Of a stretch of 64,000 nt of DNA, positions 1 to 64,000 are shown in pieces. Source of the DNA: Viridibacillus arenosi (lineage in GTDB: Bacteria; Bacillota; Bacilli; Bacillales_A; Planococcaceae). How positions within the stretch are numbered: the first letter of the stretch is position 1; each line of letters opens with the position of its first letter. The translations under genes were made by a program, and so were the position numbers. The stretch is taken from positions 310,001-374,000 of the forward strand of contig NZ_MSPW01000001.1 in assembly GCF_001955655.1 (NCBI RefSeq), in the 5' to 3' direction. Below the pieces are notes generated by a model. It saw nothing but the letters and a program-made list of their open reading frames with translations, did not search any database and was not told where the DNA came from.

Positions 1-1082
1 CCGTTGAATAATTTGCGTTTTTTTGTCGCTTTTCTGCCATAAAGTGTTTCAAAGTTTTCCATTGATGATAGCATGTAGACTGACCAAGATGGATACTTCG
101 CCATATTGTCACCCATCTCACGAATCATTTGTTCAACCATTTCTATATCACCAATACGTTCACCATAAGGCGGGTTACCAATCATTACGCCATCAGTTGA
201 TAATGTAGTAAAGTCTTTTACTTGCATTTGTTTCCAAGTAATCAGGTCTGCAAAACCAGCTTCAACAGCATTACTTTTTGCAATTTGAACCATACGATGG
301 TCAATGTCTGATCCAATAATTTCTAAAGGCTGATCGTAGTTTGCAACATCTTCTGCTTCCATACGAATATCATCCCAGATTTGTTGTTTCATCCAAGGCC
401 ATGCTTCTGAAATGAACTCACGGTTGTAACCAGGAGCCATATTTTGCCCAATCATTGCAGCTTCAAGTGCAATTGTACCTGAACCACAGAAAGGATCTAC
501 AAATGGACGATTTGGATTCCATTTAGAAATTTGAACAAGCGCTGCTGCTAACGTTTCTTTTAATGGTGCTTCACCTTGATCTAGTCTATACCCACGTTTG
601 TGTAGGCCTGCTCCACTAGTATCAATTGTAAGTGTAGCCACATCTTTTAAAATTGAAATTTCAATTTTAAATTTCGGTCCAGTTTCTTCTAAGAAACCTA
701 GACGTTTATAGTGGTATTTCATTCGTTCAACGATTGCTTTTTTTGTAATCGCTTGGCAATCAGGTACACTAAATAATTTAGATTTAACGGATTTACCTGT
801 TACAGGGAATTCTGCATCTACCGGTAAAAATTTCTCCCAATTGATCGCTTTTACTCCCTCAAACAATTCATCAAATGTGCGAGCTGGAAACTCACCTGCA
901 ATAATTTTCACTCGGTCCGCTACACGTAACCAAAGATTCGTTTTTGCGATTGCCTTCTCGTCACCTTCAAAGTAAACTTTCCCGTTTTCTGTTGTTGTTT
1001 CAAATCCTAGGTCCTGAAGCTCTTGTGCGACAATTCCTTCTAACCCCATTGCTGCGGTTGCTACTAATCGAAATGTTGTCAT
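1..1082 (-). CDS. ypsC: THUMP-domain 23S rRNA guanine-N2 methyltransferase, RlmL/YpsC type (3' end cut by window edge)
   Basis: Translation of the minus strand from the ATG at 1080-1082 runs open to base 1 (360 codons), so the last C-terminal residues lie outside the window. Visible motifs are DPFCGSGTI (SAM-binding motif I, around 475-500) and NPPYGER (catalytic motif IV, around 145-170). Together with the N-terminal THUMP-like half they fit the YpsC/RlmL family of SAM-dependent methyltransferases acting on a guanine of 23S rRNA. The SD (AGAAGGGA) lies inside the last codons of the upstream GGDEF/EAL gene, whose stop is 2 bp away, so the two are very likely co-transcribed. In B. subtilis ypsC follows rnpB directly; here the cyclic-di-GMP gene separates them. 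Exact target base is inferred from family knowledge only. Confidence 0.9.
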   Translation of the reverse strand, partial: MTTFRLVATAAMGLEGIVAQELQDLGFETTTENGKVYFEGDEKAIAKTNLWLRVADRVKIIAGEFPARTFDELFEGVKAINWEKFLPVDAEFPVTGKSVKSKLFSVPDCQAITKKAIVERMKYHYKRLGFLEETGPKFKIEISILKDVATLTIDTSGAGLHKRGYRLDQGEAPLKETLAAALVQISKWNPNRPFVDPFCGSGTIALEAAMIGQNMAPGYNREFISEAWPWMKQQIWDDIRMEAEDVANYDQPLEIIGSDIDHRMVQIAKSNAVEAGFADLITWKQMQVKDFTTLSTDGVMIGNPPYGERIGDIEMVEQMIREMGDNMAKYPSWSVYMLSSMENFETLYGRKATKKRKLFN

Positions 1083-1084
1083 TG

Positions 1085-2824
1085 TTATTTCCCTTCTAAC
1101 TGTTCTAATTCCCAAAATTCTAGGAATTCGATAAATTCATCTAAAGGTAATGGCTTTGAGTAATAGTATCCTTGAATCATATCACAGCCCATTTTACGTA
1201 ATAGCTGAACCTGTTCTCTTTGCTCTACTCCCTCAGCAATTACCTTCATATGTAAACGATGCGCCATCTGAATAATGGCATCTACTACTGCTTGTTTATC
1301 ATCTAACGAACATATATGTTGTATAAAACTACGATCAATTTTTAAATAATTTAATGGAAACTGCACTAAATAGCTAAGAGAAGAATAGCCTGTTCCAAAA
1401 TCATCTATTGACAGTTTAAAACCTAATTGCTTTAAGAGTACTAATTTTCGAATCGTTTCTTTTTCACTGTTCATAACCGTACGCTCAGTTAGCTCAATTT
1501 CAAAATAATGCGCAGGGCAATTATTTCTCTCTAATATTTGCATTATGGATTCAATGAAATTACTTTGATGAAAGTGAATACTCGATATATTCAATGCTAT
1601 TGGCATATTTTTTATATTTTTTGATTTTAGTTTTAGATAGTCCTGGCATGCACGATTAATAATACATTCACTAATCGGAATTATTAAACCTGTTTCCTCC
1701 GCATAAGGGATAAATTCACCTGGTGAGACGAAGCCTAATTTTTCATTTTGCCAGCGTACTAAAGCTTCCACTCCTACGATTGCACCAGTTGTAACGGAAA
1801 CTTTGGGTTGATAATGTAATTCGAAGCTGTCATTTTCTATAGCTTTTCGTAACTCGTTATCTAGGAGCAACACACGTTTGCTATCTGTTTGTAGTTCGTC
1901 AAAGTAAAAAGAAAATTGACCTCTGCCATTCTGCTTTGCAAAATACATTGCCTTATCAGCTTTGGTTAATAATACTTCCGTATCATCTCCATCATGCGGA
2001 TAAATGCTAATTCCTATACTAGTGGACACATATAAATTCTGATCTTCAACCTTAAAGGGTTGTTCTAATAATTGGATGATCATTTCAGCCAAATGTACAG
2101 CTTCTCTAGGGTGATGGATATTCGTTAATGTAATAACAAATTCATCACCACCATATCTAGCTAAAATATCTTTATTTTTCAATAGTGATTGTATTCTTTG
2201 TACTACTTCTACTAACAAATTGTCACCAACTGCATGACCAAGTGTATCATTTATTTGCTTAAAGCGATCTAAATCTAAAAATAAAACAGCATGTTGATAT
2301 AAGCGTGTAGAGGATGATTCTAGTAAAACTTTCATTCGCTCAGTATAGGCAAATCTATTTGAAACACCGGTTAATGAATCTGTCATTGCACGCTTTTCAA
2401 GTTCGTCTTCAACGTCCTTTTGTTCTGTTAGGTCGGAGAAAACACCGCAGTAGTTCGTAACTTCACCTTGCTCATTACGAACTTCCATGATTGATAGCCA
2501 TTCTGGATAGACATCACCGGTTTTACGGCGATTACATATTTCACCTTGCCATTCACCTTTTGAGTATAGCTCGTTCCACATGCTTTTATAAAAATCACTG
2601 TCATGAATGCCCGATTGTAAGATAGCAGGGCTATGTCCAACAACTTCTTCTTTTTTGTAGCCCGTAACAAACTCAAAAGCTGGATTCACATTTATTATTT
2701 TCTTTTTTGGATCAGTTATCATGATTCCTTCAGAAATTGTTTCAAATACTTTTTGTATTAATTCGTCAGAATAGCTAGAAATAGTGTTTTGGTTAATAAT
2801 CTTTTTAATAGATATTTTTTCCAT
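1085..2824 (-). CDS. PAS-GGDEF-EAL cyclic-di-GMP turnover protein
   Basis: A protein of about 579 aa with a PAS domain (roughly residues 15-130), a GGDEF domain with intact motif RYGGDEF (about 225-229) and an EAL domain with intact VEALVRW, ELTE, DDFGTGYSS, KID and AEGVE motifs (EAL about 353-355). Both catalytic halves look competent, so it may make and/or break c-di-GMP. The inhibitory I-site position just before GGDEF reads KNKD, not RxxD, so product inhibition may be lost. No membrane segment is seen, so it is probably a cytoplasmic sensor. The open frame extends to 2896, but those codons run through the rnpB terminator. The ATG at 2822-2824 has a GGTGA at good spacing and is preferred; 2834-2836 is an alternative. 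Followed after 2 bp by ypsC. Confidence 0.9.
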   Translation of the reverse strand: MEKISIKKIINQNTISSYSDELIQKVFETISEGIMITDPKKKIINVNPAFEFVTGYKKEEVVGHSPAILQSGIHDSDFYKSMWNELYSKGEWQGEICNRRKTGDVYPEWLSIMEVRNEQGEVTNYCGVFSDLTEQKDVEDELEKRAMTDSLTGVSNRFAYTERMKVLLESSSTRLYQHAVLFLDLDRFKQINDTLGHAVGDNLLVEVVQRIQSLLKNKDILARYGGDEFVITLTNIHHPREAVHLAEMIIQLLEQPFKVEDQNLYVSTSIGISIYPHDGDDTEVLLTKADKAMYFAKQNGRGQFSFYFDELQTDSKRVLLLDNELRKAIENDSFELHYQPKVSVTTGAIVGVEALVRWQNEKLGFVSPGEFIPYAEETGLIIPISECIINRACQDYLKLKSKNIKNMPIALNISSIHFHQSNFIESIMQILERNNCPAHYFEIELTERTVMNSEKETIRKLVLLKQLGFKLSIDDFGTGYSSLSYLVQFPLNYLKIDRSFIQHICSLDDKQAVVDAIIQMAHRLHMKVIAEGVEQREQVQLLRKMGCDMIQGYYYSKPLPLDEFIEFLEFWELEQLEGK

Positions 2825-2842
2825 ATTTTTCACCATATTCCC

Positions 2843-2874
2843 AAAAGAAAGGCCCTCCAGGAACTGGAGAGCCT
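2843..2874 (-). terminator. rnpB intrinsic terminator
   Basis: Perfect 11-bp stem (AGGCTCTCCAG / CTGGAGGGCCT with one G-U) and a 3-nt loop, followed by TTCTTTT on the minus strand. It lies about 25 nt after the end of the RNase P RNA. The start of the next gene is only 6-18 nt downstream. Confidence 0.85.
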
Positions 2875-2897
2875 GACTGTTCATGTTTAACATCATT

Positions 2898-3297
2898 GAA
2901 AGTTCAATAAGCCATGTTTTGTGCCCGAGTACTCAAACGATTTACATCTCGTACAACCGGGTAGTAATCATCTATCTACGTGAGATGCAAGCATTCACGT
3001 CTCTCCATCCATTCATTTCCTTCAGGAGAGTGCCCCTACCATAATTTGGGTTTCTCACTCGTGGGGTTTACCTCGTTCCACCTGTTACGTTTCCGCACCA
3101 GCTTCGTCACTGTGGCACTTTCAGAGAGTTTCAACCATATCCTATAAAAGACTTAGGTTTTCCTCCCGCCGTCAGCCAAAAGACTGCCTTAGCTTATTTA
3201 TTCACTAAGCACGAACACTACGGTCATCTCAGAACCGTGCGAGCATGGACTTTCCTCGACAATGTCAAGCATTGCAGCGATTACCCGAAAATTCATG
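2898..3297 (-). ncRNA. rnpB: RNase P RNA (type B)
   Basis: The catalytic RNA of RNase P, which removes 5' leaders from tRNA precursors. The minus strand shows the conserved 5' part (CGGGTAATCGCTGC, then GAGGAAAGTCCATGCTCGCA), the internal conserved ACAGTGACGAAG, the AAACCCAAATT segment and the 3' segment with AAACATGGCTTA, in the same order and spacing as B. subtilis type B rnpB. Length about 400 nt matches. Ends are estimated from alignment to the remembered B. subtilis RNA and may be off by several bases. It lies between gpsB and the GGDEF/EAL gene, in the syntenic position known from bacilli. Confidence 0.95.
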
Positions 3298-3357
3298 ATG
3301 ATGTTTTTTATTATAATATAAAAACATATCTAACCCAATAGAACCAAAGACCTATAT

Positions 3358-3678
3358 TCAATCGTACAGTTTATCTCCAAAAACATGTTTTTCTAAATTA
3401 GAGATTCTTTTCAAAATATCGAAATTTGTATTTGCAGTATATTGTGGTTGTTGTGGTTGAACTGGTGCCGGATTGTGACGCTTAGCACTCTGGGCAACTT
3501 CAAGTTCTTGTTTTAGCATGTTTATCTCTTCTTGCTTTTTAGCTAAAACTTTTTCAAAGTTCTCATAATCTTGAATAATTTCATCTAAAAATTGGTCTAC
3601 ATCATCTTGACTATAACCTCTTAAACCTGTTTTAAAATCTTTATCTAAAATCTTTTTCGCTGTTAATTTTGTATCCAT
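3358..3678 (-). CDS. gpsB: Cell division protein GpsB
   Basis: A 106-aa DivIVA-like protein. The N-terminal membrane-binding/coiled-coil domain shows DKDFKTGLRGYSQDDVDQFLDE (residues about 13-34, key residues K15, F16, R20, Y22, D25), followed by a coiled coil, a Pro/Gln-rich linker (about 68-82) and a short C-terminal trimerisation segment (LKRISNLEKHVFG). In bacilli GpsB shuttles class A PBPs such as PonA between side wall and septum; ponA is 5 kb away. The ATG at 3676-3678 is preferred because AAGGG lies 8 nt before it; another ATG is 6 bp upstream. An extended -10 (TGCTATACT, 3714-3722) suggests its own promoter. The neighbours ypsA and cotD of B. subtilis are absent. Confidence 0.93.
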   Translation of the reverse strand: MDTKLTAKKILDKDFKTGLRGYSQDDVDQFLDEIIQDYENFEKVLAKKQEEINMLKQELEVAQSAKRHNPAPVQPQQPQYTANTNFDILKRISNLEKHVFGDKLYD

Positions 3679-3797
3679 ATACATCGCCCTTCCATCGCAA
3701 CATAAGTGTTCTTAGTATAGCATATTTCTTAAGGGCAATGCTTAATCACAGCCATTTCCCAACGTTTTTTTGTCGAAAACTGCGATTGCCCAGGAAA

Positions 3798-5042
3798 TTA
3801 TTTCTTCCTTTCAAGCCTATTCTTCCGTTTTTGCATATCCGCCAGTCTTGAAATTTTAGATTCCTTAGACCACAGTGAACTTTCCGTAACAAGTTTCAAC
3901 GCTTGATTTGTCATGTCTAATGCAAACTCATAGTTTTTATCACGGTGTTCAAAAATTTTCGCTAACTCAATGAGCGCAGTAATTTGCTGTCTTCCTTGTA
4001 AATACGGCAAAGCTTGTTGGAATGACTTACGTGCCTCTATATAATTCTGCTGTTTTTTTTGTTGAAACCCTAGATGGAAATAAGCATTTGCTGATTCATC
4101 ACTCGAATATTGATGCGTTACTTGCTGTAAAAGTTCCTCACTGCGATCTATTTCTCTTAAATCAGCGTACCATTTACCAATGTTTGTATACGTTGTAGCT
4201 GATTCTTCTGCAATTCCTTCACAGAGTAAATTGGTTGCTTGAACATACAGCGTCAATAATGATAACAAATCCCATTCATTATGTTGCAGCACTTTTAGCA
4301 AAGCATCCGGCTGCCCACTTTTGACCGCGTCTAAATAAATAATCGGTGCTAAATAACCAGGCACATCGTCAAGACGAGTGAAGCCCAATTTTTCTTCTTC
4401 TACTTGGGTAAGTTTCATACGTGCCATGTCATTTTTCCAAATACGTTTTGAACCATGAAATAAATCGAGATGATTATGCTCTTTTAATGGTGGTAGGTCT
4501 TTTTTATTTAATGTCCAGCGAGTTTGTAACTGTGGCCAATCGAAACTTTTACCATTATACGTAATAACGGTTTTCTTTCCTTGCCAAAATTTCGATTCAA
4601 ACAAAAATGCAACCTCATTACTCGGATCAGCTAATACGTACTGCTTTAATGTAAAGCCATCCTCAGACTCTTCAAGTAAACCATTCAGAAAAATATGAGT
4701 ACCTACTCCTTTTAATCCTGTCGTTTCTGTATCATAGAATATAAGATTATTAGCATCCGTTAAAGATATAGGATGTGAATTTCGAGTTTGTTGCCACTTT
4801 TCAAAAGCATCATATAACTCTCCTAAATAAATACCACCGTGTTTATACTCAAGAGGATAATGCTTCTCTAATAAAAAGACTACACCAAAATCATTTTCTA
4901 TCATTTCTAGACCAGCATCTTGCCACATCCCAGCATAATTAGGGACGTCCGGCTTTAGAAAGGGTTCTTTTTCTATTACTTGTTGTGTATTATTTTTCTT
5001 CAGTAGTTTTTTCATTTGAAGTATTTTATTTTCATATGACAT
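3798..5042 (-). CDS. mrfB: MrfB (YprB) DEDDh-type 3'-5' exonuclease, DNA-damage repair
   Basis: A 414-aa protein, the usual length for YprB. It carries an RNase H-fold exonuclease domain with the metal-binding motif FYDTETTG near residue 105, followed by acidic/His motifs, and a C-terminal half with helical TPR-like repeats (about 280-390). In B. subtilis MrfB works with the helicase MrfA in a UvrABC-independent repair route for mitomycin C adducts. The gene directly follows mrfA. Two ATGs are in frame: 5049-5051, overlapping mrfA by 8 bp, and 5040-5042, one base after the mrfA stop, preceded by GGATGA. The second gives the family-typical N terminus MSYENK. Confidence 0.9.
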   Translation of the reverse strand: MSYENKILQMKKLLKKNNTQQVIEKEPFLKPDVPNYAGMWQDAGLEMIENDFGVVFLLEKHYPLEYKHGGIYLGELYDAFEKWQQTRNSHPISLTDANNLIFYDTETTGLKGVGTHIFLNGLLEESEDGFTLKQYVLADPSNEVAFLFESKFWQGKKTVITYNGKSFDWPQLQTRWTLNKKDLPPLKEHNHLDLFHGSKRIWKNDMARMKLTQVEEEKLGFTRLDDVPGYLAPIIYLDAVKSGQPDALLKVLQHNEWDLLSLLTLYVQATNLLCEGIAEESATTYTNIGKWYADLREIDRSEELLQQVTHQYSSDESANAYFHLGFQQKKQQNYIEARKSFQQALPYLQGRQQITALIELAKIFEHRDKNYEFALDMTNQALKLVTESSLWSKESKISRLADMQKRKNRLERKK

Positions 5043-5043
5043 A

Positions 5044-7323
5044 TTAATCATCCAACTCTTCTAATAGAAATGATTTCAAAAAATTCAATACTTGTTTCTT
5101 ACCTTTGTCACTTAAATCTTGTGCGCCTATACAAGAAGGACAACCATTTTGACATGGACATGCATCAACATGTTCAAATACATGCTGAATAAGTGGTTCC
5201 CAAATATCATACACCCGCTCGCTCAATCCAATACCACCTGGATAACGATCGTAAACAAAGAATGTTGGTTTCTCTGAATGTACCGCCTTCACTTGAGGTA
5301 TGACATGGACATCGCTGCGGTCACTTTGAATGAATAATGGAATAAAACTGTTCATCGCAAACGCCACACCTGTCATAGCACTTGTTAAATCATCTTCTGA
5401 CCAGTTTACTGGCTGCTCAAATGATAACCATGTAGAACTCGTATGCAGTTCTTCTGGTGGTAAATGTATTGGACCAGAACCGATATTATCATGTGAATCA
5501 AATCTAATTTTTTTAAATATAGTAGCAGTCGCCAAAATCATAACATCACCAAATGCTGCTTCTGCTTGGCCAAGATGCTTTTGCTTATCTTCACTCATAA
5601 CTTTTAATTCAACAGCTAGATTAGCATCCGTAAAATAATCAACATCCACTTCACGAACATAAGCTTTCTTCTCTTCCCAATCAAGTTTTTCTACTTGAAA
5701 TTGTACACCTTGATGTAAATAGATAGCTTCTTCATGAAGTAACGTAAGCGCACTATATCGATCCATTTCCCCAATAACACGAGTATTTGCAGGAATAGAT
5801 TGATCAATGATGACAACATTTTCTTGCGATGCTGAACGCAAACTAATTTCGTGTGCTGGGAAACTATCGCTCATCCAATGCCATTGTTCAGACGTTTTTA
5901 AAAGAACGTCCTCTTGCTGTAGATATTCCAATAACTCTTGAATCTCAAACTCTCCGTACATATCAGTCGTTTTAAAAGGCAACTCAAAAGAAGCACATTT
6001 TAAATGATCCATTAAAATGAGCATATTATCTGGATAAATACGGGCTTCTTCTGGAGAACTTCCTAATAAATAATTAGGATGATTTATAATGTATTGATCC
6101 AATGCAGTAGATTGTGCCACGTAAATAATTAGCGCTGCATCTTGCCTTCTACCAGCGCGTCCTGCTTGTTGCCATGCACTCGCAATATTGCCTGGATATC
6201 CCGTCATTATACAAGCTTGTAATTGACCAATATCAACTCCGAGCTCTAATGCATTCGTACTCACAACTGTTTGGATTGTGCCATCACGTAAACCTTTTTC
6301 AATCGATCGCCGCTCCGAAGGTAAATAACCTCCTCGATAACCTCGAATTGATTCATCTTGGATTTTCTTTTTCGTCAATTCCTTCATATACGTAACAAGC
6401 ATTTCCACTCGCACACGACTTTTAGCAAAAATGATTGTTTGAATTTGTGCTTCATATAGCTTTCTAGCTAAATCTCTCACTTCTAAAATGGCGCTTCTTC
6501 GAACACCAAAAGTAGGATGAATAATTGGTGGATTATAAAATAGGAATGTTTTTTTCCCTACTGGTGCTCCGTTATCTGCAATTAGTTGATGTGTTGTATT
6601 CGTTAAATTCTCTGCCAGCTCTTTCGGATTTTTGATTGTCGCTGATGTACATATAAAGATTGGATCACTTCCATAAAAACGGCAAATACGTTGCAAACGT
6701 CGAATAACGTGAGCAACATGGCTACCAAATACTCCTTTATATGTATGCAACTCATCCAAGACAATATACTGTAAATTCTCAAATAACGAAACCCATTTTG
6801 TATGATGTGGCAAAATCCCTGAATGTAACATATCGGGATTAGTCATAACAATATGACCAGCCTTACGCACCTTCTGACGAATACCAGGTGAAGTATCACC
6901 ATCATATGTGTAGCTTAAAACTTCCTCTCCACTTTGCTCTATTAACTCATTCAAATCACTTTTTTGATCTTGTGCAAGAGCTTTTGTCGGGAATAGGTAT
7001 AGGGCACGTGAGGCTTTATTTTCTAAAATAGCTTGTAAAACGGGTAAATGATAGCAGAGGGATTTTCCAGAGGCAGTTGGTGTGACGGCCGTAAAAGATT
7101 GCCCATTAGTCGCATAATCGAATGCTTGTCTTTGATGCGAGTAAAGCTGACTAATACCACGCTTTTGTAAAGCTTTGATTAAAGAAGGGTGTAATTTATC
7201 GGGAAAAGGGACGAGCTTTGCTGGCATTGCATCAATTGTATGTTGATGCTCAATTCTCTCCATCATTTCTGGATACTGTTGCCATTCTGCTAAAAGCTCA
7301 TCAATCGTTTTTTTCTGAAGCAT
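5044..7323 (-). CDS. mrfA: MrfA (YprA) DEAD/DEAH-box helicase with C-terminal Cys cluster
   Basis: A superfamily 2 helicase of about 759 aa. Walker A reads TPTASGKSLCY (near residue 80), motif II is LDELHTY, motif III TSATI, and the helicase C domain ends with QAAGRAGRR. A C-terminal domain ends in CPCQNGCPSCIG, a probable zinc-binding four-cysteine site characteristic of the YprA/MrfA family (DUF1998). Family knowledge: DNA-damage repair of mitomycin adducts with MrfB. Start: the ATG at 7321-7323 with GGTGA 5 nt upstream; the frame also contains an upstream GTG at 7341. It overlaps the end of yppE by 23 bp, so yppE-mrfA-mrfB form one operon. Confidence 0.93.
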   Translation of the reverse strand: MLQKKTIDELLAEWQQYPEMMERIEHQHTIDAMPAKLVPFPDKLHPSLIKALQKRGISQLYSHQRQAFDYATNGQSFTAVTPTASGKSLCYHLPVLQAILENKASRALYLFPTKALAQDQKSDLNELIEQSGEEVLSYTYDGDTSPGIRQKVRKAGHIVMTNPDMLHSGILPHHTKWVSLFENLQYIVLDELHTYKGVFGSHVAHVIRRLQRICRFYGSDPIFICTSATIKNPKELAENLTNTTHQLIADNGAPVGKKTFLFYNPPIIHPTFGVRRSAILEVRDLARKLYEAQIQTIIFAKSRVRVEMLVTYMKELTKKKIQDESIRGYRGGYLPSERRSIEKGLRDGTIQTVVSTNALELGVDIGQLQACIMTGYPGNIASAWQQAGRAGRRQDAALIIYVAQSTALDQYIINHPNYLLGSSPEEARIYPDNMLILMDHLKCASFELPFKTTDMYGEFEIQELLEYLQQEDVLLKTSEQWHWMSDSFPAHEISLRSASQENVVIIDQSIPANTRVIGEMDRYSALTLLHEEAIYLHQGVQFQVEKLDWEEKKAYVREVDVDYFTDANLAVELKVMSEDKQKHLGQAEAAFGDVMILATATIFKKIRFDSHDNIGSGPIHLPPEELHTSSTWLSFEQPVNWSEDDLTSAMTGVAFAMNSFIPLFIQSDRSDVHVIPQVKAVHSEKPTFFVYDRYPGGIGLSERVYDIWEPLIQHVFEHVDACPCQNGCPSCIGAQDLSDKGKKQVLNFLKSFLLEELDD

Positions 7324-7681
7324 ATTGTTCACCATCCTCACGCAAATAGCGCAAAAAAGTCTCTAATGTATATTTCACCGATTGTATTGATTGATAAAAT
7401 CGTTTTTTACTCGTTGCTTTATAAAAAGACTGCACCACAAATTGATCCATCGCATCTAGCGCATTATCAATTTGTGTATTGTGCATATATTTGGGTTTAT
7501 TTAATAGAATCCATTTCTCAGACTCTGACTGCCAAGTTACTAATATAGCATGCCAAGTATCAGCATGTGGTTTCACTTCAAGAAAGAAATCCGGAGATGT
7601 GTCTTCTTCTCGCATACGTAAAAATCGTTGCCAACATGCATCGCATTCTTCTAATAATTTTTCTGTGGTAGATAATAGCAT
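7301..7681 (-). CDS. yppE: YppE family protein (DUF1798), unknown function
   Basis: A 126-aa all-helical protein. The pattern DFFLEVKPHAD near residue 30 and KPKYMHNTQID near residue 60 match what I recall of B. subtilis YppE. No membrane segment or signal peptide. The start ATG is preceded by GGAGGTG. It is first in a three-gene operon with mrfA and mrfB, overlapping mrfA by 23 bp, so it may be linked to DNA repair, but this is context only. Confidence 0.85.
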   Translation of the reverse strand: MLLSTTEKLLEECDACWQRFLRMREEDTSPDFFLEVKPHADTWHAILVTWQSESEKWILLNKPKYMHNTQIDNALDAMDQFVVQSFYKATSKKRFYQSIQSVKYTLETFLRYLREDGEQYASEKND

Positions 7682-7760
7682 TTACACACACCTCCATTTT
7701 CAATTTAATATTAAGTATTCATTTAATTTCAGTGTATCAAAATATCGTAAAAGAAACTAC

Positions 7761-7940
7761 TTATGCACGAACGAATATTCCTTTCGATTGTTTTTCAAGA
7801 TTGCTTAGGCGTTGTTGAACTGTTGCAATGTCATTCATATGTTTTTGAATTTCGGTGTGACGTTCCACAGACATTTGTGCTTGTAGTAACTGATCGATTA
7901 ATTCAAGTTGAGTAAGTAAATGAGATATTCTTTGCATCAT
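7761..7940 (-). CDS. Small coiled-coil protein, unknown function
   Basis: Reading the minus strand from the ATG pair at 7935-7940 gives 59 codons: MMQRISHLLTQLELIDQLLQ at the N terminus, then an amphipathic helix and KQSKGIFVRA at the end. A strong SD (GGAGGCG) sits 4-6 nt upstream, which argues for translation. The protein is almost all helix with hydrophobic residues at heptad spacing and no membrane segment. It is divergent from recU and upstream of yppE. B. subtilis has small ypp genes in this area, but I cannot assign it to one of them. Confidence 0.7.
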   Translation of the reverse strand: MMQRISHLLTQLELIDQLLQAQMSVERHTEIQKHMNDIATVQQRLSNLEKQSKGIFVRA

Positions 7941-8100
7941 AATCGCCTCCTAGCTTTATGATTTCCTTATAAATTGAAATAATCCTTTCCACAAGACAAA
8001 ACAAGTGCGAGTTCGATATAAATAGAAAAAATCTCTGTCTTTTCTGCTACGATTTTTGTTTATAAAAATATGTTATTATTATTGTTGATGAGGTGGTCAA

Positions 8101-8703
8101 ATGGCAATTCGCTATCCAAACGGAAAAAAGTATACTCCACCAAATTCTGAAGTAAAAAAAAGGAGTATAAAGGATTATTCCTATAGTAATCGGGGCAAAA
8201 CTTTAGAAGATGAAATTGATGAAGCAAATGATTTTTATTTACAACGACAAATAGCAGTCATTCATAAGAAACCTGTTCCGATACAAATCGTCAAAGTAGA
8301 GTATCCTTCGAGAAGTGCAGCTGTTATACGGGAAGCATATTTTAGAACACCTTCTACGACGGACTACAATGGTATATATGAAGGTTACCATATCGACTTT
8401 GATGCCAAGGAAACGGAAAGTAAAACATCTTTCCCTTTAAAAAACGTGCATCCACATCAGGTTGAACATATGACGGTTGTTGCAAAGCAGCGAGGTATTT
8501 GCTTTCTATTAATACGTTTTTCTTCCATGGAACGTTATTTTGTAGTACCTTTAGAAATGCTGCAAAATGCTTGGACTAGGATGCTTACGGGTGGTCGTAA
8601 ATCAATTTCTTTAGTAGAATTTGAGGAACAAGCAATTGAAGTAAAACCAACTTATAGTCCACGTATCGATTATTTACAAGCAGTACGTAAAATGCTGCCA
8701 TAA
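8101..8703 (+). CDS. recU: Holliday junction resolvase RecU
   Basis: A 200-aa nuclease that resolves Holliday junctions during recombinational repair and chromosome segregation. The catalytic core YHIDFDAKETESKTSFPL (about residues 94-111) has the DxAKET metal-binding signature and is followed by LKNVHPHQ. Length is normal. SD GAGGTGG lies 4 nt before the ATG. It is the first gene of the recU-ponA pair, an arrangement conserved across bacilli, and is divergent from the yppE operon; a promoter is expected in the AT-rich region 8030-8085. Confidence 0.96.
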   Translation: MAIRYPNGKKYTPPNSEVKKRSIKDYSYSNRGKTLEDEIDEANDFYLQRQIAVIHKKPVPIQIVKVEYPSRSAAVIREAYFRTPSTTDYNGIYEGYHIDFDAKETESKTSFPLKNVHPHQVEHMTVVAKQRGICFLLIRFSSMERYFVVPLEMLQNAWTRMLTGGRKSISLVEFEEQAIEVKPTYSPRIDYLQAVRKMLP

Positions 8704-8738
8704 ATTATGAATGTTTGTTAGAAAGTGAGGAGAATTTA

Positions 8739-11354
8739 ATGGGGCAAGAAATTAATTCTCGAGAACAAAGAAGAAAAATGCGAGAACAACAACAAAAGAA
8801 GCAAAAAAAACCAATGAAAGTTTGGCTTAAACGTCTTTTAATAGCAATAGTATCAGTTGGTATTGTTTTATTTATTGCAGGCGCTACATTATTTGCATAT
8901 TATGCAGCTACCGCACCTGACTTGGATGAAGAATTATTAAAGGATCCTGTATCATCTCAATTCTATGATTCTGACGGGAAAGTATTTTATACGATGGGAT
9001 TAGAAAAGCGAGAACACGTAGCTTACGAAGACATCCCGACAGAAATGCGCGACGCTATTTTGGCGACGGAAGATGTTCGCTTCTTTAGTCACCACGGAAT
9101 TGATTTTTATCGCCTTGGCGGTGCTATTCTAGCCAATTTACGACATGGTTTTGGTGCACAAGGTGCGAGTACATTAACACAACAAGTTATTAAAAACTCA
9201 TTTTTACAAAATGAAAAAACACTTAAGCGTAAAGCACAAGAAGCTTATTTAGCTATCCAATTAGAGCGTGAGTACTCTAAAGAAGAAATTTTCGAAATGT
9301 ATTTCAACAAAGTATTAATGTCCGGCCGTATTTATGGATACGGAACTGCCTCTAAATACTTCTATGGGAAAGAGTTAAAGGATCTAAAATTAGAAGAAAT
9401 GGCTCTTCTAGCAGGTATGTCGCAGTTACCGAATGCATATAATCCATTCAAATATCCAGAATATGCTGAAAAACGTCGTAATACAGTTTTAGGATTAATG
9501 TATCAACACAAAAAGATTACAAAAGAACAAATGGAAGCAGCAAAAAAAGTCGATGTTGAAGTTGGACTATTACCTGAAAACAAACGTAAAACTGCATCAA
9601 CGTCAAAATATGACGCGTATATCGACGTGGTCTTAAAAGAACTAGCTGAAAATGGTGATGGGAAATTATTGGAGGAAGGTATTAATGTCTATACAACATT
9701 AGATTCTTCTGCTCAAAAAATTGTCGAGACTACTATGAATTCAGATATATTCCCTACAAAAGAGATTCAATCTGGGATGGCAGTAGTTGATACTGAGACC
9801 GGAGCGATAGTAGCTATCGGTGGTGGACGTGATTATGGTCCTGAACGTGGTTTAAACTATGCTGAGGCTATTAAAAATCAACCGGGTTCGACAATGAAAC
9901 CAATTATGGACTATGGTCCTGCAATCGAAAATTTAAAATATTCGACAGGACAAACTATTACCGATGAAAAAATGTTCTACACAGGTTCTTCTAAACAAAT
10001 TAATAACTTTGATAAAATGTATAAAGGTGATATGACCCTTCGCGAAGCACTTTATACTTCTCGTAATGTACCAGCTGTGAAACTTTTAAAAGAAGTGGGA
10101 ACAGATAAAGCGAAGAAATTTATCAATAATCTTGGTATTGAAGCAGACGAAATTTATGAATCTGATGCTATCGGTGGCGGTAAAATCAGCTTATCTCCTA
10201 TTGAAATGGCAGGAGCATATGCTGCATTTGGGAATAACGGTATTTACACTACTCCACATTCTATTAAGAAAATTGTCTATCGTGATGGAAAAACTGCAAA
10301 ATCATATACACCAGACCCAACACCTGCTATGAATGATTACACTGCATATATGGTAACTGATATGCTACGTGATGTAGTTGGTCCAAAATACGGTGCATCT
10401 GGAACTGCGGCAGCTATTCCAGGCTTAGATATTGCGGGTAAAACAGGTACTACAAACTACGGTGCAGATGAATTCCAAAAATATAACCTACCTGAATCGG
10501 CAGTTCCAGATTCTTGGTTCGCAGGATATTCAAGTAAGTATTCCATTTCTGTATGGAGTGGATATACAAACCGTAAAGATCCAATTACTACAACAGATGA
10601 ACGATTATTGCCACAAAGATTATTTAAAACAGTAATGAGCCAAATTTCAGCGAATACAACAACACCAAACTTTAAAAAACCAAATTCAGTTGTAGAAGCT
10701 AAAATTGTGAAAGGTTCAAAACCGTTGCAATTAGCAAGTTCTAGTACACCAGCAGATAGAACTTCAACTGAATTATTCGTTAAAGGAACGGTCCCTACAA
10801 ATACTGCTCCTGTAGAAGAAGTTGAAAAGTTGGAAGCACCTACTGACTTAAAAGCAACGTTCGACGAAGAGGCAAATGCAATTAACTTATCTTGGGCGCA
10901 TAAAGAACCTAAAGATAAGAGCGTTAGCTTCGAAGTTTCAGTGTCGGTAGATGGTGGTGGTGAACAAAAACTAACTCAAACGAGTGATAAGGCGTACACT
11001 TATAGCACACCTCAAGATGGTAAAACATATGTCTTCTCAGTAATAGCGATTGCAGATGATGAGAAGAGTGCGGCTGCCTCGACATCCATTCAGATTAAGA
11101 CGGCACCTCCTGAAGAGGAAGTAACGCCTCCAGAAGAAAATGAACAGCCTGAAGTGCCTGAAATACCTGTTGTACCAGAGGAACCTACTGAAGATGATAA
11201 TGGTAATAACAACCCTGATAACGGTACACCACCTGTAGATAATAACGATGGAATAAAACCTGATGAAGATGAAGAAGAAGTCGATACGAGTGGCACGAAC
11301 GATGACAATAGTAATGACAATAAACAAGCAATAAACAGTAACGATCAATATTAA
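8739..11354 (+). CDS. ponA: Class A penicillin-binding protein 1 (transglycosylase/transpeptidase)
   Basis: An 871-aa bifunctional peptidoglycan synthase. A short basic cytoplasmic N terminus is followed by a TM helix (about residues 30-52), a GT51 transglycosylase domain (TEDVRFFSHHGID; GASTLTQQVIKN; KEEIFEMYFNKV), a transpeptidase domain with the active-site motif GSTMKP (SxxK), SRN and KTGT, then a fibronectin-III-like domain (about 695-785) and a long Pro/Glu/Asp/Asn-rich acidic tail. Start: an in-frame TTG at 8715 exists, but the SD GTGAGGAG (8725-8732) lies inside that extension, so the ATG at 8739 is the start. Eleven bp and more after recU; ends in a strong terminator shared with ypoC. 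Confidence 0.96.
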   Translation: MGQEINSREQRRKMREQQQKKQKKPMKVWLKRLLIAIVSVGIVLFIAGATLFAYYAATAPDLDEELLKDPVSSQFYDSDGKVFYTMGLEKREHVAYEDIPTEMRDAILATEDVRFFSHHGIDFYRLGGAILANLRHGFGAQGASTLTQQVIKNSFLQNEKTLKRKAQEAYLAIQLEREYSKEEIFEMYFNKVLMSGRIYGYGTASKYFYGKELKDLKLEEMALLAGMSQLPNAYNPFKYPEYAEKRRNTVLGLMYQHKKITKEQMEAAKKVDVEVGLLPENKRKTASTSKYDAYIDVVLKELAENGDGKLLEEGINVYTTLDSSAQKIVETTMNSDIFPTKEIQSGMAVVDTETGAIVAIGGGRDYGPERGLNYAEAIKNQPGSTMKPIMDYGPAIENLKYSTGQTITDEKMFYTGSSKQINNFDKMYKGDMTLREALYTSRNVPAVKLLKEVGTDKAKKFINNLGIEADEIYESDAIGGGKISLSPIEMAGAYAAFGNNGIYTTPHSIKKIVYRDGKTAKSYTPDPTPAMNDYTAYMVTDMLRDVVGPKYGASGTAAAIPGLDIAGKTGTTNYGADEFQKYNLPESAVPDSWFAGYSSKYSISVWSGYTNRKDPITTTDERLLPQRLFKTVMSQISANTTTPNFKKPNSVVEAKIVKGSKPLQLASSSTPADRTSTELFVKGTVPTNTAPVEEVEKLEAPTDLKATFDEEANAINLSWAHKEPKDKSVSFEVSVSVDGGGEQKLTQTSDKAYTYSTPQDGKTYVFSVIAIADDEKSAAASTSIQIKTAPPEEEVTPPEENEQPEVPEIPVVPEEPTEDDNGNNNPDNGTPPVDNNDGIKPDEDEEEVDTSGTNDDNSNDNKQAINSNDQY

Positions 11355-11360
11355 CAATAT

Positions 11361-11407
11361 GAAAAGAGCAGCAACCTCCAATAGAGATTGCTGCTCTTTC
11401 TTTTATA
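11361..11407. terminator. Bidirectional terminator between convergent ponA and ypoC
   Basis: Stem AAAGAGCAGCAA / TTGCTGCTCTTT with A-rich left and T-rich right flanks (TCTTTTATAT), so it can stop transcription from both directions. It lies between the stops of ponA (11354) and ypoC (11418). Confidence 0.8.
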
Positions 11408-11417
11408 TATTTACCTG

Positions 11418-11771
11418 TCAATCCTTTTTAAGGCGTAAACGAGCCATTCTCTTTTTCGTTTCAATAAACAATTCATCTAGTTGACGATAACAAGCATACT
11501 GACCAGGTCTTCGTTTAATAAATTGCAAACGCTCAGCACCATTAATCGGTAAAGCTTCATATTCATCGGATAGTTGTATACTCTCCGTTGTAACATTAGA
11601 GGCATTTATGATAAACGATTCATATAAATAGATTCCTTTTTGCATAATATCTTTTGCTTTGCCATCACGGGCTGCATGTGAACTATGGATTTCTGCACGT
11701 AATATCTCCCAGTCAGCTAGCCATTGGTCAACTTGTTCTTTTGATATAGCCTCTTTTCGGCATACTATCAT
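11418..11771 (-). CDS. ypoC: YpoC family protein, unknown function
   Basis: A 117-aa soluble, mostly helical protein with a conserved-looking motif RRPGQYACYRQLDELF at about residues 84-99. It matches YpoC by position (downstream of nth, convergent with ponA) and size. The start ATG overlaps the nth stop by 4 bp (ATGA), showing tight translational coupling. No catalytic motif is recognised. Confidence 0.8.
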   Translation of the reverse strand: MIVCRKEAISKEQVDQWLADWEILRAEIHSSHAARDGKAKDIMQKGIYLYESFIINASNVTTESIQLSDEYEALPINGAERLQFIKRRPGQYACYRQLDELFIETKKRMARLRLKKD

Positions 11772-12427
11772 CTCTTAACAAGACCTTTCTTATCGCGTTT
11801 TTGCCCTTCTCTACAAACGTCAAAAAGTGGGCATACTTGGCATTGCGGATTTTGTGATTTACAGTGATAACGTCCAAAAAAAATTAACTGATGATGTGTT
11901 TTTGACCATTTTTCAATTGGAGTTTTTTTCATCACCGTTTCTTCAACTTGCAACACTGAGTCTTTCCAACGACATAAACCTAATCGTTTTGCGACTCTTT
12001 CGACATGGGTATCTACTGCGAGTGCTGGAACGTCAAATGCAACAGACAAGACAACGTTCGCTGTTTTTCGCCCAACTCCTGGTAATGTAACAAGCAGCTC
12101 CCTATTGGCAGGGATTTCACCGTTAAATTCCGTTAATAGAATATGGCACAGCTTTTGAATATTTTTAGCCTTACTACGGAACAATCCAATAGAGCGAATA
12201 TCTTGCTCTAATTCTTCTAAAGGTACTGCTAAATAATCTTCTGGTGTTTTATATTTTCGAAACAACTTTGCTGTAACTTTATTAACTAAAACATCCGTGC
12301 ATTGCGCAGATAGTAATGTGGCTATCGTTAATTCGAAAGGATTATCATGTACTAGCTCACAATGAGCATCCGGAAACATCTTTTCCATTTCCTCTAAGCA
12401 ATAATCCCATTGTTTCTTCGTTAACAT
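11768..12427 (-). CDS. nth: Endonuclease III (DNA glycosylase/AP lyase)
   Basis: A 219-aa base-excision repair enzyme removing oxidised pyrimidines. It shows the helix-hairpin-helix LPGVGRKTANVV containing the catalytic Lys, the catalytic Asp in AVDTHVERV, and the 4Fe-4S ligands C-x6-C-x2-C-x5-C near the C terminus. The open frame extends to 12460, but GGGAGG sits 6 nt before the ATG at 12425-12427, so this is the start; it lies 11 bp after the dnaD stop. Confidence 0.96.
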   Translation of the reverse strand: MLTKKQWDYCLEEMEKMFPDAHCELVHDNPFELTIATLLSAQCTDVLVNKVTAKLFRKYKTPEDYLAVPLEELEQDIRSIGLFRSKAKNIQKLCHILLTEFNGEIPANRELLVTLPGVGRKTANVVLSVAFDVPALAVDTHVERVAKRLGLCRWKDSVLQVEETVMKKTPIEKWSKTHHQLIFFGRYHCKSQNPQCQVCPLFDVCREGQKRDKKGLVKR

Positions 12428-12438
12428 GTGTACCTCCC

Positions 12439-13161
12439 TTATTCGCGTTCTTCTAGCCAATTGTAAAATGGCACTTTTTTTGTTGGTTGTGGTTCAACAT
12501 GTGTTGGTTGTGGTCGTGAGGGTAACGTATTTTGCCGGAAATTTTGTGCTAGTTTTTCGGCATCTTTTGGTGTTTTGACATTTTTCTTTTTCCATTCGAA
12601 TAGTATCCTGTCCACATAACGTAAGCTTAGCTTTTGTGATAAGACAGCTTCAATTAATGCTTTGCGAATCACTTCTGGAGAATGACCATCTTGATCTAGC
12701 CACATTGAAATTGTTTCAGATTCCATCGGTGAAAGAAATCGTCCAAATTCTTGTTCAAATAAATTGAACAACTCGCCTTCTTTTAACTTCGAGCTCACTT
12801 CTACCTTTTTCACTGTTTTTTCCGTCATACAGTCGACTAAACGCGCCCATAATGGCTGTAAATTAAATGTTTCAAATAATACACCGTGCTCGTCCACTTT
12901 TTGTAAAATTTCTATAAAACCTTTTTGCATCATTCTTTGTAAACTGGAGGCTATTTCATCCTCAGTTAATTGCATGCGATTTGCTATATCTGTTGGTGTT
13001 GGAAACGTATTCCCTTCTTCATGAAATGCAGTTAAATGCATAATAAGCATGGCGTCTAAATCTTGGATGCCTAACTCCTTATAAAACTTAAAAAAAAGCT
13101 GAGAAATAGTAACATTTCCCTGCTCTATCCAAATTCGGAGTCGATCAGCTTCGTTCGTCAT
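12439..13161 (-). CDS. dnaD: DNA replication initiation/restart protein DnaD
   Basis: A 240-aa protein with the winged-helix N-terminal DDBH1 domain (about 1-100) and the C-terminal DDBH2 domain (about 130-200) ending in the conserved YxxxxLxxW-type helix (SLRYVDRILFEWKKKNV). It loads the replicative helicase together with DnaB/DnaI in Firmicutes. Start ATG has GGGGAG upstream. The dnaD-nth-ypoC order is conserved in bacilli. Confidence 0.94.
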   Translation of the reverse strand: MTNEADRLRIWIEQGNVTISQLFFKFYKELGIQDLDAMLIMHLTAFHEEGNTFPTPTDIANRMQLTEDEIASSLQRMMQKGFIEILQKVDEHGVLFETFNLQPLWARLVDCMTEKTVKKVEVSSKLKEGELFNLFEQEFGRFLSPMESETISMWLDQDGHSPEVIRKALIEAVLSQKLSLRYVDRILFEWKKKNVKTPKDAEKLAQNFRQNTLPSRPQPTHVEPQPTKKVPFYNWLEERE

Positions 13162-13189
13162 TATCGAACTCCCCTTTTTTGTCTGAAAA

Positions 13190-13230
13190 TTAACAAGAAG
13201 AATCGCAATAAATTGCGGTTCTTCTTGTTA
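13190..13230 (-). terminator. Terminator downstream of asnS
   Basis: Stem TAACAAGAAGAA / TTCTTCTTGTTA with an inner CGCAAT / ATTGCG pair, giving a nearly perfect 17-bp hairpin. On the minus strand it is followed by ATTTTC and then TTTTTT after 10 nt. It separates asnS from dnaD. Confidence 0.7.
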
Positions 13231-13288
13231 GGTGTTATTAATTGATTTCGTTACTTGTCGCGGCTAAATTGTCCACTTTAGCAATTAA

Positions 13289-14584
13289 TCAAGGATATAG
13301 TCTATTTAGTAAACGTGGGAATGGGATTGATTCACGTACGTGTTCTGCTCCTGTAATCCATGCTACTGTTCTTTCTAAGCCAAGACCGAAACCTGAGTGT
13401 GGTACTGATCCTTGTTCACGTAGGTCTAGGTACCAAGCATATGCACTTTCATCTAAATCATGTTCTTTTAAACGTTGTTTCATTAACTCAAAATCATGTA
13501 CACGTTCAGAGCCACCGATGATTTCACCGTAGCCTTCTGGTGCAATTAAATCAGCACATAATACAACGTCATCACGGTCTGGATGTGGTTGCATATAGAA
13601 CGGTTTAATCCCTACTGGGTAGCATGTGATAAAGACCGGTTTATCATAATGTTCAGCAATTGCTGTTTCGTGAGGGGCACCAAAATCTTCTCCCCACTCG
13701 ATATCATCGAAACCTTTTTCATGTAAAAGCTTGATTGCATCATCATAAGAAATACGTGGGAAAGGTGCTTGAATATGTTCTAATTTAGATGTATCGCGAC
13801 CTAAACGTTCTAATTCAATTTTACAGTTTTTAAGAACTGATTGTACGATGTAAGAAACATATTGTTCTTGCACTTCTAAGCTTTCATCGTGTTCAACAAA
13901 AGCCATTTCCGGCTCAATCATCCAGAACTCGATTAAGTGACGACGAGTTTTGGATTTCTCTGCACGGAATGTTGGACCAAATGAGAATACTTTTCCTAAT
14001 GCCATTGCAGCTGCTTCCATATACAACTGGCCAGATTGAGAAAGATATGCATCTTGATCGAAATATTTTGTATGGAACAGTTCTGATGTTCCTTCAGGAG
14101 CTGATCCAGTTAAAATCGGTGGGTCAACTTTTGTAAAACCATTATCGTTAAAGAATTCATATGTTGCACGGATGATTTCATTACGAACTTTCATAATTGC
14201 GTGTTGTTTACGAGAACGTAACCATAAGTGACGGTTGTCCATTAGGAACTCAATACCGTGCTCTTTAGGTGTGATTGGGTAATTATTTGCTTCAGAAATT
14301 ACTTCAATCTCTTTTACTTGTAGCTCATATCCAAATGCCGAGCGTTCGTCTTTTGTTACTTCACCGACTACATAAAGAGATGATTCTTGATGTAAGCCTT
14401 TAGCAGTTACAAATACTTCTTCAGGTACTTCAGCTTTTACTACTACGCCTTGGACAAATCCTGAACCATCACGTAATTGTAAAAATGCAATCTTACCGCT
14501 TGAACGTTTATTTGCAAGCCAAACACCTAATTTAACTGTTTCGCCAACGTGATTTGACATGTCTTGAATTCGAATTTTCTTCAT
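13289..14584 (-). CDS. asnS: Asparaginyl-tRNA synthetase
   Basis: A 431-aa class IIb aminoacyl-tRNA synthetase. It has an N-terminal OB-fold anticodon-binding domain (about 1-105), motif 2 ([20 protein letters not shown]) and motif 3 ([12 protein letters not shown]). Length equals the family norm. The open frame begins further upstream, but AGGAGG 6 nt before the ATG at 14582-14584 fixes the start. It follows aspB by 71 bp, the conserved aspB-asnS order; aspartate/asparagine metabolism is the shared theme. Confidence 0.97.
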
Positions 14585-14655
14585 ATAGACCTCCTGCAAT
14601 TTAAACAATTTTGCAGACTGCCTATATATAGACAATCTGCTTAATTGTTAGAGTA

Positions 14656-15849
14656 TTAATCTTGCCATTTAGATTTAACAAATTTATCCATTCTTGAAAC
14701 AGCTTCTTCTAATGCTTCTAAAGAAGTTGCATACGAAAGGCGAACTGTTTTTTCAGCTCCAAAGCCAGAACCAGGAATTACAGCAACATTTGCTTCTTCT
14801 AATAAAGCTTTAGCAAATGCATCAACAGATTCATAACCTGTTTTAGCTGCCGCTTCTGATACATCTGGTAGTAAGTAGAATGCGCCTTCTGGTTTCAACA
14901 CGTGGAAGCCAGGGATTGCATTTAATTTTGGATAAATTTCTGTTAAACGTGATTCAAAAGCTTGACGCATTTCTTCTACTGCATCTTGTGGCCCATTATA
15001 AGCTTCAATAGTTGCATATTGTGCTGTAGTCGTTGCATTAGAAGTTGAGTGACTAGCTAAGTCAGTCATTGCTTTAATGATTTCAGCATTACCTGCTGCA
15101 TAACCAATACGCCATCCTGTCATAGAGTGAGATTTTGCTACACCGTTAATGACCATTGTACGTGCTTTTACACTATCTGAAAGTTGTGCGATTGAGAAAT
15201 GTTTAACTCCATTATATACAAGTTTTTCATAAATTTCGTCTGACACGATTAGAATGTCTGCTTCTTCACAAACTGCAGCAATTTCAGCTAATTCTTCTTT
15301 TGTATAAACCATACCAGTAGGGTTACTTGGTGAGTTTAAAATAAGTGCACGTGTTTTATCAGTAATAGCACCGCGAAGTTGTTCAGCTGTAACTTTGTAT
15401 TGTTGTTCTGATGTAGCTTCTAAATGTACAGGTACACCGCCAGCTAACTTCACTTGTTCTGGATAACTTACCCAATAAGGAATTGGGATAATTACTTCAT
15501 CTCCAGGGTTTAATAACACTTGGAACAGTGTATAAAGGACATGTTTCGCACCCACACCAACCATAACTTCGTTTGGTGCATAAGTAAGATTATTGTCTCT
15601 TTCTAACTTAGCAATAATAGCTTGTTTTAATGCTGGTAGACCGCCAGCAGGTGTATATTTTGTGAAGCCTTTCATCATAGAGTCTGCAGCTGCATCTAAA
15701 ATGTTTTTTGGTGTGTTAAAATCAGGCTCACCCGCGCCTAATCCAATAACATCAATTCCTTGATCCTTCAATTCTTTTGCTTTAGCTGTAATTGCTAGAG
15801 TTGTTGAAGGTGTTAATGTTTTTACACGGTCTGCTAAATGCTGTTTCAA
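14656..15849 (-). CDS. aspB: Aspartate aminotransferase (PLP, fold type I)
   Basis: A 397-aa class I aminotransferase that interconverts aspartate + 2-oxoglutarate and oxaloacetate + glutamate. Features: GLGAGEPDFNTP N-terminal substrate loop, NSPSNPTG, DEIYEKLVY and the PLP lysine in VAKSHSMTGWRIGY (about residue 237). The arginine that binds the alpha-carboxylate is in TVRLSYA. Sits between ypmB and asnS in the conserved order. Confidence 0.95.
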   Translation of the reverse strand: MKQHLADRVKTLTPSTTLAITAKAKELKDQGIDVIGLGAGEPDFNTPKNILDAAADSMMKGFTKYTPAGGLPALKQAIIAKLERDNNLTYAPNEVMVGVGAKHVLYTLFQVLLNPGDEVIIPIPYWVSYPEQVKLAGGVPVHLEATSEQQYKVTAEQLRGAITDKTRALILNSPSNPTGMVYTKEELAEIAAVCEEADILIVSDEIYEKLVYNGVKHFSIAQLSDSVKARTMVINGVAKSHSMTGWRIGYAAGNAEIIKAMTDLASHSTSNATTTAQYATIEAYNGPQDAVEEMRQAFESRLTEIYPKLNAIPGFHVLKPEGAFYLLPDVSEAAAKTGYESVDAFAKALLEEANVAVIPGSGFGAEKTVRLSYATSLEALEEAVSRMDKFVKSKWQD

Positions 15850-15867
15850 GTTAATCTTCCCCTTTTT

Positions 15868-16350
15868 TTACAAGTTCAAAATACGCTTCCACCACTGTCC
15901 GTTTTCGAACATAATGTAAACATAATTTAGTTTATCCTCTTGATTAAGATACGTAATTTCCCATACAACGCCGGGCTCTTCTATACCTAGTTTGGTATGA
16001 AGGATTTCTTTCACGTTATCCTTTTTCGACACTACAGAAAGTGCTTCTTTTTCAGAAGTGCCATCCTCCATTAAAACTTCTTCTAGCTTTGCCTTACCAT
16101 CATCTTTTGGAACAAACACAGCTTTTTTCTTTCCTGCCTTATCTGTTCCTATTACCGTAACATACGGTTTCTTACCGTTATATACATATGTATCGGTGAC
16201 AGTCACAAGCTTATCTGCATCAATCACAAATTGCTTAGCGTCTTTCTCCGAACTGTAAAACGGTGAATAAGATTTCCAAGCAACTATAACGACAATTGAT
16301 AACGACAGGATTAACAAAAATATCGTAAAGAACTTGATCCAATTTTTCAT
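15868..16350 (-). CDS. ypmB: YpmB-like membrane-anchored protein
   Basis: A 160-aa protein with one N-terminal TM helix (about residues 7-27) and an extracellular part with PepSY-like repeats (FVIDADKLVTVTDTYVYNG), matching the YpmB family (DUF5590). Start ATG has GGTGAT immediately upstream. It lies between aspB and dinG as in B. subtilis. Function unknown. Confidence 0.85.
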   Translation of the reverse strand: MKNWIKFFTIFLLILSLSIVVIVAWKSYSPFYSSEKDAKQFVIDADKLVTVTDTYVYNGKKPYVTVIGTDKAGKKKAVFVPKDDGKAKLEEVLMEDGTSEKEALSVVSKKDNVKEILHTKLGIEEPGVVWEITYLNQEDKLNYVYIMFENGQWWKRILNL

Positions 16351-16359
16351 TATATCACC

Positions 16360-16518
16360 TTACGTTTCATTTATCGTGAAGATAGGCTTCATATTGCTTT
16401 CTATTAAATGCGGTGACTCTGACATCGAAATGGCTTTACATAACGCATTTTCTAGTTGATTGAAGCTCGGCTGAAAACATATCTTACTAGCTGATCGTAC
16501 TTCAAATTGTCTTTCCAT
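16360..16518 (-). CDS. Small hypothetical protein between dinG and ypmB
   Basis: A 52-codon frame from the ATG at 16516-16518: MERQFEVRSASKICFQPSF and a C-terminal half ending in KPIFTINET. AGGT lies 8 nt upstream, and the stop is 9 bp before the ypmB start, so it would sit in the dinG-ypmB-aspB operon at the place where B. subtilis has ypmA. I do not recognise the sequence. It could be a short real gene or chance; coding looks plausible but support is modest. Confidence 0.45.
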   Translation of the reverse strand: MERQFEVRSASKICFQPSFNQLENALCKAISMSESPHLIESNMKPIFTINET

Positions 16519-16540
16519 ATGATCGACCTGCTTTCTATCC

Positions 16541-19324
16541 TCATACTTTTTTATTATACCAATGTTCTAATTCTAAGACCATATGTTGTAGGGATACTTT
16601 TTTCACCGGTATTGCTGGAAGAGCACGTATAAATTCCTTACCATATGATTTCGTCTCAATTCTTCGATCTAAAACGATAAAAACACCCTTATCTTGCGAC
16701 GATCGGATTAGACGACCAAAACCTTGCTTGAAGCGTAAAATGGCTTCAGGTAGTGCTAACTTATAAAATGAATTCAATCCTTGCTCGTTTAATGCTTCCG
16801 CCCTGGCTCTGAAAATCGGTTCTTCTGGAGCTGAAAATGGTAAACGTACAACAATGACTGCTGACAATGCATCACCTGGCACATCCACACCCTCCCAAAA
16901 GCTATTCGTACCAAATAATACGGAATGATTAAACTTCTGGAATAGCTTCAGTAATCGCATTCGACTACCTGAAGACATACCTTGAGCAAAGAGCATATAA
17001 TCACTTAATGCTTCCGTTTCTTGTATTAACTCAACTGTTTTTCTAAGCATATCTTGAGACGTAAATAGTACGAAACAACGACCTTCAGTAACCAGTACAG
17101 TTTGAACAATGGCATCTGCTACTGCTTCCACATATTCTGTTTGTGAAACTTGTTGAATTTCAGGCATATCATCAACAATGTAAAGACTCGCACCATCGTA
17201 GTATGATGAGGGTGCCTGGAATTGAAATAGTGGCACAGAGCTTTGAAGGCCTAATTGATCCGCGATAAAGCGGCGATTGTTTGGTACAGTTAATGTACCA
17301 GAAGCCCAAATGATCCCTGCTCGTGTACGGAAACTGTCTAAAACAGCTGTGACAGATTGTGCGACGTGTATTGGGCGTTTATATACATGTAGACTACCTG
17401 GAATACTACGTTGGTCTAACTCAATCCAAGCTGAACAATCTACTTCATGGGATAAAAAGATGGAATCCCATTCAGCCACTTTGATCGTTAATTCACGTAA
17501 CCAGTAATACCAGTCTGATAATATCGTTTGCTGCGTAGGTGATAAATCATCAGGATTTTGCTGGAATATATCACTTAGTTCCTGAGCAAGTTGCACCCAT
17601 TCTTGTATACTAAGACTCACTTTTTCAAATAAAGGTTGCTTAATCAAGAGCGAATTTAATGGATAAGTACGCTTATTATGACGTGAAGCTGACTTTTGAA
17701 TGTTTAATTGATTAATCAGTTGATAAATTGCTGTATCAAAGATTTGCACCATCTCACAGTATTTTATTTCTAACTTTGATAATTGCCTAATCGGGATTTT
17801 CCCACTATCAGCCATCAATTTAAAGTAATTATGAATTAACTGATGGTCATCAACTGACCCAAGTTGACCAAAAATGTATTTCCACTGTGTATACGAGAGT
17901 GCTTTTTCATCTCTTAATGTGGCTGCTTGAATAAATTGATGCGCTTCATCTAGTATCCAACCATCAACCGATGCTAGAACTGGCTCAACTCGTGTTAAAT
18001 CAGATAGCAACATAGCATGATTTGTAATAATTAGATCTGCCGTTTTGCTTTTTTTAATGGCATTTTCATAAAAGTCAAAGTAACCTTTACCACGAGAAAT
18101 AGTTGTAGCCGATGAACGTCGTACTTTGTCTAATAGTAATTGTCCACCGCCAGACAAAGTAATTTCATTTAAATCGCCTGTCGTTGTATTCGCAAGCCAG
18201 ACGAGTAGTTGCATCATTGTAAATGATTCATCATAGGAAGCGTCTTCAGCAACAAAAAGCTCTGCAAAACGATCTACATCTATATAATGTTCCATTCCTT
18301 TTAATAAGGTCACATTAATAGAAGTTTGAAGAATCGCTTCCGCTTTTGGTAGTTCTTCTGCTAATAGTTGGTCAAGAAGATGCGAAGTATATGAGCTAAT
18401 CCCTACTTTACTATTTGTATGTTTGGCATAAATAATTGCAGGAATTAAGTAAGCTAATGTTTTACCAATTCCAGTCGATGCTTCAGTCAATACTTCCTGT
18501 TTTGTTTTAAGGGCATGCCAGACTTGGTCCATCATCTTAAATTGATCAGGCCGCACTTCAAAATCTTTGAAAGCTCTAGTAAATAATGCTTCTTTTTCAG
18601 CAACAGATTGTGGATATGTTAAAGTACTCTCTGACTTAGCCTCAATAACTGCTCCCCTTAAAGCTATATTTTTATAATAGAAGTGAAGCTCTGATTGTTT
18701 AGATACAGCTCTTTTTATCTGAATCGCATCAAAGAATAATTGCGATAAATCTGATTTTAATCTGAAAGAACGCTGATGCAATTGTTCAATTGTTGAAAGC
18801 GGGAGAGTTAAGAGCTCTTCCCAACCACGTTTTAATAATAATGCGGTTGCATAGGCATCATCATCTGCACGATGTGCTTGTTTCAATGAAATATTCAACT
18901 CCATAGCTATATCTTGTAGCTTATAGCTAAAGGCTGTTGGGAATAATATTTTCGATAATTCAACTGTATCCATTTGTTTTCCAAACCATTTTGGTAAACC
19001 AGCTCTTTTAAATTCAGCTTGTAAAAAAGGCAAATCAAAATCAGTGTTGTGCGCTACAAAAACACAATCTTGTATAATGTTATAAATTTTTTCAGCATGC
19101 GCTTCAAATGGTTGCGCATCTTTGACATCATTGTCCGTTATATTCGTCAAGTCTTGAATAAAACGAGGAATTTTCTTCCCTGGGTGAATGAAAGTGGTGA
19201 AAGTTGACTGCACTTCCCAATCTTTCATTAAAACAATCGCTATTTGAATGATGCGGTCCCCATTTTGAGATGAGTGACCTGTCGTTTCTAAATCTACGAT
19301 TGCATATGTTTGACTGTCCATCAT
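16541..19324 (-). CDS. dinG: DinG-family 3'-5' exonuclease/helicase
   Basis: A 927-aa protein. N-terminal DEDDh exonuclease domain (IVDLETTG at about 10-17, HNTDFDLPFL, HRADDDAYAT) is joined to an XPD/DinG-type SF2 domain with Walker A STGIGKT (about residue 285), motif II LDEAHQF and a C-terminal motif VI-like GFGRLIRSS. The four cysteines of the XPD iron-sulfur cluster are not evident, as in the Gram-positive form that acts as a nuclease rather than helicase. Role: DNA/RNA processing in repair. Start uses one of two adjacent ATGs with a weak GTGAAG upstream. Confidence 0.93.
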   Translation of the reverse strand: MMDSQTYAIVDLETTGHSSQNGDRIIQIAIVLMKDWEVQSTFTTFIHPGKKIPRFIQDLTNITDNDVKDAQPFEAHAEKIYNIIQDCVFVAHNTDFDLPFLQAEFKRAGLPKWFGKQMDTVELSKILFPTAFSYKLQDIAMELNISLKQAHRADDDAYATALLLKRGWEELLTLPLSTIEQLHQRSFRLKSDLSQLFFDAIQIKRAVSKQSELHFYYKNIALRGAVIEAKSESTLTYPQSVAEKEALFTRAFKDFEVRPDQFKMMDQVWHALKTKQEVLTEASTGIGKTLAYLIPAIIYAKHTNSKVGISSYTSHLLDQLLAEELPKAEAILQTSINVTLLKGMEHYIDVDRFAELFVAEDASYDESFTMMQLLVWLANTTTGDLNEITLSGGGQLLLDKVRRSSATTISRGKGYFDFYENAIKKSKTADLIITNHAMLLSDLTRVEPVLASVDGWILDEAHQFIQAATLRDEKALSYTQWKYIFGQLGSVDDHQLIHNYFKLMADSGKIPIRQLSKLEIKYCEMVQIFDTAIYQLINQLNIQKSASRHNKRTYPLNSLLIKQPLFEKVSLSIQEWVQLAQELSDIFQQNPDDLSPTQQTILSDWYYWLRELTIKVAEWDSIFLSHEVDCSAWIELDQRSIPGSLHVYKRPIHVAQSVTAVLDSFRTRAGIIWASGTLTVPNNRRFIADQLGLQSSVPLFQFQAPSSYYDGASLYIVDDMPEIQQVSQTEYVEAVADAIVQTVLVTEGRCFVLFTSQDMLRKTVELIQETEALSDYMLFAQGMSSGSRMRLLKLFQKFNHSVLFGTNSFWEGVDVPGDALSAVIVVRLPFSAPEEPIFRARAEALNEQGLNSFYKLALPEAILRFKQGFGRLIRSSQDKGVFIVLDRRIETKSYGKEFIRALPAIPVKKVSLQHMVLELEHWYNKKV

Positions 19325-19354
19325 TTACTTCACAACTTTCCGATCGGTTTATAT

Positions 19355-19513
19355 TCAAAATTCTATCACATTTTGAGCAGAATAGCTGAAGTCGATGTGC
19401 AGAAATATGGATTTTACAGATTGTTTTGGTAAGTTGCATGTTTGTTGGGTCATTTCTATTGTTTGTTGTGCTAATTTAGCTGTTTGTTGCACTAACTCAT
19501 TCATTTGTTGCAT
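19355..19513 (-). other. Candidate 52-aa heptad-repeat ORF over a 21-bp tandem periodicity
   Basis: The minus-strand frame from the ATG at 19511-19513 reads four heptads each beginning with QQ: QQMNELV, QQTAKLA, QQTIEMT, QQTCNLP, followed by a 24-residue amphipathic tail. The underlying DNA shows TTGTTG every 21 nt from about 19440 to 19525. No SD is visible and an in-frame stop lies just upstream. It may be a tiny coiled-coil protein, a remnant of a longer coiled coil, or simply a DNA repeat. Confidence 0.3.
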
Positions 19514-19548
19514 TGATTAGATACTTTGTTATTTAGCTTTAAAACACA

Positions 19549-19576
19549 ATAAAAGCACCCAAAAATGGATGCCTCT
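19549..19576 (-). terminator. Terminator after panD
   Basis: Stem GCATCCA / TGGGTGC around a T-rich loop, followed on the minus strand by TTTTATT. Lies 5 bp after the panD stop and would end the panBCD transcript. Confidence 0.7.
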
Positions 19577-19580
19577 CCTA

Positions 19581-19964
19581 TTACATAACTGTCGCTTCTG
19601 GTTCATATTGGATGAGTTCTTTTATCGTATTACCCTGCTGCATAATTGCTACAGTTGGTTTATGATTTTTCGCTTCTTCGTCATTAACATAGGCATAAGA
19701 CATAATAATGACGACATCACCTTTTTGCACTAGACGAGCTGCCGCCCCATTTACACAAATAACACCGCTACCGCGCTCTCCAGCAATAATATATGTCTCA
19801 AAACGTGCGCCATTATTATTATCAACAACATGTACTTTTTCATTTTGTAGCATACCAACTGCATCGAGTAAATCCTCATCAATGGTAATGCTACCTATAT
19901 AATTTAAGTCCGCTTGCGTAACAACCGCACGATGGATTTTCGCATTCATCATCATTCTAAGCAT
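19581..19964 (-). CDS. panD: Aspartate 1-decarboxylase (pyruvoyl enzyme)
   Basis: A 127-aa proenzyme that self-cleaves at the Gly-Ser bond in NYIGSITID (about residues 24-25) to create the pyruvoyl cofactor; it makes beta-alanine from aspartate for pantothenate. Conserved [11 protein letters not shown] and [14 protein letters not shown] are present. Two adjacent ATGs follow the panC stop; the one at 19962-19964 gives the N-terminal spacing known from B. subtilis PanD. Last gene of panB-panC-panD. Confidence 0.95.
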
Positions 19965-19967
19965 CAT

Positions 19968-20819
19968 TTATTCCCCTTTTTCTTGAAAAATAATATTGTC
20001 GATTAGGCGCGTGTTACTAAAGTAAACCGCTGTCGCAAGTAAAACTTTTTTAGTTTGCTCTGTCACTTCAGTAAGATCTGGATAACTTAGCATTTGCAAA
20101 TAATCAATTTGACCATTTGAATTGGCTTCAATATACTCTTTTGCAAGATTTGTTGCCTCAATATTATTATCAGATTCGAAATAATGGTTTTTAGCAAGAA
20201 TCAACGCTTGATGAATTACTACCGCTACTTTACGTTGTTGTTCCGTTAAAAATACATTTCGGGAGCTTTTCGCTAGACCATCTTCTTCTCGAACAATTGG
20301 CACACTTCTAATTTCTAAAGGAAAATTAAAGTCACGCACCAAAGTTTCGATAAGCGCTAGCTGTTGTGCATCTTTTTGTCCAAAATAAGCCTTTGTTGGC
20401 TGAGTTATGTGGAAAAGTTTTGTCACAATTTTTAATACCCCATCGAAATGTCCAGGTCTTGTTGCACCACAAAGAATTTTAGATTGTGGACCAGCCAATA
20501 TTTGAATACCACCATTATTCGGGTACATTTCACTGGCAGAAGGAGCGAATAAAAAGTCAACGCCTACTTTTTCTGCAATCTTCGAATCACGATTTAAATC
20601 TCTTGGATAACTTTCATAATCTTCGTTGGGTCCAAATTGCGCAGGATTGACGAAAAGGCTCATGACAACAATGTCATTTTCTTTACGTGCAGCCGTTGCT
20701 AGTGCCATATGACCTTCATGTAAATAGCCCATTGTCGGAACGAGACCGATTGTTTTATCAGCTTTTTTTGCTGTAGTAATGTGTGCAGTTAATTCTTTGA
20801 TAGTTGAAACGATTTTCAT
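19968..20819 (-). CDS. panC: Pantoate--beta-alanine ligase (pantothenate synthetase)
   Basis: A 283-aa ATP-dependent ligase of the nucleotidyltransferase superfamily joining pantoate and beta-alanine. Motifs: [12 protein letters not shown] (HxGH-type, about residues 27-38), [20 protein letters not shown] and the KMSKS-like AKSSRN. Its start overlaps the panB stop by 4 bp, so panBC are translationally coupled. Confidence 0.96.
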
Positions 20820-21655
20820 TTTCTTATGCCTCCGTATAGCTGTTCAAGTTGCTGATCTGTCATCGTGAAGCGATGCTCTACTTTTGGAAAAGAACCTTGC
20901 TTAACTGCTTTTGTATAACTTTCGATACCTTTTAACATCAATTCTCCTGCGGGTGCAAACTTTTCAACAAATTTCGGCACATGGTGGGTTCCATATGCAA
21001 GAACATCATGGTAAACGAGTACTTGTCCATCAACATCTGCTCCCGCTCCTATTCCTATTACGGGGATTTTAAGTGCCTTTGTAATCTCTGCTGCTAGCTG
21101 ATATGGAATACATTCAAGAACAAGCGCACATGCTCCTGCCTCTTCGACTTTTTTTGCATCTTGCAATAATTTTTCTGCAGCAACGGCTGTTTTTCCCTGC
21201 ACTTTATACCCCCCAAGAACTGCCGCAGATTGTGGTAGTAAACCTAAATGTGCTACTACTGGAATCCCCGTATTTACTAAAGAGGATATGACATTGACAA
21301 CAGTCTCTGCCCCTTCGACTTTTAAGGCACTAGCACCTGTCTGTTGGAACATATGAATCGCAGTTTGCAGTGTTTGGTCAATACTTCCGTGATATGAACC
21401 AAACGGCATATCAACTACGATAAAAGAATCCTTTGCTCCTCTTTTTACAGCTTTTGCATGATGGACCATATCTGCGACTGTCACAGGAACAGTTGAATCG
21501 TAGCCAAGCACGACCATACCAAGGGAATCACCTACTAATATCATATCTACTCCAGCTTCTTCAGCTAGTCTTGCAGATGGGTAATCATATGCAGTAAGCA
21601 TAACAATTTTGTCGCTTTGTTCTTTCATTTTCAAAAAATGAGTCGTTGTTTTCAA
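20816..21655 (-). CDS. panB: 3-methyl-2-oxobutanoate hydroxymethyltransferase
   Basis: A 279-aa TIM-barrel enzyme making ketopantoate with 5,10-methylene-THF. Visible: [30 protein letters not shown] (metal/substrate site), [14 protein letters not shown] and [14 protein letters not shown]. The start is a TTG at 21653-21655 with a very strong SD GAGGAGGAAGC. First gene of panBCD. An intrinsic terminator hairpin ends about 27 nt before the start, which implies control by attenuation or read-through. Confidence 0.96.
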
Positions 21656-21681
21656 AACGCTTCCTCCTCTTTTTAGGAAGA

Positions 21682-21760
21682 AAACAAAAAACCCCTCTGT
21701 CTAAAAATGGACAGAAGGGTTGCGTATTCATTGAATTGCATCGTTTTCTTCCGTCCCTGT
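21682..21760 (-). promoter_or_regulatory. panBCD leader: terminator with a mutually exclusive upstream helix (pan-motif candidate)
   Basis: Terminator: AACCCTTCTGTC / GACAGAGGGGTT stem (21690-21721) and a T-rich tail ending at about 21682. The segment GGACGGAAG (21748-21756) can pair over 9 bp, with one G-U, with CTTCTGTCC (21709-21717), which is most of the 5' arm of the terminator. The two folds exclude one another, the layout of an attenuator. A conserved pan RNA motif is known upstream of panB/panD operons in Firmicutes; whether this leader belongs to it cannot be decided by eye. The same hairpin could simply terminate birA, but it leaves almost no space for a panB promoter. Confidence 0.6.
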
Positions 21761-21878
21761 CTATTACTAGATCAAGGCGAATCTCTTTAGTTATAATTTT
21801 TATAGCGAGGTACAGTTCAATCAAATTGATACTGTCCTATATTTCAACTATAACAAGTTTGTCGATACATTCCAATCT

Positions 21879-22862
21879 TTATTTTTCGAGTGTAATATCA
21901 GCCGAATAGATACCTTTTATCGTGCCATCATCTAATTGCAATTGTAAAACACCATCATTTGTTATTCCGATGGCTTTACCAATGAATACTTCTTGCAAGG
22001 TTGTTGCTCGAATACGATTTCCAATAGTACAAGAAAAACTTTCCCATTGAGACTTAATCGGTTCAAAACCTTCTTTTATATATTGTGAACTGTAAATTTC
22101 TAAGTAATAAAGTATTTTAGCAACTAAAGTTGCACGATCTATATGTTTGCCACTAGCTATTTTAAGGGATGTTGCGATGTCTTTTATTTCTCCTTCGAAA
22201 TCATTTGGTTGATGATTTACGTTTATACCGATTCCCATAATAATTGCATTTACGCGGTCAGGATCTGCTTGTAATTCTGTTAAAATCCCAGTACATTTCT
22301 TACCATCTATCAATAAATCATTTGGCCATTTAATTTCTGGTTGTACACCTGTCATGTCAGCTATAGCTTTAGTCAATGCCACTGCAGCTACTAAAGTAAA
22401 TTGAGGTGCTTCATAAGGAGCTATCTCTGGTCGAAGGATGACACTCATCCAAATCCCTTTACCTTTCATCGACTTCCATTCACGCATCATACGGCCACGG
22501 CCCGCTGTCTGCTCCTCGCAAATGATAACAGTACCTTCTGGCGCTCCTTCTTGTGCTTTATTATGTGCAATTGCTTGCGTAGAAGTCATTGACTGTTCAT
22601 ATATAATACGGCTGCCGAATTTTTTCGTTTCAAGAGCCATTGAAATATTCGCATCATCGACTGTATCAGGCGTTGCCGTTAAAACATAGCCTCTTTTCTT
22701 TACAGTTTCAAAGGCATATCCCTTTTCCTGAAGTTGCTTCATATGCTTCCAAATTGCCGTCCTAGAGATGCCAAATTCATCTGCTAGCTGTTGTCCGGAA
22801 ATTGGTTCTCCATTAGCCTCAACTAGTCGCTTAATAATTTCATTTTTCAGTGTTGCTTTCAT
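21879..22862 (-). CDS. birA: Bifunctional biotin operon repressor / biotin--protein ligase
   Basis: A 327-aa protein with an N-terminal winged HTH (SGQQLADEFGISRTAIWKHM, about 22-41), a central ligase domain with the biotinyl-AMP site GRGRMMREW (about 120) and KWPNDLL, and a C-terminal SH3-like domain. It biotinylates carboxylases and, given the HTH, likely represses biotin genes. Position next to cca and panB matches B. subtilis. Confidence 0.95.
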   Translation of the reverse strand: MKATLKNEIIKRLVEANGEPISGQQLADEFGISRTAIWKHMKQLQEKGYAFETVKKRGYVLTATPDTVDDANISMALETKKFGSRIIYEQSMTSTQAIAHNKAQEGAPEGTVIICEEQTAGRGRMMREWKSMKGKGIWMSVILRPEIAPYEAPQFTLVAAVALTKAIADMTGVQPEIKWPNDLLIDGKKCTGILTELQADPDRVNAIIMGIGINVNHQPNDFEGEIKDIATSLKIASGKHIDRATLVAKILYYLEIYSSQYIKEGFEPIKSQWESFSCTIGNRIRATTLQEVFIGKAIGITNDGVLQLQLDDGTIKGIYSADITLEK

Positions 22863-23000
22863 GACTGAACCAATCCTTTATCTAAATGTCGTATCAAAAT
22901 ATAACATTTTGTTTTTAAATGTTTATTTTGAGCTGTTAATTAGAATCAATAGTATCACTATTCATCGCAAAATAAATCTAAATCTTAATCAATCTTAACA

Positions 23001-23022
23001 TTTTGTCACTTTTTGGTCACTC
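23001..23022 (+). repeat. Imperfect 22-bp direct repeat, left copy
   Basis: TTTTGTCACTTTTTGGTCAC plus TC matches 17 of 22 positions in the right copy at 24072-24093. The pair brackets the decayed islet. Low sequence complexity makes chance similarity possible. Confidence 0.35.
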
Positions 23023-23024
23023 AA

Positions 23025-23183
23025 AAAATATGTTTTGCTGTAAAGGCAAACGATATTAACCTATTGGTAAATGAAATTGGTTCATATAAAGGGTCTACAA
23101 TACAAAAGGATGAAGACAGTGGTGTATACTACTTCAACATAACTGCTGACGGAAACTGGACTATGAAAGTACCAATAACAAAC
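23025..23183 (+). pseudogene. Remnant of a secreted/surface protein C-terminal module
   Basis: The plus frame contains LVNEIGSYKGSTIQ followed by a turn and GVYYFNITADGNWTMKV. This resembles the final beta-sandwich segment (LVNxIGxYxG ... YxLxVxADGxWTIxI) that I associate with small secreted or lipid-anchored Bacillales proteins. The N-terminal part and signal peptide are missing, and the frame then degenerates. Assignment is by pattern memory and tentative. Confidence 0.35.
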
Positions 23184-23304
23184 TTATTATTCCCGCAACA
23201 GGCAATAAAGCTATCCACATCCATTCCTCTATCGCTACATCTTCAGGTGCAATATCTTCATCTACAAAACAATAGTAAATACTTAACAAAATCTTCATGG
23301 CCAT
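23161..23304 (-). CDS. Candidate 47-aa small membrane protein
   Basis: Minus-strand frame from ATG 23302-23304 (or ATG 23296-23298): MAMKILLSIYYCF, then an acidic stretch VDEDIAPEDVAIEE, then a C-terminal TM helix WIALLPVAGIISLLLVLS. AGGGGTG lies 2 nt before the first and 8 nt before the second ATG, so the 45-aa version has the better ribosome site. It is the only intact-looking frame in the islet. No family is recognised. Confidence 0.4.
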   Translation of the reverse strand: MAMKILLSIYYCFVDEDIAPEDVAIEEWMWIALLPVAGIISLLLVLS

Positions 23305-23619
23305 ACACCCCTATGGTTTAGATTTCCCAAGCCTCTTCCATTATTAAATTCACTTTGATACTGCGTGTGACACCCGTAATTACTATATATATGAATGACT
23401 ATAAGCATTCTACTTTACCCTGTTTATACACACTTATAACACTTAATAATGCTTTACGAACTTTTGTGATGTACTAAAACTATGTTTCTATCAATAGATG
23501 CTTTTACCCTAAAGATTATTCCTGATAATTGATATAGTTCGCTAGATTTGAAAAATAGGGACAACACTTTTAACGGAGTTGTCAGATCTTTCTCTTTTCA
23601 TTCTTGTTCTCTTAATTCC

Positions 23620-23876
23620 TTAGTAGCCGAACTTATCGGCATATGGAATATAATACAAAATTAAGTAAAAGTTCTATTAGTCTTTTGGAAAATGGGGATG
23701 TAGATCCTAAATTAGATTCTGTAATAATTTTAACTGATTACTTTGGAGTAAAAGGACAATATTCCTTTGGCGAGGTAAATGAAGAATAATTATATAATTC
23801 AAAAATCGAAACAATCGCTGCACATATTGAAGTAGGTACAAGAACTACTTATTCTTATTACTTAAAAATGAATTAA
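23620..23876 (+). pseudogene. Broken Xre-family (phage repressor type) HTH regulator
   Basis: Frame 23643-23789 reads YNTKLSKSSISLLENGD, then PKLDSVIILTDYFGV, the second half of an HTH_3 domain including the recognition helix (SKSSIS) and the ENG turn. The preceding helix (NSLVAELIGI) is in another frame just upstream, indicating a frameshift. After the TAA at 23787-23789 the same frame continues with KIETIAAHIE, the linker found after the HTH in many phage-like repressors, so a nonsense mutation is also present. Decayed repressor of a prophage or small mobile element. Confidence 0.6.
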
Positions 23877-24013
23877 TAAATGAATCTGAAAAATTAAATC
23901 CGTGGATTATAGTACTCTTGGACACAATACATGGTAATTCAAAATGTAAACTGTTAAATTATTCAGGAACAATTAGGGCACTCCTTCATTCAGGAAACAT
24001 TAAATACTTATAG
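23831..24013 (+). other. Open-frame remnant downstream of the Xre pseudogene
   Basis: Sixty codons without a stop, containing LKNELINESEKLNPWIIVLL and later LLNYSGTIRALLHSGNIKYL, ending in TAG at 24011-24013. No start codon with SD is seen and no family is recognised. Probably the tail of a gene once adjacent to the repressor. Confidence 0.25.
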
Positions 24014-24041
24014 TCATTTGACCAAAAAAGACAAAGCAAAA

Positions 24042-24095
24042 ACAGGTGACTTAATAGACGACGTTTTTTAATTTGGTCGCTTTTTAGTCACCTGT
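24042..24095. repeat. 10-bp inverted repeat near the islet's right edge
   Basis: ACAGGTGACT (24042-24051) and AGTCACCTGT (24086-24095) are perfect reverse complements 34 nt apart; the right arm overlaps the right direct-repeat copy. Could be a hairpin or a recombination-site remnant. Confidence 0.4.
24072..24093 (+). repeat. Imperfect 22-bp direct repeat, right copy
   Basis: TTTGGTCGCTTTTTAGTCAC plus CT; see the left copy at 23001-23022. Confidence 0.35.
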
Positions 24096-24151
24096 TCGGA
24101 ATTCAATAAATTAATTGAGCTTAGAATGCTTGTATAGAAGCGTTTTGGATC

Positions 24152-25342
24152 CTAACTCGTATACTCATTCAAAAACCAATCTTTTATTTTTTGTCGATCA
24201 TTTACAAGTTTATTTAATAGTATTTCATCAACCATTTTATCAATCACCATTTTTAACCACGGTCCACTTTTTTTACCGCTCCACTCAATCAAGTCTCGTC
24301 CATTGACGACAATTTCAGAACGAGATTGAATTGCTAGTGCATTCTTTTTCTGTACAATTTCGGATCGTTTTAAATTGTCATTAGTATGGTAGAATTTTAT
24401 CGCAAAATCATTTGCAATTTCTAATATTGGAAAGTCAAACTCAAAATAGTCACTCGAAGTCCATCCAGTAGTAGTCCTAATTTCATAAGCTTGTAATACT
24501 TGTTTCACATAATTTTTTTCTTTGTTTGAACAATTAAATGTATTTAAAAGTTGGACAGCATTTTCATCCTGCTGTAATAGAATGAAAAACGCCCATCCAT
24601 TAACTGGATTTCCAAAGCTTTCGAAAGTACTCCAATACTCCACATTCTTCGAAAAATCCCCAGGTAAATGGTCGACAAGCCTCGTATCATTTAGGTAACG
24701 AATCGCTTTTTGCGCATTTGAACTTGTCCACACTTTGTCAAATTCTATTTTTATTCGTTCTTTTGCAATAAAGCTTATATCTATTGCTTGATTACGGATC
24801 GCTTTGAAAGTTTCTTCTTCAATAGCAAAGCCGAGCTGAGCACTAAATCGAATTGCGCGAAGCATTCGCAGTGCATCCTCACTAAAACGACTACTAGCAT
24901 TTCCCACAGCTCGTATTATTTGAGATGATAAATCACTTTGTCCACCAAATAGATCTACTATTTCTTTAGACCCACGCATAGCCATAGCATTAATAGTGAA
25001 ATCACGACGTTTTAAATCTTCTTCTAAGGAACGTACAAATTGCACATCATTAGGACGACGATGATCTGCATACTCTCCTTCTGTTCGATATGTTGTGACT
25101 TCTACAGGACTAAGAGGATGAATAACTAATACTGTTCCATGTGCGATACCGACATCTGCAGTACGGGAAAAAACAGTCTTCACCTCTTCAGGTAAAGCAC
25201 TCGTTGCAATATCGACGTCATTGGCTAATTGGCCTCGTAAATAATCTCTTACTGCGCCTCCAACAATAACCGCTTCATAACCAAACTTCTCTAAGGATTG
25301 TACGATTTCAAAAGCAGCTTGCCAATTCTCATCTAACTTCAT
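24152..25342 (-). CDS. cca: CCA tRNA nucleotidyltransferase
   Basis: A 396-aa class II nucleotidyltransferase adding or repairing the 3' CCA of tRNA. Signature [10 protein letters not shown] (about residues 28-37), catalytic [19 protein letters not shown] and the [18 protein letters not shown] segment. The frame is open to 25363; the ATG at 25340-25342 gives the typical N terminus MKLDEN and overlaps bshA by 14 bp. Translationally coupled to bshA. Confidence 0.94.
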
Positions 25343-26471
25343 TTTTCCGCGCCACCTTCGCATAGAGAGCCTCGTATTGTTCCACTATTTTTGAGGAATG
25401 GAAGCAATGATTTGCTCTATAAATTGCCGCTTCACGGAAAGATTGTAATTTGTTTTCGTCTTGTAGTAGATCGATAGCATATGTAGCTGCTTGATTTGTA
25501 TCACCTAACTCTACTATATAACCATTCTGACCATGTTCAATCACTTCTGGTATACCGCCAACATTCGTACCAATACCAGGTACTCCACAAGCCATTGCCT
25601 CTAATAAAACAAGGCCAAACGATTCTTTTTCAGACATGAGTAATTTCAAATCACTCATCGCATAAAGCTCAGATAAATTATCTTGTTTTCCTAAAAACAA
25701 AATATCATTTACAAATGGACATTTCTTTATTTCTTCCATAATTCGATGCTTTTCAGGTCCATCTCCAACAAGTAGTAATTTGGCAGGCATTTGCGTTCTC
25801 ACTTGAATAAATGTTTTTATAATATCTGGAATATGCTTTACTTTTCGGAAATTCGATACATGTATTAGTACCCGTTCATTATCCAATATGCCAAAATCTC
25901 GCTTTAATTGTGTGCCATCTTTTGGTGTATATTCCCGTTCATCAACAAAATTATAAATTGTTTCGATTGTTTTTTTTGTTTCGATTAGTTCATAAGTTTG
26001 ACTCTTCAAGGAATCCGAAACTGCTGTTACAATATCAGATTTTTCAATACCATAGCGGATTGCGCCAGTAAGTGATGAATCATATCCTAATACCGTAATA
26101 TCAGTACCGTGGAGCGTTGTAACTATACCGACATCTTCACCAGCCATATCTCGTCCCAACACAGCACATACAGCGTGTGGAATAGCATAATGCACATGCA
26201 GCACATCTAGTTTCTCACTTTTAATAACATCTGCCATTTTACTTGCTAACGCAATATCATACGGAGAATGTTGAAATACGGAATAACTATTTACTTCAAC
26301 TTCATGATAAAAAATAGTTGGATAAATTTTATTTAAGCGAAAAGGCATGCTAGAAGTGATGAAATGAATTTCATGACCTTTCTCAGCCAGCATCTTACCA
26401 AGCTCAGTAGCGATAACACCCGAGCCTCCAACGGTCGGATAACAAGTTATACCAATTTTCATTTTACGCAC
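25329..26471 (-). CDS. bshA: Bacillithiol glycosyltransferase BshA (UDP-GlcNAc:L-malate)
   Basis: A 380-aa GT4 glycosyltransferase, first step of bacillithiol synthesis. N terminus [22 protein letters not shown]-terminal donor-site motif [23 protein letters not shown]. Start is a GTG at 26469-26471 with AAGGAAG 7 nt upstream; the next ATG three codons on lacks a well-spaced SD, and B. subtilis BshA also begins MRK. In B. subtilis bshB1 lies directly upstream; here a 100-bp gap and then mgsA. Confidence 0.95.
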
Positions 26472-26571
26472 CCGACCACTTCCTTTCTTACTTGCATCTA
26501 TTTTTATAGAATATTTATTTAAATACTCGCGGGAATTAATTCATTTTAACAGTTAGTCATTGGTGAAGGCA

Positions 26572-26985
26572 TTAATTTCTTCGTTCTTCTATTAAACGCC
26601 AATCTATAAAACCTTCTTGTAGACCTTTAAGTAAGACCTCAGCAGTCCCCATATTTGTTGCTAAAGGAATTTGATAGACATCACATAAGCGAATTAAAGC
26701 TGAAACATCTGGCTCATGTGGTTGTGCTGTTAATGGGTCTCGGAAGAAAATAATCATATCCATGTCATTGTCAGCAATCATACTACCAATTTGTTGATCT
26801 CCTCCAAGAGGCCCTGAACGGAATCTTGTAACTGGTAAACCCGTTTCATCAATTACACGCTGTCCTGTCGTTCCTGTCGCATATAAGCTATGTTCGGCTA
26901 AAATATCACGATATGCTGTTACGAATTGGATTAAACTATCCTTTTTATTATCATGCGCGATTAAAGTTATTTTCACAGAGCTCAT
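26572..26985 (-). CDS. mgsA: Methylglyoxal synthase
   Basis: A 137-aa enzyme converting dihydroxyacetone phosphate to methylglyoxal and phosphate, relieving phosphosugar overload. Motifs: LIAHDNKKD at the N terminus, ATGTTGQ phosphate loop, [11 protein letters not shown] with the catalytic Asp, and [14 protein letters not shown]. Seven bp after dapB; dapB-mgsA spacing implies co-transcription. Confidence 0.95.
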
Positions 26986-26992
26986 TCCATTC

Positions 26993-27790
26993 TTATAAAA
27001 TATTTTCTAAGCCGTATACTAATTCATCTAGTTCCATTACTTTTTCAATTGAAAACTTTACACCTGACATAAATGAGTTACGGTTAAATGAATCGTGGCG
27101 TAGAGTGAGTAATTGTCCTTCTCCACCAAATAGTACTTGCTGATGAGCTACAAGTCCAGGAAGACGTACGCTATGAATTCGTAAACCTTCAAAATCAGCA
27201 CCTCTAGCACCTGGAAGTGTTTCTACTTCATCTGGATGTCCTTGTTTGTGACTTCTTCTATTTTCTTGTATCAACTGGGCAGTTTTAATCGCCGTACCTG
27301 AAGGAGCATCTAATTTTCTATCATGATGCATTTCAATTATTTCGACTTCTGGTAAATAAGCTGCTGCCATTTGTGAAAATTTCATCATTAAAACTGCACC
27401 TATTGCAAAATTTGGTGCAATGATGGCACCAAGTTGTAAATTAGCGGATAGTTCTGTTAATTCTTCTAATTGTTCATCTGTAAAACCAGTCGTACCAATA
27501 ACTGGACGAACACCATTTTGTAGTGCTACTTTCGTATGCTTATACACAGCTTCAGGCGCCGTTAAATCCACAAAAACATCTGGTTTCGACGTTCTAAATA
27601 AATCTTCTAAATTTCTAAAAACAGGTACATGATAAGTATTAGGGAATTCTGTATAATTCTCCAGTGAATTTGCAATTTCTCTATGGTCTAGTACCGCTAC
27701 TAATTCCATTTGATCGCTCTTCATTACTGTATGTACAGCTTCGGATCCCATTTTACCTCTTGGCCCAGCTATTGCAACACGAATTGTCAT
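26993..27790 (-). CDS. dapB: 4-hydroxy-tetrahydrodipicolinate reductase
   Basis: A 265-aa NAD(P)H-dependent enzyme of lysine/diaminopimelate synthesis, feeding cell wall and spore dipicolinate. N-terminal Rossmann [16 protein letters not shown], and the catalytic/substrate motif [18 protein letters not shown] (His-His and Lys). Its start overlaps the ypjD stop by one base. Confidence 0.96.
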
Positions 27791-28125
27791 TAATTCTCTT
27801 CCTTTCTAGTCCAGCGATCTTTATCGCGCGTTTCAAATTTATGTAAAACTCTTTGTAAAGCATCAGCCATATTAATATTCTCTGCATTAGCAAAGCAAAT
27901 GAGGACAAATAAAAAGTCTCCAAATTCTTCTTCTAATGATTTTGCTGCTTCTGTAGGCTTTTTCTTTTTCATGCCATAGACATTTTGCACTTCTCTTGAT
28001 AATTCGCCAAGTTCCTCCGTCAATCGTGCTAATAATTCAAATGGCGGAAAGTAGCCTTCTTTAAACTGTCCTATATAATCATCTACTTGTTTTTGCATTT
28101 GTTGCATTGTTACTTCCTTGCTCAT
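27790..28125 (-). CDS. ypjD: MazG-like nucleotide pyrophosphohydrolase YpjD
   Basis: A 111-aa all-alpha NTP pyrophosphatase. The metal motif EExxE...ExxD is visible as LTEELGELSREV and LEEEFGDFLFVL. Probably house-cleaning of non-canonical nucleotides. First gene of ypjD-dapB-mgsA-bshA-cca; divergent from the YitT gene, as in B. subtilis. The 245-bp gap upstream must contain promoters for both directions. Confidence 0.9.
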   Translation of the reverse strand: MSKEVTMQQMQKQVDDYIGQFKEGYFPPFELLARLTEELGELSREVQNVYGMKKKKPTEAAKSLEEEFGDFLFVLICFANAENINMADALQRVLHKFETRDKDRWTRKEEN

Positions 28126-28371
28126 ATATACAACTCTCCTCTATCTATCGTAATCAATAATACTTGTTGTTGTCAAAATGTCGAAAATACATGATAATAT
28201 ATTTCTATAAAAGAAAATATGTAAACTCTTCCATATGATTTCTCAAGAGCGATCGTCAAAGACCTCTCACTATTGTAAATCAAATAGTTAATGGATTAAC
28301 TACTTAATCAGTTTTTCTTTTAGCCCTTTCTATTATACAGTCTACTAACCAAAAATGAGGTGAAAAATTAA

Positions 28372-29238
28372 ATGCCAAATATTAAAATTAAAAATGTACT
28401 CTTTATCATTCTTGGTGCAGCTATCTTCAGTTTTGGATTTATTAATTTTAACGTTCAAAATGAACTAGGAGAAGGCGGCTTTACAGGGATTACTTTAATT
28501 TTGTACTTCGTTTTTAAATGGGATCCAGCATTGATGAACTTAGTACTAAATGTACCGATGTTTATACTCGGTTGGAAATTACTAGGACGTAAAATGTTTG
28601 TTTATACATTGATTGGAACAGTATCAGTCTCTGTTTTCATGAAAATCTTCCAAATTTATCAGGTTGATATTGGTTTGAAAGACGATATGTTTTTAGTTGC
28701 ATTATTCGCAGGTGTTTTCCTAGGTGCTGGACTCGGTATTATATTCCGATATGGCGGTACTACTGGAGGTGTTGATATTATTGCACGTCTAGTTAATAAA
28801 TATATCGGATGGCCGATGGGAAAAACAATGTTCATGTTTGACGCTGTTGTTATTGTACTGTCATGGACAACTTTTCTTAATTCCCGTTCAATGATGTATA
28901 CACTGGTAGCTGTCTTCGTCAGTGCTCGAGTAATTGACTTCGTACAAGATGGTGCGTATGCTGCACGAGGAGCAATTATTATTTCCGTAAAACAAGATGA
29001 AATTGCTGACCGTATAACTAAACAAATGGAACGAGGCGTCACGATTTTAAAAGGTTATGGTCATTACACTAAAGAAGATCGTGAAGTTATCTACTGTGTC
29101 GTTGCAAAAAACGAATTATTTAGGTTAAAAAGTATTATACAATCCGTTGATCCTCATGCATTTGTTTCTGTCTCAGAAGTTCATGATGTAATTGGTGAGG
29201 GTTTTACATTAGACGATAAGAAGCAACCAATCGATTAA
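28372..29238 (+). CDS. ypjC: YitT-family membrane protein (YpjC)
   Basis: A 288-aa protein with five or so N-terminal TM helices (about residues 7-180, including GAGLGIIFRYGGTTGG) and a cytoplasmic C-terminal DUF2179 domain (about 195-280). Position next to ypjD matches ypjC of B. subtilis; transport function is unknown. SD GAGGTG precedes the ATG by about 10 nt. Followed by a clear terminator. Confidence 0.85.
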   Translation: MPNIKIKNVLFIILGAAIFSFGFINFNVQNELGEGGFTGITLILYFVFKWDPALMNLVLNVPMFILGWKLLGRKMFVYTLIGTVSVSVFMKIFQIYQVDIGLKDDMFLVALFAGVFLGAGLGIIFRYGGTTGGVDIIARLVNKYIGWPMGKTMFMFDAVVIVLSWTTFLNSRSMMYTLVAVFVSARVIDFVQDGAYAARGAIIISVKQDEIADRITKQMERGVTILKGYGHYTKEDREVIYCVVAKNELFRLKSIIQSVDPHAFVSVSEVHDVIGEGFTLDDKKQPID

Positions 29239-29249
29239 TTATTTTTTCT

Positions 29250-29284
29250 AAAGCAGATAGTACAACTATATCTGCTTTTTTATA
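29250..29284 (+). terminator. Terminator of the YitT gene
   Basis: AAAGCAGATA / TATCTGCTTT stem with TTTTTTA tail on the plus strand, 12 bp after the stop. Confidence 0.85.
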
Positions 29285-29334
29285 TTGAATTTCAAAATTC
29301 ATAAGAAGTAAAACACACAATCTAAAATCATAGA

Positions 29335-29380
29335 AAAAAGCCCGCAACACTGGAATTTTTCCACTGTTGCGGGCTTTGAC
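29335..29380. terminator. Terminator of the NlpC/P60 gene
   Basis: AAAGCCCGCAACA and its complement form a stem of about 17 bp (with CTGG/CCAG inner pairs) followed by TTTTTTC on the minus strand. It lies 7 bp after the NlpC/P60 stop; flanks would allow plus-strand function too. Confidence 0.85.
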
Positions 29381-29386
29381 TTTATA

Positions 29387-30157
29387 TTAACGGAAAGTAC
29401 CATAACTCATGATACGCGGACCCCAGTAACTGCCTTTTGCAATACTTTGATATTGAACTTTGTTACCTGCAGCATGTAAAACTTGACCATTACCTGCATA
29501 TAATCCTACGTGTGTAATGTAATCTCCACCGGGATTTGCAGAGAAGAATATTAAATCTCCAACTTGAGGATTACTTGTATATGCCGCTGCTGCACGCTGC
29601 GCACGGCTGTTACGAGGAATACTACCTTGTCCAGCTTGTTTATACGCATATTGTGTGAAACCACTGCAATCGAATCCAGAAGGTGAAGTGCCTCCCCATA
29701 CATAAGGAACTCCTAAGTATTTTCTACCAGCATCAATAATATCTGATCCAGTAGCACTATTTGAAACTTTGCTTACTTTTTTATATTTCTTTAAATATGC
29801 TGAAGACATCCAACCTGTTTTACCGTTATATGAAACTTTATACCAAGTTGTACCATTAACTTTTTTCTTATAAGATGCTTTAACGACAGCACCTTTTTTA
29901 GCAGTTAAAAGAACTTTCGAAGTTGTTTTTGCGCTAGTACGCATATTTAATGCTGCTGTTGTTTTGTATTTTCCACTAATTTTAGTAGCTTTTGAACTAG
30001 CAACCATTGTAATTGCATTTGATTTATGTACTTCATTATTAGTTGTTAATGATTCTGCAGAAGCTGTATTTTGTTGACCATTTGTTAACCCTGTAAATGA
30101 AATCGTTAAAGCTAATGTACCTGCTGTAATTGCTGTAAATAGATTTTTCTTTTTCAT
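29387..30157 (-). CDS. Secreted SH3b-NlpC/P60 peptidoglycan endopeptidase
   Basis: A 256-aa secreted protein: signal peptide (about 1-35, cleavage near TASAES), one bacterial SH3 domain (about 60-127: LNMRTSAKTTSKVL, WYKVSYNGKTGWMSSAYL), and an NlpC/P60 domain with catalytic Cys in FDCSGFTQY, His in THVGLYAG and the third polar residue in LHAAG. It would cleave D-Glu-mDAP-type stem peptides. Monocistronic with its own terminator and a 287-bp upstream region that is AT-rich and holds the yugP-like gene's terminator. Not part of the B. subtilis locus. Confidence 0.92.
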   Translation of the reverse strand: MKKKNLFTAITAGTLALTISFTGLTNGQQNTASAESLTTNNEVHKSNAITMVASSKATKISGKYKTTAALNMRTSAKTTSKVLLTAKKGAVVKASYKKKVNGTTWYKVSYNGKTGWMSSAYLKKYKKVSKVSNSATGSDIIDAGRKYLGVPYVWGGTSPSGFDCSGFTQYAYKQAGQGSIPRNSRAQRAAAAYTSNPQVGDLIFFSANPGGDYITHVGLYAGNGQVLHAAGNKVQYQSIAKGSYWGPRIMSYGTFR

Positions 30158-30380
30158 TGATTTAAACTCTCCAATATTTATTCAAACTATTATAGGTTGA
30201 TTTATTTTTGTAATTTAGTAACTGTTTTTTTCTACAAGACTTACTTTACAGAAATTTTTTGTAATAAACAACGCTATTTCAATTACAGATATATTACAGT
30301 TTGACTACAAAGAAACAGAGTTTTATAACATAATTTTGATTTTATGTATTTTAAATCTCATTTTTTCCCATTATTATAAC

Positions 30381-30421
30381 AAAAAAGACCTTTGACTGAT
30401 TTCTCAGTTCAAAGGTCTTCC
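30381..30421 (-). terminator. Terminator of the YugP-type peptidase gene
   Basis: AGACCTTTGAACTGAGAAAT and CAGTCAAAGGTCT form a 15-bp stem (AGACCTTTGA-CTGA) followed by TTTTTTG on the minus strand. Confidence 0.85.
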
Positions 30422-30444
30422 ATTTTGTAGTAGTACAGTTAATT

Positions 30445-31140
30445 TTAGTCTTCGTTATTCATACCCGTATAAATTAACACTAGACGTAGTAATTCCATTA
30501 CAGCTGTCGCAGCCGCTGCAACATAAGTTAATGCTGCTGCACTTAAAACTTTTCTTGCATATGGTTCTTCTTCGTTCCGAATAATACCATGTTCAACAAT
30601 TTGATTCATCGCACGTTTTGAAGCATCAAATTCAACTGGTAATGTAACTAATTGGAATACAACTCCCGCTGCAAGTAATACGATCCCTACTAGTAACAAA
30701 GGTTGAATAGTTGCAATTAAACCAATCATAATGAAAATCCATGATGCATTTGAAGAAATATTTGCTACAGGAACTAATTTAGAGCGCAAAGTCAAAAATG
30801 AATACGCTTCTTTATGTTGAATTGCGTGTCCACATTCATGGGCAGCAACAGCAGTTCCTGCTACAGATGCTTCATGATAGTTATGAGTAGATAAAGCAAC
30901 TGTTTTTGTTGCTGGATTATAGTGATCAGATAAAAAACCTTGTTGCTCTACTACGCGGACATTACTTAACCCGTTCTGATCTAAGATTAATCTTGCAACT
31001 TCTGCACCTGTCATTCCAGAAGTTGAACGAACTTGTGAGTACCGTTTGTACGTTCTTTTTACTTTCATTTGAGCGTAAATCGGTAACAGTAATAATACGA
31101 TAAAATACACGATATACATCGCAGTTGACAAACTAACCAT
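30445..31140 (-). CDS. yugP: YugP-type membrane zinc metallopeptidase
   Basis: A 231-aa membrane protein with an N-terminal TM, the zinc motif AAHECGHAIQH (about residues 101-111) and further TM helices at about 125-165 and 195-220. Homologous to YugP. In B. subtilis yugP is elsewhere; here it occupies the ypjB position between ypjA and the YitT gene. Substrate unknown. Confidence 0.88.
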   Translation of the reverse strand: MVSLSTAMYIVYFIVLLLLPIYAQMKVKRTYKRYSQVRSTSGMTGAEVARLILDQNGLSNVRVVEQQGFLSDHYNPATKTVALSTHNYHEASVAGTAVAAHECGHAIQHKEAYSFLTLRSKLVPVANISSNASWIFIMIGLIATIQPLLLVGIVLLAAGVVFQLVTLPVEFDASKRAMNQIVEHGIIRNEEEPYARKVLSAAALTYVAAAATAVMELLRLVLIYTGMNNED

Positions 31141-31175
31141 CCTCCTAATACTAGCTTACTATTATTTTAAAGTGT

Positions 31176-31778
31176 CTATGACCTTTGAGCAAATGAAAAG
31201 CTTTTTTTAGCTGTCCAAAATGCCAGTGATATACAACAAATTGACAACCAAAATGTGAAGTAACCTATAGTTTGAACATAATCCGACAACATATGATAAA
31301 TTGGCATTTGGCCAAAAACATAATCAATGACATCATTATGCAAAGTCCAAATCGCCGCAACCCATACATGGATAAATGAGAAGCGGTAAGCAGGTAAATA
31401 CAGAATCCCTTGAACAGCCATCATGAAATGAGAAAAGATTAACATCCATCCCATCCAGCCAATTGAACCGTCTTCAAAAAGTGCCCAAATGTTCATCACA
31501 ACAGCCCACAGACCATACTTAACAAGCGTAATTAAAGCGAGTGCCTCGATTAATTTCCAATGTCGTCCAAGCAACCATCCGACAATTGCTATACTAAAAA
31601 AGAGGCTTGCAGTAGGACTATCTGGCACAAAAATAAGAAATATTGGTTTAGTCATTTCTAATTGCCAGCCATACCAATCATAGCCCCAAATTGTACCGAC
31701 CACATTGATAATTAATAAAAGCCATAAAAACGAACGATGTGTTAGTATGACCCAACATTTCGAAACAATAGTAGGCAT
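31176..31778 (-). CDS. ypjA: YpjA, DUF1405 multi-pass membrane protein
   Basis: A 200-aa protein with five or six TM helices and many Trp residues, matching the DUF1405/YpjA family. Next to qcrC as in B. subtilis. A terminator separates it from qcrC, so it is probably transcribed on its own. Function unknown. Confidence 0.85.
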   Translation of the reverse strand: MPTIVSKCWVILTHRSFLWLLLIINVVGTIWGYDWYGWQLEMTKPIFLIFVPDSPTASLFFSIAIVGWLLGRHWKLIEALALITLVKYGLWAVVMNIWALFEDGSIGWMGWMLIFSHFMMAVQGILYLPAYRFSFIHVWVAAIWTLHNDVIDYVFGQMPIYHMLSDYVQTIGYFTFWLSICCISLAFWTAKKSFSFAQRS

Positions 31779-31931
31779 ATTATAACTCCTTTTTCAATAT
31801 GAAATATGTATTATTTAGTATTTACAAGTAAATTAGTATCATTCACTTGTATATAAATAGTATAAGTGATATTTGCGGTTATGCATATGATAATCATTTT
31901 AAATATACCTTATGACAATACAACTGAAAAT

Positions 31932-31963
31932 TAAAAAAGAGCCAGTTACCTGACTCTTTTAAT
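31932..31963 (-). terminator. Terminator of the qcr operon
   Basis: AAAAGAGTCAG / CTGGCTCTTTT stem with TTTTTTAATT tail on the minus strand, 11 bp after the qcrC stop. Confidence 0.85.
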
Positions 31964-31973
31964 TGATTACGTA

Positions 31974-32741
31974 TTATTCAGCTTTTAAGCTTTCAATAAA
32001 CTCAGCAAGCTTTTGAAGATCTTCATCAGAACCCTTATATTGGCCTGGAGGCATACCACCAATACCATCATGAGCGATTTTAACAACTTCATCAGCAGTT
32101 AAGCCTGTGTTCATTAATGATGGACCTGCACCACCCTCAAGGTTTTCACCATGACAGTTAATACAAGATTGTCCAGCATAAACTTTATAGCCATCAGACT
32201 CTTTATCGAATTCGACTGTTTCAACAATCGCACCTTGTTTTGCAGCTGCTTTCCAGTCATGGTTAACTACTGATTCCCAAGTTAAGAAAATCATAGAAGC
32301 AATTGCTAATAACATAAACGCTACTGGAAGTGGGCGTTTCATTGGGCGACGTTCTGGACCTCTATCTAAGAATGGTGCTAATAATAGGGCTCCGAAAGCG
32401 ATACCCGGTATTACCATAGCTCCGATAATGTTATATGGACCTGAAGCGTATTCATATTTTAATAATTGGTATAAGAATAAGAAATACCAGTCCGGTAAAG
32501 GTATATAACCTGTGTTTGTTGGATCAGCCTGCGCCTCAAGTGGAGACGGGTGAGCAACAGTCAAGATTAAATAACCAATTAGGAATACAGCACCAACCAT
32601 CCATTCTTTTAGTAAAAAGTCTGGCCAGAATGGTTCTGTTTTTCCCGGATATTCGGAATAGTCTGGTGGAGTTTTAGTTCTGTTTGCCTTATAAGGCACA
32701 CGAGAATCCCCTACGAATTTCATTCCTTTTCCGCGATGCAT
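31974..32741 (-). CDS. qcrC: Menaquinol:cytochrome c reductase, cytochrome b subunit IV-cytochrome c fusion
   Basis: A 255-aa protein, exactly the length in B. subtilis. N-terminal part with the PEWY-like PLPDWYFLFLYQLLKY loop of the quinol site (about 80-95) and three TM helices, then a TM-anchored cytochrome c domain with haem motif CINCH (about 194-198) and Met ligand in GGMPPGQY. Works with qcrA and qcrB in the membrane to pass electrons from menaquinol to cytochrome c and pump or translocate protons. Confidence 0.96.
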   Translation of the reverse strand: MHRGKGMKFVGDSRVPYKANRTKTPPDYSEYPGKTEPFWPDFLLKEWMVGAVFLIGYLILTVAHPSPLEAQADPTNTGYIPLPDWYFLFLYQLLKYEYASGPYNIIGAMVIPGIAFGALLLAPFLDRGPERRPMKRPLPVAFMLLAIASMIFLTWESVVNHDWKAAAKQGAIVETVEFDKESDGYKVYAGQSCINCHGENLEGGAGPSLMNTGLTADEVVKIAHDGIGGMPPGQYKGSDEDLQKLAEFIESLKAE

Positions 32742-32782
32742 TGTGTCCCCTCCTTTAGTAATTCTTCAAGTTCATTAAAATT

Positions 32783-33457
32783 TTATAATGGACCTGAAAT
32801 ACCTTGTCTGCGAATCATTACAAAGTGTGCTGCAAGCAACCCAAGCAAAGCAGCTGGTAAGAAGAATACATGAATCGCAAAGAATCTTGTTAATGTTTGT
32901 GCTCCGAGGATAGTTGCATCTCCGGCAAGTAAAACTTTTATTGCTTGACCAATAAATGGTACAGATGCAGCAATTTCAATACCTACTTTTGTTGCGAATA
33001 ATGCTTTCATATCCCAAGGAAGTAAGTAACCTGTAAAGCCAAGACCTAACATTACTGCGAAAATTAGAACCCCAACAATCCAGTTAAGTTCACGAGGTTT
33101 TTTGTATGAACCTGTGAAGAATACACGTAATGTATGTAGGAACATCATAACAATTACGAGTGAAGCTCCCCAGTGATGCATACCACGCACAATCTCACCG
33201 AATGCTACTTCATTTTGAAGGTAGTAAACAGATTTCCATGCATTTTCAATATCCGGAACATAGTACATTGTTAAAAACATACCTGAAAGGATTTGAATAA
33301 CTGTAACGAAGAACGTTAAGCCCCCAAAACAATATACGAATGCAGAAAAATGATGTGCAGGGTTAACGTGCTCTGGCACTTCGTGGTCAGCTATATCGCG
33401 CCAAATTGGTGTGATATCTAAGCGTTCATCGACCCAATCATAGATTTTATTTAGCAC
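32783..33457 (-). CDS. qcrB: Menaquinol:cytochrome c reductase cytochrome b subunit
   Basis: A 224-aa b6-type cytochrome with four TM helices. Haem His ligands are in RGMHHWGAS and FLHTLRVF (helix B) and in AIHVFFLPA and LAAHFVMIRRQG (helix D). A Cys for the covalent third haem is near YCFGG. Middle gene of qcrA-qcrB-qcrC. Confidence 0.96.
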   Translation of the reverse strand: MLNKIYDWVDERLDITPIWRDIADHEVPEHVNPAHHFSAFVYCFGGLTFFVTVIQILSGMFLTMYYVPDIENAWKSVYYLQNEVAFGEIVRGMHHWGASLVIVMMFLHTLRVFFTGSYKKPRELNWIVGVLIFAVMLGLGFTGYLLPWDMKALFATKVGIEIAASVPFIGQAIKVLLAGDATILGAQTLTRFFAIHVFFLPAALLGLLAAHFVMIRRQGISGPL

Positions 33458-33478
33458 TGATGTCGTACCCCCTTACAT

Positions 33479-33982
33479 TTAAACTAAAGTATTTGGTCTT
33501 GTTTTTCCGATCATTAATAGACCGTCTTTTGCTTTTACTTCGAACTCATCTAACGGCCCAAGTGGTGGTGTACCTTTGATGTTCTCACCAGTTTTCTCAT
33601 ATCGGCCAGCGTGACAAGGGCAGAAGAATTGGTTTTTGTGTGCTGGGTCACCTTCCCAGTTTACAGTACATCCTAAATGCTTACATACAGGTGAAAGAGC
33701 GATAACTTTGTCGCCTTCTTTGTAAACCCACGCTGTACTTGTAACATCAGATTTGTACCAAGCGTCAACTTGTTCAAAAGTAAAGTCAACTTTAACAGGA
33801 GTTTCTGTTAATTCAGAGATTTTTTGCTTAGTTAATACGAAATCTCCGCCTTCTTTTTTCTGTAATACCGGGTCAACTGCAAAGCGAACCATTGGCATTA
33901 ACATACCAGCAGCCATGAAGCCACCAACACCTGTTAGTGTGTAGTTTAGAAATTGACGTCTTGTTACACGATTGTTACTCAT
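33479..33982 (-). CDS. qcrA: Menaquinol:cytochrome c reductase Rieske iron-sulfur subunit
   Basis: A 167-aa protein, the usual length. N-terminal Tat-like segment (TRRQFLNYTLTGVGG), one TM anchor, and the Rieske 2Fe-2S ligands in CKHLGC and CPCHAG. The frame is open to 34069, but AGAGGGGGG lies 6 nt before the ATG at 33980-33982, fixing the start. Follows ypiF. Confidence 0.96.
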   Translation of the reverse strand: MSNNRVTRRQFLNYTLTGVGGFMAAGMLMPMVRFAVDPVLQKKEGGDFVLTKQKISELTETPVKVDFTFEQVDAWYKSDVTSTAWVYKEGDKVIALSPVCKHLGCTVNWEGDPAHKNQFFCPCHAGRYEKTGENIKGTPPLGPLDEFEVKAKDGLLMIGKTRPNTLV

Positions 33983-34137
33983 ACTTTTCCCCCCTCTAAC
34001 TTTAAAGGTAAGTCCAACGGACAAACTTATACAAAATAGTAATACTAGGACATATCTATGATATATCAATCAAAATGGAAGGTCAATAACGCATTCGACA
34101 CTTTTGTCATGATTTGTGAACATTTCATGAAAGAAAC

Positions 34138-34587
34138 TTACAGCTCAGACCATTTAGCTGATAGCATTGGTACTACTTGTCGAATCTGATCACTTAGTAC
34201 TGACTGTTTTACTGATTGATCCATATCACCAAGTGGAATAGATGGTAGCCACAACACAGATAGCTCAGGCACTTCGCTTGTCCAACTATGATCTGAAGTC
34301 ATATAAAAGATATATTTAAAACCAGCCAATTTTAATTCTTGGTCTATTGACTGAATATAATCCTTCTTTACCATGCTATTCGTATAGGTAAATGGTGGCA
34401 TTACCATAACTCGTCCTTTAAATTGTTGTTCAACAAAAGCTGTTAACGACATTAAAAATTCTGCTGCTGATGCGCTTTGCTTCATTCCCGTTGACGATCC
34501 ATCAATAACTGTTAGTGGCACGATTGCTGTGTCTATAAATTCCTTTTGCGCTGCGAATACTTCTACATCTTTGCCAATCCAAAACAT
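34138..34587 (-). CDS. ypiF: YpiF, DUF2487 protein
   Basis: A 149-aa soluble protein with a conserved N terminus MFWIGKDVEVF, matching YpiF. It precedes qcrABC as in B. subtilis, with 155 bp before qcrA. SD GGGAGG. A terminator hairpin lies only 16 nt before its start. Function unknown; linkage to the qcr operon is contextual. Confidence 0.85.
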   Translation of the reverse strand: MFWIGKDVEVFAAQKEFIDTAIVPLTVIDGSSTGMKQSASAAEFLMSLTAFVEQQFKGRVMVMPPFTYTNSMVKKDYIQSIDQELKLAGFKYIFYMTSDHSWTSEVPELSVLWLPSIPLGDMDQSVKQSVLSDQIRQVVPMLSAKWSEL

Positions 34588-34602
34588 TTTTATTTCCTCC
34601 CG

Positions 34603-34636
34603 AGAAAAAACTTCATCTAAAGGATGAAGTTTTTTC
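34603..34636 (-). terminator. Terminator between ypiB and ypiF
   Basis: Perfect stem AGAAAAAACTTCATC / GATGAAGTTTTTTCT starting at the ypiB stop and ending 16 nt before ypiF. There is no room for a promoter between it and ypiF. Confidence 0.8.
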
Positions 34637-35187
34637 TATTCATTCACATTTTTTAAGACATTAAGTAATGCTGATAATTCATAAAACTTCTCTTTATCAT
34701 TATTATCTAAGGCTTCATCGATTTGCTTTAAAATTGTTTCTTCCCTAAAAGACTTCATGCTATCGTTCAATATTTCCTCTGCTAACATGCGGTCCTTTTC
34801 ACTAATGTGCAAATACTTTGGCATATGAGGGTTCTCTTCAAGAACCGCTAAGTATTCGCTACTTGGTGGTAATTTAGGGAAATTAAGTTGAATATACATT
34901 TCTTCTTCTGGGTGCATCCTCAAATCGTGGAATGATTTCTCAGCGTCTGCTGTCATAATATTTCCTTTATAAAATCGAAATGGAATACCAGATGATTCAG
35001 TCGTTGACATGACCATTGCTCGTGGACAATAATGTGCTTCCTCAACAAAATGTACATGCTCTAGCAATTCATCATGGCCAAGTAAATAATTTAAAATCCA
35101 GACACATTCACGTCGCTTTAACTGATAACGTTTTAAAAACCAATGAACGAAAACCTTTTTATCCATCACAGAAACGGAAGCGGTCAT
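34636..35187 (-). CDS. ypiB: YpiB, UPF0302 family protein
   Basis: A 183-aa soluble protein matching UPF0302 (YpiB) in length and motifs ([36 protein letters not shown]). The frame is open to 35232, but GAGAGGGGG lies before the ATG at 35185-35187, 15 bp after ypiA ends. Function unknown; the ypiA-ypiB-ypiF-qcr neighbourhood is conserved. Confidence 0.88.
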
Positions 35188-35201
35188 ACCGATTCCCCCT
35201 C

Positions 35202-36464
35202 TCACTCGAAAGTTTGTAAGAGATCCAACCAAGTCGGCTCATCAGGCTGTAGTGCTACTAATCGTTTTACGACTTCGTGAGCTTCCCCACGTTTGCCATC
35301 TTCGATTAAGAAATACGCGTACTTTTCTAAAAATGCTGGATCTTCCTTATGGTCATTATATGCCAAAGTATAAAATTCGTATGCACGATTATAATCTTCT
35401 AGGCGGTCATAAGATTGTGCCGCAAAAGCAGATAATGTAGACCAATCGAAGTCATCGTTACGTAATATTTCGATTAATTCAACAACCTCTTCATCACGTT
35501 CATCTTGCGCTAACAGTGAAACGAGCGTTAAAATGGCTTCCATATATTCTCCATCAAGAGCAACCGCTTCGCGTAAATATTGTTCAGCCTCTTTTGGTAA
35601 ACTATTCTTCAAAGCCATCTTTCCGGCAAATAAATATAATTCTTTGTCATATTCATCACGTTTGATGCCTTCTTGAATTATTTCCAATGCTTTTTTATTT
35701 TCTTCTTGCATTGCATAACTCTCAGCTAATAATAAATAAGCTGCAAAATAATCTGGATCTACTTCTTTTAACTCTTCTAAATGTTTTATTGCAGTTTCAT
35801 ACATTTGGGTTTGGAACGCCGAATAAGCTGCTCCAAATAAAAGATCAGGTGCGACATGATAATCAAGGGCTTTCAAATAATATGTTAATGCTTCTTCAAA
35901 CGCCGCACCCGTGCGATGAACTTCTGCAAGACGTTCAACTAATCTGATACCCGCAATCTCTTCTTGTTCCTCGTATAGCTCACCATAAAGACGTGCTGCT
36001 TCAGCTAAACGACCTAGCTCTAAAAGGAGCTCTGCCTTTGCAAAACGCAATAAAGGTTCAGTAGGTAGTAATTCTAATGCCTCGTTAATACGTTGTTCAG
36101 CGACCTCATATAGTCCTTGCATTTGATAATAATCCGCCAATGCTAATAAAACTTGAGGATATTCTGGTTCGTCTGGACGCACAGACATAAACATTTCTAA
36201 TGCCTCGTCCTCATTTCCAATGTCCATTAGCAACACAGCACGGTCAATTTTTAATTGTGTTTCTTCAGGGAACAAAAATTGTAAATGCCCAAATAATTGA
36301 TCTGCTTCAGTTAAAAAACCGTAATTTACTAACAGCTCAGCAATTTCATACTGTACATTTGGATCAGCCTGCATTTTAAGCTGTTCCATTAAATCTTGTA
36401 TACCTTCTAAATTTCCTTGCTCAATTACTTCTATCATTTTGTTTTGAATATCCAAATGCTTCAC
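35202..36464 (-). CDS. ypiA: YpiA, TPR-repeat protein
   Basis: A 420-aa protein made almost entirely of tetratricopeptide repeats (34-residue A-L-x-Y/F pattern from about residue 35 to 415), with no signal or TM segment. Position upstream of ypiB identifies YpiA. Likely a protein-protein interaction scaffold; partners unknown. Confidence 0.9.
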
Positions 36465-36516
36465 CTATTCTCATTAATTTCAATCATTATGCTACATGAC
36501 AAATTCTTTATGTACA

Positions 36517-36551
36517 AGGAAAAACCCTCCTATTTTGCGGAGAGTTTTCGC
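36517..36551 (-). terminator. Terminator of the aromatic supraoperon
   Basis: AACTCTCC / GGAGGGTT stem followed by TTTTTCC on the minus strand, 12 bp beyond the aroA stop. Confidence 0.75.
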
Positions 36552-36562
36552 TTTTATTTTAT

Positions 36563-37855
36563 TCAATTAATTACAGCTTGTACATCTTCAAAGAATGTTG
36601 GGTAAGAGACTGCAATACAATCAGCATCATCTAACTCTATTGCACCTTTAGTAATAAGTGCGGCAATTGCTCCCATCATGCCAATACGGTGATCTCCATA
36701 TGTTCGAATAGTACTACCAGTTAAAGGTGTTGGTCCATTAATAATCATACCATCATCTGTCGCCACTATATCTGCGCCAAGCTTTTTCAATTCATCCACA
36801 ACTGCTGTTATACGGTCTGTTTCTTTTACCTTCAGCTCTTCTGCATCTTTAATAACAGTTTGTCCATTAGCCTGTGTTGCTAATAATGCAAGAATCGGGA
36901 TTTCATCGATAAGTCGAGGAATAACGTCGCCACCAATTGTCGTACCTTGCAATTCAGAAGTCGAAACAGTGATAGTTCCAGTTGGTTCAGAAGCTGATTC
37001 ATCATCGATTTCAATCGACATATTGGCATTCATTTCTTGCAATACTTCAATAATACCTGTGCGTGTATGATTTAAACCAACGTTCTCTAACGTTATTTCA
37101 CTATTTTTAGCAATCGTTCCCGCAACAAGGAAAAACGCTGCAGAAGAAATATCGCCAGGTACAGCGACATGAGTAGCAGTCAATTGTTGACCACCTTTTA
37201 GTGACACAATGCCATCTTCATTAGTAATTTCTGCACCAAATTGACGAAGCATACGCTCTGTATGGTCACGTGATACTTCCTTCTCGCGAATAACTGTCGT
37301 TCCTTCTGCATTAATACCAGCTAATAAAATCGCGGACTTCACTTGTGCACTTGCCACTGGCATTGTATAGTCTATTGCCTGTAGCTTCGTACCTTGAATT
37401 GCAAGAGGCGTAAATTGACCATCCATACGCCCTGTTATTTTAGCACCCATTTCTCGTAATGGATTTATAACACGTTTCATCGGACGCTTAGCAATGGACT
37501 CGTCGCCATTTAAAACTGTATGGACATTAGAGCCCGCCAGTAAACCGAGCATTAAGCGGGTTGTTGTACCAGAATTTCCGGTATATAAAATATCAGTTGG
37601 TTCCTGCCAAGTAGCCATGCCATTACTCTCGATTACGACATTTGTACCATCAAGTTCAATCTGTACACCTAATTTACGGAAACAAGCAATTGTATTTAAA
37701 CAATCATCACCAAGTAAAAAACCACTTACCGTCGTGCGCCCTTTCGCAATTCCGCCGAACATAATAGAACGATGAGATACTGACTTATCACCTGGAACCG
37801 TTATTTTCCCACGTAATGTTGGCTTATTGTAATCTAAAGATTTACTCTTCACCAT
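36563..37855 (-). CDS. aroA: 3-phosphoshikimate 1-carboxyvinyltransferase (EPSP synthase)
   Basis: A 430-aa enzyme (called aroE in B. subtilis) catalysing the PEP + shikimate-3-phosphate step. N-terminal [33 protein letters not shown] and C-terminal [18 protein letters not shown] are diagnostic; the GNSGTTTR form fits class II EPSPS. Of GTG 37862-37864 and ATG 37853-37855, the ATG has AGGTG at correct spacing. Last gene of the supraoperon. Confidence 0.95.
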
Positions 37856-37871
37856 TCTATTCACCTACCCT

Positions 37872-38972
37872 TTATGAAATATAAATTTCGTATGGACTGC
37901 GCTTTTGTATACAAGCAGCAGCACGTTCACGATCTTCTGCATTTTGGAAACTAACAACTAAAATACCGAAGACATCTTCTCGCGTTTCCACGATACGAAT
38001 ATTCGTAATACTTATTTGTTCCTCAGCTAGATAAGCTGTAATTTCAGCAATACTACCAGGATAATCAGGTACATCTACATATAAATCATAGGTCATGTAC
38101 ATTGCACCTTGTGAACTAATCGGTAACTCATCACGCACCGATTTAGCTTTTGCAAAATAATCCTCAATCTGAGTTGCCTCTCCCGTAATCAGAAGGTCCT
38201 CTACACGTTTCATTTCAGCTTGCCACTCAGCCAATTGCCCTGCAATTTGTTGACGATTTTGCATCGTTATATCGCGCCATAGAATAGGATTAGAAGACGC
38301 AATTCGTGTCAAATCTCGAAAGCCCCCTGCTGCTAACATTTTTGTTATAGGGTTATCAGCTCCCTCAGCATGTAATTGATGAACTAAAGAAGCTGCCACT
38401 ATGTGTGGAAAATGACTTACTACGGACGTCATATGATCATGTTCAGAAGCTGAAACACGCATTAATTTAGCGCTAGTATATTGCAGTAAATTCTGCAGTA
38501 TATTAATCTTTTCTTCGTCCTCACCTTCTAAAGGTGTGAGCATATAATACGCATTTTCAAATAGATAAGGCTTGGCCGCTAATACACCACTTTTATGGGA
38601 CCCTGCCATAGGGTGGCCTCCGATAAATGTAATGCCGTTTTCGCGAAGCTCAAATGCTTTTTCCATAATTAATGACTTTGTACTACCTGTATCTGTCACA
38701 ATTGTAGCAGTTGGAAGTTCCCAAGATTTAAGAGACTCCATCCATTCTAGCGTAGCATTTACAGGTGTTGCAAAAATAATAATATCTACTTTTTTTGCTG
38801 TTTCTTCAGGATTTTTCGTAACATCTTGGACGACGCCAAGTACTTTTGCACTTTGTAATGTGTCTGAATTGGCATCAAAGCCAATCACTCGGACATTCGG
38901 TGATTTTTGTAGAGCTAATGCTATCGATCCACCTATTAGGCCAAGCCCTACAACAAGAACAGTTTGTTTCAT
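37872..38972 (-). CDS. tyrA: Prephenate dehydrogenase with C-terminal ACT domain
   Basis: A 366-aa tyrosine-pathway enzyme. NAD-binding VVGLGLIGGSIALAL at the N terminus, GGHPMAGSHKSGV active-site segment, helical dimerisation domain with HDHMTSVVSHFPH, and an ACT regulatory domain (about 295-365), the likely tyrosine-feedback site. Start overlaps hisC by 4 bp. Confidence 0.95.
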   Translation of the reverse strand: MKQTVLVVGLGLIGGSIALALQKSPNVRVIGFDANSDTLQSAKVLGVVQDVTKNPEETAKKVDIIIFATPVNATLEWMESLKSWELPTATIVTDTGSTKSLIMEKAFELRENGITFIGGHPMAGSHKSGVLAAKPYLFENAYYMLTPLEGEDEEKINILQNLLQYTSAKLMRVSASEHDHMTSVVSHFPHIVAASLVHQLHAEGADNPITKMLAAGGFRDLTRIASSNPILWRDITMQNRQQIAGQLAEWQAEMKRVEDLLITGEATQIEDYFAKAKSVRDELPISSQGAMYMTYDLYVDVPDYPGSIAEITAYLAEEQISITNIRIVETREDVFGILVVSFQNAEDRERAAACIQKRSPYEIYIS

Positions 38973-40069
38973 GAAAAAACTCCTTGCTCCTGTAATACTA
39001 CTTCTAATTGTGTTAAGAAACCCTCATTTTGAGCTTGTGTACCAATTGTCACACGAATATAACCTGGTGTACCTAGTGCATTACCACTACGGATAATGAA
39101 ACCCCGTTTCATCAATTCTTGGAAAACAACATCACTGTCAACTTTCACTTCCATTAGAATGAAATTCGTATCAGTTGTAAAAAAATGTAAATTATTTTTT
39201 CCGCAAAATTCTTCGATTTGTTTTTTACCTTTATTGTTTTCCTCGCGACATTTTTCGATATATGCATCATCTTCTAATGCGACTTGTGCGATCGCTTGGC
39301 TTAAAACTGTGTTATTAAAAGGACCACGAACTGGATCCAATTTTGCAATTAATTCTTTATTGGCAATACCATATCCTACGCGGAAAGCAGCAAGACCATA
39401 TGCTTTAGAGAACGTTCTTAAAATAATGACATTTGGATAGTCTTGAATATAAGGGATTGTATCTTTATGTCTAGCGTTTGTAACATATTCAAAATACGCT
39501 TCATCTAACACAACCAATACATCAGACGGAACTTTCTTCAGGAATGCTTGTAATGGTGCATCTTCTACCACTACACCTGTTGGATTATTCGGGCTACATA
39601 CCCACACAACAGCTGTATTGTCATCAATTGCTTCAAGCATTGCATCTAAATCATGATTACCATCTACTAAAGGTACTTCACGAATTTCAGCACCTTCGAT
39701 TTTTGCGTTAAGGCCGTATTGAGAAAATGTTGGTTTTGCCATAACAGTATTAACACCTGGATATAATAATGCACGTGTAATAATACTGATTAATTCGTCA
39801 GAACCGTTACCAAAAATTAATTCATTTTCTTCTACGCCTAGTTTAGTAGCCACCGCTGCACGTAAGTTCGTTGCATAACCATCAGGATACAACGCGAAGT
39901 TAAATGATTCATTTGCTAAAAATTCACGTACTTTTGGTGAGCTACCAAATGGATTTTCATTTGATGCTAATTTAACAATTTCATCTAAGCCAAATTCTTT
40001 TTTCACTGCATCTATTGATTTTCCAGGTTGATATGCTTTCATACCTGTGATTTGTTCTTTCCATTTCAT
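38969..40069 (-). CDS. hisC: Histidinol-phosphate / aromatic aminotransferase
   Basis: A 366-aa PLP enzyme. Motifs: ASNENPFGSSPK, CSPNNPTGVV, DEAYFEYV, and the PLP lysine in RTFSKAYGLAAFRVGYG. In B. subtilis the supraoperon hisC serves both histidine and aromatic transamination. It follows aroH by 29 bp; the six trp genes that separate the two in B. subtilis are absent. Confidence 0.95.
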   Translation of the reverse strand: MKWKEQITGMKAYQPGKSIDAVKKEFGLDEIVKLASNENPFGSSPKVREFLANESFNFALYPDGYATNLRAAVATKLGVEENELIFGNGSDELISIITRALLYPGVNTVMAKPTFSQYGLNAKIEGAEIREVPLVDGNHDLDAMLEAIDDNTAVVWVCSPNNPTGVVVEDAPLQAFLKKVPSDVLVVLDEAYFEYVTNARHKDTIPYIQDYPNVIILRTFSKAYGLAAFRVGYGIANKELIAKLDPVRGPFNNTVLSQAIAQVALEDDAYIEKCREENNKGKKQIEEFCGKNNLHFFTTDTNFILMEVKVDSDVVFQELMKRGFIIRSGNALGTPGYIRVTIGTQAQNEGFLTQLEVVLQEQGVFS

Positions 40070-40098
40070 CGAACGTTCGCCTCTTCCTTAGTAGTTGA

Positions 40099-40461
40099 TT
40101 ACTTTGCTAAATCGGGTCTTAATTTAACTGCGTCATTTAAATAAATGTGACGAATCGCTTGCTGACTAATTTCCGTATTCACGTGCAAAAGTACTCGAAT
40201 ACATAATGGCAACGCATCAGGAACATTCATCTCGTGCATACACATAACCGGCACATAACTCCAGCCTTCCATAGTACGTACTGCTTTCGCTGGGAATGCT
40301 GAAACTATATCAGGTGTCGTAGAAATGACAACTGATGCAACATCGTCTGCAACAATATTATTAGCTTTTACGATTTCTTCTATTAATTTCTCTGTCTCTG
40401 CTAAAACGATTGCCGCCTGATCAGACTGCACCGTTATGGCTCCACGTACTCCTCGAATCAC
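40099..40461 (-). CDS. aroH: Chorismate mutase, AroH type
   Basis: A 120-aa monofunctional chorismate mutase of the trimeric AroH fold. Active-site residues appear as Arg in MIRGVRGAITV, the CMHEMNVPDALPLCIRVL segment (Glu and Arg) and Tyr in RHIYLNDAV. Start overlaps aroB by 4 bp. Confidence 0.95.
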   Translation of the reverse strand: MIRGVRGAITVQSDQAAIVLAETEKLIEEIVKANNIVADDVASVVISTTPDIVSAFPAKAVRTMEGWSYVPVMCMHEMNVPDALPLCIRVLLHVNTEISQQAIRHIYLNDAVKLRPDLAK

Positions 40462-41549
40462 GCGAGCACCTCCTTTATTAACACACGAAGAAGACCATCA
40501 ATTTCTTGACATTCTTCTATTGATATTTGTTGAACAAACGGCTCACCAATTTTCTTTAATAAAACAAATTGTAAGATGCCATATTCTGCTTTTTTATCTT
40601 TCATTAAATAGTCTAGTAGTTGTTCAAATGTAAACTGATTAACTGCATCAAATGAGTAGCCGTTACGTATTGCAAATTCGATGAAGGAGCGAGTAACCGT
40701 TGCAGGTATTGTACCGTATCGCTCACTTAAAATAAGTGCATAGACCATCCCGATCATAACTGCCTCACCATGTGCTAATTTACCAAAACCTGAGGCTGCC
40801 TCAATAGCATGGCCATATGTATGACCAAAGTTTAAAAACTTTCGAACAGAATGTTCTTCCTCATCTTCTGCAACAATACCAGCTTTAACACGAATACCTT
40901 GCTCAAGGTGCATAGCAAGGTCAGCTTGACTGAAATCCAAAATAGAGTTTGTAGACATTAATTCCGCTAACCACTTTTCATCTGAAATAAGTGCATGCTT
41001 AATCACTTCTGCCATCCCAGAACGCACTTCTTTTTCTGGTAAAGTTTTTAAATATGAAATATCATATAAAACTCCTTGGGGCTGATAAAATGCCCCAATC
41101 ATATTCTTCCCTAGAGGATGATTAATAGCTGTTTTACCACCAACTGCACTATCATGCGCTAATATCGTAGTAGGAATTTGAATAAATGGAATACCACGCA
41201 TAAATGTGGATGCAACAAACCCCGTTAAGTCACCAACTGCTCCTCCGCCAAATGCGAAAACAAATGTTTTTCGGGTGCATTTTTGTTCTAATAAAAATGA
41301 TTGTGCTGCAAAGAAGCTTTCAAATGTTTTACAATCTTCTCCCGCTGCTAATATATTCACTTTAAATGGGTATGGAAATTCCGCTGTAAAGCGTTCACTA
41401 TGTAATTTCCATACATTTTCATCTGTAAAGACAATAATTTTATCAGCCTTAGAGAGTTGTTGATCAAATGATTTAACTGCTTCAGTTAGACTATTTGCAC
41501 TTATTTGTACTTCATACGCATGGGATTTCGCTTTAACTGGAATATTCAT
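40458..41549 (-). CDS. aroB: 3-dehydroquinate synthase
   Basis: A 363-aa NAD- and metal-dependent enzyme. Motifs: FAFGGGAVGDLTGFVASTFMRG (glycine-rich NAD loop), PTTILAHDSAVGGKTAIN, and metal His in NFGHTYGHAIE and HGEAVMIGM. Third from the start of the aro operon, 2 bp after aroC. Confidence 0.96.
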   Translation of the reverse strand: MNIPVKAKSHAYEVQISANSLTEAVKSFDQQLSKADKIIVFTDENVWKLHSERFTAEFPYPFKVNILAAGEDCKTFESFFAAQSFLLEQKCTRKTFVFAFGGGAVGDLTGFVASTFMRGIPFIQIPTTILAHDSAVGGKTAINHPLGKNMIGAFYQPQGVLYDISYLKTLPEKEVRSGMAEVIKHALISDEKWLAELMSTNSILDFSQADLAMHLEQGIRVKAGIVAEDEEEHSVRKFLNFGHTYGHAIEAASGFGKLAHGEAVMIGMVYALILSERYGTIPATVTRSFIEFAIRNGYSFDAVNQFTFEQLLDYLMKDKKAEYGILQFVLLKKIGEPFVQQISIEECQEIDGLLRVLIKEVLA

Positions 41550-41551
41550 TG

Positions 41552-42733
41552 TTAAAACTCCTTCGTATATTGTTTATGCGCTGCAAGCTGTTCCTTTAGC
41601 TGTGGTAATTGATCACTATGGAAATGCTCCATTACTGCATTTGCTATTTCCCAGGCAATAACATGCTCTGCTACAACAGAAGCCGCAGGAACTGCACAAC
41701 TATCAGAGCGCTCAACACTTGCTTTAAATGGTTCTTTTGTTTCAATATCAACACTTTGTAACGGTTTATACAAAGTAGGAATTGGCTTCATAACTCCACG
41801 GACAACAATTGGCATACCTGTTGTCATACCACCTTCTAAACCGCCTAGACGATTTGAACTTCTAGTGTAACCGTCTTCCTCAGACCAAATAATCTCATCA
41901 TGCACTTCGCTACCTTTGCGATGAGCCATTTCAAAGCCTAGACCGAACTCTACCCCTTTAAATGCATTAATACTTAACATAGCAGCTGCTAGTTTTGCAT
42001 CTAATTTACGATCATAATGTACGTATGAACCGATACCAGCAGGTAAACCTTCTACGATTACCTCTACAACTCCACCAATTGAATCACCCGCTTTTTTAGC
42101 CTCATCAATTGCTTCAACCATTTTTAGAGATGCTTCTGCATCTGCACAATAGCATGCGTCTTCTTCGATTATTGCGCGGATTTCAGCGACCGATTTTCCA
42201 GCAGTAGATTCAGGATTTGCAATAATTCCACCAATTTCAGTAACATGAGAAACAATTGAAATTCCTAACTCTGCTAAAAGGGCTTTTGCTACAGCACCAA
42301 CCGCTACTCGAACGGTTGTTTCACGAGCTGAAGAACGCTCTAATACATTTCGTAAATCACGATGACCATATTTCATACCACCAACTAGATCAGCATGTCC
42401 AGGGCGAGGGCGAGAAATTTGACGTTTAATTTCTTCAGGATTAACATCCTCTGCTAATGGTTCTGCACCCATGATTTTCGTCCAGTGTTTCCAATCATCA
42501 TTTGTAACAACTAGCGCTACTGGAGAGCCTAAAGTACTGCCATGGCGGACGCCTGATAAGATTTCAACTGTATCCGTTTCAATCTGCATACGGCGACCTC
42601 TACCGTGCCCACCTTGACGTCTTTTTAATTCTTTATTTATTAACTCTGCCGTAATTGGCAATAGAGATGGTAACCCTTCAATGATTGTTGTTAATTGCGG
42701 TCCGTGTGACTCTCCTGCTGTTAAATATCGCAT
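41552..42733 (-). CDS. aroC: Chorismate synthase
   Basis: A 393-aa FMN-dependent lyase producing chorismate (aroF in B. subtilis). N terminus [35 protein letters not shown] and [20 protein letters not shown]. Frame open to 42775 but GAAGGGAG before the ATG at 42731-42733 sets the start. First gene of the aromatic operon; cheR upstream has its own terminator, so a promoter is expected at 42735-42855. Confidence 0.96.
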
Positions 42734-42856
42734 AACACTTTCTCCCTTCAACTCGCTAAAGTATATGTTTTTCACTATAACATATTTTAATCAAAAAAAC
42801 AGTGAATAAACTGAACTTTTGCAAACTCTTATTAATTTGGATTTTCTACCTATTTT

Positions 42857-42893
42857 AGAAAAAATCGCCTTTCGCATTCATTGCGAAAAGCGT
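42857..42893 (-). terminator. Terminator of cheR
   Basis: GCTTTTCGCA / TGCGAAAGGC stem and GATTTTTTC tail on the minus strand, about 30 bp after the cheR stop. Confidence 0.8.
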
Positions 42894-42923
42894 CCTTTCG
42901 TTAACCTATATATATAAAAACAT

Positions 42924-43751
<828 letters not shown>

Positions 43752-43826
43752 TTAAATAGTAGAAATGCAGACTTGTTTGACAATTTAAACAAATCTATTC
43801 GAATTTTTAAACTTATAAAATAACAG

Positions 43827-43865
43827 AGAAAAAAAGCTGTCCGCAAAATTGCGAACAGCTTTGAA
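43827..43865 (-). terminator. Terminator of ndk
   Basis: AAAGCTGTTCGCAA / TTGCGGACAGCTTT stem with TTTTTTCTC tail on the minus strand, 10 bp after the ndk stop. Confidence 0.85.
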
Positions 43866-43873
43866 AATATGAA

Positions 43874-44293
43874 TTATACTAATTCGTTTTCGTTGAAGAA
43901 TAAACCGATTTCACGTTCAGCTGCAGCTAAAGAATCTGAACCGTGAATAACATTGTGAGAAACAGTAGTAGAGTAATCTCCACGAATTGTTCCTGGAGCT
44001 GATTCAGCAGGGTTTGTAGCGCCCATCATTAAACGTGCTACAGAGATTACGTTTTCGCCTTCCCATACCATTGCGAATACAGGACCAGAAGTGATGAATT
44101 CTACTAATTCACCGAAGAATGGACGTTCAGCATGTTCTGCGTAGTGTTTTTTTGCAAGCTCTTCAGTAATTTGCATTAATTTAGCGCCTTTAAGTTCGAA
44201 ACCTTTACGTTCGAAACGATCTACGATTTCACCTACTAATTGACGTTTAACGCCATCAGGTTTAACCATTAGAAATGTTTTTTGAATAGCCAT
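43874..44293 (-). CDS. ndk: Nucleoside diphosphate kinase
   Basis: A 139-aa enzyme equilibrating NTP pools. N terminus [15 protein letters not shown], active His in NVIHGSDS (about residue 115), [15 protein letters not shown]. The open frame extends to 44356, but AAGGAG and the family-typical MAIQKTF indicate the ATG at 44291-44293. Between hepT and cheR. Confidence 0.96.
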
Positions 44294-44384
44294 TGTTAAA
44301 ATACAACTCCTTAAGAAATGTTTACAGGTTTTATACCCACCGTAAAATATTATCATTGTCCGACAGATAGTTCAACATATAGTA

Positions 44385-45359
44385 TTAAAATTTGCGCTTA
44401 CCCATATATAATGCGATATCACGCAAGGATTTTTTGATCGAATTTTGCGGAAGAGCTTCAACTTCACGTAATGCTTTTTGCAAATATGTGTCGCTTATCT
44501 TTTTCGCCTTCTTAATTGCTTCTGATTCACGAATCTTCCCCAAAAACTCTTGTCTTTCATCTTCGGTCATTGTACCAGCCAATGCTTTTTCAATGAGAGG
44601 ACGCATAGTAGGGTCATCTTTCACTAACAAAACGGGCAAAGTAATATTACCTTGTAGTAAATCACTTCCTGCCGGCTTACCGAGTTGTTTGTCTGTTGAT
44701 GTCAAATCAAGAATATCGTCGATAATCTGGAAAGACATGCCGACAAAATAACCGAATCTCTTTAAATGGCTTGCAACGCGTTCGTCTGCGCCCGCAACAA
44801 CAGCACCTAGATGGCAACTAGATGCTATAAGTAATGCGGTTTTACGTTTAATCCTTCTAAAATAGTCACGCATATTTTGATCGAGTTGCATTTTATCTTC
44901 GATTTGGATAACCTCTCCAACACAAATTTCTACCATCGTTTCTGATAAAATTTGATGCGCTTTCGGATTATCGATATCAGTAATATATTGCAGTGCTCGT
45001 GCAAAAATAAAGTCGCCAGTGTACATTGCCACTCTGTTATTCCATTGAGATTTAACTGTAGGTCTTCCTCTTCTCATTTCCGAATCATCAATAACATCAT
45101 CATGAACGAGTGAAGCCATATGAATTAACTCCAATGATACTGCTACTTTTTTTATCATTTCAATATCATACTGACCAAATTTAGCAGCAAGTAAAACGAA
45201 AACGGGACGAATTCTTTTCCCTCCAGCTTTTAACAAGTGAAGAGAAGCATCATTCAAGAAGTGAGAAGACGAATTCAACGCTGTTTCTAATTCTTTTTCG
45301 ATGATTTCTATATCTGATTTCAAATCAGAATAGAGTAGTTTTAACTTCATCTTTTCCAC
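44385..45359 (-). CDS. hepT: Heptaprenyl diphosphate synthase, catalytic subunit (component II)
   Basis: A 324-aa trans-prenyltransferase making the menaquinone-7 side chain. First Asp-rich motif in LVHDDVIDDSEMRRG (about residue 85-99), second in FQIIDDILD. Needs HepS (46090-46878) for activity. The start is a GTG at 45357-45359 with GGAGAAGG 9 nt upstream; an ATG three codons on is possible. Confidence 0.95.
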   Translation of the reverse strand: MEKMKLKLLYSDLKSDIEIIEKELETALNSSSHFLNDASLHLLKAGGKRIRPVFVLLAAKFGQYDIEMIKKVAVSLELIHMASLVHDDVIDDSEMRRGRPTVKSQWNNRVAMYTGDFIFARALQYITDIDNPKAHQILSETMVEICVGEVIQIEDKMQLDQNMRDYFRRIKRKTALLIASSCHLGAVVAGADERVASHLKRFGYFVGMSFQIIDDILDLTSTDKQLGKPAGSDLLQGNITLPVLLVKDDPTMRPLIEKALAGTMTEDERQEFLGKIRESEAIKKAKKISDTYLQKALREVEALPQNSIKKSLRDIALYMGKRKF

Positions 45360-45379
45360 GTGAATAAACCTTCTCCCAC

Positions 45380-46093
45380 CTAGTTTTCTTTTTTGAAGCC
45401 CATATGCATAGCAGCAGCTCCACCACTATATGCTTTATATTTCACATTTTCGAATCCTACTTGCTCGAACATTTTCTTCAATTGTTTCATACCTGGGAAT
45501 TCATCCGCAGATTCCTGTAACCATGAATATTCTTTATAACTTTTAGCAAATAGCTTACCAAAAATCGGCATAATGTATTTGAAGTATAATCTAAATAATT
45601 GACGGTAACCAGGAATTTCTGATTGTGATGTTTCTAAACAAACTGCCATACCACCAGGCTTTAATACTCGATTTATCTCACTCAACACTTGCATATAATC
45701 CGGTACATTTCGAAGCCCAAAACCAATTGTTACATAATCAAATGAATTATCTGGGAAAGGTAATTCCATGGCATTCCCTTGCAAAAGATTGATTTGAGGA
45801 TAAGATTTTGTTTTCTCAATGCCCACATTTAACATGTTTTGACTAAAATCCAGACCTGTTGCTTGTCCAGTTTCGCCAACAGCTTCTGCCATAGTAATCG
45901 TCCAGTCTGCCGTGCCACAGCAAACGTCTAAAGCTTTTGAGCCTGGTTTCACTTGCATACGATTCATCGTATCTTTGCGCCATTTTTTGTGTAATTGAAA
46001 GCTAATGACAGAGTTCATTTTGTCGTAGCTATCAGAGATATTCTCAAACACTTCATGTACGCGTTCTTCTTTAGATTGCGACACTGTTTTCAA
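45380..46093 (-). CDS. menG: Demethylmenaquinone methyltransferase
   Basis: A 237-aa class I SAM methyltransferase (MenG/UbiE family; also named menH in B. subtilis). Motif [13 protein letters not shown] (about residues 55-66), [18 protein letters not shown]. Lies between hepS and hepT; its start overlaps hepS by 4 bp. Completes menaquinone for the respiratory chain that includes qcrABC. Confidence 0.95.
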
Positions 46094-46878
46094 CCTTCTC
46101 TCGTCGTTTGATGTTCACATGCAATTCTTGGCATGCGATTTACAATGAGCGTTTTCACTTCATCTTGAAGAAATGGAGAAGTTGAAATACTTCGAGTAAA
46201 TGTAGATGAAAGCTCTGATACTAACTCTTCTAAAATTCGCTCTGCTGATCTCTTCGTAGAAGTAAACTGCTCACTTTTCTCAATGGCTGCCACTATGCGA
46301 GTCTTCATATGTGTTTCTTGTAAGTTACGCAATTCATAAGATAGTCTATTTAATAATAAGCCTTGCTGCATTAGTGGTATATATTGGTCAAAATAATAAT
46401 GCTTCATAAATTGTTCAATAGACTTCGATTCGATGACAGTTAATGCATGCAACCAATCTGTTATAGGTCGAATAGTTGGTTCATAGATAGCTGTCTTCTT
46501 TTCACTAATGTCAACGATACCATCCGATAATGAGCGAATCAAAGCGATATTAGGTATTTTAGACAATAGTTGATAATATATGCCACTATAAAAATCTCCT
46601 GCCAAAACCGTTAATTGTTGATCCTTCGATGTAGCGTCTACTTCATCGATTTGGTCATGAGCATGAAGTGCAGTGTAGATAATACCAATTGTTGTAGATA
46701 CTTCATCTTGCTCATTAGTCCATATTTCACCATTCAAAAATGGCAACAATAGATAAAACAATGTCACATTTTCAACGATTGGCTGACCTGTATATTTGAG
46801 GAGCGTTCTATGATGCAATTGCATTAAAATATTGTTTTGTAGTTCTTGTATTTTGTTATCAATGATAGTTGCATTCAT
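46090..46878 (-). CDS. hepS: Heptaprenyl diphosphate synthase, subunit I
   Basis: A 262-aa helical protein of the HepS family. It carries [13 protein letters not shown] and HAHDQIDEV but no full catalytic Asp-rich pair, as known for this non-catalytic partner of HepT. First in hepS-menG-hepT. Confidence 0.9.
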
Positions 46879-46979
46879 AAACTTTTCTCCATTTCAGTTC
46901 ATTTCCTGTTGTCATATACTTTACGAACATTTATATTATTTTCGTGCAATACTAGTTTTTTTAAAAATTAAGTTTATGA

Positions 46980-47201
46980 TTATTTTTTTGCTTCACTGTT
47001 TACGACGCCATAAGCTGTATGAATTTCTGCTTTACCGCGAATTTTCATAGCTGATGTATGCTCTGTAAATTGTGCAATCATAATTTCTCCGCTATCTAAT
47101 TTTTCGGAGTGATGAAACTTTGTATCTGTACCGCGAGTTAAACCGATTACGTGAACGCCATCTTCTTCTGCACGGATTACTATATAGTCATTCTGAGACA
47201 T
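46980..47201 (-). CDS. mtrB: Tryptophan RNA-binding attenuation protein (TRAP)
   Basis: A 73-aa protein forming an 11-mer that binds tryptophan and (G/U)AG-repeat RNA. The signature [20 protein letters not shown] and [14 protein letters not shown] contain the Trp-pocket residues and the RNA-contact Lys/Arg, nearly identical to B. subtilis. SD AAGGAG. It follows folE by 61 bp. Its classic target, the trp operon, is not at its usual place within this window, so the target must be elsewhere. Confidence 0.96.
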
Positions 47202-47262
47202 ATCAACATTCTCCTTGCTACATTATTTCCTTTGTTCATCATATCACAAATAAAAGGCTATT

Positions 47263-47835
47263 TTAAGACATTTGAATGAATGATAGTATTTCTGAACGTT
47301 TTATGTCGTCTTCTTCAAAGATTCCTTTTGATACAGATGTGATAGTCTTAGCTCCAGGCTTTTTAATTCCTCGCATTGTCATGCACATATGCTCTGCTTC
47401 AACAACTACATAAACACCTTGTGGCTTAAGCATTTCCATCAAGGTATCAGCAATTGTTGCAGTAATTCGTTCTTGTAATTGCGGACGATGCGATACTGTT
47501 TCAACAGTTCTTGCTAATTTACTTAAACCTGCTACAACGCCATCTTTTGGTATGTATGCAATATGCGCTTTACCATAAAATGGTACTAAGTGATGTTCAC
47601 ACATTGAGTAGAACGGGATATCCTTCACAAGGACAACCTCATCATGACCTTCATGGAAAACTGTTTCAAAATATTTTTTTGGATCTTCATGCAATCCTGA
47701 GAACATTTCTTGATACATTTTTGCAACACGCTTTGGTGTATCTAAAAGCCCTTCACGATTTGGATCTTCTCCAACTGCTTCAAGAATCATTTTAATCGCT
47801 TGTTCTATTTTATTTAAATCCGTAGTAGTCAACAT
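47263..47835 (-). CDS. folE: GTP cyclohydrolase I
   Basis: A 190-aa enzyme (mtrA in B. subtilis) opening folate synthesis. Zinc/active-site motifs [18 protein letters not shown] (about residues 73-90) and [21 protein letters not shown] precedes the ATG. Pairs with mtrB, the conserved mtrAB arrangement. Confidence 0.97.
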
Positions 47836-48179
47836 TAATCCCCCATTATATCTACATTACTAGTTACCTTGTGATGTTAGCACAATCAAAGCAAAATGCA
47901 AAATGCCTTGCCTAATATTAGAGCGGGTATTTTTGGTGATTTATCCATTACCTTTTTTATCAAAACCATATTAGTTTTAAATTTTTTGATTTACTTAACT
48001 CAATAGGCAATTTCATATGTATTCACTTTTCGTTGTAATCCCTAATCCATCCATTCTAGATAGCAGGTTTTGTAGAGAATATCTCTGTACGCTTAAATAC
48101 CCACTAATTCTAGAACTTATTTATTTTTCCGTTTTACAATTAAAAGCTATATAACTATATAACATACGAAACTAAAAAA

Positions 48180-48275
48180 GTGAATAATTCTAAAACAAAT
48201 AGTATCTTAATCGCTAAATTACAGCATGAATTATTACAATTCCCTGCTCCTCACACTAGAAATGAACAAGAATAA
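48180..48275 (+). other. Possible 31-aa ORF or remnant
   Basis: GTG-initiated plus frame with SILIAKLQHELLQFPAPHTR and a double stop. No SD is visible and the last eight codons fall in the left arm of the inverted repeat, so it may be chance or a gene remnant. Confidence 0.2.
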
Positions 48276-48300
48276 TAAATTTCTTGTTCATTTCTAGTGT
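48253..48300. repeat. Perfect 20-bp inverted repeat
   Basis: ACACTAGAAATGAACAAGAA (48253-48272) and its exact reverse complement (48281-48300) enclose TAATAAAT. No T-run follows on either strand, so it does not look like an ordinary intrinsic terminator. Confidence 0.9.
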
Positions 48301-48333
48301 CTAATTCATTTAAAAAAATCTAGCTAATAGCAA

Positions 48334-48368
48334 ACAAAAAGAACAGCTTTCCGAAGAAAGCTGTTCTA
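48334..48368 (-). terminator. Terminator of hbs
   Basis: AGAACAGCTTTC / GAAAGCTGTTCT stem with a TTCG loop and TTTTTG tail on the minus strand. Confidence 0.9.
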
Positions 48369-48384
48369 TGTACCCTAGATACTA

Positions 48385-48657
48385 TTATTTGACAGCATCT
48401 TTAAGCGCTTTACCTGGTTTGAAAGCAGGCACTTTGCTAGCAGCGATTTCGATTTCTTCACCTGATTGTGGGTTACGACCTTTACGAGCCGCACGTTCAC
48501 GTACTTCAAAGTTACCAAAACCGATTAATTGTACTTTATCACCCGTTGTAAGAGCTTCTTGAATTGTATCAAATACTGCTTCAACTGCTTTAGAAGCGTC
48601 TTTTTTAGAAAGACCTGCAGCTTCAGCAACAGAGTTAACTAATTCTGTTTTATTCAC
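48385..48657 (-). CDS. hbs: DNA-binding protein HU
   Basis: A 90-aa histone-like protein. Helical N terminus [20 protein letters not shown], then [19 protein letters not shown] (the DNA-intercalating beta-arm) and [13 protein letters not shown]. The start is a GTG at 48655-48657: AGGAGG lies 8 nt upstream and gives the canonical MNKTEL. The more upstream GTG in frame is part of the SD. Nucleoid compaction; monocistronic. Confidence 0.96.
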
Positions 48658-48703
48658 ACCATTCACCTCCTCTCAAGGGGCATTGACTCAATCATGTAAA
48701 AAG

Positions 48704-48730
48704 ATTATCACAACCGAAAACCCTATGCAA
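48704..48730 (-). promoter_or_regulatory. Probable sigma-A promoter of hbs
   Basis: -35 TTGCAT (48725-48730) and an extended -10 TGTGATAAT (GATAAT at 48704-48709), spacing 15 nt, lying 46 nt before the GTG start. Confidence 0.5.
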
Positions 48731-48783
48731 CAATATTTATACTCCTTTTGCCTAGTTTAAGCAAATATAATCCTTATAAAACG

Positions 48784-48825
48784 CAAAAAAACCTTTTTGC
48801 ACAGTCACAAAAAGGCTTTTTTTTC
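48784..48825 (-). terminator. Terminator of spoIVA
   Basis: CCTTTTTG / CAAAAAGG stem followed by TTTTTTTGCG on the minus strand, 24 bp after the spoIVA stop. Confidence 0.8.
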
Positions 48826-48848
48826 TTATTTTATAGGTAATTTGGTAA

Positions 48849-50327
48849 TTATAAAATGAAAGTTACCATACCACGATCACCTTGGTTTACCATCCGTTCA
48901 ATCGTTTGACGCATTCTCGTTTTTGCATGAGCTGGCACAGCATTTGTTTTATAAGCTATACTTTCCTTCATGACCTCATAAAGCGGTGTACCAAATAATT
49001 GGGTATTCCAAAGTGCATCTCTATCATGATAATATCCGTGTTTCAAATCTTTTAATAGCTGCTGACTATGAAACTCAGACCCTATTAATGGAGCAAATTC
49101 CGCTTCCATATCAATACGTAAAATATGATACGACGGCGCATTTGCCTTCATGCGTACACCAAAGAAATTATTTTGTTTAATGATTTCTGGTGGTGTTGGT
49201 TCAAGTTCTTGCATATTAGGCAGAGTAACTCCATAACCATCTTTTTTCGCTTTTTCAATGGCTTCATGGAAGCGTTTATGAGCCTGTCTAGCTTCCTGTG
49301 ATTCTTTAATAAATAACAGCCATTCCTTTTTAGTAACTACTGGTTCATCCAAAAATTGTTCACAAATAGCTTGATATATATCATTTTTTACTTGAATAGT
49401 AATTCTCGCACTACCCATACCTGGATTGACATCGGTTACTTCTGCATTGGAAATATAATCTTCTTCACCTAGTTTTGTTGCAATATGTTTGACATCTCGA
49501 ATTTTCGTTACAGAATCACTCCATGTAGTGATGGCGTCATTTAAAGAGACGTTAATTGTATTCGTATCTCCAATGACCTCCATCCAGTCAGGGCGTTCCA
49601 CTTCGATCGATGTAATTGGAAATTCGTAAAGTGCTTCTTTCAAAATTTCATTTACTTCTTGCACACTCATTTGATCCGCAGAAGTACTAATTACTGGTAC
49701 CTGATAGCGATCAGACAGCTCATTTTTCAGCGCCACAGTATCTTTATGCGCAGGCATTTTACTATTTATTACCACAACAAATGGCTTACCAATTGACTGA
49801 AGTTGCTCAATTATTTCAATTTCTGCTTTTTCAGCTGCCTGCCTTGGTATACCATTAACAGAGCCATCTGTAGTAACAACAATACCAATATTTGAATGAT
49901 CACGGATGACTTTATCTGTTCCAATTCTAGCCGCTTCCTGGAAAGGAATTGGCTCATTATGCCACGGCGTGTGTACTAATTTCGGACCATTTTCATCCTC
50001 ATACCCTTTCACACCGTCAATAATATAACCCACACAATCAGCTAGTCTAATTTGCATCGTAAGGGGCCCTTCTCCTACTGCAATTTGTGTTCCTTTAGCT
50101 GGGACGAATTTAGGTTCGGCAGTCATTATAACAGGGCCTGGAGAGCTTTGAGGCAGCTCGTCCTGTGCTCTTAATCGTTCTGCTTCATCTGTGATGTTTG
50201 GCAATACCATAACTTCCATTACACGCTTTGTAAACGTTGATTTCCCTACTCGTACTGGCCCTACTACCCCAATATATACATCACCGTTTGTGCGCTCCAC
50301 AATTTGCTCATATAATTGTTCTGAAAT
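48849..50327 (-). CDS. spoIVA: Stage IV sporulation protein A (spore coat morphogenetic ATPase)
   Basis: Polymerising ATPase that forms the basement layer of the spore coat on the forespore membrane. Walker A is GPVRVGKST (about residue 20-28), followed by ADCVGYIIDGVKGYEDENGPK and a C terminus ending GDRGMVTFIL. Start: AGGAGGG (50334-50340) is followed after 6 nt by ATT (50325-50327), then SEQLYEQIVERTNGD. Using ATT gives 492 aa, the B. subtilis length. The only upstream standard start, TTG at 50349-50351, has no SD and would put the SD inside the gene. A non-canonical AUU start is therefore suggested, unless a sequence error exists. Confidence 0.9.
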   Translation of the reverse strand: MSEQLYEQIVERTNGDVYIGVVGPVRVGKSTFTKRVMEVMVLPNITDEAERLRAQDELPQSSPGPVIMTAEPKFVPAKGTQIAVGEGPLTMQIRLADCVGYIIDGVKGYEDENGPKLVHTPWHNEPIPFQEAARIGTDKVIRDHSNIGIVVTTDGSVNGIPRQAAEKAEIEIIEQLQSIGKPFVVVINSKMPAHKDTVALKNELSDRYQVPVISTSADQMSVQEVNEILKEALYEFPITSIEVERPDWMEVIGDTNTINVSLNDAITTWSDSVTKIRDVKHIATKLGEEDYISNAEVTDVNPGMGSARITIQVKNDIYQAICEQFLDEPVVTKKEWLLFIKESQEARQAHKRFHEAIEKAKKDGYGVTLPNMQELEPTPPEIIKQNNFFGVRMKANAPSYHILRIDMEAEFAPLIGSEFHSQQLLKDLKHGYYHDRDALWNTQLFGTPLYEVMKESIAYKTNAVPAHAKTRMRQTIERMVNQGDRGMVTFIL

Positions 50328-50365
50328 GTGAATCCCTCCTATTCTACGCAATCTATTCTATGCAT

Positions 50366-50402
50366 GAAAAAAACGTTTCATGCTAAAAGCATCAAACGTT
50401 TT
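50366..50402 (-). terminator. Terminator of yphF
   Basis: AAACGTTTGATGC / GCATGAAACGTTT stem (one bulge/mismatch) with TTTTTTT on the minus strand; starts 7 bp after the yphF stop and ends about 40 nt before spoIVA translation. Confidence 0.8.
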
Positions 50403-50408
50403 AGAAGG

Positions 50409-51125
50409 TTATTTTTTATCGGTTAAGAAAATGACTTCATTCTTATCGTTTACTGTGTACGGTAAAGAATAGGCTGGTAAAATAGAGTATTTATCAGATA
50501 ACAAATAACGGATGTCATCGCCTGATTTTACTTTTGGATTATCTTCATCTAATATACGTTGTAATTCAATAGAATAATCAATACAAATTTCTCCACTACC
50601 TTTTACAACTAAAGGCAGATTTACACTCGAATAAGGACTTGGGACTGAAGGTGATTTTTTGTAACCCATCTTCACATAATCCATTTGATAAATATCACCA
50701 ATAATTTTATCAGAGATTGGGACGAAACCATTCACACCTTTTTTTATGTTCAATTCACGAATTATTTCTGCACCACGTAAATCTACTAGTTTAACAAGTG
50801 GTTTTTTACTCTCTGCATTCCAAATGACATATTGATAAATTCCACCCTTTTCATAGGCATTCCCAGGAATCTTGTCTAAATGACCATTTAGTAATTTTTC
50901 GAATTTAATGGGGTACTTTATATATTGATCTACTTTCTCATCACGATTTTCGATTGGTAGTAATCCGCCTGAAGAATCTCTAAATGAATCTATCGCCTTT
51001 TGGACAACTATTAGTTGTGCTTCATCTGGAACTTGATTCTCAGCACGTTCAGATTGCGGATACATACACCCAGATAAAAGAGTAGCTATTACAGCCATCA
51101 ACAATAACATTCTCGTTTTTTTCAT
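50409..51125 (-). CDS. yphF: YphF, lipoprotein of unknown function
   Basis: A 238-aa protein with a type II signal peptide: basic MKKTR, hydrophobic LLLMAVIATLL and lipobox LLSGC (Cys about residue 20). The rest is soluble and presumably outside the membrane. Position between spoIVA and yphE identifies YphF. Function unknown. Confidence 0.85.
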   Translation of the reverse strand: MKKTRMLLLMAVIATLLSGCMYPQSERAENQVPDEAQLIVVQKAIDSFRDSSGGLLPIENRDEKVDQYIKYPIKFEKLLNGHLDKIPGNAYEKGGIYQYVIWNAESKKPLVKLVDLRGAEIIRELNIKKGVNGFVPISDKIIGDIYQMDYVKMGYKKSPSVPSPYSSVNLPLVVKGSGEICIDYSIELQRILDEDNPKVKSGDDIRYLLSDKYSILPAYSLPYTVNDKNEVIFLTDKK

Positions 51126-51148
51126 ATACTTACCTCATTTTCTTAGGA

Positions 51149-51370
51149 TTACCATGTGAAGACGACAAACATCATCGTCAAGAAACCTATGAATAAAAAT
51201 AAATATGAGATCAACGCTATAATTGAACTCACTATTGCATTTTTGATTTTATGACGACTTAAGTAAATTAACCCCATCGCTACTAACATAAAACCAATAG
51301 AATAGAAAGATATCCACATCATATCCATTGGAGAAAAAGGAGTACCATTTAGTAGGACTAAGCTTGACAA
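51149..51370 (-). CDS. yphE: YphE, DUF2768 small membrane protein
   Basis: A two-TM protein of about 73 aa (helices about 14-34 and 47-70) matching DUF2768/YphE. Start: TTG at 51368-51370 has AAAGGTGG 8 nt upstream; a GTG at 51380-51382 overlaps that SD and is less likely. Lies between gpsA and yphF as in B. subtilis. Function unknown. Confidence 0.75.
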   Translation of the reverse strand: MSSLVLLNGTPFSPMDMMWISFYSIGFMLVAMGLIYLSRHKIKNAIVSSIIALISYLFLFIGFLTMMFVVFTW

Positions 51371-51429
51371 CAGACCAACCACCTTTCATTTCTAGAAACC
51401 GTTTCCATTCTCACAGATGAAATTATATC

Positions 51430-51468
51430 ACAAAAAAACAAGAGGTGAGGAAGCATCACCTCTTGTCC
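51430..51468 (-). terminator. Terminator of gpsA
   Basis: ACAAGAGGTGA / TCACCTCTTGT stem followed by TTTTTTTGTG on the minus strand. Confidence 0.9.
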
Positions 51469-51556
51469 ATATTAATAATAGAGCTTGATATTACTGCATT
51501 TCAAACACTTTTATATCAGTTTTGTTTATCGTACAATTTTGTGACAAATGTCACAA

Positions 51557-52573
51557 TTATTCAAAGAATCCTGCCATTTCGTGTGTTTTCATACGTTGCA
51601 TAAGTTTTTCGACACCTTCAGTAGCATTTTGTTCTTCAAATAACACCTCATACAACGCTGAAGTGATTGGCATTATTACATCGTATTTCTCAGCAAGTTG
51701 ATGTGCCCCTTTTGTTGTACGGACACCTTCCACAACCATGCCCATTTGGTCCAGTACTTCCTGTAACGTCATACCTTTTCCAAGCATATTTCCTGCACGC
51801 CAGTTACGTGAGTGAACACTTGTACATGTAACGATTAAATCGCCCATACCAGCAAGCCCTGAGAATGTTAAAGGCTCTGCACCCATTTTCACACCTAAGC
51901 GTGATATTTCTGCTAAACCTCGTGTAATAAGCGCTGCCTTAGCATTATCACCATATCCTAAACCATCAGTTACACCTGCAGCTAAAGCAATAACGTTTTT
52001 CAACGCACCACCCATTTCAACACCAATAACATCTGTATTCGTATATATGCGGAAATACTGATTCATAAACAGATCTTGTACACGCTCGGCAGATGCCAAG
52101 TTTTCACAAGCTGCAGCAACAGTAGTTGGATGATGTAAAACTACTTCCTCAGCATGACTTGGACCAGAAAGAACAACGATGTCTTCAATGAATGCTTCAT
52201 CTATTTCTTCTCTCATAATCTCAGAAATGCGTAATAATGAATCGGGTTCGATTCCTTTTGAAACATGGACAAATAAAATTTTACGATCTAAAGTCTTCAT
52301 CATTTTTTGACAAGTTTCGCGAATACCCTTTGTAGGTACAGCCATCACAATAACGTCAGCATGTGCAACCGCATCATCTAATATATGTGTCGCTCTTAAT
52401 GTAGTTGGTAGTTGTACGCTTGGCAAATACTTCGCATTTGTGTGTTGCTCATTAATTTCTTTAGCCTGATCTTCTCGATGTGACCAAAGTAAACAATCAT
52501 GACCATTTTCAGCTAATACTATTGCTAGTGACGTGCCCCATGAGCCCGCACCTAGAACTGTTACTTTATCCAT
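51557..52573 (-). CDS. gpsA: NAD(P)H-dependent glycerol-3-phosphate dehydrogenase
   Basis: A 338-aa enzyme making sn-glycerol-3-phosphate for phospholipids. N-terminal VLGAGSWGTSLAIVLAENGH, catalytic Lys in GGALKNVIALAAG and substrate motif SRLGVKMGA/FSGLAGMGDLIVTC. Follows der by 29 bp; PlsC (55349-55939) works downstream in the same pathway. Confidence 0.96.
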   Translation of the reverse strand: MDKVTVLGAGSWGTSLAIVLAENGHDCLLWSHREDQAKEINEQHTNAKYLPSVQLPTTLRATHILDDAVAHADVIVMAVPTKGIRETCQKMMKTLDRKILFVHVSKGIEPDSLLRISEIMREEIDEAFIEDIVVLSGPSHAEEVVLHHPTTVAAACENLASAERVQDLFMNQYFRIYTNTDVIGVEMGGALKNVIALAAGVTDGLGYGDNAKAALITRGLAEISRLGVKMGAEPLTFSGLAGMGDLIVTCTSVHSRNWRAGNMLGKGMTLQEVLDQMGMVVEGVRTTKGAHQLAEKYDVIMPITSALYEVLFEEQNATEGVEKLMQRMKTHEMAGFFE

Positions 52574-52602
52574 GTTTGGATCCCCCCACCTAGATTTAAC
52601 TA

Positions 52603-53913
52603 TTATCCTCGGGCACGTGTAATCAAACGAATTGGCGTGCCTTCGAAGTCGAATGTTTCACGAATACGATTTTCTAAGAAACGTTCATAAGAGAAGTGCA
52701 TAAGTTCTGGTTCATTTACAAAGACAACAAATGTTGGTGGCTTAATTGCAACTTGAGTAACGTAGTAAATACGTAATCTGCGACCTTTATCAGTAGGAGC
52801 AGGGTTTCTTGCAACAGCATCTGCGATAACTTCATTTAATATACTTGATTGAATACGCATAGAGTGATTTTCATTTGCTCGGTTAACAACTGGCAATAAT
52901 GAATGAACACGTTTTTTCGTTTTCGCTGATACGAATACAATTGGCGCATAATCCAGGTATTGGAATTGCTCGCGAATCACCTTTGTTGTATGATTCATCG
53001 TTTTTTCATCTTTTTCAACGGCATCCCATTTATTTACTACGATAATGACTGCTTTACCAGCTTCATGAGCGTAACCAGCAATTTTCTTATCTTGTTCTTG
53101 GATACCTTCTTCGCCGTTTAAAACGACTAAGACAACGTCTGAGCGTTCAATAGCTCTTAGTGCTCGAAGTACACTGTATTTTTCAGTAGTTTCGTACACT
53201 TTTCCTTTTTTACGCATACCTGCAGTATCAATTATTACGTATTCCTGTCCATCAAATTCATATGGTGAGTCAATTGCATCACGTGTTGTACCAGCAATAT
53301 CACTTACGATGACACGTTCATCACCTAAAAACGCATTTACTAAAGATGATTTACCAACATTCGGACGGCCGATTAAAGAGAATTTTATGACATCGTCACC
53401 ATATTGCTCTTCATCATCTTCTGGGAAGTGTTTTGCCACTTCGTCAAGTAAGTCCCCTAATCCAAGGCCATGTGAACCTGAGATTGGAAAAGGTTCGCCA
53501 AATCCTAATGAGTAGAAATCATACATCATTTCACGCATATCTGGATTATCAATTTTATTAACAGCTAAAACAACTGGCTTTTTTGTTTTATATAAAATTC
53601 TCGCAACGTGTTCATCAGCTAAAGTTACGCCTTCACGACCATTTGTCATAAGAATGATAACATCTGCTTCATCCATGGCAATCTCTGCTTGGTGACGAAT
53701 TTGATCTAAGAAAGGCTCTTCTCCAATATCAATTCCGCCAGTGTCAATAATATTAAATTCATGTGTTAACCAATCCGCAGAACTATATATACGGTCACGT
53801 GTTACTCCTGGAATATCTTCCACGATAGATACACGCTCACCTACGATTCTGTTAAAAATAGTCGATTTCCCGACATTCGGACGGCCTACGATCGCTACGA
53901 CCGGTTTCGTCAT
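52603..53913 (-). CDS. der: Ribosome biogenesis GTPase Der (EngA)
   Basis: A 436-aa protein with two tandem G domains: G1 GRPNVGKST (about residues 10-18) and GRPNVGKSS (about 182-190), with DTGG, DTAG, NKID and NKWD motifs, and a C-terminal KH-like domain. Needed for 50S assembly. Start has GGAAGGATG about 10 nt upstream. Precedes gpsA. Confidence 0.97.
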
Positions 53914-53956
53914 AATTTATTCATCCTTCCAACTTCTAATAGTACATATTATACAA

Positions 53957-53994
53957 CAAAAAAGGCGATGGTACCTTATAAGTTCCCCATCACC
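53957..53994 (-). terminator. Terminator-like hairpin in the der leader
   Basis: GGTGATGG / CCATCGCC stem with TTTTTTG tail on the minus strand, 44 nt before der and downstream of a good sigma-A promoter. A TATAAT at 53948-53953 just after it could be a second promoter. Confidence 0.65.
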
Positions 53995-54020
53995 AACAAT
54001 TCAAGTCATCATATATGTAT

Positions 54021-54049
54021 ATATTACAATGATACACAGGGCATTACAA
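54021..54049 (-). promoter_or_regulatory. Probable sigma-A promoter upstream of der
   Basis: -35 TTGTAA (54044-54049) and -10 TAATAT (54021-54026) with 17-nt spacing, between the ypfD terminator and the der-leader hairpin. Confidence 0.55.
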
Positions 54050-54086
54050 GAAAAAAACAGGCGGATGTGAGAAGAACCCGCCTGCT
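54050..54086 (-). terminator. Terminator of ypfD
   Basis: CAGGCGG / CCGCCTG stem with TTTTTTTC tail on the minus strand, 32 bp after the ypfD stop. Confidence 0.85.
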
Positions 54087-54117
54087 CCATATAGTTATTT
54101 GTTGCATTTAACGTTTT

Positions 54118-55260
54118 TTATTCAGAGAAATTTTTTAATTTGTCACCAATAACATCCGCAAAAGAGAATCCTGAAGTTTCTTCAGGTAGTTCGTAGTCAG
54201 TATAATCTTCCTCTTCAGCATTTTCAAGCAACGCTTTAATACTCAATGATAAGCGGCTTTCATTTTTATTGACATCGAGCACTTTTACTTCAACTTCTTG
54301 ACCTTCTTTTAGTACTTCATGTGGTGTTGTAATATGTTTATGTGCAATTTGAGATATATGCACTAAACCTTCGACACCTGGGAATACTTCAACAAAAGCT
54401 CCGAAGTTTACTAGTCGTTTAACAGTACCTGTTAATACAGCGCCTTTTTGTGCTTTCACTTCGACTTCTTCCCATGGTCCAGGTAAAGTGTCTTTGATAG
54501 ATAGGGAAATGCGTTCGTTGTCTTTGTCTACTGACAATACTTTAACAGTTACTTTTTGACCTTCCGAAAGTACGTCTGACACATTTTCCACATGTCCATG
54601 AGACACTTGTGAAATATGGACTAAACCATCTACTCCACCAAGATCGATAAATGCACCAAATGAAGCTAATCGTTGAACAGTGCCTTCTATTACGTCACCC
54701 TCATTGATACCGCCTAATAATTGCTCTTTTTTAGAAGCTTTTTCACCTTCTACGATCGCTCGATGGGATAAGATTAATCGGTTTTTCTGTTGATCCATTT
54801 CAACAATTTTAAAGGCCATAGTTCTACCTTTGTAATCTTCAAATGATTCAACAAAATGATCTTCTACAAGAGAGGCTGGTACGAAGCCACGTACACCTAA
54901 ATCTACCACTAGGCCGCCCTTCACGACATCTTTTACTTCTGATTCGATTACTTCACCATTTTCAAACTTGGTTGTTAACACTTTCCACGCATGAATAGCA
55001 TCTACTCTACGTTTTGAAAGCACATAGTTCTCTTCTTCTACTTTTGTAATGATTAATTCAAATTCGTCGCCGACTGAGACTGCGTCGGAAGCTTTATCAA
55101 CATGCAAGCTTGAAAGCTCACTGATTGGTACGACACCATCAAATGGTGCACCTTCAATTGATACGGTTACTGCCTTTTCTTCAACTTGAGCAACGATACC
55201 TTTGACGATATCTCCCTCACGGAATTCTTGACCTTGATTCAAGTTCATTTCTTCAGACAT
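54118..55260 (-). CDS. ypfD: S1-domain RNA-binding protein (ribosomal protein S1 homologue)
   Basis: A 380-aa protein with four S1 domains (starting about residues 14, 100, 187 and 272; e.g. GDVIEGTVQRLASFGAFIDL and GAVLTGTVKRLVNFGAFVEV). In low-GC Gram-positives this four-domain form replaces the six-domain S1 and its role in translation is unclear. Frame open to 55287, but GAAGGAGG precedes the ATG at 55258-55260. Confidence 0.95.
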   Translation of the reverse strand: MSEEMNLNQGQEFREGDIVKGIVAQVEEKAVTVSIEGAPFDGVVPISELSSLHVDKASDAVSVGDEFELIITKVEEENYVLSKRRVDAIHAWKVLTTKFENGEVIESEVKDVVKGGLVVDLGVRGFVPASLVEDHFVESFEDYKGRTMAFKIVEMDQQKNRLILSHRAIVEGEKASKKEQLLGGINEGDVIEGTVQRLASFGAFIDLGGVDGLVHISQVSHGHVENVSDVLSEGQKVTVKVLSVDKDNERISLSIKDTLPGPWEEVEVKAQKGAVLTGTVKRLVNFGAFVEVFPGVEGLVHISQIAHKHITTPHEVLKEGQEVEVKVLDVNKNESRLSLSIKALLENAEEEDYTDYELPEETSGFSFADVIGDKLKNFSE

Positions 55261-55348
55261 ATGTAATCCTCCTTCACAACGTTCCATCTCTATTTTATTC
55301 CAATTCTCTTACAAAAACAAAAATTATCTCTTTTTTATTGGAAGTTTT

Positions 55349-55939
55349 TTAAATTTTCTTATAATGTTCATCGAGTATCTCTTGAATACTCGCCATAATG
55401 ACCTCTGTTACTTCTTCTGCTTTTGCTCGACGTTCTCTATAAGGTGCGATATCAATTGGTTTACCATAGACCACTTTTAAGCGTCTGAATGGCTTGTACG
55501 GTCCAATAATGGCACATGGCATTACATTTGCTTCGCCTTTTAATGCGAAAAATCCTGCGCCTGAAAAACCTTTTCCAAGAGTACCTGTTTTGTTTCTTGT
55601 ACCTTCTGGGAAAATACCAACCACTTGACCTTGTTTCAATAAGTCAAGAGCAGTGCGTAACGCTTGGCGGTCGCTTAATCCACGTTTAACTGGAAATGCA
55701 TGAACACTTGGCAAAATACTTTTCAAAATAGGTAATTTAAAAAGCTCTTCCTTTGCCATAAAATTCACTGGTCTAGGAGAAGTAATTCCTACAACAGGTG
55801 GATCAAGTGCATCTATATGATTGGAACATAGTAAAATGCCTCCCTCTTTCGGGAAGTTCTCAAGCCCAATCACTTCCATGCGGTAAATCGGTTTTAAAGC
55901 GGTAAAGACAACAGATTTAGCAAATTGGTAAAAGTCCAT
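55349..55939 (-). CDS. plsC: 1-acyl-sn-glycerol-3-phosphate acyltransferase
   Basis: A 196-aa PlsC-family acyltransferase. Catalytic NHxxxxD in CSNHIDALDPP (about residues 35-45), then FPVKRG and the substrate motif FPEGTRNKTG. Makes phosphatidate. Frame open to 55957, but AAAGGAGGG precedes the ATG at 55937-55939, one base after the cmk stop, so coupled with cmk. Confidence 0.94.
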   Translation of the reverse strand: MDFYQFAKSVVFTALKPIYRMEVIGLENFPKEGGILLCSNHIDALDPPVVGITSPRPVNFMAKEELFKLPILKSILPSVHAFPVKRGLSDRQALRTALDLLKQGQVVGIFPEGTRNKTGTLGKGFSGAGFFALKGEANVMPCAIIGPYKPFRRLKVVYGKPIDIAPYRERRAKAEEVTEVIMASIQEILDEHYKKI

Positions 55940-55940
55940 C

Positions 55941-56615
55941 TTATGCCCTCCTTTCACTCACTAATTTTAAAATAGCATCTGCTGCTTGTTGAATAGACAG
56001 CTCAGTTGTATCTAAGAAAATGGCATCTTGTGCTTGAACAAGTGGTGAAGCTTCTCTTTCACTATCTAATTTATCACGTAGTGCAATCTCTTCTTGTAAT
56101 TGCTCAATAGTAGAAACAATACCTCGTTGTTTATTATCTTCAAAACGACGACGTGCACGTTCCTCAACTGTTGCAGACATGTATAATTTTAATTCGGCCT
56201 CTGTTAAAACAGCTGTTCCGATATCACGACCGTCCATAACAACCCCGCCTAATTTCGCCATTTCTTGTTGGCGTTGAACCATAATTTCACGCATAGCTGC
56301 ATGTGCTGCTACTTTAGAAACATTACTGGTTACTTCATTTGAACGAATTTCTTGAGAAACATCTTGACCATCTAAAAATACCAGCTGTCCATTTTCTGAA
56401 GGTTTTAATGTAATGTCAGTCATTCCTAATAAATTTGTTACACTTTCCGCATCTTCTAAATTTATATTTTCTTTCAATGCTTTTAATGTAAGAGCTCGAT
56501 ACATAGCACCTGTGTCAATGTATGTATAACCTAGAGCCTCTGCTGCAATTTTAGCAATTGTACTTTTACCTGCTCCAGCAGGGCCGTCAATTGCGATTTG
56601 AATATTCTTTTTCAC
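55941..56615 (-). CDS. cmk: Cytidylate kinase
   Basis: A 224-aa (d)CMP kinase. P-loop GPAGAGKSTIAK (about 9-20), DTGAMYRALTLKA, GRDIGTAVL and RRFEDNKQRG. First gene of cmk-plsC; ypfD follows after 62 bp more. The 276 bp upstream (56616-56891) show only the motI terminator and AT-rich sequence, with no further ORF I can support. Confidence 0.96.
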   Translation of the reverse strand: MKKNIQIAIDGPAGAGKSTIAKIAAEALGYTYIDTGAMYRALTLKALKENINLEDAESVTNLLGMTDITLKPSENGQLVFLDGQDVSQEIRSNEVTSNVSKVAAHAAMREIMVQRQQEMAKLGGVVMDGRDIGTAVLTEAELKLYMSATVEERARRRFEDNKQRGIVSTIEQLQEEIALRDKLDSEREASPLVQAQDAIFLDTTELSIQQAADAILKLVSERRA

Positions 56616-56853
56616 GGTTTCAACCCCTTCTTTCCGTAATATTGTATCACAACCGAAATGCTGAGGCGACTCGTTTAACTACGAATCATGTAGTGCTTAA
56701 AAACCAAATTCTTGTTCTAACTTTCAGCACTTAAAATAATCACTATCATAACGCTATGCTACTTTTATTGCTGCTATTTAAAATTAGCAAAGATAGTGTC
56801 TCCTTTTTAATAGTTTTACTTAAAGTCTGCTATTTGACATATTCCCTATTAAA

Positions 56854-56886
56854 ATAAAAAGTCCTCTAAAAATCAGAGGACTCTTT
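56854..56886 (-). terminator. Terminator of motI
   Basis: AGTCCTCTGA / TTTAGAGGACT stem with TTTTTATTTT tail on the minus strand, 6 bp after the stop. Confidence 0.85.
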
Positions 56887-56891
56887 GATAA

Positions 56892-57542
56892 TTAAAAAGC
56901 TGTTTCCTTTTTCCGAATTAAGAGTTGACGCTCAAAACAGAAGCGCACTAAGTATTGACGATCTAGTTCATCTGTGTCAGTAAAATGTAACGGTGCAATG
57001 ACACAATCGTCTCTTTCAATAATTCGAATGACTGATGCTCTCGTTTGTATATACTTAACATCCTTATTTGAAAAAGGTAAAGCAATCGTCATATCAAATT
57101 CATCATTTGCTTTAAATGATACTTTTTGATTTAAAATGATTGCTAAACCTCCAGCGCTAATGTCTTCTGTGACAAATTGATAATATTCATCTTTGAAGCG
57201 TATAGCGACATCAACAGGTGTTAAGACACGAACGAATTCTCTACGTTGTATTTTATAAATTTCCTCGTCGGTTGGAAAGGACAGCATAATCATTGGAATA
57301 TTAGCTTTTACCCTTCCAAGTACTTCTGTTTTGAAAGCGTGGGCTATCTTCTCTTCATCAATAAAAGATGCATGGAATTGACTGCCCCTAGACAAAAACG
57401 AAGTCTTATTAGTTGTTGTGCTTACTGGATAGTCAATATAAATATTACCATCCTTTTGTTCCACAACTTTACATTTAAAACGTTCCATAGATTCTGAATT
57501 GATGGGTTCTAACGTGATTAATGTACCTATTTTAAGTTCCAT
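56892..57542 (-). CDS. motI: PilZ-domain c-di-GMP receptor, flagellar brake (YpfA/MotI)
   Basis: A 216-aa protein with an N-terminal YcgR-like domain (about 1-90) and a PilZ domain whose c-di-GMP-binding residues are in QRREFVRV (RxxxR, about 97-104) and EDISAGGLA ((D/N)xSxxG). In B. subtilis MotI binds MotA when loaded with c-di-GMP and stops the flagellar motor. Works with the GGDEF/EAL protein at 1085-2824 in principle. Position next to cmk and ypeB is as in B. subtilis. Confidence 0.92.
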   Translation of the reverse strand: MELKIGTLITLEPINSESMERFKCKVVEQKDGNIYIDYPVSTTTNKTSFLSRGSQFHASFIDEEKIAHAFKTEVLGRVKANIPMIMLSFPTDEEIYKIQRREFVRVLTPVDVAIRFKDEYYQFVTEDISAGGLAIILNQKVSFKANDEFDMTIALPFSNKDVKYIQTRASVIRIIERDDCVIAPLHFTDTDELDRQYLVRFCFERQLLIRKKETAF

Positions 57543-57636
57543 GTCAATCTCCCTTTATGCCACTTTAGTAATGGTTCAATTATGACATGGATTGTTAAAA
57601 TATGCTAGAGACAATACAATATGCCCAGCACTTGGT

Positions 57637-58923
57637 CTATAATTTTTCATTCTTGATGATTTCGCCCGTTTCTGTATCTACCAATACTCTGAATGTATGT
57701 GGAACATTCTTATTGTAATAAACAACTGTCAACTCGTAGCACAAACGTTCTTCCATTTTATCATTTTCACTATAAGATAAAGCTTCTTCTACAATTTCAA
57801 CATTTTTATCAAAAAACGTTTTCCAATCAATCTTTTTCATTGGTTGATCTTTTAATGTTTCTTTTTGAATATACTCCATACCATTAATTCCAATGATTTC
57901 ACCGTTGTCTTTTGCAATCTTCACTTGTACGCCATCAGCATATACCTTTGCTTTATTAGATGGATTAATACGTACATAATTTAAATGCCATGCCATTGTA
58001 TTTTCTCTAGATGCTTCAATTTCAAGATCATCGAAGCCTAGTTCTTTCATCTGTTTATTAGCCTTGTTAATAAGTTCTTCTTGGCTTAAAGTACTTTTAT
58101 CAACTGGTCGTTCCACTAAAAACGATAGTAAGTGTCCGCCCTTTTTCGTAATATCTGCATAACCTAATCTAATTCCTTCATGGAAAGTAATGTGATAGAA
58201 AGGATATGGAGCTGTTTTTTCACTTTGTTCAATACGAATTGTTGCTTTTTCATATTGTGGGAACATTTCTTTAAAACGTGCTAAAGCTTCTTTTTCTGAA
58301 ATTACTTTATCTTTTAATGCTATTAGATCTTTTTTCTTTTGATTATCCGTTTCACTTGATGTTAACGGAAAATCACTTTCTGCGTAAGATTTTACTGTTG
58401 CAGATAGGTTCGAAAAATTATTTTTTACATCCTTATTGGATAGTTGATTGAGCCATTGATTATAGTGCTTATCTTCTTGTAATAAATGTGCTGTAGCAAC
58501 GTCCCACTCACTTGAGAATGAACTTAAATTTGAAGCTACATTGGAAACACTTTTATTCCAATTTGTTTTCGATTCTTCAGAAGTCATTGTTAGTTTTGCT
58601 TGATTACCTAAACGCCCTAAATAATTCATCCATTGTGTTGTAAATTCACGATCTAGAGGTAATCCTCCAATTGTTTGTCGAATATCCGAAGATAAACGCC
58701 AAACATCTTGTAAAGAATCATTTAATGCAGTAGGGTCACTAAAAAGTAGTGATTGTTGCACTGATTTTTGTAGCTCATTTAATTGGCTAGAAGCATCTGA
58801 CATCTGATTTGTATATTGAGCATGTAATAACTGTTTTAAATTTGTTTTTTCCTTGGCCGAAGTATAACTAAATACCGAAAGAACTATAACAGCATAGACA
58901 AGAAAGAATGTTAACTTTTTCAA
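57637..58923 (-). CDS. ypeB: Germination protein YpeB
   Basis: A 428-aa spore protein with an N-terminal signal/TM segment (about 5-22), a helical N-terminal domain and three C-terminal PepSY-like repeats (about 205-425). It stabilises SleB in the spore and is required for its localisation. It directly follows sleB with 11 bp, the conserved sleB-ypeB pair. Confidence 0.95.
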   Translation of the reverse strand: MKKLTFFLVYAVIVLSVFSYTSAKEKTNLKQLLHAQYTNQMSDASSQLNELQKSVQQSLLFSDPTALNDSLQDVWRLSSDIRQTIGGLPLDREFTTQWMNYLGRLGNQAKLTMTSEESKTNWNKSVSNVASNLSSFSSEWDVATAHLLQEDKHYNQWLNQLSNKDVKNNFSNLSATVKSYAESDFPLTSSETDNQKKKDLIALKDKVISEKEALARFKEMFPQYEKATIRIEQSEKTAPYPFYHITFHEGIRLGYADITKKGGHLLSFLVERPVDKSTLSQEELINKANKQMKELGFDDLEIEASRENTMAWHLNYVRINPSNKAKVYADGVQVKIAKDNGEIIGINGMEYIQKETLKDQPMKKIDWKTFFDKNVEIVEEALSYSENDKMEERLCYELTVVYYNKNVPHTFRVLVDTETGEIIKNEKL

Positions 58924-58934
58924 TCAAGCACCTC

Positions 58935-59717
58935 CTATAAGCAAAAAATATGCTGACCTATTGTTTTGATTTGCTGCCTTGTCCAAATCCATTCACTAGT
59001 AGCTGTTTTTGGATTAAAATAATAGAGCGCATTTTCAGTAGGATCCCAACCGTTCATCGCATCAATTACTGCTTCCATTGCACGATCATTAGGTGTCAGC
59101 CAAATCTGACCATCAGCAACTGCAGTAAAAGCTCTAGGTTGGAAAATAATACCTGAAATCGTGTTTGGAAATTCTGGACTATCTAATCGATTTAAAATAA
59201 CAGCTGCTACAGCAACTTGACCTTCGTATGGCTCACCTCTGGCTTCACCGTAAACCGCATTTGCCATTAGTTTCAAATCTTGATCTGAATATTTAGTTGG
59301 TAGTTGTGTATTAGATTGTGTACCTGTTCCCTGTTGAACTTGCTGATCTAGTGGTTTACCACCATAATGTGTAAATCGATTCCCCTTATTTAACTGCTCC
59401 ATTACAAATTCTTTATTATAATTTGAAGCTGCAGCTAATTTTTTCTTCGTGGTTGTACCAGCGACACCATCTACTTTCAACCCATACTTTTCTTGGAAGT
59501 TTCTTAATGCCCAATACGTACCATAACCAAACTTACCATCAATTTTCCCGGTATAAAAACCGATATATTGCAATCTTGCTTGCAATTCAATTACATCATC
59601 GCCATTTGCTCCCCTTGCAATCACTTGATTAGAAAATGCTTCTCCGCGATGCACATCGTTCATTGCGAAAATAGTGAAAGTCATAAGTATGATGAGAAGT
59701 ACTTTAAAAAGTCTCAT
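58935..59717 (-). CDS. sleB: Spore cortex-lytic enzyme SleB
   Basis: A 260-aa lytic transglycosylase degrading muramic-lactam cortex during germination. Signal peptide (about 1-27), peptidoglycan-binding domain (GANGDDVIELQARLQYIGFY, about 36-95), linker rich in Gln, and a Hydrolase_2 domain with the catalytic Glu in NAVYGEARGEPYEGQVAV. Shorter than the 305 aa of B. subtilis mainly in the linker. Expected to be sigma-G controlled; no clear site is seen by eye. Confidence 0.95.
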   Translation of the reverse strand: MRLFKVLLIILMTFTIFAMNDVHRGEAFSNQVIARGANGDDVIELQARLQYIGFYTGKIDGKFGYGTYWALRNFQEKYGLKVDGVAGTTTKKKLAAASNYNKEFVMEQLNKGNRFTHYGGKPLDQQVQQGTGTQSNTQLPTKYSDQDLKLMANAVYGEARGEPYEGQVAVAAVILNRLDSPEFPNTISGIIFQPRAFTAVADGQIWLTPNDRAMEAVIDAMNGWDPTENALYYFNPKTATSEWIWTRQQIKTIGQHIFCL

Positions 59718-59777
59718 TGATTGTGAGCCTCCTTTTTCGTAGAATGTCTCAATCTACGTTTTTTATACAAAACCCCA

Positions 59778-59818
59778 TAAAAAAATGCCAAGAGAAGTAG
59801 AAGATTTCTCTCGGCATT
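59778..59818 (-). terminator. Terminator of prsW
   Basis: AATGCCGAGAGAA / TTCTCTTGGCATT stem with TTTTTTTATG tail on the minus strand; begins at the prsW stop. Confidence 0.85.
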
Positions 59819-60492
59819 TATATTTTTTTTTGAGCATATAGGTGTTGAATTAAGTGATTGTGTGCTTGTTTTACTTTTCTTAGTCCAAACCACCATAAAA
59901 ACAACATAAAAGGAATCATTAAATAAGACCAATGATCTTGTAAAAAGAAGATTAAATTGTATGCATTGTGAAGTATAATAGGTGCACATAATGCAACTAC
60001 GATATATTCATTTACTTGTTCTTTCTTAGAAAACTTTGATTTCCCTAAATAGTAACCCATGACGACACCAAATAATGCATGGCTAGAAACTGGCATTAAC
60101 GCACGTAAAAATGCCGTGTTTACACCGTATGAAAGTAAGTATAAAATATTTTCTACTGTCGCAAAACCTAATGAAATGGCGACTCCATATAAAACCCCAT
60201 CATATGGGTCATCAAACTCTACATGATGGTAAATGGCAATCATTAATATCAACCATTTAAAAAATTCTTCAACGACTCCAGTAAAGACGACATTTTCCAA
60301 GATCGGATTCGAAAAAATCTGCTCTTCTTGAAAAACATACTGTAAAAATAGAATAGGGAACGTTAAGATTGCGCCATATATAAATGTATGGAACAATGTT
60401 CTCCGAGGCTCCGTAGCCATCTGATTGCGTAGGTAAAAAAAGCTAAACAGCGCGAGGCCAGGAGCAATCGCCACTGTTAATAGGATAAACAT
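59818..60492 (-). CDS. prsW: PrsW intramembrane-type site-1 protease
   Basis: A 224-aa multi-TM protease (about seven helices). Conserved EEFFKWLIL (the EExxK pair, about residues 74-78), DDPYDGVLYG with FATVENILY, and SSHALFG with the essential His. In B. subtilis PrsW cleaves the anti-sigma factor RsiW to release sigma-W. Divergent from ansA, between sleB and ansA, the conserved position of ypdC/prsW. Confidence 0.93.
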   Translation of the reverse strand: MFILLTVAIAPGLALFSFFYLRNQMATEPRRTLFHTFIYGAILTFPILFLQYVFQEEQIFSNPILENVVFTGVVEEFFKWLILMIAIYHHVEFDDPYDGVLYGVAISLGFATVENILYLLSYGVNTAFLRALMPVSSHALFGVVMGYYLGKSKFSKKEQVNEYIVVALCAPIILHNAYNLIFFLQDHWSYLMIPFMLFLWWFGLRKVKQAHNHLIQHLYAQKKI

Positions 60493-60571
60493 GTAGTTGC
60501 TCCTTTCAATCTATGTCTATTTATTATACCATTCATAACACATAGCAAAAGTAATCCAAGGAGGATTTGTC

Positions 60572-61540
60572 ATGAAAAAAACAATTTTATTAATACATAC
60601 TGGTGGAACGATATCAATGCATGTAAACGAAGAGTCAGGTGCTGTTGTTCCAAAAGAAACTAATCCATTAATCGTAGAAAGTAAAAAACTAAGACAGTAT
60701 GCTGATATTATAGAATTAGATGCTTTTAATTTACCTTCTCCACATATGACGCCTATAGAAATGCTCAAATTGAAAAATCTCATTTTAGAAGCAATCAGTA
60801 AGCAAGAAATTAATGGTGTTGTCATTACTCACGGTACTGATACTTTAGAGGAAACAGCTTATTTTCTTGATTTAACAACGAATCTAGAAATTCCTATTGT
60901 CTTAACAGGAGCTATGCGCTCTTCTAATGAATTAGGGGCTGACGGGGTTTATAATTTAGTTGAAGCAATGAGAGTAGCCGTTTCCGAGGATGCAAAAAAT
61001 AAAGGTGTACTAGTTGTTATGAATGATGAAATTCATGCAGCTGCTAATGTTACAAAAACTTCTACTTCGAATGTTGGTACTTTCCAAAGTCCACAGTATG
61101 GGCCACTTGGACTTATTACTAAAACAATGATTCATTTTCACCATGCTCCTTTGCAAAAACAATATGTAGAAGTTTCTTCAATTGAAAAAAAGGTCGCCTT
61201 ATTCAAAGTTTATGCAGGAATGGAAGCTGACCTTTTATTGTCGTCAATAGATAGTGGTTACCATGGTGTTGTATTAGAAGGCTTAGGCCAAGGAAACGTT
61301 CCACCCGCTGTCGTAACTGGCATTAAAGCACTGCTCGATCATCAAATCCCAGTTGTTTTAGTTTCACGCTGTTTTAACGGCATTGCACAAGGCGTTTATG
61401 GTTATGAAGGTGGCGGCAAAATGCTTGAGGATATGGGTGTCATTTATGCTCCAGGGATTAGTGGCCAAAAAGCTCGTCTTAAACTTTTAATCGGCTTAAA
61501 TCAAGTGCATTCCCCTATTGAAGTTGCACATTTCTTTTAA
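60572..61540 (+). CDS. ansA: L-asparaginase (type I)
   Basis: A 322-aa amidohydrolase. Catalytic Thr motifs LIHTGGTISM (about residues 6-15) and THGTDTLEETAYF (about 84-96), plus LTGAMRSSNELGADG. No signal peptide, so cytoplasmic. SD AAGGAGG 7 nt before the ATG. Unlike B. subtilis, no ansB (aspartase) follows. Confidence 0.95.
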   Translation: MKKTILLIHTGGTISMHVNEESGAVVPKETNPLIVESKKLRQYADIIELDAFNLPSPHMTPIEMLKLKNLILEAISKQEINGVVITHGTDTLEETAYFLDLTTNLEIPIVLTGAMRSSNELGADGVYNLVEAMRVAVSEDAKNKGVLVVMNDEIHAAANVTKTSTSNVGTFQSPQYGPLGLITKTMIHFHHAPLQKQYVEVSSIEKKVALFKVYAGMEADLLLSSIDSGYHGVVLEGLGQGNVPPAVVTGIKALLDHQIPVVLVSRCFNGIAQGVYGYEGGGKMLEDMGVIYAPGISGQKARLKLLIGLNQVHSPIEVAHFF

Positions 61541-61630
61541 TGAATTTTTCACTTTTATCTTTAACAAAAATATTTAAATAAAAGCGAGCTGACTAATAAA
61601 TCTGATTTCTACTCATTGACGATCCCTTTT

Positions 61631-61673
61631 GAAAATCAAGAATGTTGATTTAACAGCATTCTTGATTTTTCAT
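61631..61673. terminator. Terminator after ansA (bidirectional)
   Basis: AAAATCAAGAATG / CATTCTTGATTTT perfect 13-bp stem with T-run on the plus strand and A-rich left flank; between convergent ansA and the nucleotidyltransferase gene. Confidence 0.8.
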
Positions 61674-61777
61674 TTAGTTCTTTTTGGATGATATAACCCT
61701 TTGGATAGACCATATATTTTTTAAAGCTTTCTCAATATTATTAGTTCTAATTTTGATGAACTAACTTTCAATTCCCT

Positions 61778-62326
61778 TTAATTTACTTCATTTATAATCT
61801 GTTGAATTATTTTCATACTCTCGATATCTTTTTGTCTAAGTTTTCTTCCTGTTCCTAATTCATGAATTTTCTTTTCTTCAAGTAATTGGTGTGGACTCAA
61901 CACACAAACTGATACACCCTGTAATTTATAAAATTTAGTAGATAAAGCATCAGACCTCCATACCCAATCTGGGAAACCATTTGCTATAATGTCCCCATCT
62001 TCTGAACGCTTTACGAATACTATACTCACATCAACATCATTTTTTATAAAATCAGTTTGAAACTCGCTAACTGAGATTATCTGAAAGCCCGCATGTTCAA
62101 GGGCTTTTTCCAACTGTTCTCGATATTGTATCCATGTAACAAAATCAATATCAGAGTGTGGTCGAATAATCCTCCCAAGTAAAAAATCTATAGCCCACCC
62201 CCCTCTTAACCATAAATTATTATTAAGGGCTAAACTAATTCCATTTATCTCTTGAATTATTTTTAACTGGGTCTGTGTTTTATCAAACTCTTGAATAATG
62301 TTTTTGCTATCCACCTTAATACACAT
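61778..62326 (-). CDS. Nucleotidyltransferase of the ANT(2'')/Lnu(A)-like type
   Basis: A 182-aa protein with the nucleotidyltransferase signature LRGGWAIDFLLGRIIRPHSD followed by IDFV (about residues 40-62), as in aminoglycoside 2''- and lincosamide nucleotidyltransferases (GGWAxD ... RxHxDxD). A later acidic VDVSIVFV segment could supply the third carboxylate. Substrate cannot be told from sequence; many chromosomal relatives have no known drug activity. The ATG at 62324-62326 abuts AAAGG, so the true start may be the GTG four codons downstream. An accessory gene absent from the B. subtilis locus. Confidence 0.8.
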   Translation of the reverse strand: MCIKVDSKNIIQEFDKTQTQLKIIQEINGISLALNNNLWLRGGWAIDFLLGRIIRPHSDIDFVTWIQYREQLEKALEHAGFQIISVSEFQTDFIKNDVDVSIVFVKRSEDGDIIANGFPDWVWRSDALSTKFYKLQGVSVCVLSPHQLLEEKKIHELGTGRKLRQKDIESMKIIQQIINEVN

Positions 62327-62641
62327 CCTTTTATATTTTTTACGTACTAAAATATATTCTCTTAATTATTTTTATATTTTTGAGATGAGATTGTGCGAAA
62401 TTATACACTAACATTAATAAACATTTTGAAAACGCTTTTATTTTTGTCTTACTTAAGAACTAGTTGCCCTTTACTATACTTAGTTTTTTGATTTACAGCC
62501 TATTAATAAGTTGCTTCCAAGAGCTTTTTGCGATCATTCTCCAATCCTCAGCTTCACTATTTAAAAAAACTATACTTTGCAGAGGTAGATTAGTAATGCT
62601 AACATGAAATATATTTCATATTTGTACAAAGGGGGGGGCAT
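62327..62641. other. 315-bp intergenic region upstream of the LysE-type pseudogene
   Basis: AT-rich, divergent promoter region with no ORF I can support. It ends in TTTGTACAAA followed by eight G residues (62631-62638), which form the ribosome-binding region of the LysE-type gene. Confidence 0.5.
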
Positions 62642-63289
62642 ATGGAAAACATCTTCATGTTCGTTCTTATATCTGCGTTATTAGTAATGGTCCCAGAAGT
62701 AGATTTATTATTGGTTATCAAAAACACTATTTAATACGGTAAAAAAGCAGGTCATTTTACGACATTAGGTATTGTAGCAGCCTTATTTGTTTGGACACTA
62801 CTCGCTGTATTAGGCTTAGCTGCGATTGTAGCGAAATCATTATTTTTATTTAATTTAATTAAGTATTTAGGGGCTGCTTATTTAGGATGGATGGGAATCA
62901 AAGCTTGGCTATCAAAAGGCTCCTCACCAATTGAGTTATCTGGTAAAGAAAATGAAGTTGGAACTACTGAGTATTCCAATAAGGCGCATAAATCATGTTT
63001 TTACCAAGGAATACTAACTGATTTACTCAATCCAAAAACCTTAATTGTATATATGACACTAATGCCTCAATTTATAAATACGAATGGTAATATTATTTTT
63101 CAATTATGTATTCTTGCAGCAATATTAATGGCTTTAGCAATTGTATGGTTTATCATTGTTGTCTATGTATTAAACATTATTCGAAAATGGTTTATGAAAC
63201 CAGTCGTTCAAAATATATTTAACAAAACAACAGGTGTAACGCTCGTCTTTATTGGGGTGAGGTTAGCTCTAGAGGAAAAAGCCATATAA
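62642..63289 (+). pseudogene. LysE/RhtB-family exporter gene with an in-frame nonsense codon
   Basis: From ATG 62642 the frame encodes MENIFMFVLISALLVMVPEV, then VIKNTI, TAA (62732-62734), and in the same frame YGKKAGHFTTLGIVAAL and the rest of a normal 215-codon LysE-type amino-acid exporter (six TM helices, GAAYLGWMGIKAW, FYQGILTDLLNPKT). Family members usually have Ser where the TAA stands (TCA to TAA would need one change). The remainder is undamaged, so the stop is recent, or the site is read through, or is a sequencing error. An internal ATG at 62891 would give only the C-terminal half. SD is a G8 run. Confidence 0.85.
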
Positions 63290-63334
63290 AAAGAGCCAGT
63301 CTCCTTCTTTAATAGTTTGACTGGCTCTTTTTCA
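63287..63334 (+). terminator. Terminator of the LysE-type gene
   Basis: AAAAAGAGCCAGTC / GACTGGCTCTTTTT stem with T-run on the plus strand, at the stop codon. Confidence 0.85.
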
Positions 63335-63431
63335 GAGTAATTATTGTAATAACTGAAGGTATTGATTTTCTTATTTTCTCCTCAAAAATATTACCTTTAA
63401 ACCTAATTACGAATTCCATATACCAAATATA

Positions 63432-63477
63432 GTAAAAGCTGTCTCTAAGTCAAAAAGACTAGTGAGACAGCTTTTTT
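63432..63477. terminator. Terminator after ypdA (bidirectional)
   Basis: AAAGCTGTCTC / GAGACAGCTTT stem with internal AAGTC.../GACTA loop pairs; T-runs on both sides. Confidence 0.8.
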
Positions 63478-64000
63478 TATTTCTCTTTTATATAGCTGGC
63501 AATTTGGTCACCGTGGAAGCGACCATTTTCTATAAAGATTTCATTTGCATTATTACCTGCAGCAATAACACCTGCGATAAATAGGCCAGGAACATTCGTT
63601 TCCATTGTCTCTGGATTAAATGTTGGGCGTCCTGTTTCACTGTCAACTGTAACGCCCATTGCTCGAATGAAATCATGATCTGGATGGTAACCTGTCATAG
63701 CAAAGACAAAATCGTTTTTTACTGCAAATTCTTTGCCTTCTTTTGATAGGATAACTTCATCTTCCTTGAAGGCAATAACATTAGTCTCAAACATCATTTC
63801 TATTTCACCATTACGCACAAGGGCGTCGAAGTCTGGCAGTACCCACGGTTTAATACTTGGTGAGTATTCTGCACCTCTGTAAACAACTGTTACATGAGCA
63901 CCCGCTTTATGAAGAGCTAATGCAGCATCAATTGAAGAGTTTTTCCCACCAACTACTAATACATCTGTATCAAAATAGGGGTGAGCTTCTTTAAAATAGT
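63477..64000 (-). CDS. ypdA: YpdA bacillithiol-disulfide / bacilliredoxin reductase (5' end outside window)
   Basis: The minus frame is open from the window edge to the stop at 63477 (174 codons, the C-terminal half). It shows the NADPH-binding VLVVGGKNSSIDAALALHKA, then YSPSIKPWVLPDFDALVRNG and the FAD-binding VPGLFIAGVIAAG. These match YpdA (Bdr), a flavoprotein that reduces bacillithiol disulfide or bacilliredoxins with NADPH. Neighbour of ansA and prsW as in B. subtilis; functional partner of bshA in this window. Confidence 0.93.
   Translation of the reverse strand, partial: YFKEAHPYFDTDVLVVGGKNSSIDAALALHKAGAHVTVVYRGAEYSPSIKPWVLPDFDALVRNGEIEMMFETNVIAFKEDEVILSKEGKEFAVKNDFVFAMTGYHPDHDFIRAMGVTVDSETGRPTFNPETMETNVPGLFIAGVIAAGNNANEIFIENGRFHGDQIASYIKEK

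Follow-up and report, generated by a model that had tools for sequence, protein, structure and literature searches.

Coenzyme A is made from pantothenate (vitamin B5), which is also sold commercially as a vitamin. In Viridibacillus arenosi the genes for its synthesis follow a 223-nt interval, and the question raised by this locus is whether and how that interval governs their expression. The window, which here means the whole stretch of 64,000 nucleotides that was analysed, contains the following genes around it.

21879–22862, minus strand: birA, the gene upstream of the leader (TIGR00121, 221.9 bits, cut-off 83.1)
20816–21655, minus strand: panB, with a TTG start (TIGR00222 equivalog, 352.2 bits, cut-off 207.55)
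19968–20819, minus strand: panC (TIGR00018 equivalog, score above the cut-off)
19581–19967, minus strand: panD (TIGR00223 equivalog, score above the cut-off)

Viridibacillus is placed in the Caryophanaceae, Caryophanales, in the NCBI taxonomy, and the PanB of the window is 95% identical to that of V. arvi and 89% identical to that of V. soli. The birA-panB interval, on the minus strand, holds a pan leader; panB lies 184 nt downstream and is followed by panC and panD. Elsewhere in the window an RNase P RNA of class B (RF00011) lies at 2903–3292 (minus), with 312.7 bits.

A preliminary description of this DNA had considered the leader either a member of the pan RNA motif or a divergent version of it, and had pointed to an Rfam covariance-model search as the way to decide. 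The search yielded a full-length match to RF01749 ('pan') at 21747–21838 (minus), scoring 59.4 bits against a gathering score of 36.2 and covering model positions 1–92 of 92 with no broken pairs. It is the sole pan match in the whole genome. The tandem stems that define RF01749, each with two bulged A residues, are both present. The Viridibacillus panB leader is a regular member of the pan family, and the divergent variant is ruled out by a full-length match well above the cut-off. Rfam matches in the leader to the PyrG leader, the L10 leader, RybB, RsaF and U6atac all fell far below their gathering scores and were rejected.

21808–21838, minus strand: pan hairpin 1 (RF01749; 96.7% of cells paired and 6 of 10 pairs changed on both sides in 45 aligned leaders)
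21751–21780, minus strand: pan hairpin 2, its 3' strand ending ...CAGGGACGG (RF01749; 96.6% of cells paired in 45 leaders, with 7 of 11 pairs invariant)

In its section on the motif, the paper of Weinberg et al. (2010; PMC2864571) gives the stems, the tandem arrangement and the gene context of pan, and suggests a dimeric protein as the binder. The Viridibacillus leader shares the tandem stems with two bulged A residues and the position upstream of panB, panC and panD. An expression platform is not given in the text of that paper on pan, although its supplementary files may annotate terminators. A transcriptome study of 2017 (PMC5670726) has an entry for pan before panB-panC in Paenibacillus riograndensis, and no functional study of pan was found among open-licence PMC papers.

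A pan match was present in 250 of 261 genomes of the window's own family, in 72 of 121 genomes sampled from the class (nine of them from the own family) and in 65 of 149 sampled from the phylum. From 164 oriented pan loci of the class, 161 leaders were analysed: 102 from the own family (91 genomes, 16 genera) and 59 from 25 other families. Two of the three loci dropped had no usable gene (L059, at a contig end, and L103, with no panB or panC match), and in the third, L100, a gene for a DUF2520 protein precedes panB. Of the 250 matching family genomes, 91 supplied these 102 leaders, a non-random set composed of the best-scoring matches and a spread of weaker ones.

The genes behind pan vary at some loci. 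In one genus (g13) panB is split from panCD, and all 11 genomes examined have two pan leaders, one in the birA-panC interval and one upstream of the lone panB. Eleven genomes of the own family lack a pan match; six of these also lack a PanB match, and the other five, all of genus g7, have panB. Within g7 (G021–G028; L188–L192), five of eight genomes thus have panB without a pan leader and three of eight have no PanB match. This genus represents a natural loss of the pan leader, which could help in finding a dedicated pan-binding protein. At L205 (from 1501 on, oriented to the pan match), pan precedes a protein of the bile-acid:sodium-symporter family, with panC further on. The 211-aa piece of the symporter matches the PanS model NF047939 with an E value of 1.8e-51 and 175.6 bits, below the cut-off of 400; at this locus pan may also control the uptake of pantothenate or pantoate. 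At L214, pan with a terminator stands before two small membrane proteins, with a TTGACA-17-TATAAT-like promoter in between. The first is BioY-like by eye, with no NCBIfam match, and the second has a weak match, below cut-off, to a folate-type ECF S component. Pan also precedes birA (L198), a 78-aa ORF that has CxxC pairs and matched no family (L211), and, at a contig end, a protein resembling amidohydrolases (L225). At L100 (486–1394, minus), pan is followed by the DUF2520 protein (Pfam PF10728, E 2.1e-36), which we take to be a PanG-like ketopantoate reductase, and then by panB. Rossmann-type first genes like this one seem to follow many pan sites in other classes.

For the leader to act as an attenuator, transcription should begin upstream of its terminator, as the preliminary description had reasoned. 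A candidate promoter was found directly upstream of pan.

21847–21875, minus strand: putative promoter TTGGAA-17-TATAGT with TGT before it (extended -10), from a consensus scan (9/12 with TG)

The pattern TGnTAYART, ending 6–9 nt before pan, occurs in 80 of the 102 family leaders and in 0.7% of shuffled upstream sequences. Judging from this conserved extended -10 promoter, transcription is expected to start at about the first base of pan, which would place pan at the extreme 5' end of the RNA. A start downstream of 21690, the outcome that would have spoken against an attenuator, is therefore unlikely.

The other end of the leader contains the terminator and two segments that could form an alternative helix.

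21690–21721, minus strand: intrinsic terminator hairpin with a 12-bp stem and a loop of 8, its T run extending to 21686
21748–21756, minus strand: A1, GGACGGAAG, candidate antiterminator arm, with a 6-nt overlap with the 3' strand of pan hairpin 2 (21756–21751)
21709–21717, minus strand: T1, CTTCTGTCC, in the terminator 5' arm and the alternative partner of A1

A strong terminator had been described about 27 nt before panB. The hairpin is indeed there, the T run ending some 30 nt upstream of the TTG start codon (21655), and in a scan of 21600–22000 the site at 21721–21690 was the only terminator-like one. In 160 of 161 leaders a terminator-like hairpin separates pan from the gene, the exception being L092 (f14); the terminators of L089 and L097 were placed by hand. 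In the alignment of 45 leaders, 8 of 12 terminator pairs are changed on both sides, and hairpin 1 and the terminator together covary (15 of 33 pairs changed on both sides, against 9.1 in shuffles). The whole 223-nt leader folds at −73.7 kcal/mol, compared with −42.5 (sd 4.4) for shuffled sequences (z −7.2; 0 of 200 as good).

The 9-bp complementarity between GGACGGAAG (21756–21748) and CTTCTGTCC (21717–21709), also noted earlier, is present and includes one G-U pair. Since T1 overlaps the terminator 5' arm, A1:T1 and the terminator exclude each other. The first six bases of A1 are the end of the hairpin 2 3' strand, so no two of the sensor, antiterminator and terminator can form together. All nine A1:T1 pairs can form in 73 of the 102 family leaders, compared with 4.9% with shuffled terminator arms, and at least eight of nine in 95 of 102, compared with 35%. 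In the alignment of 45 leaders, 92.8% of A1:T1 cells are paired. The terminator arms themselves point in the same direction. Over the eight core pairs, weighted by genus, the 5' arm has an entropy of 0.28 bits and the 3' arm 0.93 bits (95% interval of the difference 0.34–0.89). The two arms of a plain terminator should be equally conserved, so the stronger conservation of the 5' arm suggests that it has a second partner. A further complementarity was seen between GGACAG in the 5' strand of pan hairpin 1 (21837–21832, minus) and CTGTCC in the terminator arm (21714–21709); this pairing appears in the minimum free energy structure of the RNA cut after T1.

One of the two tests by which the preliminary description had proposed to refute itself was covariation of the 9-bp helix in relatives, and taken literally this test went against it: within the family, the 45 leaders gave a covariation score of 0.129, compared with 0.137 in shuffles. 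One side of the helix is near-invariant pan sequence, and the null result is therefore read as uninformative. Among 58 leaders from outside the family, the own terminator arms pair with A1 no better than swapped ones (−13.4 against −13.9), and the longest A1:T1 run scores at least 6 in 69%, compared with 31% in shuffles. The earlier observation of a terminator with a 9-bp alternative helix is confirmed, and its interpretation as an attenuator-like pan leader with competing helices is partly supported, by the conservation of the terminator, of the 9-bp helix and of the terminator 5' arm.

The absence of A1:T1 covariation would fit a constitutive leader that does not switch, in which the terminator sets a fixed low level of expression and the complementarities are by-products of the purine-rich and pyrimidine-rich tracts around the Shine-Dalgarno (SD) sequence. 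A second pair of segments, missed by the preliminary description, bears on this alternative.

21743–21752, minus strand: A2, GGAAGAAAAC, an SD mimic at the 3' end of pan that pairs with B
21676–21685, minus strand: B, GTTTTCTTCC, an anti-SD arm with A2 or the SD as alternative partners
21721–21740, minus strand: TGC..ATTC..GAAT..GCA element in the interval between A2 and the terminator, unconserved

A2 has GGAAG in common with A1, and GG in common with the base of pan hairpin 2. B follows the terminator and precedes the panB SD by 8 nt. The ATTC/GAAT element with its TGC and GCA flanks exists as had been reported, but it is not a shared element: the interval that hosts it varies from 9 to 196 nt in the 102 family leaders, and a conserved element is ruled out.

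With any ten bases downstream of the terminator admitted as B, at least nine of ten canonical A2:B pairs can form in 90 of the 102 family leaders, compared with 3.0% for shuffled B, and all ten in 81 (79%), compared with 0.14% for shuffled B regions; the remaining 12 leaders fall below nine. A MAFFT alignment of 45 whole leaders put B in different registers, and A2:B was therefore counted on ungapped segments. When each A2 was paired with the B of leaders whose A2 differs, ten of ten pairs were reached in 25%, against 79% with its own B, and at least nine Watson-Crick pairs in 24%, against 62%. With G-U counted, at least nine of ten canonical pairs were reached by 88% of own and 83% of swapped arms, a gap so small that the A2:B covariation rests on the full and the Watson-Crick pairing. 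Exchanging A2 and B within a g13 genome, between its two leaders, revealed no advantage of own over swapped arms (17.2 against 17.1). B was also located by a profile trained without the leader's genus and without use of A2, and at least nine pairs were then found in 84 of 102 leaders; among 47 distinct combinations, one of 20,000 permutations was as good. Changes on both sides of the helix occur at column 4 (A-U to G-C), column 9 (A-U to C-G) and column 5. Over 32 distinct rows, the covariation score was 0.280, compared with 0.240 in shuffles and exceeded in 3 of 500, and the number of doubly changed cells was exceeded in 4 of 500. Two of the five measures, the number of pairs and the number of pair types, did not rise above shuffles in these rows.

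The pairing is specific to the start of panB. At least nine of ten A2 pairs are found before panB in 57 of 69 loci and before panC in 0 of the same 69. Among the window's 57 other ORF starts (ORFs called mechanically), A2 reaches nine pairs at one and ten at none. Swapped arms that still pair fairly well are consistent with a constitutive leader, but the rarity of full pairing with shuffled B regions, the compensatory changes with their permutation result and the panC starts all argue against it, and such a leader is considered very improbable.

B, if it is not taken by A2, is predicted to pair with the SD, which makes A2 a mimic of the SD.

21659–21685, minus strand: predicted B:SD hairpin over the panB SD (GGAGG, 21667–21663)

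The segment from B to the start codon folds at −9.9 kcal/mol in the window. The same value was obtained for the 30 nt upstream of panB, and the best of the 57 other ORF starts of the window reached −6.7 kcal/mol. The SD test in the family was made on 79 leaders that have A2:B pairing and a B no further than 30 nt from the start, 11 leaders with B more than 30 nt away being excluded. Their median for the B-to-start segment is −8.9 kcal/mol, compared with −3.0 for shuffled sequences, and in 75 of 79 the mean probability that the SD is bound to B exceeds 0.5. The evidence for A2:B and the SD-hiding hairpin is stronger than that for A1:T1.

The placement of B is less uniform than its pairing. B ends 14–27 nt before the start codon in 75 of 90 leaders. 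The gap between terminator and B exceeds 15 nt in 13 leaders, and in these B lies 15–24 nt (seven leaders) or 62–87 nt (six leaders) from the start. In five more leaders, B is near the terminator yet 31–232 nt from the start. Beyond the family, 11 of 59 leaders showed A:B pairing at p <= 0.05, where about 3 were expected (f11, f14, f19, f29, f33, f37, f38), and 20 of 59 did so under other limits and with 60 shuffles; in 48 of the 59, no recognisable B arm was found. Eight leaders of f14, f29, f33, f37 and f38 have an A2:B helix of 14–16 bp (p <= 0.035) followed by an SD-hiding hairpin. One of the f14 leaders, L092, has both structures and lacks the terminator.

This distribution leaves room for a rival account in which only transcription attenuation is regulated. 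A2:B would then act passively, as a basal helix closing the leader in read-through RNA either to stabilise it or to leave the SD unobstructed, and B:SD would be minor or an effect of folding only. The 48 outside leaders with a terminator but no recognisable B arm would be explained, as would the family leaders with a remote B (62–87 nt from the start codon in six, 232 nt in one). Such an account is nevertheless rather unlikely, given that 75 of 79 leaders have the SD paired to B, that panB is unique among the window's 58 ORF starts in both its A2 pairing and the strength of its hairpin, and that L092 retains A2:B and the SD hairpin without a terminator.

The two states of the leader are close in predicted energy. 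The state energies are equilibrium values that leave cotranscriptional folding aside. The full window leader has −58.7 kcal/mol with A2:B formed (SD not bound by B) and −57.4 kcal/mol with hairpin 2 closed (SD bound by B). Across 71 family leaders the median difference is 1.9 kcal/mol in favour of the closed state, with 48 of 71 within 3 kcal/mol, and in 53 of 71 the closed state has four or more of the six SD bases covered by B. With the two states so near each other, either could be the liganded one, and an effector that binds the open form or makes it more stable, and thereby switches panBCD on, has to be considered. That direction appears decidedly improbable, since what is conserved in the leader is the closed tandem hairpin, the form that an effector would be expected to recognise and one that is incompatible with the antiterminator.

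The preferred reading is a pan leader with a double expression platform, acting on both transcription and translation, in which the effector-bound state is OFF at both levels; we assign it a probability of roughly 60%. The pan match, the conserved competing helices, the A2:B covariation, the predicted B:SD hairpin and the conserved promoter pattern were established by comparison of sequences, and from them we infer a working switch, its direction, its effector and the order of events. RNA polymerase would start directly upstream of pan. An effector, either a small molecule or a dimeric protein (the latter as suggested in the pan section of Weinberg et al., PMC2864571), would keep hairpin 2 closed. 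With its 3' strand occupied, A1:T1 could not form and the terminator would stop transcription. If hairpin 2 were open, A1 would capture T1 and the polymerase would read through. Because A1:T1 and A2:B are incompatible, the model assumes that the terminator hairpin reforms in the read-through RNA; A2 would then pair with B and the real SD would be free. In RNA that leaked past the terminator with hairpin 2 closed, B would pair with the SD and translation would be blocked. A leader that is OFF twice in the bound state fits feedback control of pantothenate synthesis.

A comparable two-level arrangement is found in the trp leader of Bacillus subtilis. According to the parts of PMC4347634 that concern this leader, bound TRAP blocks the antiterminator, which allows the terminator to form, and transcripts that read through refold over a long distance in a way that conceals the SD. 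Common to both leaders are an antiterminator and a terminator that exclude each other and an alternative fold concealing the first gene's SD, here as predicted structures. TRAP binds 9–11 NAG repeats in that account, whereas the Viridibacillus leader has seven GAG/UAG triplets in 186 nt together with a pan RNA. The likeness is one of a system that would work in a similar way, and no homology is claimed. Riboswitches with a transcriptional or a translational platform likewise have mutually exclusive sensor, antiterminator, terminator and SD-hiding helices; the pan leader differs in that both outputs would be combined in a single leader. To pan as described in the text of PMC2864571, this leader adds an antiterminator (A1:T1), the A2:B helix and a hairpin that hides the SD.

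Finally, a general scheme for the Caryophanaceae and at least five other families of Bacilli is, on balance, favoured. In this scheme one segment of pan would have three mutually exclusive uses, as a sensor strand, as an antiterminator and as an SD mimic, in an OFF switch with two checkpoints, and in L092 (f14) only the translational half seems to operate. Natural variants are on offer, including leaders without a terminator, leaders without a B arm, the duplicated leaders of g13 and the panB of g7 without pan. The proposed platform is concrete: it predicts a direction, points to bases for mutation, and provides a terminator and an SD hairpin that could be read out in a search for the effector. 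If the reading of three uses is true, the orphan pan family would gain a predicted direction, in which an occupied pan means OFF.
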